NCBI GenBank assembly: GCA_023659975.1
Contig: JAGXOI010000005.1
Span: forward strand, 1 to 33,507
From: Candidatus Aenigmarchaeota archaeon LH_S4
GTDB taxonomy: Archaea; Aenigmatarchaeota; Aenigmatarchaeia; QMZS01
DNA: 33,507 nt
Direction: 5' to 3'
The notes under the pieces were generated by a model. It did not search any database, had not been told where the DNA came from, and saw nothing but the letters and a program-made list of their open reading frames with translations. This document shows positions 1-33,507 of the stretch, in pieces. The number at the start of each line of letters is the position of its first letter. The stretch's first letter is position 1. Position numbers and translations under genes: made by a program.

Positions 1-85
1 TGTTATGTTCTTTATTTAAATGTTTTAGTTTTAACTCTGTTGGTTTTATTATTTTGCATTTAACTGTTTTTCTGACTCTAACCAT
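1..85 (-). CDS. Partial ORF running off the left edge; possible IS200/IS605 TnpB (OrfB) N-terminus
   Basis: Minus-strand ATG at 85 gives MVRVRKTVKCKIIKPTELKLKHLNKEHN..., similar to the TnpB N-terminal pattern (R-T-x-K-x-K-I-x-P-T). Only 28 aa are visible. Confidence 0.4.
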   Translation of the reverse strand, partial: MVRVRKTVKCKIIKPTELKLKHLNKEHN

Positions 86-113
86 ATTTAATTATGTTTT
101 TAAACTATTTAAG

Positions 114-173
114 GGCAATTCATCTCCCCTCAATAAATTCGGGAGTTTTCTTGCCTTTGGTTAACTATAAAAT
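114..173 (+). repeat. Palindromic element copy 1 (IS200/IS605-end-like hairpin)
   Basis: GGCAATTCATCTCCCCTCAATAAATTCGGGAGTTTTCTTGCCTTTGGTTAACTATAAAATT. Inner stem CTCCC/GGGAG, outer GGCAA/TTGCC. A second copy lies at about 6869. Confidence 0.6.
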
Positions 174-228
174 TGTAAGGAATTTAATACTCTATAGAAT
201 TAAGCTTAGCACTAATTTCACATGTCTA

Positions 229-774
229 TTATTTAAACCTAAAAGAAACAAGTTTCTCTAATTTCTCTTTTTTCTCTTCACTCAAAAAACCAATTTTCTC
301 TTTAAAAATCGTACACTTGATTTTTCCTTCAAGGTTCAAAGAAAAATAATTCCTGTTTTTATAGATCCATGCCTCTATATTTTCAAGTTCCAGAAGTTTT
401 TTTATTTGTTCTAATTGCCCTCTTTTCCCGGAAATTTTTATAATTCTGTTTTTTACTGAGATTGAACTTTTTCCCTCAAAAAATCCTTTCAAAAAATAAA
501 CTCTTTTTTCACTTTTATCCAAAATTTTTATTGGTAAATTATTTTTGTTTAAAGGCAGGTTTATTCCAAAAACTCTAAAAAAATCATTTAATTTTTTATC
601 TTTTAGGCAAACAGTAATAGTTGTACTTTTATTTATATCAGGTTTTCCAATTTCACTTAGTAATTTAAAAAAAAGAGCTGCAAGTCCTGGCCTTTTTGTT
701 TGTAATTCTACTCTATTCTTTGATTTTATTGATCCACAGGAATAGAAAAGTCCAAGTGCTTTAAAATTATTCAT
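229..774 (-). CDS. Two-repeat LAGLIDADG-like protein, probably catalytically degenerate
   Basis: Two repeats with LAGLIDADG-type context (ALGLFYSCGSIKS; FLKGFFEGKSSIS) and a C-terminal FKEKIGFLSEEKKEKLEKL signature. Confidence 0.55.
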   Translation of the reverse strand: MNNFKALGLFYSCGSIKSKNRVELQTKRPGLAALFFKLLSEIGKPDINKSTTITVCLKDKKLNDFFRVFGINLPLNKNNLPIKILDKSEKRVYFLKGFFEGKSSISVKNRIIKISGKRGQLEQIKKLLELENIEAWIYKNRNYFSLNLEGKIKCTIFKEKIGFLSEEKKEKLEKLVSFRFK

Positions 775-800
775 AAATATATAAAAAAGAACTTGTTTTT

Positions 801-1637
801 ATGGAAGATAATAAATTTGTTAGAGATTTGAAGGAAGGGGTCAGTAGGAGAAAACTTCCTGTCAAAGAAGATTTAGGTCCAGGATATACCTCTCCCTTTG
901 AAGAATCTACAACTCCTAATTCGGAATTACCATCAGATGAAAAGACAGAAGATTTATCTGAAGAAGAAATAACTGAAAACAAAAAAGAGCTATCTGAAGA
1001 AGAAAGAAAAGAAAAGCAAACTGAAAACAAAAAAGATATTTTAGCTAAAGTTAAAGAACTTCATAGGGAAGGAAAGACAATAGATGAAATTTATTCTACT
1101 CTAAAAGAGCAGGGTTATTCTTACCAGAGTATAGAGGGGGCTGTTTTAGAGTTAGTAAAAGAAGAAAAACAATCAAGACAAGAGGAAAGGATAGAAGAAC
1201 CTAAAAAGTTTGAAGTTCCTAAAGAAAAAATCAGTTTGGAAGAAAATCCGAGCACAGAACCAAAATCCACGGAGGAATCTGAAGAAAAAGGGGATTTTGC
1301 ACCTCTCTTTATTAGAGTAGGGAAATATAGGGAGACTATTAAAACTCTCCAGAATCTTGAAAATTATCTAAATGGAATGGCTAAATTGTTTAATCTGGTA
1401 AATAGGTTGGAAGAAATAAGGGGAAATAATATAAATACCCTGAACAAAATGTATAAAAAAGCAAGTGAAACAGCCTCAACCTTATCTTCTGGTTTATTAA
1501 AACCAAGAGGAATGAAATTGGAGGGTGGAAAAGAAAGTAGGGCTGAGATGGATGAATTAAATAAAATTATCTCAAATTTAAACACAGAATTGGGGACCTT
1601 AAAGGAAGAAGTGGATAAAATAAAAGTTTTAGAATAA
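801..1637 (+). CDS. Charged coiled-coil protein with a small helical repeat domain (LAKVKELHREGKTIDEIYSTLKEQGYSYQSIEGAVLELVKE)
   Basis: Complete ORF; domain motif also found in the 31404..32111 ORF. Confidence 0.6.
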   Translation: MEDNKFVRDLKEGVSRRKLPVKEDLGPGYTSPFEESTTPNSELPSDEKTEDLSEEEITENKKELSEEERKEKQTENKKDILAKVKELHREGKTIDEIYSTLKEQGYSYQSIEGAVLELVKEEKQSRQEERIEEPKKFEVPKEKISLEENPSTEPKSTEESEEKGDFAPLFIRVGKYRETIKTLQNLENYLNGMAKLFNLVNRLEEIRGNNINTLNKMYKKASETASTLSSGLLKPRGMKLEGGKESRAEMDELNKIISNLNTELGTLKEEVDKIKVLE

Positions 1638-1649
1638 TATACAAAGATA

Positions 1650-2390
1650 ATGAAATTAGACCAGCACTTTGTTACTGACAGAGAAGTCTTAGTAAGAATT
1701 GTAAAATTAGCAGAAATAAAGAAAGATGAAACTATTTTAGAAATTGGTCCTGGAACAGGAAATTTAACAAAACTACTAACTAAAAAAGCAAAAAAAGTTT
1801 ATGTAATAGAAAAAGACAAAAACTTATTTTCTGCTCTGAAAAAAATAGATAGTAAAAAACTAAAACCAATTCTTGCCAATGCACTTAAGGTTAAGCTTCC
1901 AAAATTTGATAAGGTCGTGGCAAATATCCCTTATTCAATTTCTGAGGCTTTGATTCAGAGATTAATCTATGTTAATTTCAAACTTGCTGTTCTACTCCTG
2001 CCGGAAGGTTTTGCTAAAATTATTTCTGAAAAGAAAACAAAACTTTCTTTAATCTCAAATCTTTTTTTCAAAATAGAATTAGACAGAAAAGTTTTTCCAG
2101 ATTCTTTTTCCCCCATACCAAAAGTTTGCTCAAGGGTTATTTTACTAAAACCAAAAATTCCAAAAAAGAATGAGTTAATTTTTAGGGAATTCTTAAAACA
2201 AACAGATAAGAAAGCAAAAAATGCGATTAGAGAAGCAATTATAATAGGGAGAAATAATTTTGGAGAAAAAGTTACAAAAAGAGAAGCAAAAAAGAGTTTG
2301 GAAAAATTTAAAATTAACAAAAAAGTTGCAAGTCTAAGTTTGAAAGAATTAGAGGGGGTAAAGAATTTTATAGATAGTTTAAATTTTTAA
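1650..2390 (+). CDS. rsmA: 16S rRNA (adenine-N6,N6)-dimethyltransferase RsmA/KsgA/Dim1
   Basis: KLDQHFVTD, ILEIGPGTGNLT and VVANIPYSIS motifs. Confidence 0.93.
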   Translation: MKLDQHFVTDREVLVRIVKLAEIKKDETILEIGPGTGNLTKLLTKKAKKVYVIEKDKNLFSALKKIDSKKLKPILANALKVKLPKFDKVVANIPYSISEALIQRLIYVNFKLAVLLLPEGFAKIISEKKTKLSLISNLFFKIELDRKVFPDSFSPIPKVCSRVILLKPKIPKKNELIFREFLKQTDKKAKNAIREAIIIGRNNFGEKVTKREAKKSLEKFKINKKVASLSLKELEGVKNFIDSLNF

Positions 2391-2396
2391 TTATTT

Positions 2397-2765
2397 ATGG
2401 AAAAGATTGCAGCAATCAGACTAAGAGGAAAATGGGGGGTAAGAAAAGAAATAGAAGATACCCTGATTTTACTGGGTCTAAAAAGGAAGAATAATCTGGT
2501 TGTTCTAGAAAACAACAACTATAATTTAGGGATGCTTAAAAAAGCAAAAGATTATATAACCTATGGAGAGGTAAGAGAAGAAACACTGAAAAAATTAATT
2601 CCCAGAAAAGAGCCTAAGGGAAAAGAGAAATTAATATTCACTCTACCAAATCCAAAAAAAGGTTTTAAAAGCATAAAAAAAGGTTTTAATCAGGGAGGAG
2701 ATTTAGGGTATAGAGGAGAAAAAATAAATGAATTGGTTGAAAGAATTATTGAGAATATTAAGTAA
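2397..2765 (+). CDS. rpl30: Large ribosomal subunit protein uL30
   Basis: AAIRLRGKWGVRKEIEDTLILLGLKRKNNLVVLENN...GMLKKAKDYITYGEV is typical archaeal uL30. Confidence 0.92.
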   Translation: MEKIAAIRLRGKWGVRKEIEDTLILLGLKRKNNLVVLENNNYNLGMLKKAKDYITYGEVREETLKKLIPRKEPKGKEKLIFTLPNPKKGFKSIKKGFNQGGDLGYRGEKINELVERIIENIK

Positions 2766-2850
2766 ACTGTTAATTTCTATTTTTCAATAGAATCTACTAA
2801 ATTTACCGGTTTTACCCCTAATCTAAAATCCCTTAATCCTTCCAATTATT

Positions 2851-3924
2851 CTACTCAACGATTTCTACTCCAAGAGTCTTTTCAACTTCCTTCTTTTTTA
2901 TCTCTTTATACTCATCTCCTTTGATAAATTCCTGTGGAGAATTTATACCTGTGACTACAAGCAAGGTTTTAACAGAATCTCCAAGTTCTTTATCTATAGT
3001 TGCTCCCCAGATTACTTTTGAACTTGGATCCAAAACTGAAGAAATCCTTTCAACAGTTTCCTGACACTCTTTTATTGTAATATCCTTTCCTCCAGAAATG
3101 TTAATCAAAGCCCCTTTTGCACCTTCTATTTCAACATCCAACAGAGGATTATTCAAAGCTCTTTCAACAGATTCCAAACTTTTATTTTCAGTATCACTCG
3201 AACCCAATCCAATCATAGCCAAACCACCATCCTTCATAACCGCCTTCAAATCAGCAAAGTCTAGGTTTACAAGTCCTGGTCTGGTAACTAAGTCTGTGAT
3301 TCCTTTTACAGCATTAACCAAAACTTCATCAGCAATTTTAAAAGCTGTAGTTATTGAAACATCTGGTACAATCTCAAGAAGTTTATCATTTGGAATTATA
3401 ATTAGAGTATCTACATTTTTTTCTAATCTGTCTAATCCTACTAATGCAGTATCCATCCTCTGTTTACCTTCCATCGTAAAAGGCATTGTAACAACTCCGA
3501 CAGTTAGACTATTTGCTTTTTTTGCCAACTCAGCAATTATAGGAATTGCTCCTGTTCCAGTTCCTCCACCAAGACCACAAGTAACAAAAACCATATCTGC
3601 CCCCTTTAAAATTTCACCTATTTCCTGCTTATTCTCTTTTGCAGATTCTTCACCTAGTGCAGAGTCTGCACCAGCACCGAGACCTTTTGTAAGGTCTTTA
3701 CCTATTAATACCTTCCTATCTGCCTTGCAATACAAAAGTTGCTGTGCATCTGTATTTACACTAATTATTTCTGCACTATTACTACCACTTTCCATTAATC
3801 TCGTAGCAGTATTATTTCCTGCACCACCAACACCAACAACTTTTATTACTGCTTTTCTTTGATCTAAAAGTTTCTCTAAACCTACTTTTGAATCTTTTGG
3901 TTTTTCCTTCTTTTTACTAACCAT
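2851..3924 (-). CDS. ftsZ: Cell division protein FtsZ
   Basis: VVGVGGAGNNTATRL, GGGTGTGAIPIIAELAK, and T7-loop NLDFADLKAVM. Confidence 0.97.
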   Translation of the reverse strand: MVSKKKEKPKDSKVGLEKLLDQRKAVIKVVGVGGAGNNTATRLMESGSNSAEIISVNTDAQQLLYCKADRKVLIGKDLTKGLGAGADSALGEESAKENKQEIGEILKGADMVFVTCGLGGGTGTGAIPIIAELAKKANSLTVGVVTMPFTMEGKQRMDTALVGLDRLEKNVDTLIIIPNDKLLEIVPDVSITTAFKIADEVLVNAVKGITDLVTRPGLVNLDFADLKAVMKDGGLAMIGLGSSDTENKSLESVERALNNPLLDVEIEGAKGALINISGGKDITIKECQETVERISSVLDPSSKVIWGATIDKELGDSVKTLLVVTGINSPQEFIKGDEYKEIKKKEVEKTLGVEIVE

Positions 3925-3980
3925 AACTTAATATATAAAATTATTTATTATTTAAGCGTTATTTTTTAAAAAATACTCTT

Positions 3981-4847
3981 ATGAAAAAGATAATTATTCT
4001 ATTAGCGGTTTTTTTGCTGATTCTCCCTGTTTTAGGGGATTTACCGACAAAATACAGTAACTGTGAGATTGAAGTGAAACTCCAAGAGAGTGGAGTAATG
4101 AAAGAGAGTATATATCTAACTTTTCCAAAAAATGTTACTAAATTCAATTATTATATAATCCACCCTGTAACAGATTTACAAATTTTTGCTAATTCAAAGG
4201 AAATAGAATGTGAACAGGGGTATGAGGGGGCGGGAACTTTGGTTTCCTGTAAAAATTTCAACTCTAACAAAATCAGTATGTCATTCAATTATTATGGTTT
4301 AATAACCCCAACCAAAGATTATAACGTTTTTTCAGATAGGTATATAATTTCTACTCCAACAGATAATTTTAATTTAAAGATTTTTCTTCCAAAAGGATAT
4401 ATTTTGGCAGAGCAGGAGGGAGAGGTAACACAACATCCTTATTATCCTGTTAAGGGCATACAAAAGACAGATGGAAGGAATATCTATATAGAATGGAAAA
4501 GTACTCCGAGACTTGGAGAAGTCTATGATGTTTCAATATTTTATGAGCAGGCTCTAGGCTCTGACAACTTTGCAGTTATAATTTTTACTGTTCTTATAAT
4601 TGTTGCAATAGTTAGTGTTTTTATCTTCTTTAAAAGAAGCCAAAAAATTAAGGATTATGGTCTTACAGAAGATGAGAGAAAATTTTTAAATGTCCTGTCT
4701 AAAGAAAAGAAACTTTCTCAGAGGAAAATTTCTAGAAAAATTAATTTATCCAAAGCACAAACAAGCAGGATATCAAAGAGTTTGGAGAAAAGAGGTTTGA
4801 TTAAGAGAAAGAGAAAAGGTAGGAATTATGAAATGACTTTAAAGTAA
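3981..4847 (+). CDS. Membrane-anchored winged-helix regulator: signal peptide, extracytoplasmic beta domain, TM, C-terminal HTH
   Basis: Hydrophobic N-terminus, TM segment FAVIIFTVLIIVAIVSVFIFF, then FLNVLSKEKKLSQRKISRKINLSKAQTSRISKSLEKRGLIKRKRKGRNYEMTLK. Confidence 0.75.
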   Translation: MKKIIILLAVFLLILPVLGDLPTKYSNCEIEVKLQESGVMKESIYLTFPKNVTKFNYYIIHPVTDLQIFANSKEIECEQGYEGAGTLVSCKNFNSNKISMSFNYYGLITPTKDYNVFSDRYIISTPTDNFNLKIFLPKGYILAEQEGEVTQHPYYPVKGIQKTDGRNIYIEWKSTPRLGEVYDVSIFYEQALGSDNFAVIIFTVLIIVAIVSVFIFFKRSQKIKDYGLTEDERKFLNVLSKEKKLSQRKISRKINLSKAQTSRISKSLEKRGLIKRKRKGRNYEMTLK

Positions 4848-4850
4848 GTA

Positions 4851-4940
4851 TTATTTAGTCTTATGTCTCATTTTTTTCCTCCTCTTTTTTAGTTTATGGG
4901 CCTTTATTTTCCCTTTCTTTCTTTTTTTACCACATGGCAT
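4851..4940 (-). CDS. 29-aa basic mini-protein of the AURKAIP1/COX24 (mS38/bS22-like) type
   Basis: Hand translation: MPCGKKRKKGKIKAHKLKKRRKKMRHKTK*. Matches the family pattern M-P-x-G-K-K-R-K-...-H-K-x-K-K-R-x-K-x-x-R-H-K. Divergent from rps8 and absent from the ORF track. Confidence 0.7.
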   Translation of the reverse strand: MPCGKKRKKGKIKAHKLKKRRKKMRHKTK

Positions 4941-4962
4941 TATTTAATTACTTTTATAGTTT

Positions 4963-5346
4963 ATGAGACACGACTTACTTGCGGATGTTTTTTCAGCAAT
5001 AAAAAATGCTGAGAGAGTAGGGAAGAAAGAGACTGTTGTAGGAAATAGCAATCTTGTCAAAAATATCTTGAATATTCTAAAGGAGAAGGGTTATATAGAG
5101 AGTTATAATGTTTTAATGAGAAATAACTATCAGGAACCCCTTGTAAAACTGAAAAACAAAATAAATGAATTGAAGGTTGTGAAGCCAAGATCTTCTTTCA
5201 AGAAAAAAGAGATAACCAAATTTAAGTCCAGATATCTACCGGGAGAAGGAGTAGGATTTCTGCTTGTTTCCACACCAAAAAATAAAGTAACTACAGATAG
5301 AGATTTAAAAGAGGAAGGAGGAATTATACTTGGATATGTCTATTAA
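4963..5346 (+). CDS. rps8: Small ribosomal subunit protein uS8
   Basis: DLLADVFSAIKNAERVGK...; C-terminal STPKNKVTTDRDLKEEGGIILGYVY. Confidence 0.93.
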   Translation: MRHDLLADVFSAIKNAERVGKKETVVGNSNLVKNILNILKEKGYIESYNVLMRNNYQEPLVKLKNKINELKVVKPRSSFKKKEITKFKSRYLPGEGVGFLLVSTPKNKVTTDRDLKEEGGIILGYVY

Positions 5347-5767
5347 TCAGATAATGGTTAAAGCAACTGTAGGAGCAATAATTGAAAAAGATAATAAAGT
5401 TTTACTGACAAAAAGAAAAGTGGAGCCATTTAAAAATAACTGGTGTATTCCAGGGGGACATATTGAATCCAGCGAATCTGCAGTAGAAGCTGTTAAAAGG
5501 GAAGTAAAAGAGGAGGTGGGAATTAATTTTGAACCAGAATTTTTTGGTTATTTTGATGAAATTATACCCAAAATTAACTGGTATGCAGTTGTCCTAGTTT
5601 TCAAGGGTAAATTCAAGGGGGAAGTAAAACCAAATGAAGAAGTAAAAGAGTATAGGTGGTTCCCAAAAGAGGATATAAAAAATTTGAAATTTGCCTTTAA
5701 AAATAAGGAGGTTATTGAGAAATATTTTAATGAAAATGATCTTGGTAAACTACCCCCAACAAGTTGA
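5336..5767 (+). CDS. NUDIX hydrolase
   Basis: Nudix box GGHIESSESAVEAVKREVKEEVGI. The ATG at 5336 is preferred over the TTG at 5330; overlaps the uS8 stop. Confidence 0.92.
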   Translation: MSINQIMVKATVGAIIEKDNKVLLTKRKVEPFKNNWCIPGGHIESSESAVEAVKREVKEEVGINFEPEFFGYFDEIIPKINWYAVVLVFKGKFKGEVKPNEEVKEYRWFPKEDIKNLKFAFKNKEVIEKYFNENDLGKLPPTS

Positions 5768-5922
5768 GGAACTTCCAACGTTAAACTTCAGTTTTTTAAG
5801 AGAAAAGTAGAGAGACATCAATTACAGTGTTATAATTATAGTGGTTTGGGTAACCTTCGGCTAAATATAAGAAAGTCTATTTGCTGCCAAAAACCAGATA
5901 TTAAATAGAACAATTATTTATT

Positions 5923-6822
5923 TTAAGTTAATGGTAAATCAAACCTATAAACAATTTTATTATAATCGTCATCATATCCTCCTTCAACCCTAAATTCTGC
6001 AGAAGTAGTAGTTTTAGGCAAAGTCTCAAAAAGCATAAAACCTTTTTTAGTTACGCCTTCATATATTTTTCCTGTATCTAATTCACCTTCTCCAGAATAA
6101 TATTCTTTATCATATTGGTTGCCTTTTTTATCAAGAATTACAAATCCAGAACACCAATACCCTGGCTCTACACCAATATTCTTAACTTCCAAATCAACTC
6201 TAAAATACTCTTTTCTTTCACCATATTCTGTTATAGGGCTAAAAAATCCAACTCTAACAACAGTAATTTCAAAACTACCCTTTCTTTGTTTTTTGTTAAT
6301 CTCAATAGCATTTTCTAAATATTTCTGCTCGTTCAATTTGGTAAGTTCCTCTTCTGTATATTGAGGCACGGAAATAGAATCATCTATTGCTTTAAATTGT
6401 TTTCCACTTGGTGTTGTAAATGTTAATATACCTGTTCCATATGAAAAAACTGATTTTTTAATCTCTGATTTAGGGACTCTCCACTCGTACGCTTTTTCTA
6501 CCTCATCAACAAATTCTGAGGCTTTTACATCAAATTCTTCTAAATAAAGAGTATTATTCATTTTATCAGATATTTCTACCTCCACATGACCATCTCCTAT
6601 CGTATTATATCCATCAGCATCTTCTAATAAAAAGCGAAACATTATAAACTTTCCTTCTTCAGTAGAAGTAAAAAAATCTATATTTGTTGGAGGATGCTCC
6701 GTTTTTAGATACTCCGAATACTCTGTTTCTGTAGTGCAACCACTCACAAATACCATAGAAATCATCATCAAACACAAAACCAACAAAGATGGTTTATTTT
6801 TCATAACTTTGCTTGCCCTCAT
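5923..6822 (-). CDS. Predicted lipoprotein with a DUF4352-like extracellular domain
   Basis: N-terminal hydrophobic segment followed by VFVSGCTT lipobox; C-terminal beta-rich FRVDLEVKNIGVEPGYWCSGFVILDKKGNQYD. Confidence 0.6.
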   Translation of the reverse strand: MRASKVMKNKPSLLVLCLMMISMVFVSGCTTETEYSEYLKTEHPPTNIDFFTSTEEGKFIMFRFLLEDADGYNTIGDGHVEVEISDKMNNTLYLEEFDVKASEFVDEVEKAYEWRVPKSEIKKSVFSYGTGILTFTTPSGKQFKAIDDSISVPQYTEEELTKLNEQKYLENAIEINKKQRKGSFEITVVRVGFFSPITEYGERKEYFRVDLEVKNIGVEPGYWCSGFVILDKKGNQYDKEYYSGEGELDTGKIYEGVTKKGFMLFETLPKTTTSAEFRVEGGYDDDYNKIVYRFDLPLT

Positions 6823-6868
6823 AATTTCCTAACTTTAACCATATTATTATTCAAAAAAATTATTTCTA

Positions 6869-6928
6869 GGCAATTCATCCACCTAACAAATTAGGTAGTT
6901 TTCTTGCCTTTGGTTAAGTATAAAATTT
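6869..6928 (+). repeat. Palindromic element copy 2 (IS200/IS605-end-like hairpin)
   Basis: GGCAATTCATCCACCTAACAAATTAGGTAGTTTTCTTGCCTTTGGTTAAGTATAAAATT. The inner stem ACCTAA/TTAGGT differs from copy 1 but remains paired. Confidence 0.6.
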
Positions 6929-6944
6929 ATAATCTTCTATATTT

Positions 6945-7121
6945 ATGGCAAAAAAGGTTGGAGGTGTTATCTATAGAAGGTTATTTGAAAATGTGTTTGT
7001 TTGCCTCAGATGTAAGCACAAGATGAGAGCAAACCCTCAAAAAGTGAGAGCAGGAAAAATACACTGCAGAAACTGTAAGTATTCCAAGTTCAGACCAAAA
7101 TCCAAGCAGGGAAAAAGATAA
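6945..7121 (+). CDS. rpl40e: Large ribosomal subunit protein eL40
   Basis: Hand translation of 58 aa: MAKKVGGVIYRRLFENVFVCLRCKHKMRANPQKVRAGKIHCRNCKYSKFRPKSKQGKR*. CxxC-x17-CxxC zinc ribbon with FRPK tail; below the ORF-track length cutoff. Confidence 0.87.
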   Translation: MAKKVGGVIYRRLFENVFVCLRCKHKMRANPQKVRAGKIHCRNCKYSKFRPKSKQGKR

Positions 7122-7163
7122 TTTATCCTATTTAAATAATTTAAAAACAAATAATATTGGGAT

Positions 7164-7349
7164 ATGGCGATTCTAAGACAGAAAGAAATTTCAAAAATGA
7201 AAAAAGAGGAATTATTAAAAAAGAAAAGAGAATTAGAGCTAGAATTGGCTAAGGAAAGGAGTAGTGCAGCAATTGGGGGGACAGTAAAGAATCCCGGCAG
7301 GTTAAAAGAAATCAAAAGAACTCTTGCGAGGATTAAATCTATAAAATGA
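7164..7349 (+). CDS. rpl29: Large ribosomal subunit protein uL29
   Basis: LRQKEISKMKKEELLKKKRELELELAKERSSAAIGGTVKNPGRLKEIKRTLARIKSI. Confidence 0.93.
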   Translation: MAILRQKEISKMKKEELLKKKRELELELAKERSSAAIGGTVKNPGRLKEIKRTLARIKSIK

Positions 7350-7654
7350 GTGAGATTTGTCCAATTTGTGGTTTGCCAAAGGAAATTTGTGTTTGTGAAA
7401 AAGCAGCCAGAGAAGAACAGAAAATTGTTATTTATACAATAGTTGGTAGATTCAAGAAAAAAATCAGTGCAATTTCTGGAATTGACCAGAAAAGAGTAGA
7501 TGTTAAACAACTATTAAAAAAATTCAAGCAAAAACTTGGCTGTGGTGGAACAATAAAAAACAATGAACTTTGGCTTCAGGGGAAACACAAAGAAAAACTG
7601 AAAGAACTACTTATGGAGGAGGGTTTCAAAAAAGAGCAGATTGAGATAAAATAA
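7346..7654 (+). CDS. Translation initiation factor aIF1 (SUI1 family)
   Basis: MSEICPICGLPKEICVCE...KRVDVKQLLKKFKQKLGCGGTIKNNELWLQGKHKEKLKELL. 4-bp overlap with rpl29. Confidence 0.93.
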   Translation: MSEICPICGLPKEICVCEKAAREEQKIVIYTIVGRFKKKISAISGIDQKRVDVKQLLKKFKQKLGCGGTIKNNELWLQGKHKEKLKELLMEEGFKKEQIEIK

Positions 7655-7668
7655 TTTCTCTTTTTCTT

Positions 7669-8910
7669 ATGGCATTAACTAAAGAACAGTTAGTTGGGTA
7701 TTATTCAAATGAGAAATTACAGGAAATTCTCTGGAATTTCGGGAAAAATAGGGAGTTTGTCGCAAGAAATATTGAAGGGCAGTATTTTAAAAGACCAAAT
7801 ATGCTTCTTTACCCAAAAGATGTTTTGAGGCAGGTGGAACTTGGAGCTGTTTCTTTTCACTGTTCTGTTGAGAGATGGAGAAACCCATTATTGGTAAATG
7901 AAAGAAATTATAATGAACAGAGAATTGGTTCTGATTGGGTTATTGATATTGATTCAGACAAAGGAATTGAGGAAGCAAAAATTGCTGCAAAACTTGTAAG
8001 AGATTTTCTGGATAAATATAAAGTTGGTTATTTGTTAAAGTTTTCTGGTAGAAGGGGTTTCCACTTCTGTGTTTTTTGGGAAAATTTTCCTGCAGAGATT
8101 AACTATAATAAGACAGAGAATTTATATCCAGAACTCCAAAAAATTTTGGCAAGTTTTTTAAGGGAGCAAATCAGAAACAATTTGTGGGCTGAGCTTGTAA
8201 AACATGCGGGATCAATAAAAGAATTAACAAATGGCAAAGCAATAGAGGGCATAGACCCCTTTAAATTTACTGAGGTTGAAAAAGATTGGAGTATAAGGCA
8301 TTTGTTTAGAGCTCCTTACTCCTTACACGAAAAAACCGGATTAGTTTCTATTTTAATAAAACCGGAAAACCTAGAAAATTTCAAGGTAGAAGATGCAAAA
8401 ATTGAGAAAGTAAAGTTTGAAGAAATTGAATTAAAGAGAGAAGATGCAACAAAATTAGTAGTTGACGCTTATGACTGGAGTGCAAAACAAAGAGAAAAAA
8501 CAGAATTAAAACCAAGAAAGGAAGTAGTATTATATAGGGGAAAAATCAGTCCTGAAAATTTTCCTCCATGCATTCAAAAAATTCTGAGTGGAATTCCTGA
8601 TGGTAGAAAGAGAAGCGTATTTACTTTGATAACTTTCTTGAAAAGTTGCAATTGGCCTATGGTAGAAATTGAAAAAACTGTTTTAGAATGGGGGAAGAAG
8701 GTTGGATTACAGGAAAATTATATAAAATCACAGTTAACTTGGCATAAAAAACAGAAAAAAAATATTTTATCCCCAAACTGCAAAAATGATCTATTCTATA
8801 AGGATATAGGAATATGCAAACCTTTACCCCTCTGCGAAAAAATAAAAAATCCAATTAATTTTGCAATTTTAAAAGTTTCCGGAAGAAAGAAGAAGAGGAG
8901 AAAGAAATAA
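7669..8910 (+). CDS. priS: Archaeal/eukaryotic-type DNA primase: PriS catalytic domain fused to a PriL-CTD-like Fe-S domain
   Basis: PriS motifs DWVIDIDSD and LLKFSGRRGFHFCVFW; C-terminal extension PPCIQKILSGIPDGRKRSVFTLITFLKSC...SPNCKNDLFYKDIGICKPLPLCEKIKNPINF. Confidence 0.85.
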   Translation: MALTKEQLVGYYSNEKLQEILWNFGKNREFVARNIEGQYFKRPNMLLYPKDVLRQVELGAVSFHCSVERWRNPLLVNERNYNEQRIGSDWVIDIDSDKGIEEAKIAAKLVRDFLDKYKVGYLLKFSGRRGFHFCVFWENFPAEINYNKTENLYPELQKILASFLREQIRNNLWAELVKHAGSIKELTNGKAIEGIDPFKFTEVEKDWSIRHLFRAPYSLHEKTGLVSILIKPENLENFKVEDAKIEKVKFEEIELKREDATKLVVDAYDWSAKQREKTELKPRKEVVLYRGKISPENFPPCIQKILSGIPDGRKRSVFTLITFLKSCNWPMVEIEKTVLEWGKKVGLQENYIKSQLTWHKKQKKNILSPNCKNDLFYKDIGICKPLPLCEKIKNPINFAILKVSGRKKKRRKK

Positions 8911-8912
8911 AA

Positions 8913-9116
8913 TGCGGCTGCCGGGATTTGAACCCGGGTCGCAGGCTGTTTCCAAGGTTTTATTTTTTTTTTTGGATTGAGGGTTTTTATCCTTATTAGC
9001 CAATTTCTCTGTTTGGGGTGCAGTTCTTGTTTTTTCAGAGAACAACCATTTCTAAAGGGTTGCGCCAATAAAAGCCTTGTGGGAAGCCCGAATCCTAACC
9101 ACTAGACTACAGCCGC
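8913..9116 (-). tRNA. tRNA-Gly(CCC), intron-containing (exons 9080..9116 and 8913..8947)
   Basis: Acceptor GCGGCTG/CAGCCGC+A, D-arm GTCTAGTGGTTAGGAT, anticodon stem CGGGC/GCCTG with loop TTCCCAA after splicing, T-arm CCGGGTTCAAATCCCGG. Spliced length 72 nt. Confidence 0.88.
8948..9079 (-). other. 132-nt tRNA intron (position 37/38)
   Basis: Canonical BHB: central helix TTCC/GGAA, 3-nt bulges CA^C and AC^A, outer helix CGGGC/GCCTG, intron helix AAGG(C)TTTTATT/AATAAAACCTT. Confidence 0.82.
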
Positions 9117-9142
9117 ATAAACAAATTATCTTAATTACTCTT

Positions 9143-10153
9143 ATGCTTGAGATAGATGGAAGTTATTTGGAAGGAGGAGGTCAGATTCTGAGAACATCTG
9201 TTGGTTTATCTGCTCTAACAAAAAATCCAATCCACATTTATAATATAAGAGCTAATAGGACTCCTCCTGGATTGAAAGTACAGCACCTCGCAGCAATTTC
9301 TGCTGTTGCTGAGCTTTTTGATGCAGAACTGAAAAATGCTTTTGTTGGCTCCAAAGAACTTTATTTCACTCCTAAAAAAATTTCACTAGATTTTCTGAAA
9401 ATCAAAATAAAAACTGCAGGTTCTGTTGGATTAGTTTTGCAGACAATTTTTCTTTCATCTGCAACAATAAACAAAAATTTGAAAATTGAAATAAGCGGAG
9501 GAGGAACTTTTGGAAAATGGGCTCCTTCTATTATTTATCTCCAGAAAGTTTTTTTACCTGTCCTAAATAAATTTGGATTTAAAGCAAGAGTAAAAATTCT
9601 AAAACATGGTTTTTACCCAAAGGGTGGGGCAAAAGTTGTTGCAGAAATTTTTCCTTCAAAACTAAAAGGTTTTTATATTGGAAGAAGAATAGAAAAAATT
9701 AATGGAATTTCAATTGCCTCGAAAAATTTAAGAAATGCGAAAGTTGCAGAGAGACAGGCAGAAAATGCAAAACAAATTTTAAATAAATTAAACCTTAACA
9801 CAGAAATTAAAAGCAAATATGTTTCTTCCCTCTCTATTGGAACAGGTATTGAATTATGGACAAATCAGACAATTTTTGGGGCAACTTCTCTTGGAGAATT
9901 AGGTAAGAAAGCAGAGGTCGTTGGAAAAGAAGTTGGTGAAAAATTGGTTGGGGAGATAAATTCTGGTGCAACAATTGATAACCACCTTGCAGATCAATTA
10001 ATTCCTTTTATGGCCCTAGCAGAGGGAAGTTCAGGTTACAAAGTTTCTGAATTAACAAACCATACAAAAACAAATATATGGGTTACTGAAAAATTTATTG
10101 ACAGAAAAATTAAAATTAAGAAAGTTGGTAGATTGTTTGAGGTTTTTATTTAA
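9143..10153 (+). CDS. rtcA: RNA 3'-terminal phosphate cyclase
   Basis: MLEIDGSYLEGGGQILRTSVGLSALT...IRANRTPPGLKVQHL; HLADQLIPFMALAEG. The start is trimmed from the 9077 ORF, which overlaps the tRNA. Confidence 0.94.
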   Translation: MLEIDGSYLEGGGQILRTSVGLSALTKNPIHIYNIRANRTPPGLKVQHLAAISAVAELFDAELKNAFVGSKELYFTPKKISLDFLKIKIKTAGSVGLVLQTIFLSSATINKNLKIEISGGGTFGKWAPSIIYLQKVFLPVLNKFGFKARVKILKHGFYPKGGAKVVAEIFPSKLKGFYIGRRIEKINGISIASKNLRNAKVAERQAENAKQILNKLNLNTEIKSKYVSSLSIGTGIELWTNQTIFGATSLGELGKKAEVVGKEVGEKLVGEINSGATIDNHLADQLIPFMALAEGSSGYKVSELTNHTKTNIWVTEKFIDRKIKIKKVGRLFEVFI

Positions 10154-10155
10154 TT

Positions 10156-10410
10156 TTAAATTACCTTATAAACCTTATCATTTTCTCTCACAACTTCGTT
10201 TACTTTTAACCCTATAAACTCTCCAGATTTTGCGTTATCCACATTTTTGTGCTCTATTTGCATTGAATCAACTTTTTGCTGAAAATTTGTTTTGAAACCT
10301 TCTATGGATATACTATCGCCTACAGACAATTCTTTTTCCAGCTCGATTATACCTACACCTATTTTAGAGAAGTATTGTCTTACCTCCCCCACAAATTCTT
10401 TTTCTACCAT
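10156..10410 (-). CDS. Small elongation-factor domain-2-like protein
   Basis: 84 aa; beta-barrel pattern VGEVRQYFSKIGVGIIELEKELSVGDSISIEG...VDNAKSGEFIGLKVNEVVRENDKVYKV. Confidence 0.75.
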   Translation of the reverse strand: MVEKEFVGEVRQYFSKIGVGIIELEKELSVGDSISIEGFKTNFQQKVDSMQIEHKNVDNAKSGEFIGLKVNEVVRENDKVYKVI

Positions 10411-10451
10411 AATAATAAGGCTTTATTATAAAATATTTGCCCCTGCCGGGA

Positions 10452-10492
10452 TTTCCAAACATCTTTTCTTTTTCTAAAAGAAAAGGGATGCC
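10452..10492 (-). other. 41-nt T-loop tRNA intron (59/60)
   Basis: Splits TTCAAA^T. Central helix TTCA/TGGA (one GU), bulges AA^G and AA^T, intron hairpin CATC..CTTTTCTTTT/AAAAAGAAAAG..GATG. Confidence 0.72.
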
Positions 10493-10513
10493 TTTGAACC
10501 CGAGTCTCTGGCT

Positions 10514-10552
10514 TTCTCTTCAATTTAAATTTTAGGTTTTCTAAAGGCTAAC
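10514..10552 (-). other. 39-nt anticodon-loop tRNA intron (37/38)
   Basis: BHB: outer CTGGC/GCCAG, central CTCT/AGAG, bulges CG^G and AA^A. Confidence 0.78.
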
Positions 10553-10568
10553 CGAGAGGCCAGTATCC

Positions 10569-10621
10569 ATAACCCTCTCCTCTTCCTTAATTTTTTTTTA
10601 TTTTCTAAAGAAAGAAGGGTT
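10569..10621 (-). other. Putative 53-nt D-loop tRNA intron; exact splice sites uncertain
   Basis: Inserted between GTCTAGTGGCCA and GGATACTGGC; internal helix AACCCT/AGGGTT. Confidence 0.6.
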
Positions 10622-10671
10622 TGGCCACTAGACTACAGGGGCATAACAAATTAATAAAAATAATCTAAATT

Positions 10672-11181
10672 ATGATATCCCTTTTCTCTGGCTCAATATT
10701 TTCTGATTATCTCTATTATTTGATCCCCTTTATATTCACCTTTGCCCTTGTATTTGGTGTTCTTGCGATTTCAAATGCATTTAAAAATCAGAAAAATGTT
10801 AATGCAATGATTGCCATAGCAATTGCTTTATTTGCAACTATCTACCCTCCTTATACAAAAATTTTATATAACTGGCTCCCTTATCTTTGTATTTTGTTTA
10901 TTGTAATTTTTGTAATCTCAATGTTGAAGGATCTGTTTGTTAAAAGTGAAAAATCCCAAGATAAAAGTGAAAACTCACAACAGAGTTGGCCAGTTTTAAT
11001 TACAGTTGCTATTTTATTTTTGGTTTTTATGTTTGTTTCACCTTCAATTCCTTTACCAAACAGTTCATTGATTTCTTCCGAAGATCTTTTGCTTATTATT
11101 GGACTAGCTTTTATAGCAATAATAATGATTGTTGGCTCAAAAGTAAAATTAGATACTTCAGAAAATAAATCAGAAAAGTAA
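10672..11181 (+). CDS. Multi-pass membrane protein of unknown function
   Basis: Several hydrophobic helices over 169 aa; no family recognised. Confidence 0.6.
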   Translation: MISLFSGSIFSDYLYYLIPFIFTFALVFGVLAISNAFKNQKNVNAMIAIAIALFATIYPPYTKILYNWLPYLCILFIVIFVISMLKDLFVKSEKSQDKSENSQQSWPVLITVAILFLVFMFVSPSIPLPNSSLISSEDLLLIIGLAFIAIIMIVGSKVKLDTSENKSEK

Positions 11182-11185
11182 GAGG

Positions 11186-12121
11186 TTAGTCTCTAATCCC
11201 CTCTTCAGTAACTTTAAAAATTGTTTCTGCATCTGGCAGGCAAGGAGAATCTATCAATTTTACGATTCTTTTTTGTTCCCTACTTTTTCTTAAATATAAT
11301 CTGAAGGTTGCGGCATGCCCAAGTACGTTTCCTCCAATTGGCCTTGTTGGGTCCCCGAACATCATCGCAGGGTCAGACAACACCTGATTTGTTACATAAA
11401 CTGCAAGATTGTAAACTTCAGAAAGTTTCTGCAACTCATGTAAATGTCTGTTCAATTTTTGCTGTCTTGGTGCCAGCTCCCCTCTCCCAGAATAATCACT
11501 TCTAAACATAGAAGTTAAGGAATCCACAACAAGAAGTTTAACATTTTTTTCTTTAATTATATCCTTTACTTTGTCTACAAGTAAAATCTGGTGGTCTGAA
11601 TTATAAGCTCTACCAATGGAGATATTCTTTAAAGTTTTCTCAGGATCTAAACCCAAAGCTGTAGATATTTGCTGGATTCTCTCTGGCCTGAATGTATTTT
11701 CTGTATCAATAAAAAGTGCTGTTCCCCCTAAACCACCTTTTTCTTTTGGCAACTGGGCATTAACTGCTAACTGGAAAGCCAGTTGTGATTTTGAAGAACC
11801 AAAAGCTCCGTGAGCCTCTGTAATTGCCCCTGTTTCTATTCCACCACCGAGTAACTTGTCTAAATTCTTGGAGCCTGTAGTAAGTTTTCCCACTTGTTTT
11901 CTTTTTTCATAGATCTTATCAGCACTCTCAAACCCCATCTCAACAGCACTTCTCGCAGATTCAATAACTTTCTCTGCGGTTCCTTCCCCAACATCAATTG
12001 CATCGCAGATTTCCCCTACAGAAGCAGCAGCAATAGCCATCAAATCCTCATAACCTGCCTCTTTCAGTTTTTCAGCAGTTTTCTCTCCAACTCCAGCAAG
12101 ATTTTTTAGTTCTTTCACCAT
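11186..12121 (-). CDS. radA: DNA repair and recombination protein RadA
   Basis: N-terminal HhH ([20 protein letters not shown]), [74 protein letters not shown]. Confidence 0.95.
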
Positions 12122-12163
12122 AATCTAATAAAATTATAAATAAAAGGAAAGTTTTTATCCTTT

Positions 12164-13129
12164 CTAAAACCTAAAAATATAAAATAAAATATAAGAAAAA
12201 ACTCCAGAAAGTGGAGAAAGCAGAATTCCCCTGAGAAACTCAAGAATAACCCAGAGTGTAAGGCTCATTATTAAAGGAAACCAGGCAAGAAAAGCCTTTA
12301 GTAATAAAGAATTTTCAACCCCTTGGGAAATAACAGAACTTAAATTAAGTTCATCAAGTTTTATTGGCTCAACTCTTTCTTCTAAATTCTCTCTTATTTT
12401 ATTTTCCATCGCTAAATATTGCTCTTCTGTTAAATTTGGATACTGTTCTCTTATTTTATTCATTTGCTCATCTATAAATTTATCAGTAAAATTTCCGCTG
12501 ATTATCTGGTTGTTGAAATTTGAGGTCTCTGCTTTAAAAATATTTGATATACTAGAGATTGTGTTATTTAAAAAGAGTTGCTGGTAACTATCATTAACAG
12601 AGAATGAGACAAATGAACCCAAAAAAACAAATAAAAATAAAACAAACAAAGCTTTGGAAACCGCATTACTTCCTACCCTGAATTTCTTCCATTTTTTTAA
12701 TTCCTGTTTATAAGTTTCTCCAAGAGGAATTACATACAAACTTGAGATAAAAAGACCAAGAGCAAAGAACAGAAATAAAACTGAGAAATTAAACAAAAAT
12801 CCGGAGCAGAGAATCGGGATTATCAAAAAATATTTTAATTTATCCAACTTTTTAACTGCTAAATAAGATAAACCTAAACAGAATATAATTAGACCTAAGA
12901 TTGTAGTTAAAATTCCAGTTGAAACAAAAACTTCAAAAATAGAATGCTCCTGTATCCCTAAAGTGAACAATTCTATAAAATTGGCTTGTAGTAAAGTTAA
13001 TGAATTCAGACTAACCCCACCTAGATAAATAATACAAAATCCAACAAAAAACAGAACAGAAACAAAAACAAATTTTGGTAGTTCAGCATTTATATTTTTT
13101 TCATACTCTTCTTCCACTTTACTCTCCAT
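12164..13129 (-). CDS. Multi-pass membrane protein with an extracytoplasmic helical insert
   Basis: Hydrophobic helices at both ends; its start overlaps the end of the giant subtilase ORF by 11 bp (13119..13129). Confidence 0.6.
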   Translation of the reverse strand: MESKVEEEYEKNINAELPKFVFVSVLFFVGFCIIYLGGVSLNSLTLLQANFIELFTLGIQEHSIFEVFVSTGILTTILGLIIFCLGLSYLAVKKLDKLKYFLIIPILCSGFLFNFSVLFLFFALGLFISSLYVIPLGETYKQELKKWKKFRVGSNAVSKALFVLFLFVFLGSFVSFSVNDSYQQLFLNNTISSISNIFKAETSNFNNQIISGNFTDKFIDEQMNKIREQYPNLTEEQYLAMENKIRENLEERVEPIKLDELNLSSVISQGVENSLLLKAFLAWFPLIMSLTLWVILEFLRGILLSPLSGVFSYILFYIFRF

Positions 13130-16100
13130 ATTTTTTCTTTTTTAAATCATCATAATACTTCCTCCACTCTGACAATTTTTGCTCCCTTACTTTTTCCTCT
13201 TCACTCTTACCCTTTCTAAATTTCTTAAATAGCCCTCTTATTTTATCCTCAAAATTACTTTTCCTACTTTGTGCTATATAACCTTTACCGGGCAGGTAAC
13301 CTTTCTTTGGTAAAAATGTGTAAAATACTATTATCCCTACAAGAGCAACTACAAAAATAACTATTACAATAATAAGGAGTTTGGAGGTACCTTTCCTTTT
13401 CTCTAAATTCTCAAGGTCTGCTGAAAGAGAATTCAAATCAACTGGCAAGGAATCTATCAAAGTTTTTGCTTCAATATATTTCCCCTGCTCAATATAATCT
13501 TTTATCTGATTTAGGGTCTGGTTTGCATTTATAATTTCAGATTCAATACCAGAAATATTTTTTCCTTCATTTTTTGCTTTTTCAAATTCCTCGAGAAGAG
13601 ATTGAAATTCTAAACTCAAATTTTCATAATCTTCTTTTATTTTGAGTTTCTCTTCTTCACAAGGCAAAATTATTAAATTGAATTTCTTTGTGAAATTTTT
13701 CTCATCAGAAATTATTTTTAAAGTTTTTTCTTTTACTCCAATTTCCTCATTTTTAGAAATTGAGAAATTCATTTCATATTCTTTTTCTGTGTTTTTAGAC
13801 AAATTAATTTTTGCTGAGGGGATTATAGTTATACCAGATAATTCAGGGTATAAATTGTGTAACTTTCTTTCACCTATATTTTTTATTTTGAATTTTTTTG
13901 TTAACTGCTCTCCCTGTGTAATTGTTACATTTGTTAGATTTATAAATTCAATAGAGAGTTTATAAACAGTTAAAGTAATTGATTTTGTTTTGTTTTTCTC
14001 ATCAGAAATTGCTTTTAAAGTTAAAGAATAGTCTTTTGCTTCAAAATCCTCAGGAATTGAAAAATGTATCTCAAAATTAAGAGTGGAGTCCACAGATAAA
14101 TCTCTTTCAGTTGTTGGTGTAATTGAATAATAACTTGAATTTAGCCCTATTAATTTTAAAGATAAATCGTGCAGTTTTGCATCTCCTGTATTTTTTATTT
14201 TTACATCCAAATCAGCACTCCCACCCTGATTAATTGTAAGTGTTGAAGAGGTTGGTTTCTCAAATGAGAGATCATAGTTTGTTGTGGGAGTCTCATTACC
14301 ATCCCCACCATCTCCATCTGAAGGAGGACTTGTTATTGTTATTTCACCAATTTTTTTAAAATCAGAATATATATTAGTTGCATTTTCAACATCAGACAAC
14401 CTTATGTAAATAGATCTATCTCCAGTAGAACTACATTCAAATCCAGAAGCAGAATAGGTTTCTGAACCACCATCCTCTATTGTTTCATCTTCATCTGCAG
14501 TTTTTACTGTATCACAAACTTTAATTTTAATTTTATCTATAAAAGCATCCCAATCTCCAGTGTTTTCAACATCTACATGAACAGTAAAACTTTTATTAAC
14601 TTCTTTTGAATCTGGGGTATCTTCACCTAGAGAAGCAACTAAATTTCCATATTTAACTACAACATTCTGTTCTTTAGTTTTGTTAAATCTTCCATCGGCA
14701 GAGTAAGTAGTTATGTTTATTGTGTAAGTTCCTTTTTGGGTCCCATTTAAAGTAAAATTTGTCTGGTTCCATTCTCCTCCAGTTAAATTTCCAATTAAAA
14801 CACATTTTGGAGTCTGGTTTTTTATTTCATCTGGCAACTCCAAACAAACCGTAACATTATCTGCACTTAAGTTTCCTAGTTTAGAGACATTTACTTCAAA
14901 GTCAAAAGGATACCCTCTAACTATTTGGCCTAAATCACTTATCACATTTAAATTCAGATTATTTAATAGTTCAAAAGTCAAATTTATATCAGCGATATTT
15001 CCTGCATCATCCAACAAAATATTGTTTGTTGGATTATAAATGATCGTATAATTCTTTCCTTCGGTTAAATTTGTTGTGTTTATCATTCCGGAAAACAAAC
15101 CATTTGAAACATCAAAAGTTAAATTCTGTAAATCCTGTGAATTATTTGTTGAATTCACTAAAGTTAAATTATAAGAAGAGTTCCAAAATTTATCAACGGT
15201 CTGGTTGTCAAAGAAATAAACAGAAAAATTTATCTGGGTTGAGTTATCTGATTCAAGATAATAAACTGGTGAACTTAATCTAGGCAAAGTTTTGTTTGTA
15301 ACAGTTAGATTTAAAGTCAAGTTCAAATAATTAAAAGGCTGACCATTGGAAGAATTTAAATAAATCCAGCCAGAATAATTTCCCGTAGCATTTGGTGAAA
15401 AAACAGTTATATCTAGAATTTTAGAACTTCCTGCTGTAATATTTCTTGGTTCAGAGATAGTTATATTTAATTCACTAAAACTACTATTAGAAATAGTTAA
15501 GTTCTCTAACTTTGAAGTTCCAGTATTATTTACAACAAATAATAAACTCTTTGTCTGATTTAGATTTATAAACAAATTTCTTGTTGTATTGTAAGTTTCT
15601 GTTTCCCCAGCACTTAAACTCTGGTTTCCAATAAAGTAATTTTCCTTCCAGTTTGGCCTGAGTTTTAAAATTGGTGTATCAGACATTATGGTTAAAGGAA
15701 TTTTCATTGTTGGTTTATGAGAAATAATGCTTATTTCTGAAGTATAGTTTCCATCTGTAATCTCTGTTGGTGGAGAAGTTACAGTAAGGGTAACATTAGA
15801 ATAATCTGATGTTAAATTTCCCAACTTTGTGAAATTATTTCCTGATAAATGTATTGTTAAATTATAAGTGAAATTTGTTGTCTGGTTTGTGTTGTTAATT
15901 TTTACTTTCCAATTACCTTCTGTTATTTCGGTACTTGAAATAGTTTCTGTTCCATTTGTTGTTTTGTTTGATTCTACTAAACTATCTGTTGAATTATAAA
16001 GAGATAAATTAATATCCTCTTCTGCATTGGAAATTAGGGAAATATTTATTGAACTAACAGAGTTATCAACATAAAAACTCCACTCTTTTTCTGTTCTATT

Positions 16101-19100
16101 TTCAATTTTTTTGTTTTCAAATTTATGCTTAACATCAGTAAAATTTATTTTAAATCTATTATCCAGAAGTTTTATTGTTAAATCGAAAGTTTCACTTCCA
16201 GTAATATTTTCTCCGAAAATAGTTGCATTCCAGATTCCATAAGAAATATTATCCACTTCCAAATCTATTATCTGGTTTCCAGAACCGGAACTATTAAAGT
16301 AAGTCTGGCTCTGGTTTCTCAAATTTGTCAGGTTAATAGTCAAATTATTTGTCGAATTTGTCCAGCTCAGATTTGCAGTTAAATTTGAAGAATGAGGGAT
16401 AATGAAAGCAAAATTTGTCCTGGTATTATTTTCAATGGTACCACCAAAAGAATAAGTTAAATAATTGTCTGTTATGCTAAGACTGACATTTTCAGAAACA
16501 TTCATCATCTTAAAACTGGTGGTATTTGTTTCTTCTGGTTTTAGAGGTATATTAATAGAACTCGGAAATACAGTTTGATTTGTTGTATCAACTGTTATAG
16601 ATACAGAAGAAGAATTAAAATTTGTTGCATTATCATAGGTAGTTGCAGTTATATTATAAATATCATCTGTTAGGACAGATAAAGTTATAGTATAAGTTCC
16701 GTTTGTTTGATTTCTTGTTGAATTTACTAAATTCCCAGTTGAATTATAAATTGAGATATTTGTGTAATTCAAGAAATTATCTGTTACAGTCAGATTAATT
16801 GTAATATTGTGAGTATAAATATATTGATTGTTTGTTGGGGAATTTACTGTTATTTTTGGGGGGGTTCTGTCTATTTTTATTGTTTTATTTTGGACAGTTT
16901 CATTATTCCCTGCATTATCTTTAGAATAATATCTAATATAACTAATTCCTTCTGTAGAAACATTGACTTTTTCTATATATGGAGTGGTTGGTACACAGGA
17001 ATTGTTTTCCTTACAGTAGGAAGTCCCTCCACACCCAGAACCTGAATCATTACAATTGAGGGTTACAGTTATATAACTTGAGTTTGTCCAGGTGTCAAAA
17101 GTATATTCAGAGTTATCTGGCTTCTTAGCAGTTGCGGTAGTATTAGGCTTAACTATATCTACTATTATGTTTGGTACAATCGATGAATTAGATTTATTTG
17201 TTTTGTCATAGGCTGTTGCGTTTATTGAATAGTTTCCATCTTCAGGAACAGATAAATTTATAGTATAAGTTCCGTTTGTTTGATTTCTTGTTGAATTTAC
17301 TAAACCAGTTGAATTATAAATTGAGATATTTGTGTAATTCAAGAAATCGTCTGTTACGGTCAGATTAATAGTTATTGTCCTGTTGTTTAAACAATCATTG
17401 TCTTCAGGTGAATTTATGGTTATTTGAGGAGGACTTCTATCTATTTTTATTGTTTTAGTTTTGTTTTTTTCTGTATGTCCTTCAGTATCATTACTTCTAA
17501 ATCTTATATAACTTGTTCCTTCTGTTGAGATTTGGACTGGAGTTCCATTATATTCTATATTTGGGTCGCAAGTATCATCAGTACTATTACAGTAGAGAGT
17601 TATATTGCAGTTTTCTCCATAATCTGTACAGTTAAGAGTTACATTTACATAAGTTGAGTTTGTCCAAGTGCCAAAAGTATAGTTTTCTCCATCTGCTGTT
17701 TTTGCAGTTGCAATTGTTGTTGGTGCTTTGTCTGTTAAATTTAGAGTAATTGTCCTACTTTCAGTTAGATTTATTTCTGTGGTATTTTCTCCAGTACCCC
17801 AATGAAATCCATGAATTGTATAATTTGTAAAATAAGTTATATTTGAGCTTGTTTGATTGTATTCCTGTAAGGTTTGCCTCTGAATACATCCACTTTCATT
17901 TGTTAACTTGGAAACAGAATTGTTAAATTTATCTGTAATTGTAACATTTGTATTATTTAGAGGGTCTCCTGTTGAGTTTGTAGCATTAACATCAAGGTAC
18001 CAGTACCTCCATAGTGAAGATGATTCTACAAGCGTAATATCGGAATAAGTAGAGTTTATTAATTTAATATTTTCTGAACGATCTAATCTTATATCCTTAG
18101 TACCTTCGTCTGTAGCATTTAATATAGAATCTGTGACATTAATATTTGAAGAAGATGGAAGATAAATAGGATAAGAACCAAATCCTGAAGTACTAATTAT
18201 ATTATTCTGTATTAATCCATTATTTACACCATTAAAATAAATTGCATGGGGATTACCAGAACCCCCTCCCTGAACAATCCCACAGTTTTTTATTGTTATG
18301 TTAGCATAGCCGCCAGAATTATTTATTGCATAGCCTTCTGAAGTTGTTGAATAGTTAATCTGGTATCCCTTGCAATCTAAAGTAACATTATTTGATTTAA
18401 TTGTAAAGCAGGTTCCTGAAGAACTAACATTTTGTGTTAAATTGTAGTATCCTGAAGAAGTAATCTCTTCGCAGGTAGTTAGATTATTAGATGAAATTTT
18501 GAGATAAAAATTGTAAGCATTTATTCTTGAATGATTTTCGTTACCACCAATTTTATATCCACTATCCCCTGCCATATCCTCCAATTCTTGAGGTATTTTT
18601 GTTTTTCCACTCAGATTTAAATATTGATTAATTAATGCGAAAACTCCTGAAACATGTGGGGCTGACATTGAAGTCCCATTTTTATCTTCCCAATTATTTG
18701 TTAGAATTGTTGAATAAATATTTTCTCCTGGAGCAAAAAGGATTGGCAGAGACCAATAATTTGAGAAAGAAGATTTAGCATTGCTATTATTAACTGAGCC
18801 AACAGGGGTTGCGTTAGATAAACAAGCGGGAGCAGTTATATCTGTAGTATTTCCTTTATTTCCAGAGGCAACAACTACAGAAATATTTTTTGCTGTTGCA
18901 TTGTTTACTGCAGAGGATAGTCCTCCTAAATCAGTTATGTCGTCACAATAGTGGTCATACAAACTGCCTGTACCTAAACTCATAGAAATCACAGAAATAT
19001 TATATTCTTCTGAAAAATTTGTGCAATAATTTATTCCAGAAATAACATCACTTGTCCACCCAGAACCAGAACTATTTAAAGCTTTTATAACAACTAATTT

Positions 19101-19667
19101 TGCATCAGGAGCAACTCCTCTGTAAGTTGTATTATTGGAAGCAACAATCCCTGCAACATGTGTTCCATGACCACCATTATAATCATAACATGCAGAATTG
19201 TTATAGGTGCAATTACAACTTTGATTAGTTATATTACAACCGTCTAAAAATCTCCACCCACCGATAACCTTATTTCCCCAACTGCCACCAAGAGCGGGAT
19301 GATTGTAATCAATTCCTGTATCAATAATACAAACTGTCTGCCCCTTTCCAGTTAAATTTGTTCCACTGACAGAGATATTCCATAATTTATCTGCCTGAAT
19401 TTGTGGAACTGATTCATCCAAAAAAGCATAAACTTTCAGGTTTGGATATATATTATATCCTTTAGTTATTAAGATTTGTTTTTCATTTTCTGTCAATTCT
19501 CCAGAACAGGAATTTGTTCCATAGATTGGGTTACAACCTATTTCTTTTTCACTAAGAGAAGAAACAACCATCTCCTGTTTATCTTGAGGAGTTATAATAT
19601 AGCTATCTCCAAAACAAGGTGCAATTAAAATAACCGACAAAACAAGCAATAAAACTATCTTTTTCAT
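13119..19667 (-). CDS. Giant (2182 aa) secreted, membrane-anchored subtilisin-like (S8) protease with Ig-like/CARDB-like repeats
   Basis: Signal peptide; catalytic motifs VCIIDTGIDYNHPALGG (D), GGHGTHVAGI (H), NGTSMSAPHVSGV (S); beta-helix-like segment; C-terminal TM LLIIVIVIFVVALVGIIVFYTF and basic tail. Confidence 0.88.
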   Translation of the reverse strand: MKKIVLLLVLSVILIAPCFGDSYIITPQDKQEMVVSSLSEKEIGCNPIYGTNSCSGELTENEKQILITKGYNIYPNLKVYAFLDESVPQIQADKLWNISVSGTNLTGKGQTVCIIDTGIDYNHPALGGSWGNKVIGGWRFLDGCNITNQSCNCTYNNSACYDYNGGHGTHVAGIVASNNTTYRGVAPDAKLVVIKALNSSGSGWTSDVISGINYCTNFSEEYNISVISMSLGTGSLYDHYCDDITDLGGLSSAVNNATAKNISVVVASGNKGNTTDITAPACLSNATPVGSVNNSNAKSSFSNYWSLPILFAPGENIYSTILTNNWEDKNGTSMSAPHVSGVFALINQYLNLSGKTKIPQELEDMAGDSGYKIGGNENHSRINAYNFYLKISSNNLTTCEEITSSGYYNLTQNVSSSGTCFTIKSNNVTLDCKGYQINYSTTSEGYAINNSGGYANITIKNCGIVQGGGSGNPHAIYFNGVNNGLIQNNIISTSGFGSYPIYLPSSSNINVTDSILNATDEGTKDIRLDRSENIKLINSTYSDITLVESSSLWRYWYLDVNATNSTGDPLNNTNVTITDKFNNSVSKLTNESGCIQRQTLQEYNQTSSNITYFTNYTIHGFHWGTGENTTEINLTESRTITLNLTDKAPTTIATAKTADGENYTFGTWTNSTYVNVTLNCTDYGENCNITLYCNSTDDTCDPNIEYNGTPVQISTEGTSYIRFRSNDTEGHTEKNKTKTIKIDRSPPQITINSPEDNDCLNNRTITINLTVTDDFLNYTNISIYNSTGLVNSTRNQTNGTYTINLSVPEDGNYSINATAYDKTNKSNSSIVPNIIVDIVKPNTTATAKKPDNSEYTFDTWTNSSYITVTLNCNDSGSGCGGTSYCKENNSCVPTTPYIEKVNVSTEGISYIRYYSKDNAGNNETVQNKTIKIDRTPPKITVNSPTNNQYIYTHNITINLTVTDNFLNYTNISIYNSTGNLVNSTRNQTNGTYTITLSVLTDDIYNITATTYDNATNFNSSSVSITVDTTNQTVFPSSINIPLKPEETNTTSFKMMNVSENVSLSITDNYLTYSFGGTIENNTRTNFAFIIPHSSNLTANLSWTNSTNNLTINLTNLRNQSQTYFNSSGSGNQIIDLEVDNISYGIWNATIFGENITGSETFDLTIKLLDNRFKINFTDVKHKFENKKIENRTEKEWSFYVDNSVSSINISLISNAEEDINLSLYNSTDSLVESNKTTNGTETISSTEITEGNWKVKINNTNQTTNFTYNLTIHLSGNNFTKLGNLTSDYSNVTLTVTSPPTEITDGNYTSEISIISHKPTMKIPLTIMSDTPILKLRPNWKENYFIGNQSLSAGETETYNTTRNLFINLNQTKSLLFVVNNTGTSKLENLTISNSSFSELNITISEPRNITAGSSKILDITVFSPNATGNYSGWIYLNSSNGQPFNYLNLTLNLTVTNKTLPRLSSPVYYLESDNSTQINFSVYFFDNQTVDKFWNSSYNLTLVNSTNNSQDLQNLTFDVSNGLFSGMINTTNLTEGKNYTIIYNPTNNILLDDAGNIADINLTFELLNNLNLNVISDLGQIVRGYPFDFEVNVSKLGNLSADNVTVCLELPDEIKNQTPKCVLIGNLTGGEWNQTNFTLNGTQKGTYTINITTYSADGRFNKTKEQNVVVKYGNLVASLGEDTPDSKEVNKSFTVHVDVENTGDWDAFIDKIKIKVCDTVKTADEDETIEDGGSETYSASGFECSSTGDRSIYIRLSDVENATNIYSDFKKIGEITITSPPSDGDGGDGNETPTTNYDLSFEKPTSSTLTINQGGSADLDVKIKNTGDAKLHDLSLKLIGLNSSYYSITPTTERDLSVDSTLNFEIHFSIPEDFEAKDYSLTLKAISDEKNKTKSITLTVYKLSIEFINLTNVTITQGEQLTKKFKIKNIGERKLHNLYPELSGITIIPSAKINLSKNTEKEYEMNFSISKNEEIGVKEKTLKIISDEKNFTKKFNLIILPCEEEKLKIKEDYENLSLEFQSLLEEFEKAKNEGKNISGIESEIINANQTLNQIKDYIEQGKYIEAKTLIDSLPVDLNSLSADLENLEKRKGTSKLLIIVIVIFVVALVGIIVFYTFLPKKGYLPGKGYIAQSRKSNFEDKIRGLFKKFRKGKSEEEKVREQKLSEWRKYYDDLKKKKYGE
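16685..16799 (-). repeat. Direct repeat copy 1 within the subtilase gene
   Basis: 115 bp nearly identical to 17258..17369; encodes NFLNYTNISIYNSTGNLVNSTRNQTNGTYTI. Confidence 0.85.
17258..17369 (-). repeat. Direct repeat copy 2 within the subtilase gene
   Basis: 112 bp, 3-bp deletion relative to copy 1; encodes DFLNYTNISIYNSTGLVNSTRNQTNGTYTI. Confidence 0.85.
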
Positions 19668-19894
19668 AATAAATCAAAAAATTAAAATAAAGAAATATCT
19701 TAAGGAAGAGATAACTTCCTATTTCTTTCATTTCCATAATTCAGTAATTAGATATTAATAGAAATACCTAAAAAATCGTCAATTGTTGAAACTGCAAACA
19801 GTTTCATCTGTTACCATATCTTCCCTTTCATTTTTTTGCTCTGTAAAAGATGCATCACCTGAAGGAGGAATATCAACTTGATAAACTTTCAAAA

Positions 19895-21409
19895 TTACTC
19901 AATTTCAATATCTACAAAAATTGGAGCATCAATCTTTATTTCTTTTTTATTTTGGAGCAGATATTTTGAAATTTCTTTTTTCATTTTCAAATTTATCGAA
20001 GGTAAAGTATCAGCGTATTTTATTGTCAGCCTCCCCCTCTTTCCTCTTTCTATCTGATAAGCAAAATAGTTTGAAATTGCCTCCAAAAAAGAGCATACTT
20101 TTACACCTTTTCTTAAAATTTCTTCAAATCTTTTGTCGTCTGTTTTAACCCCTAAAATTTCTCCTTTGTAAACATAAATTTCATTTAGCCCCCCTGGACC
20201 AAGTAATTTTTTTCCTTCCTCTGGCTCAACCACATAAATTTTTATTTCTTTGTCATATATTTTTTTTCTTATTTTCCCAATCAAATTTCTATTTTCGATT
20301 ATTCCTTTTTCAATTATTTTTGCTAAATTCTTACCTTTTGGTTTTTTATCAATTTTTATCCTATCTGCAATCTGCTTGTCAGAAAACCTGGTATCTTTTG
20401 AATAGTATAAGTCCCTTATATCATTTATATTTTCCAAAGCCATCACAATTCTGCCAAGACCTGGACCTGAATTAAACACAGGATATTTTATTTTATAATT
20501 TGCCAGGGAAACAGGAGAATACATACCAATCTCAGAAACTTCAAGCCACCCTCCTTTTGGGTGTTTTACAAAAACCTCATAATTTGTTCCTGGAGCATAA
20601 TAAGCTGGCTGGTTTGGTTTTACTTCAAATTTCACTTTTTCAAAACCCAGTTTTTTAAAAAATTTTTCTGTCAGTTCTTTCCCGTTTTCAATTTTAAAAT
20701 CTTCATCCATAATCACCATTGAAAAATTCAGATGTGTCCTCAGATGTTTTGCATCCTCCTTCTGCTCCCTTCTATTCCTCCATACCAGAGAAAAAAGCAT
20801 TATTGGATGTTCTTTTTTATCCTGCAATTCTGAAAGTAGAGGAAACCATGCAGTTGTTGCATGAGAAATTAAAGATAAATTCGAGGCTTCTGGTTTTAAT
20901 CCAGCTAATTCTTTGAATACTTCCTTTAACAGATAGAGAGCATCTGATGTAGAGATACCCAAATCAGAAACAAGAGCTTCTGTCAAATCTTCTCCACCTT
21001 CAATTTCTCCTCTTTTATATTTCATCAAAATATCCTGAAGTTTTTTGAATTTTTTGAATTTTGGTAATCTCTTTTTAATGAGTTCTTTTTTTTCATCAGA
21101 TAGCCCAATATCCGGTCTTGGAATAGTCGCAAGGTAATATAATCTATCCAAAATTGCTCCTGCCTCAGGTCCATACTGCTTCCTAACTTCATCATCAGGT
21201 TGAATAGGATTTAAAATAACTTCATCAAAGCCCATTTCCAAAAAAACCTCCCTAACCTTTAGAATATATTTCCACAATAAGTGCTCTGAGCCAGTTTTCT
21301 TTTTTAAGGTAAACTTTCCTTTACCTTTTACTAATTCTGCTGTTTCTTTCCATTCCTTTTCCCAGTTTTTTTCAGCTTCATTTTTAATTTTTTTAGGGTT
21401 TAATAGCAT
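19895..21409 (-). CDS. sepS: O-phosphoseryl-tRNA(Cys) synthetase (SepRS)
   Basis: NPIQPDDEVRKQYGPEAGAILDRLYYLATIPRPDIGLSDEK; SLISHATTAWFPLLSEL...WRNRREQKEDAKHLRTHLNFSMVI; YYAPGTNYEVFVKHPKGGWLEVSEIGMYSPVSLANYKIKYPVFNSGPGLGRIVMAL; LLGPGGLNEIYVYKG. These are SepRS-type rather than PheS-type motifs. Confidence 0.88.
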   Translation of the reverse strand: MLLNPKKIKNEAEKNWEKEWKETAELVKGKGKFTLKKKTGSEHLLWKYILKVREVFLEMGFDEVILNPIQPDDEVRKQYGPEAGAILDRLYYLATIPRPDIGLSDEKKELIKKRLPKFKKFKKLQDILMKYKRGEIEGGEDLTEALVSDLGISTSDALYLLKEVFKELAGLKPEASNLSLISHATTAWFPLLSELQDKKEHPIMLFSLVWRNRREQKEDAKHLRTHLNFSMVIMDEDFKIENGKELTEKFFKKLGFEKVKFEVKPNQPAYYAPGTNYEVFVKHPKGGWLEVSEIGMYSPVSLANYKIKYPVFNSGPGLGRIVMALENINDIRDLYYSKDTRFSDKQIADRIKIDKKPKGKNLAKIIEKGIIENRNLIGKIRKKIYDKEIKIYVVEPEEGKKLLGPGGLNEIYVYKGEILGVKTDDKRFEEILRKGVKVCSFLEAISNYFAYQIERGKRGRLTIKYADTLPSINLKMKKEISKYLLQNKKEIKIDAPIFVDIEIE

Positions 21410-21436
21410 AATAATTTATTTTTGATAAACTATATG

Positions 21437-22477
21437 ATGTACGATATAATTATTGTCGGAGGAGGAGTTGCCGGTTTATACTTTGCAACTCTTCTCAATA
21501 GTAAAAAAGTTTTGTTAATTGAAGAGCACAGAAAATTGGGTCCTCTAAGATGTTCAGGAATTGTTTCCAAAAGAGTAAATAATTTTTTACTCTTACCAAA
21601 GAATGTGATTGAGAGGGAAATTAATGAATCTATTATTGTTTGTGGAAAATTAGGGGCAAGGCTCGGTATGGATTCTTTGGTTATTAACAAAGAAAAATTT
21701 GAAAATTTTTTGTTGAAAAAAGCAGAGAAAAAAGTTGAGATTAAATTTGAGATAGTTGGAAAAATATCAGAAAGTTATGATGGTGTAGTTGTTTCTACAT
21801 CAAAAGGAGAATATAGAGCAAAATATATTGTAGGGTGTGATGGCCCAAATTCAATTGTAAGAAAGACATTTTTAAAAGAAGAACCAAAAAAATTCTATTT
21901 TGGAAAATTCTGCCACTCTTTTGAGAGGCCTGCTAATTATTGTAGTATATTTCTTGATTCAAAATACTCAGACTTGTTTTCATGGATTGCCCCAAGAAAA
22001 AATAAAGTGGAATATGGCCTGATATGTGAGAGAAATCTGAATAAATATTATAGTAATTTCCTTAGTTCCAAAAAACCAAAAAATAAAGAGGATGAATTTT
22101 TTGGTGTGATTCCAACAGGTCTCTGTAAGTGTTCTTTTCCAAGAGGAATTTTAATTGGAAACTGTGCGGGAATGACAAAACCTCTGACAGGAGGAGGAAT
22201 AATCTATTCTCTTACTGCTGCAAAAATTGCTGCCAAAGAATTCAACAAGGATAAACCAGATTTTCAAAATTATGAAAAAGAGGTTAAGGGAATTTTTAGA
22301 AAAGAAATAAAATACCAGTTGTGGTTCAGAAAAATCTATTCAAAATTAAGTGATAAAAGAAAACAGAAATTGGTAAAGTTAATAGCCAAGAGCAAACTAA
22401 AAATTGATATGGATTTCCCAATTACAGATATTTTAAGAAAACATAAAATAAGGGTTTTGAGGAGTTTGTTTGGGTGA
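21437..22477 (+). CDS. Geranylgeranyl reductase family FAD-dependent oxidoreductase
   Basis: MYDIIIVGGGVAGLYFATLL, LRCSGIVSKR, IVGCDGPNSIVRK, GNCAGMTKPLTGGGIIYSLTAAKIAA. Start alternatives at 21422 and 21434. Confidence 0.88.
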   Translation: MYDIIIVGGGVAGLYFATLLNSKKVLLIEEHRKLGPLRCSGIVSKRVNNFLLLPKNVIEREINESIIVCGKLGARLGMDSLVINKEKFENFLLKKAEKKVEIKFEIVGKISESYDGVVVSTSKGEYRAKYIVGCDGPNSIVRKTFLKEEPKKFYFGKFCHSFERPANYCSIFLDSKYSDLFSWIAPRKNKVEYGLICERNLNKYYSNFLSSKKPKNKEDEFFGVIPTGLCKCSFPRGILIGNCAGMTKPLTGGGIIYSLTAAKIAAKEFNKDKPDFQNYEKEVKGIFRKEIKYQLWFRKIYSKLSDKRKQKLVKLIAKSKLKIDMDFPITDILRKHKIRVLRSLFG

Positions 22478-22571
22478 TTTTGATTTTGTAAAAAATGAAA
22501 AGAATATTTGGTTTTATTCCTCTGAGAAATGTTAAACTTGAGATAAGAAGAGAAGGTGGATAAGTATAGTT

Positions 22572-22688
22572 ATGGTAGTTGTGAATGATATAGAAAAGTT
22601 CAAAAGAATGATGGATATTAAATTAAGTAAACTGGATGACGAAAAGTTTAAAGAAATGTTCAATATCGGTTTTGAATGTCCATTAATT
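22572..22688 (+). pseudogene. 5' fragment of the IS-interrupted regulator gene
   Basis: MVVVNDIEKFKRMMDIKLSKLDDEKFKEMFNIGFECPLI ... interrupted by the IS at AATT. Confidence 0.75.
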
Positions 22689-23906
22689 ATAAAAGTTTTG
22701 CACTTTTAATATAAACCTTCCATAGCGGTTTTAACCACTTCCCCAATATTCCCAATTTTCTCATATAATTCAATACTCCACTCAACAAACTTTCCAACAA
22801 TTCTTCCTTTTACTGCTCTACAACTTTCTCCAATAGTCCTGATTTTTTGACTTACAACTTCTGACAGGGATTTAAGTAAGCAGGAATCTCTTAGTAAGGA
22901 ATAAGTTAAGAAAACCAGCCACAGGTGTTTAACTATGGCGTCCAGTTTCCTTAACTGATATTTCCCAAATCCCAGATTCTGCTTAGAATCCCTATAAAAT
23001 GTTTCTATTGCAAATCTTTTCTTGTTCAACATAACAATTGTTTCATTACTATAATTACTGTTTGTTGTAATAGCAACAATATTTCCATTCAAAGAGTTCT
23101 TGAGTAAAACAAGTTTTACTTTTCCAATTCCTTTCATTTTTGTAGTGATTGAAGTTATCAAGTTATATCTTTCATCACTAATCTCAACATCAAACTTTCT
23201 AAAGTCTTCTAGTTGAGAGGCAAGTTTCTTTACTGAAATCCATTTTCCCTCATACTTCACCAATCTATTTAATTTGGCTCTGGATACCCAAATTTTACCT
23301 TTTAGAGCCTCTACAATCTCTTCACAGAGATACCATGCATCAAAGAGGACGACAGATGGACTAACAAACTCCAAAGCTTTCTTTATCAATTCTATACCTA
23401 TCTCAATCTTTGTTTTGAATTTCTCTGCTGTTTCTTTCTTCTGATAGAGTTCAAAATGCATTGGTGTCTGGTTCCCGTTTACATAATGAGTTGAAACAAT
23501 ATTGTGGCAAAGTATGTTCTTGTTTTGTGTGTGGTCAAACAAGTAACCAACTCCTTCAATCCTTTTTCCTGTCTTCTCAATCAAAGAGTCATCGAGTATT
23601 AGCATACCTCCATTTCTTTTTGTCAGGAATTCTTTTAACCTCAATTCATTTAGCTTGTTTTCATCCCATTTATATTTTGTTAAAAACCTGTTCAATGAAC
23701 TCTGGTTTTTACTGTTCATAAAGTCCTTGTTTATTGAGTTGATTGTCTTTTTATCTGATACAACCAAACCATGTATATATCTGACAAAGTGATTAAAACA
23801 AGGTTTGTTAAAGAGTGTTCTGAATTTTGACAAAGAAGGAATTATTGATATATCTGCTATCATAATTTGTTAAAATCATTAAAAACTAAAAAGTGCAAAA
23901 CTTTTA
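22689..23906 (-). mobile_element. 1218-bp insertion sequence (IS4/IS701-like DDE), apparently intact
   Basis: 19-bp perfect TIRs (ATAAAAGTTTTGCACTTTT / AAAAGTGCAAAACTTTTAT) flanked by AATT at 22685..22688 and 23907..23910; intact transposase inside. Confidence 0.88.
22706..23863 (-). CDS. IS4/IS701-superfamily DDE transposase
   Basis: GGMLILDDSLIEKTGKRIEGVGYLFDHT (D1), SVVLFDAWYLCEE (D2), KRFAIETFYRDSKQNLGFGKYQLR (E). Confidence 0.88.
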   Translation of the reverse strand: MIADISIIPSLSKFRTLFNKPCFNHFVRYIHGLVVSDKKTINSINKDFMNSKNQSSLNRFLTKYKWDENKLNELRLKEFLTKRNGGMLILDDSLIEKTGKRIEGVGYLFDHTQNKNILCHNIVSTHYVNGNQTPMHFELYQKKETAEKFKTKIEIGIELIKKALEFVSPSVVLFDAWYLCEEIVEALKGKIWVSRAKLNRLVKYEGKWISVKKLASQLEDFRKFDVEISDERYNLITSITTKMKGIGKVKLVLLKNSLNGNIVAITTNSNYSNETIVMLNKKRFAIETFYRDSKQNLGFGKYQLRKLDAIVKHLWLVFLTYSLLRDSCLLKSLSEVVSQKIRTIGESCRAVKGRIVGKFVEWSIELYEKIGNIGEVVKTAMEGLY

Positions 23907-24391
23907 TAATTATTGACTTTTTGAAAAGATTTGAGCTTTCTAAAAAAGAACTAAAGGAAAAAGTAATATATAGAGAAAAAAAACTGATGGGAGAGTTCGC
24001 CCATTCTGAATCAACTTTTTATTATTGGTTAAAAAGATTGAGAGAATGGAATATGGTAAGGGAGGTAAATAGTATTGTTTCTTTAACTAAATTAGGTGAG
24101 TGGGTTTCGAATGCAAGCGGAGATGAATTTGTACACAGATTTGAGTTTGTAGAAGAGTTCATATGTAACAGTTGTAGTTCAGAAGGCACTGTTGTAATTT
24201 TTAAGCCAATTATAGAAAGTTTACATATAAGTAAAGAGAATAGCTTAAATGTTAAGGCAAAGTGTCCTGTATGTAAAAAGGAAGAAAAGATTTATATCAA
24301 AAATTGGAAACTTGATGATTTTAAGAATCTCTACAATAATTCAATAGATAATTTGAAGAAATTTGTGAATATAAAAACCCAAAAAATATAG
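23907..24391 (+). pseudogene. 3' fragment of the IS-interrupted regulator: winged helix plus zinc ribbon
   Basis: Continues as ...IIDFLKRFELSKKELKEK...FYYWLKRLREWNMVREVNSIVSLTKLGEWV; CNSC...CPVC ribbon. The tracked ORF start at 23867 lies inside the IS end. Confidence 0.75.
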
Positions 24392-24450
24392 GTTCTTAAT
24401 TTTTTGATTTGCAAAACTAAGATAAAATTTAAAATTTATTTAACAGAATT

Positions 24451-24699
24451 ATGACCGATGTCTGTAATCTATTAAAAAGAGAAAAGGTAAGTGCTGAGAG
24501 GAAAGGAAATCGGGAAACGGCCAGACTAATAGAAGACGCTAGGGAAGAATTAAGTTGTGGGTGTGGAACTGTTTGCACAGGTATCACCAAATTAAGTGAA
24601 GGAATATGCAAAACAGCTGTTCCATTTCCATTAAGCATAACTTGTGGAGCTATAAATACAAAAACTGCAACCAAAATAAGAAACAGGATTAACTCGTGA
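24451..24699 (+). CDS. Small cysteine-containing protein, unknown function
   Basis: 82 aa with six Cys, including CGCGTVC, in a short stand-alone ORF. Confidence 0.45.
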   Translation: MTDVCNLLKREKVSAERKGNRETARLIEDAREELSCGCGTVCTGITKLSEGICKTAVPFPLSITCGAINTKTATKIRNRINS

Positions 24700-24727
24700 G
24701 GAATTTATAGAACTTTTATAATCTTTT

Positions 24728-25201
24728 CTAAATAAACTTCTCCAAATTAGTTTTTTCTGGCTCTTTTCCAAAATAATCTACAAACAATTTTGTTGTTTTA
24801 AGTATTTTTGTTCTACCTGCTTTTTTTGCTGAAATCAGTCCCCGCCTTTCCAGCTCATGAGCATATTCATAAGTTCTGTTTCCAATAGTATTTACAAGGA
24901 CACTCTGTCTTACTGGACCTTTAAAGGCAATTATGGATAGAGCTTTTAATAATCCTGGAGACAAATCTTTGTAAGGAGCAAGTTTCCTAACTTTCTGCAA
25001 AATTTCAGGGTTAACAATTAACTGATAGGTTTCATTTGCTTCAACCAATTTTATCCCACTTTCTTCACTATATTTCTCTTTTAATTCTAGAATTTTTTCT
25101 TTAATCTCTCCTGAAGGAATTTGAGTTAGTTTAACCAATTCAGCAATATTCATAGGTTTTGATTTCAAAAATAAGGCAGCTTCTATTGTTCTCTTAGGCA
25201 T
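24728..25201 (-). CDS. scpB: Segregation and condensation protein B
   Basis: TIEAALFLKSKPMNIAELVKLT...LSPGLLKALSIIAFKGPVRQSVLVNTIGNRTYEYAHELERRGLISAKKAGRTKILKTTKLFVDYFG. Confidence 0.9.
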   Translation of the reverse strand: MPKRTIEAALFLKSKPMNIAELVKLTQIPSGEIKEKILELKEKYSEESGIKLVEANETYQLIVNPEILQKVRKLAPYKDLSPGLLKALSIIAFKGPVRQSVLVNTIGNRTYEYAHELERRGLISAKKAGRTKILKTTKLFVDYFGKEPEKTNLEKFI

Positions 25202-25231
25202 AATTAAGCCTTTTAAAAAATTAGATTAATT

Positions 25232-26788
25232 TCAGTCTGTGTAATGTGGAGTCTTAATTTGCAGATTGTCACTTCTTTCCATTTTAACTCTGTAAGTTGC
25301 ATCTGCTTTTATTCCAAAATTTAAGTCTAGGGTATCTTCATCAGGCCATCCTGTTAGAGAAACAGTTAATCCACCATAGAGTAATTCTTCATTGTTTGGT
25401 TTTATCTCCAAATCACTTTTTTCTCCCACATATTTTATTTCACAAACATTATTTGCGCAAGTGCAACTGCCAATTTTCCCCTCTTCACTTGATTTTTTAT
25501 TACAACTTAATTTAATATAGTCTCTAACATCTCCAACCGGCTTTATTGCTATTTTATCATATTCTGTTTCACTCCTGTCTCTTCTACCATATTTTCTATA
25601 ACTTGGTTCTCCCTTACATTCTACACAAGTGCTCTCATTATTTATTGTAATGTTTTCTTCTCCTACCTCTTTTTCACATTCATCTAATTTTTGTGAAATA
25701 TTAGTTTTATTTACACAATATTGATATTTATAATCACCTAATGGTGTCCAGCCCACCAATTCTTCTTCAATAGATTTTAAAGTTCCAGTAAACCAATTAT
25801 ATTCATATTTCCCTCTAAAAGTAACCTTACCCCCTCTTCTCTCATTTTTGAAACTTACTGGAATTATTCCTTCTTTAAAACCTGCTCCAGCTCCTTTCCA
25901 GATAAGAGGGACAAAAGTGTACATCAAAGTATTTGCTGGAGCTGCTTTCTCTTTTGCAGAGTTAACTTTAAATTTAGATTTACTTTCATTAATATTTTTT
26001 ATTGCTTCTATCTCTAGATAACTTTCAGTCTGATAATCATAAGAGTAAGTTGTTTTTATTGTCCCACCTATTGACATTTTATTTTTTGCATAAGTGCACT
26101 CTTCTGTCCAGGGATCATTTACCCTCCCTGTTAAACTAAAATAATGGTCAGTCTCTTTTCTTATATTATCAGAATAATCTCCAGTAATTCCAGTAATATT
26201 GAGAACTTCCAAATTTTCACACACCTCATATTTTCCCCCTGTAGTTTTTATTGATACATTTGTAGCACCATAACTTCCTTTATTTTCCAGAGTCATCCAA
26301 CTTTGTATCGGCATTCCAGCATAGGTTTCTCCCTTTGGCTGTAATTCAAAATTTGTTATTTCCAAACCATAATCCTCTGGTTTTTCTCCAGTAGCTTTTT
26401 CCTGATCAGGAAGTACACACTCCTGTTGGTAAGCCATAGGATTTGAGAAAATTAACATTAGGCAGTGCATCTGCTTTTCAGCCGTTCCTGGTAATTCAGA
26501 CATACTTTCTCCAATATTACTCATCGGACCTCTCAAATAACTTGCATAGGGTCCATAGGCTGCGTAACCTAGAATCATAGTAATTACAAAAAATACAAGC
26601 ACCCCTGAGAGTCTGAAAGGCCAGGCAATCAATAAAAGAATCCCAAAATCTACAATCATTAATCCTACTGCAAAAACACCTATAAACTTGCCGATATCTG
26701 CAACCCCGAAATATTCAACAAACAGAGCCGCAGTTAAGGCTACCAAAAAACCGCAAATCAAAGCCTCCAAAAAATCTGCTTTTCCCAT
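25232..26788 (-). CDS. Membrane protein with N-terminal TM helices and a large Cys-containing extracytoplasmic domain
   Basis: Three or more N-terminal hydrophobic helices, then about 400 aa of beta-rich sequence. 2-bp gap to the upstream GAP1-like gene. Confidence 0.65.
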   Translation of the reverse strand: MGKADFLEALICGFLVALTAALFVEYFGVADIGKFIGVFAVGLMIVDFGILLLIAWPFRLSGVLVFFVITMILGYAAYGPYASYLRGPMSNIGESMSELPGTAEKQMHCLMLIFSNPMAYQQECVLPDQEKATGEKPEDYGLEITNFELQPKGETYAGMPIQSWMTLENKGSYGATNVSIKTTGGKYEVCENLEVLNITGITGDYSDNIRKETDHYFSLTGRVNDPWTEECTYAKNKMSIGGTIKTTYSYDYQTESYLEIEAIKNINESKSKFKVNSAKEKAAPANTLMYTFVPLIWKGAGAGFKEGIIPVSFKNERRGGKVTFRGKYEYNWFTGTLKSIEEELVGWTPLGDYKYQYCVNKTNISQKLDECEKEVGEENITINNESTCVECKGEPSYRKYGRRDRSETEYDKIAIKPVGDVRDYIKLSCNKKSSEEGKIGSCTCANNVCEIKYVGEKSDLEIKPNNEELLYGGLTVSLTGWPDEDTLDLNFGIKADATYRVKMERSDNLQIKTPHYTD

Positions 26789-26790
26789 TT

Positions 26791-29115
26791 TTATTTACCT
26801 TCTTCCTCATTTTCAGTTTCTCCTTCACCTTCTCCCTCCCCTCTTTTCAGTTTCTCCTTTATTTTCTTTCCCCCCCTTTTCAGTTTCTCCTTTGTTTTCT
26901 TTCCCCCCCTTTTCAGTTTCTCCTTTGTTTTCTTCCCCCTCTCAGTTTCTCCTTTAGTTTTTTTTATCTGCTCTTCTAGTAATTCTTTCTCAAGCGATTC
27001 TTTCATACTTTTTCCGCTTTTAAAAGACCAAAGCATAAATAATAGAAAGGTATTTAATGCAGAAAAAGCGGCAAGAAGGGGCCAAGAAATAGTAATCCCA
27101 GACCAACTCAGAAAAGCAGGAACGCCTGCAACTAGTAATATTAAAGTGATACCTAATTCAATTATTTTTGCAATACCTGTTTTTCCTATTTTTCCTTTTT
27201 CAGGAATAAACTTATAAAGTACAAAAACACCACCTAAAGCTGCTATTGCTAATCCATACAAACTGTGGGTATAATACAGAACTAAAATACCGACAATAAT
27301 AAACAAAACCCCCATCTTCTGCTTAAAACCAAAACCCTCGATTTCTGGAATTAAAATAAGTAGATAAATAGAACCTATGATTATTGCGGGTATTCCAATA
27401 ATCCACAGCCCTGGTAAAAGGATTAAAATAATTAGCCCAACTGCAATTGCAACGAACGGTAAAATAACCTTTGTATACTTTTCCACATTTTCTGATGGTT
27501 TTCCTTCATATACTTTTCCTCCTGCCTTTCCAAAAGCTTTTCCTGTTTTTACTCCTCCCTTTCCAAAAGCTTTTCCTGTTTTTACTCCTCCCTTTCCAAT
27601 ACCTTTTCCTGTTTTTACTACTGCTTTTTTACTTACTCCCACTGCTTTTCCAAGACCTCTTCTTATTTTAGAGAATTTTAACAAAGATTCCAATCCTTTC
27701 CTAAACTTTTCCAACTCTTGCAAGGCTTTATCATATTCATCATTTTCTATCAAATCCTGAATTTTATACTCAAATTTATCTAAAGATGAATAACCAAGTT
27801 CTACTATCAAATTGTTTATTTGTTCATCACCCTTTTTTAGCTTACTCTTAACTTCTTTAATTAAATCATCACACTTACATCTAAGTTTGTAAACTTTTAT
27901 ATCCGTATCTTCATCAGAAGGAGGTTGTCCATCCCCCCCTGCTCCTCCAGCTCCTTCCCCTCCTGCTCCTCCAGAACCTTCTGTGTAAAACCAGTTTTTC
28001 CAGTTTTTTATTCTCTGCCTTAAATTACTTCTACTTTCCTTATCTTTACCAGAAGATTCCGATGGCTTTGACAAATCTCCATTAGAGGGAGGTTGTCTAG
28101 TCCCCCCTCCTCCTCCAGCTTTTTCTTTTCCTTCTTTTCCAAAATTTTCTCTTACTGATTCCAATCTTTCTTTAAGATTAACCTCTTCATCTTCAGACAC
28201 AGAAGCCCCTCCAAGTTCATTAACTTTTTCATCCACAAACCTACTTGCACATTCTTTAAAATCCTTATATTCTTTTTCTAATTCTTCATAAAAATTGTAA
28301 TCTTCTCTCAAAGCTTTAGATCCTTTCTCAAAATATCTATCAATTACATACCCAACAAATTTATCTATATTATCCCGCTTAGTAAATTCCATCTCTTTAT
28401 CAATATCTATTACTTTCCTTTCACTTTTAAAAGGGCCCTCAGTTAGAAGAATAAGCCCAAATTCGCCTTTATTCTTTATGACAGGGAGAGTACTGAATTG
28501 TATTACCCTTTGTCTCCGGGGCAGAAGATCTAAAAGTGCATATACTATCTTAATTAAAGTGTCAGTGTCTCTGCCTCTACATAATAGTTCTAACTTTTCT
28601 TCTTTAAGAAGCGCAGCGAGAACATTTTTTAAAGTAGTCCTAAATTTTATATAGTTCTCTATCTTGTCTTCTACTTCATATTTCCAACTTTCATCTATTT
28701 TAATTTGAATAACATCAGCTTTTCCTTTTGATTTTATATCTCTAACAAACTTCTCATACTTTTCTACATCTTTAATGAAATGTTTCTTGAGTAATCTTGG
28801 GTTCGCACCTATTTTTACATAATCATCCAAATTAATAACTATATGATGACTATATACACCTTCTCTATCAATTTTATCTCTTGTTCCACCTTTAAATAAT
28901 GATAATACTACCTTTTCCCTGCCATTTTTTATTAGCTTTGTCAAGCCATATGCTTCTCCAACTTTTGAAACCTTTGAAAAATCAACAAACTCAAATTTCC
29001 TTCCATAATCTCTGGCAATTTCTCTATTCCATCCCTCCTCGCTCCATGTTTTTATACCATAACCCAGTTCATCTGGGTGAATTCCATAGGTGTAATGGTC
29101 AGCTTTTACTAACAT
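26791..29115 (-). CDS. GAP1-like (GTPase-associated protein 1-like) N-terminal region fused to coiled-coil, 11-aa repeats and multi-TM region
   Basis: YTYGIHPDELGYGIKTWS...VLSLFKGGTRDKIDREGVYSHHIVIN and ALLDLLPRRQRVIQFSTLP resemble the GAP1-N/M pattern; about 6 TM helices; basic C-terminal repeats. Confidence 0.55.
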   Translation of the reverse strand: MLVKADHYTYGIHPDELGYGIKTWSEEGWNREIARDYGRKFEFVDFSKVSKVGEAYGLTKLIKNGREKVVLSLFKGGTRDKIDREGVYSHHIVINLDDYVKIGANPRLLKKHFIKDVEKYEKFVRDIKSKGKADVIQIKIDESWKYEVEDKIENYIKFRTTLKNVLAALLKEEKLELLCRGRDTDTLIKIVYALLDLLPRRQRVIQFSTLPVIKNKGEFGLILLTEGPFKSERKVIDIDKEMEFTKRDNIDKFVGYVIDRYFEKGSKALREDYNFYEELEKEYKDFKECASRFVDEKVNELGGASVSEDEEVNLKERLESVRENFGKEGKEKAGGGGGTRQPPSNGDLSKPSESSGKDKESRSNLRQRIKNWKNWFYTEGSGGAGGEGAGGAGGDGQPPSDEDTDIKVYKLRCKCDDLIKEVKSKLKKGDEQINNLIVELGYSSLDKFEYKIQDLIENDEYDKALQELEKFRKGLESLLKFSKIRRGLGKAVGVSKKAVVKTGKGIGKGGVKTGKAFGKGGVKTGKAFGKAGGKVYEGKPSENVEKYTKVILPFVAIAVGLIILILLPGLWIIGIPAIIIGSIYLLILIPEIEGFGFKQKMGVLFIIVGILVLYYTHSLYGLAIAALGGVFVLYKFIPEKGKIGKTGIAKIIELGITLILLVAGVPAFLSWSGITISWPLLAAFSALNTFLLFMLWSFKSGKSMKESLEKELLEEQIKKTKGETERGKKTKEKLKRGGKKTKEKLKRGGKKIKEKLKRGEGEGEGETENEEEGK
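26843..26955 (-). repeat. 33-bp coding tandem repeat (KRGGKKTKEKL)n
   Basis: ccccccttttcagtttctcctttgttttctttc unit repeated about 3 times; 11-aa period. Confidence 0.8.
27524..27625 (-). repeat. 33-bp coding tandem repeat (GVKTGKAFGKG)n
   Basis: ctttccaaaagcttttcctgtttttactcctcc unit repeated about 3 times. Confidence 0.8.
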
Positions 29116-29594
29116 TTTAAATCTTCATCCCAACTCCCCCATCTCGTTATTTCAGTGGTTACCGTCTCATAAATTTCTCTAATTTTTTCACCGCTGATTT
29201 CATAAAGTCCAATCTCGTACTCTTTCGGCCTCCTTAACCGTCCTCCTTCTGCTCTTAACCCTATAGCTACCTTGTAAAATACGGCAGGAGAGGTTGCAGG
29301 TGGCCACTCACCAGCATTAAGATGTAGCGCAACTTCTTTGAAATGATTCGCTGAAGTTGTATCGATACTTCTCGTTGTAAAATCAAGCTTACTATAACCA
29401 CTCCTTATAAGCCAAGAAAGGAAATTACTTTCTTCTACTCTTTCCTTGGAAGGCAGGATTTCTCTATCACTTACTATATCTACTCCCTGTTTAGCATTTG
29501 CATGTATGGTCGCAGCTTGCTCTAATAGGTATCCCACAACAGTTTTACCAGCACTCATTCCACCAATAAAAGCTACATTCATAATAACCTTCAC
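29109..29594 (-). CDS. Small P-loop GTPase-like protein (possible DO-GTPase/TRAFAC-like, short)
   Basis: Walker A NVAFIGGMSAGKTVVGYLL; GEWPPATSPAVFYKVAIGL...YEIGLYEISGEKIREIYE resembles the T...(D)xxGE arrangement. GTG start at 29594 or ATG at 29582. Ends 7 bp into the GAP1-like gene. Confidence 0.6.
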   Translation of the reverse strand: MKVIMNVAFIGGMSAGKTVVGYLLEQAATIHANAKQGVDIVSDREILPSKERVEESNFLSWLIRSGYSKLDFTTRSIDTTSANHFKEVALHLNAGEWPPATSPAVFYKVAIGLRAEGGRLRRPKEYEIGLYEISGEKIREIYETVTTEITRWGSWDEDLKC

Positions 29595-30810
29595 CTATTA
29601 TTATATTAGTAAACAAATCTTTTATGTTCTTTCCTGATTCTCCAAACCATTTAGAAGATATATCTGAAATAGGGACTTCGAAAGAAGTGGCGTCACACTC
29701 TACAGCCGCTACCTTTGCCAGTAAGCTCTTTCCACATCCTGGAGGACCAAAAAGCAATACTCCCTTCGAGGGTTCAATCCCGTATCTTTCCAAATATTCT
29801 GGATACTTCAATGGCATAGTAATTACATCTCTTATTCTTTCCTTTGTCTCTTTCAATCCCCCTATATCCTCCCACTTTACATTGGGCTTCTCGACAATTA
29901 TTAATTCCTTCTTCCTTTCGCCCTCCTCTTGATTTTTTTCCCTAACCTTTTCAGTTAAATCAGGTAAGAATTGTTTAAATGCCTTCTCAAGAGCATTACA
30001 TCTTGTAGTAATATCCTCAAGCCTTTCTTTTAATTTGTCAAATTCAGTATTTGTCTCTTTAATCATGTTATCTCTTTTCTTAATTGATGAAGCAAATATA
30101 TTTTTAAGATTCTCTATACTTTCCTTAACTTTCTCGTGCTCTTTCTGTATACTCTCAAACCGTTTATCCAAACTTTCAAACTTTTCCTCAACTACTCCTT
30201 CGTAAATTCTTCTCCACTCTTCTATTCTTTCCCTTAAATTACTTCCACCCCCCTTATCTCCTTTAGAAGAAGGTTGTCCAGTTTTCTTTTTTCTTCTTAT
30301 TATTCCAAAAATTCCAAGAGCTTTTTTTGTTTTTCCTACTTTTTCGTAAATTCCTTTCCACTTTTCTCTTTTTTTCTCTAAATCACTTCCACCTCTTTTA
30401 TCTTTACCAGGATGTTGTCCAGTCCCCTCTTCTACTTCTGCTTCAGTACCTTCTCTTTCTGCTTTTACAAAATTTTCTCTTACTGATTCTGGTCTTTCTT
30501 TAAGATTAACCTCTTCATCTTCAGACACAGAAGGAGGTTCCGATGGCTTTGACAAAGATTCCAATCCTTCCTTAAAGTTTTTCAACTTTTGCAAGGCTTC
30601 ATTATATTTTCCCTCTTCTTCCAAACGCTGAATTTCATCCTCAAATTTATCAAAAGATTCATAACCAAATTCTCCTATCAATTCCTTTAGTCGTTTATCA
30701 TCTTCTAGCCTTTCCTTACTTTTTCTAATCGAATAATGACAATCTAGTATAAGTCTGTTAATTCTATTTTTCATCTTTATTTCTTCTTTGTTCTGGTTTT
30801 CTTCAGGCAA
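29545..30810 (-). CDS. Coiled-coil protein with a C-terminally truncated AAA+ (CDC48/PAN-type) domain
   Basis: VKWEDIGGLKETKERIRDVITMPLKYPEYLERYGIEPSKGVLLFGPPGCGKSLLAKVAA...SSKWFGESGKNIKDLF, then an unrelated tail and stop. Walker B, sensors and the lid are absent. Confidence 0.75.
   Translation of the reverse strand: MPEENQNKEEIKMKNRINRLILDCHYSIRKSKERLEDDKRLKELIGEFGYESFDKFEDEIQRLEEEGKYNEALQKLKNFKEGLESLSKPSEPPSVSEDEEVNLKERPESVRENFVKAEREGTEAEVEEGTGQHPGKDKRGGSDLEKKREKWKGIYEKVGKTKKALGIFGIIRRKKKTGQPSSKGDKGGGSNLRERIEEWRRIYEGVVEEKFESLDKRFESIQKEHEKVKESIENLKNIFASSIKKRDNMIKETNTEFDKLKERLEDITTRCNALEKAFKQFLPDLTEKVREKNQEEGERKKELIIVEKPNVKWEDIGGLKETKERIRDVITMPLKYPEYLERYGIEPSKGVLLFGPPGCGKSLLAKVAAVECDATSFEVPISDISSKWFGESGKNIKDLFTNIIIGEGYYECSFYWWNECW
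29931..30201 (-). repeat. 271-bp segmental duplication, copy 1
   Basis: Gapless high similarity to 31436..31706; encodes EGVVEEKFESLDKRFESIQKEHEKVKESIENLKNIFASSIKKRD...PDLTEKVREKN. Confidence 0.92.
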
Positions 30811-30859
30811 GGCTTCTACTCTCTCTATTAATCTCTCGAATTCTTCATATTTTCTTTAC

Positions 30860-31130
30860 TTAATTAGGTTTCTTTGTCTTTTTACCAATCTCCTCTTCTT
30901 TTTCTTCTTTAAGTTCTTCAGCGGGAGTTTCTTTTTTTGGTTCTTTTTATGGTCATTTCTTCTCTTCTTGTCCATGCCCTATCTATTGAATCTAAGTCTT
31001 TGAGTTTCAAATTTCCGTTTTCATTAAAAAAGTGTTTAAATGGTTCGACATCATATAACTTTGGAGCATCAATAACCTGCCTTCCATTACCAACTTCTGT
31101 GATTTTAAATACTAATTCCTTAATTGATCG
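30860..31130 (-). pseudogene. Decayed coding segment without a start codon
   Basis: RSIKELVFKITEVGNGRQVIDAPKLYDVEPFKHFFNENGNLKLKDLDSIDRAWTRREEMTIK, then a +1 frame change at an A-run into KEPKKETPAEELKEEKEEEIGKKTKKPN*. Confidence 0.55.
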
Positions 31131-31388
31131 TTAAAATTTTTTAACCCTAATACTCTGAATTATTCTATGGAATATATTAAACCTCCCTTTTTTCTTTCTT
31201 AGATTAGAGTTATAAATTATCTCATCTAATGTTTTTGAGGTAATTTCCATGATCTTATTAAATCTAATATCAACTTCAGACATCTCTCCTTTATCTAAAA
31301 GCACCTTGCAATCATTTAGCAAATCTTTTACAGCTTTTATATTATAACTAAAAACATCATATTCTCCAGGGTAATAATCCTTAACCAA
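31131..31388 (-). CDS. 85-aa helical ORF, in frame with the upstream ORF across a TAA stop
   Basis: TTG start; MVKDYYPGEYDVFSYNIKAVKDLLNDCKVLLDKGEMSEVDIRFNKIMEITSKTLDEII. May be part of a decayed longer gene. Confidence 0.4.
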   Translation of the reverse strand: MVKDYYPGEYDVFSYNIKAVKDLLNDCKVLLDKGEMSEVDIRFNKIMEITSKTLDEIIYNSNLRKKKGRFNIFHRIIQSIRVKKF

Positions 31389-31403
31389 TAGTTTATCCTG
31401 AAA

Positions 31404-32111
31404 TTATTCAACAACTTCAACTCCTCTCTCTGAAAGATTTTTTTCCCTAACCTTTTCAGTTAAATCAGGTAAGAATTGTTTAAATGCCCTCTCAAGAGCA
31501 TTGCATTTTATGACAATATCTTCAAACTTTTCTTTTAGTTTATCAAATTCAACTTTTGTTTCTTCAATCATTGTATCTCTTTTCTTAATTGATGAAGCAA
31601 ATATATTTTTAAGATTTTCTATACTTTCCTTAACTTTCTCGTGCTCTTTCTGTATACTCTCAAACCGTTTATCCAAACTTTCAAACTTTTCCTCAACTAC
31701 TCCTTCAACAACTTCCTCAATCAAATCAACAGGTCCGGACTGCCCTTCAAGTGAAACATTTTGATTAGAGGGTAACTTAGGTCCTGGCATTAAATTTTCT
31801 CTTGTTGGTAATCTTTCATGTGAGGAAGATCTTTCTTTTGGTTGAGGTGGCTCGGATTCAGAATCAAAACCCTGTGGTGGACTACGAGGCATTTCCTGGC
31901 TCGGTTCCTGAGATTTTCTCTCAGAACTAACACTAGATTTTAACTCTTTCAACATAGCCTTCTCAACTACCTGAAAAGGATAACCTCTATTTTTCAGTTC
32001 ACTAATTATCTCTCTGTCAGACTTTCCACTCTCCCTCATCTTTCTTACTTCTTCAGTTGGTATAGAGCCAACTTCTTCCTTCTTATGGCTGAACGGCAAT
32101 TTTACTCCCAT
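31404..32111 (-). CDS. Coiled-coil protein with an N-terminal helical domain (EEVRKMRESGKSDREIISELKNRGYPFQVVEKAMLKELKS)
   Basis: Start overlaps the 32083..32487 ORF; domain also present in 801..1637. Confidence 0.65.
   Translation of the reverse strand: MGVKLPFSHKKEEVGSIPTEEVRKMRESGKSDREIISELKNRGYPFQVVEKAMLKELKSSVSSERKSQEPSQEMPRSPPQGFDSESEPPQPKERSSSHERLPTRENLMPGPKLPSNQNVSLEGQSGPVDLIEEVVEGVVEEKFESLDKRFESIQKEHEKVKESIENLKNIFASSIKKRDTMIEETKVEFDKLKEKFEDIVIKCNALERAFKQFLPDLTEKVREKNLSERGVEVVE
31436..31706 (-). repeat. 271-bp segmental duplication, copy 2
   Basis: See 29931..30201. Confidence 0.92.
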
Positions 32112-32487
32112 CTTTCAGTTTTTTAATTTCCCTATTAAACTCACTCCAAGTAACAAACTCATGTTTAACAGGAGAAAGTAATTCTATCTCTTTTTCAACT
32201 GTTTCTACTCTCTTATTCTTTGCAAACTTTTTCTCTTTATCCTTAATTTTCAAAATTTCATTTTTTAAATCACTCAGATTTTTATTTATCTCTTCTACCT
32301 TTTCCATAATCTTACTAAACTTTTCCTTATTTAATTTATCAGTTTTTATTTTCTGCTCTTCACCACTATCAATTTTTGAGTTTATATTTCTTATTTGCTC
32401 ATCTATCTTTCTCAATCTCTGTGTGTGTGAATTCGCTCTTCTAACCAACTCCTGTATAACTAAACTATTCTGCTTTGCTTCAGGCAT
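32083..32487 (-). CDS. Coiled-coil protein, possibly archaellum FlaC/D/E-like
   Basis: Long heptad region and C-terminal ELLSPVKHEFVTWSEFNREIKKLKDG. Confidence 0.5.
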   Translation of the reverse strand: MPEAKQNSLVIQELVRRANSHTQRLRKIDEQIRNINSKIDSGEEQKIKTDKLNKEKFSKIMEKVEEINKNLSDLKNEILKIKDKEKKFAKNKRVETVEKEIELLSPVKHEFVTWSEFNREIKKLKDGSKIAVQP

Positions 32488-32739
32488 AATTAATTAAGCC
32501 TTTTATTTATTAAGTTTGTTAGAGGGATAAAAGGTAAAAACAAGAACTGCACTCAAACAAGGATATTGGTTAGTTTTCGCTCGAGCCTTTCTGATTTTGC
32601 ATAGCAAAATAGGTGCCGTTTTCCAAAGAGAAATGAGTAGAACTTTTTCTCCTTTTCCTTCACGCTTTTCACCTAAATTAATCAATAAAAAGGGTCGATT
32701 TCATCAAAAAGGCTCACCTTAAGCCAGAAAGATAAATTC

Positions 32740-32886
32740 TCAATTGTATTTTTTAAATCCTATTCTCCTTGCAACCTCCCTAAAACAGTGTCTGCAATAA
32801 TATAGATGGTATTTAGTTATCACTCCAGTTGTTGCTCCACATCTTCTGCAGGTTGCAGGTGTATTATTTTTCTTTTCTGTTACCAT
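32740..32886 (-). CDS. rps14: Small ribosomal subunit protein uS14 (zinc form)
   Basis: MVTEKKNNTPATCRRCGATTGVITKYHLYYCRHCFREVARRIGFKKYN*; the true start is internal to the 32740..33216 ORF. Confidence 0.93.
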   Translation of the reverse strand: MVTEKKNNTPATCRRCGATTGVITKYHLYYCRHCFREVARRIGFKKYN

Positions 32887-32943
32887 AACTTTGTACAAAA
32901 AAGTTTTCTTAACAGTATTAAGATAAATAATTTTTAATATTTT

Positions 32944-33333
32944 ATGGGAGGAGAAACAAAAGGGATAGTACATATTTACTCGAGTGGGAATAATACAATT
33001 ATACACATAACTGATATTACAGGCTCTGAAACAATAGCAAGAGTGTCTGGAGGAATGGTTACAAAAGCAGATAGACTTAAGGGAGCCCCGTTTCAGGGAA
33101 TTCTTGCTGGAAAAAAAGCAGCAGCAGAAGCAAAAGAAAGAGGAATAGATAAAATTGATATTAGAATTAGAGCTCCTGGAGGAAATAAACAGATAAGTGT
33201 TGGAAAAGGGGTCCAATCTGCAATTAAGGCAATTTCAAAGTCTGGACTGAAAATAAATATTATTGAAGATGTAACTCCTATTGTTCATGGGTTTGTAAGA
33301 AGAAAGGGGGGTAGAAAGGGAAGAAGATTGTAA
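32944..33333 (+). CDS. rps11: Small ribosomal subunit protein uS11
   Basis: GIVHIYSSGNNTIIHITDITGSETIARVSGGMVTKADR...DVTPIVHGFVRRKGGRKGRRL. Confidence 0.96.
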   Translation: MGGETKGIVHIYSSGNNTIIHITDITGSETIARVSGGMVTKADRLKGAPFQGILAGKKAAAEAKERGIDKIDIRIRAPGGNKQISVGKGVQSAIKAISKSGLKINIIEDVTPIVHGFVRRKGGRKGRRL

Positions 33334-33343
33334 TTGATTCAAT

Positions 33344-33490
33344 ATGAGGAAAACCAAAAAAAGAAAGGTTAAGAATTGTAATCAAATTTCAAAGTATTTC
33401 CTCGTTTTATCTATTATCTTAATTTTAGTTTTGGTATTATGTGTTTTATCCTTATTGACACTCTCCACGATTAAAATCGGGAGATTCTGA
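33344..33490 (+). CDS. Possible 48-aa single-TM small protein
   Basis: MRKTKKRKVKNCNQISKYFLVLSIILILVLVLCVLSLLTLSTIKIGRF*; basic N-terminus plus one hydrophobic helix. Confidence 0.35.
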   Translation: MRKTKKRKVKNCNQISKYFLVLSIILILVLVLCVLSLLTLSTIKIGRF

Positions 33491-33507
33491 GATCGCACTC
33501 TGAACCA

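Follow-up and report, generated by a model that had tools for sequence, protein, structure and literature searches.

tRNA-Glu locus and neighboring genes

The stretch of DNA analyzed here (the window) comprises positions 1 to 33,507 of contig JAGXOI010000005.1 from Candidatus Aenigmarchaeota archaeon LH_S4, a tiny uncultured member of the Aenigmatarchaeota. It contains a tRNA-Glu(CTC) gene that extends over 205 nt of the minus strand, with G1 at 10642 and A73 at 10438, and is divided into four exons by three introns (Table 1). A first-pass annotation of the sequence had proposed exactly this span, and all parts of the cloverleaf that it reported were found, on the minus strand. The insertion sites 21/22, 37/38 and 59/60 were also correctly placed, as were the sizes of the 39- and 41-nt inserts, while the D-loop insert is 52 nt in length and not 53. 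The gene adjoins rtcA and is present in the rtcA loci L019 and L020 as well.

With respect to the remaining genes of the window, the primase ORF matched both the small and the large DNA primase subunits. The match of the O-phosphoserine--tRNA ligase (SepRS) suggests, from its sequence, tRNA-dependent cysteine synthesis in LH_S4. In the AAA ATPase ORF the family match ended about 50 residues into the AAA domain and was followed by an overlapping ORF, so that a frameshift or a remnant is possible.

Table 1. Coordinates of the features identified in the window.
Feature	Position	Strand	Description	Evidence
LAGLIDADG ORF	229..774	-	Small ORF at contig end	LAGLIDADG-like domain
Primase	7669..8910	+	Single 413-aa ORF, fused primase	Small and large subunit matches
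rtcA	9077..10153	+	RNA 3'-terminal phosphate cyclase	Pfam PF01137, E 1.3e-74
Exon 4	10438..10451	-	Positions 60-73, TCCCGGCAGGGGCA, discriminator A73	
T-loop intron	10452..10492	-	41 nt, site 59/60	Nearly strict BHB
Exon 3	10493..10513	-	Positions 38-59, AGCCAGAGACTCGGGTTCAAA	
Anticodon-loop intron	10514..10552	-	39 nt, site 37/38	Strict BHB
Exon 2	10553..10568	-	Positions 22-37, GGATACTGGCCTCTCG, anticodon CTC	
D-loop intron	10569..10620	-	52 nt, site 21/22	Relaxed BHB
Exon 1	10621..10642	-	Positions 1-21, GCCCCTGTAGTCTAGTGGCCAA	Alignment to intronless tRNA-Glu(CTC) L057 and orthologs
SepRS	19895..21409	-	O-phosphoserine--tRNA ligase	TIGR00470, 381.7 bits (barely over the 380.65 cut-off)
Transposase	22706..23863	-	IS701 family	
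AAA ATPase ORF	29109..30810	-	Possible frameshift or remnant	Partial family match

The unspliced gene gave no call by ARAGORN and no match in Rfam. When the exons were joined, the 73-nt product was identified by ARAGORN as tRNA-Glu(CTC), and it would present the cloverleaf, the CTC anticodon and the conserved positions of a functional tRNA. An intron-tolerant alignment to an intronless tRNA-Glu of a class member recovered the three inserts with a score of 65, the maximum for shuffled DNA being -9. No second tRNA-Glu(CTC) was found in the assembly; given its completeness of 72%, it may have failed to capture an uninterrupted copy.

Splice-site geometry

A BHB was defined as a 4-bp helix between two 3-nt bulges, each cut after its second nucleotide, with outer and inner flanking helices. 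The 37/38 intron has this structure, with the central helix CTCT (10558-10555)/AGAG (10519-10516), bulges CG↓G and AA↓A (arrows indicate the cuts), an outer helix of 5 bp and an inner helix of 4 bp. The archaeal motif was likewise found at the 59/60 intron, where TTCA (10498-10495) and TGGA (10457-10454) pair with one G-U between the bulges AA↓G and AA↓T, and the T stem provides a 5-bp outer helix; it was classed as relaxed (nearly strict) because the inner helix is offset by one nucleotide. Both motifs had been described in the first-pass annotation. Junctions from 57/58 to 59/60 would yield an identical product in the T loop, an ambiguity that was ruled out by hand, given that a BHB is formed only at 59/60.

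The D-loop splice sites, previously left open, were assigned as GGCCAA↓ACCC...TTAT↓GGAT. The central helix of this intron is GGCC (10626-10623)/GGTT (10574-10571), flanked by bulges AA↓A and AT↓G, and its outer helix is weak, almost absent, so that the motif is relaxed only. In the same register, four of four pairs were formed in all ten D introns compared within this family (nine from tRNA-Glu and one from tRNA-Gln), with helix letters varying among GGCC/GGTT, GGTT/GACC, GGTC/GACT, GGTT/AATC and GGCT/GGTT. The central helices are fully paired (4/4) at all three sites of the gene, and the chance of such pairing at a fixed register, estimated from shuffled introns, was 0.005 (D), 0.007 (anticodon) and 0.02 (T). 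In the minimum-energy folds of RNAfold the bulges were partly closed or shifted; as these folds do not prove BHB conformers, support for the registers comes from geometry and from orthologs. The recognition of relaxed motifs that had been deduced for this gene is clearly needed by the D-loop intron only, the 37/38 motif being strict and that at 59/60 nearly so.

Orthologs with and without introns

The orthologs of the gene may be read as natural splicing controls, each one that is short of introns matching the predicted spliced sequence. In the nearest sister (L019 from LH_S6, and L066), introns interrupt the D and anticodon loops but not the T loop, which reads GGGTTCAAATCCC, identical to the predicted junction. 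The anticodon-loop intron is absent from the orthologs of G010 (CTCTCGAGCC), G001 and G004, where CTCTCGA is uninterrupted, and only the D intron is present in that of G004. None of the three was found in G013, which belongs to another family (CCCGGTCAAGGAT). Three introns are also present in the orthologs of G005, G007 and G002, with the T intron of the latter at 54/55. Thus, the claim of three introns in one tRNA is backed by both their structure and their presence or absence in orthologs. In addition, the T-stem pair 50-64 shows a compensatory change between two sisters, from T-A in the sister to C-G in the LH_S4 gene, as would be expected if the T stem still functions around the insert.

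Interruption of tRNA genes across the genus

Nine congeners yielded 109 distinct tRNA genes, of which 104 were interrupted. By automatic call, 59 genes had one insert, 37 had two and 8 had three; the total, about 157, is approximate, as some inserts near tRNA 3' ends (e.g., L116 and L145), and probably a few of the three-insert calls, look like alignment artefacts. The genes surveyed were Rfam hits or matches to a Glu pattern, which should favor those with few introns. All 11 tRNA genes recovered from the LH_S4 genome were interrupted, and its tRNA-Lys also has three introns. The inserts were concentrated in three loops (D, anticodon and T), and the 3-4-3 geometry, flanked by one or more helices, was found in 54, 67 and 59% of the introns there, respectively, vs. 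3-6% of shuffled introns. Strict BHBs were a minority (0% in the D, 20% in the anticodon and 8% in the T loop) and most introns are relaxed.

Similarity between introns of different tRNAs was detected in 90 pairs at E ≤ 1e-6 and in none of the reversed-sequence control; 44 of these pairs joined different isotypes and 19 different site classes. The pattern is similar to the intron transposition reported for Thermoproteales. The long introns of L065, L079, L061/L020, L217, L122 and L151 have recurring modules in common, namely GCACCCCAAA or GACACCCCAAA preceded by a hairpin, and GAGCC...GGCTCGAGCCAAAAA. Judging from their sequences, they appear to be copies of a small number of structured elements, none with an Rfam match; comparison of the window and of the long introns with Rfam yielded no other RNAs. 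In another family, the tRNA-Glu(TTC) of G017 (L171), wrongly labeled Ala by ARAGORN, carries an insert of 22 nt in its D loop, close to 15/16.

Splicing enzymes

The LH_S4 genome has one PF01974 endonuclease gene (EndA, 221 aa, L001:1135-1797), and a gene for RtcB, the presumed exon ligase, is located in the same assembly on a contig other than that of tRNA-Glu. Exactly one PF01974 gene was found in 10 of the 11 genomes of the family, including one that is 96% complete, with no such gene detected in the remaining genome. No beta subunit was found in the family genomes, as a beta probe at E ≤ 10 matched only the single EndA gene. The best PDB match of EndA, by both sequence and fold, was the alpha4 enzyme of M. 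jannaschii (1A79). The catalytic Y151 and H167 and the aligned Lys are kept, together with an acidic L10-like segment (DEEGD). With one gene, these residues and no detected partner, EndA is predicted to be a Methanocaldococcus-like alpha subunit forming an alpha4 homotetramer. The heteromeric or epsilon-type endonuclease that the first-pass annotation expected was not found: the genus has a single alpha-type gene with no insertion vs. 2cv8 at the site of the crenarchaeal CSL and the ARMAN ASL, and no beta or epsilon gene.

Ahead of the catalytic His, EndA has a basic loop that exceeds that of M. jannaschii by six residues and recurs throughout the class and, at equal length, in N. equitans. 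A relation of this loop with intron richness was considered and ruled out, the loop being class-wide. EndA also has a Lys-rich N-terminal extension, predicted to be disordered in the LH_S4 protein, which was present in all family members examined; most other families lack it or have a short version. The architecture of EndA is diverse within the class (G013, G026, G020, G015, G022, G028 and G019), comprising alpha only, tandem alpha and beta, fused and ARMAN-like epsilon forms, the last alone or beside an alpha gene. G017 has one alpha-type EndA gene.

Interpretation

We consider it very likely that 10642..10438 of the minus strand is a probably functional tRNA-Glu(CTC) gene whose three BHB introns are cut by the endonuclease and whose exons are joined by RtcB. 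In the proposed pathway, the transcript would fold so that each intron is bounded by a BHB (a strict one at 37/38, a nearly strict one at 59/60 and a relaxed one at 21/22), the splicing endonuclease would cut inside the bulges, and RtcB would join the exons into the 73-nt tRNA. The single alpha-type EndA, as a predicted homotetramer, would cut all three sites, its assignment to the D intron being uncertain because alpha4 enzymes are narrow by published rules.

It might be argued that the locus is a tRNA pseudogene in decay that contains insertions, and that an intact tRNA-Glu(CTC) lies in the portion absent from the assembly, given the completeness of the assembly and that standard finders are blind to the gene. 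This is very improbable, since the exons are intact, compensatory pairs occur in the D BHB and the T stem, and the interrupted orthologs of congeners carry other inserts, placed identically in the D and anticodon loops and identically or close by in the T loop, within a genus where nearly all recovered tRNA genes are interrupted. If the introns are real, the D-loop boundary could still be a few nucleotides off 21/22 (e.g., with exon 2 as ATGGAT), resulting in a different D loop. Spliced at 21/22, the junction would read GGCCAAGGAT, which preserves A21 and the D-loop lengths of the intronless L057 and of an Asp tRNA, and a single register accounts for the full pairing in every D intron compared. 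A shifted boundary is thus improbable, although D-loop length is variable and RNAfold gives a near-continuous helix over the D junction.

With regard to the enzyme of the three-intron tRNA-Glu gene, reviews state that relaxed introns are efficiently removed only by (alpha-beta)2 and epsilon2 endonucleases, alpha4 being narrow, and a CSL or ASL insertion with RNA-contacting Lys is held responsible for broad specificity. The genus looks like an exception to this rule, or it hides a partner. A partner of the alpha-type EndA that gives broad specificity, be it an undetected, divergent subunit of the beta or epsilon-like kind or an enzyme of the host, would agree with the published rule, with the frequent host dependence of DPANN archaea and with the tandem alpha/beta or epsilon genes of other class members; we regard it as rather unlikely in view of the single gene in nearly all family genomes, among them the 96% complete one. 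Tentatively, and with somewhat less than even confidence, we propose that, throughout the genus, relaxed-BHB introns of all three loops (D, anticodon and T) are removed by a single-gene alpha4 EndA lacking CSL and ASL. If this is true, some other feature would provide broad specificity, for example the basic Tyr-His loop or the Lys-rich tail at the N terminus, and the link that has been published between EndA architecture and intron positions would lack generality.

Comparison with known systems

Archaeal tRNAs with three introns, tRNA-Glu included, and near-universal interruption in Asgard archaea are already published. No description of heavily interrupted tRNA genes in Aenigmatarchaeota was found in the literature searched, and these archaea now join the lineages that have them, which explains why tRNA counts from such genomes run too low. 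The genus offers a direct test of the rule by which relaxed BHB introns are left to (alpha-beta)2 and epsilon2 endonucleases alone. Its close relatives with or without individual introns make recent gain and loss accessible to study.

The tRNA-Glu(UUC) of Pyrobaculum calidifontis, a member of Thermoproteales, has three introns (PMC4390854, PMC8450103). The likeness to this order extends to up to three introns per tRNA, BHB and relaxed BHB motifs, non-canonical positions and similar introns in different tRNAs, whereas its EndA is (alpha-beta)2 with CSL and here one alpha-type gene without CSL was found in a DPANN lineage. The rarity attributed to triple introns in the first-pass annotation holds for most archaea, but in the genus studied here interruption is the rule, and in the Asgard Atabeyarchaeia and Freyarchaeia 92-95% of tRNA genes are interrupted, more than half of them with multiple introns, often non-canonical (PMC11291895); these Asgard archaea are alike in the level of interruption and distant in lineage. 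ARMAN-1/-2 and Nanoarchaeum equitans, also tiny DPANN archaea with non-canonical tRNA introns, have epsilon2 and (alpha-beta)2 EndA (PMC4033280, PMC12397907). The N. equitans alpha subunit has a long Tyr-to-His loop too, whereas here there is no beta subunit and no ASL, and split tRNAs were not noticed. The M. jannaschii alpha4 enzyme resembles the EndA of LH_S4 in its single gene, acidic L10-like segment, sequence and fold; it is classed as narrow, whereas the LH_S4 protein has in addition the longer basic loop and the Lys-rich N-terminal tail.
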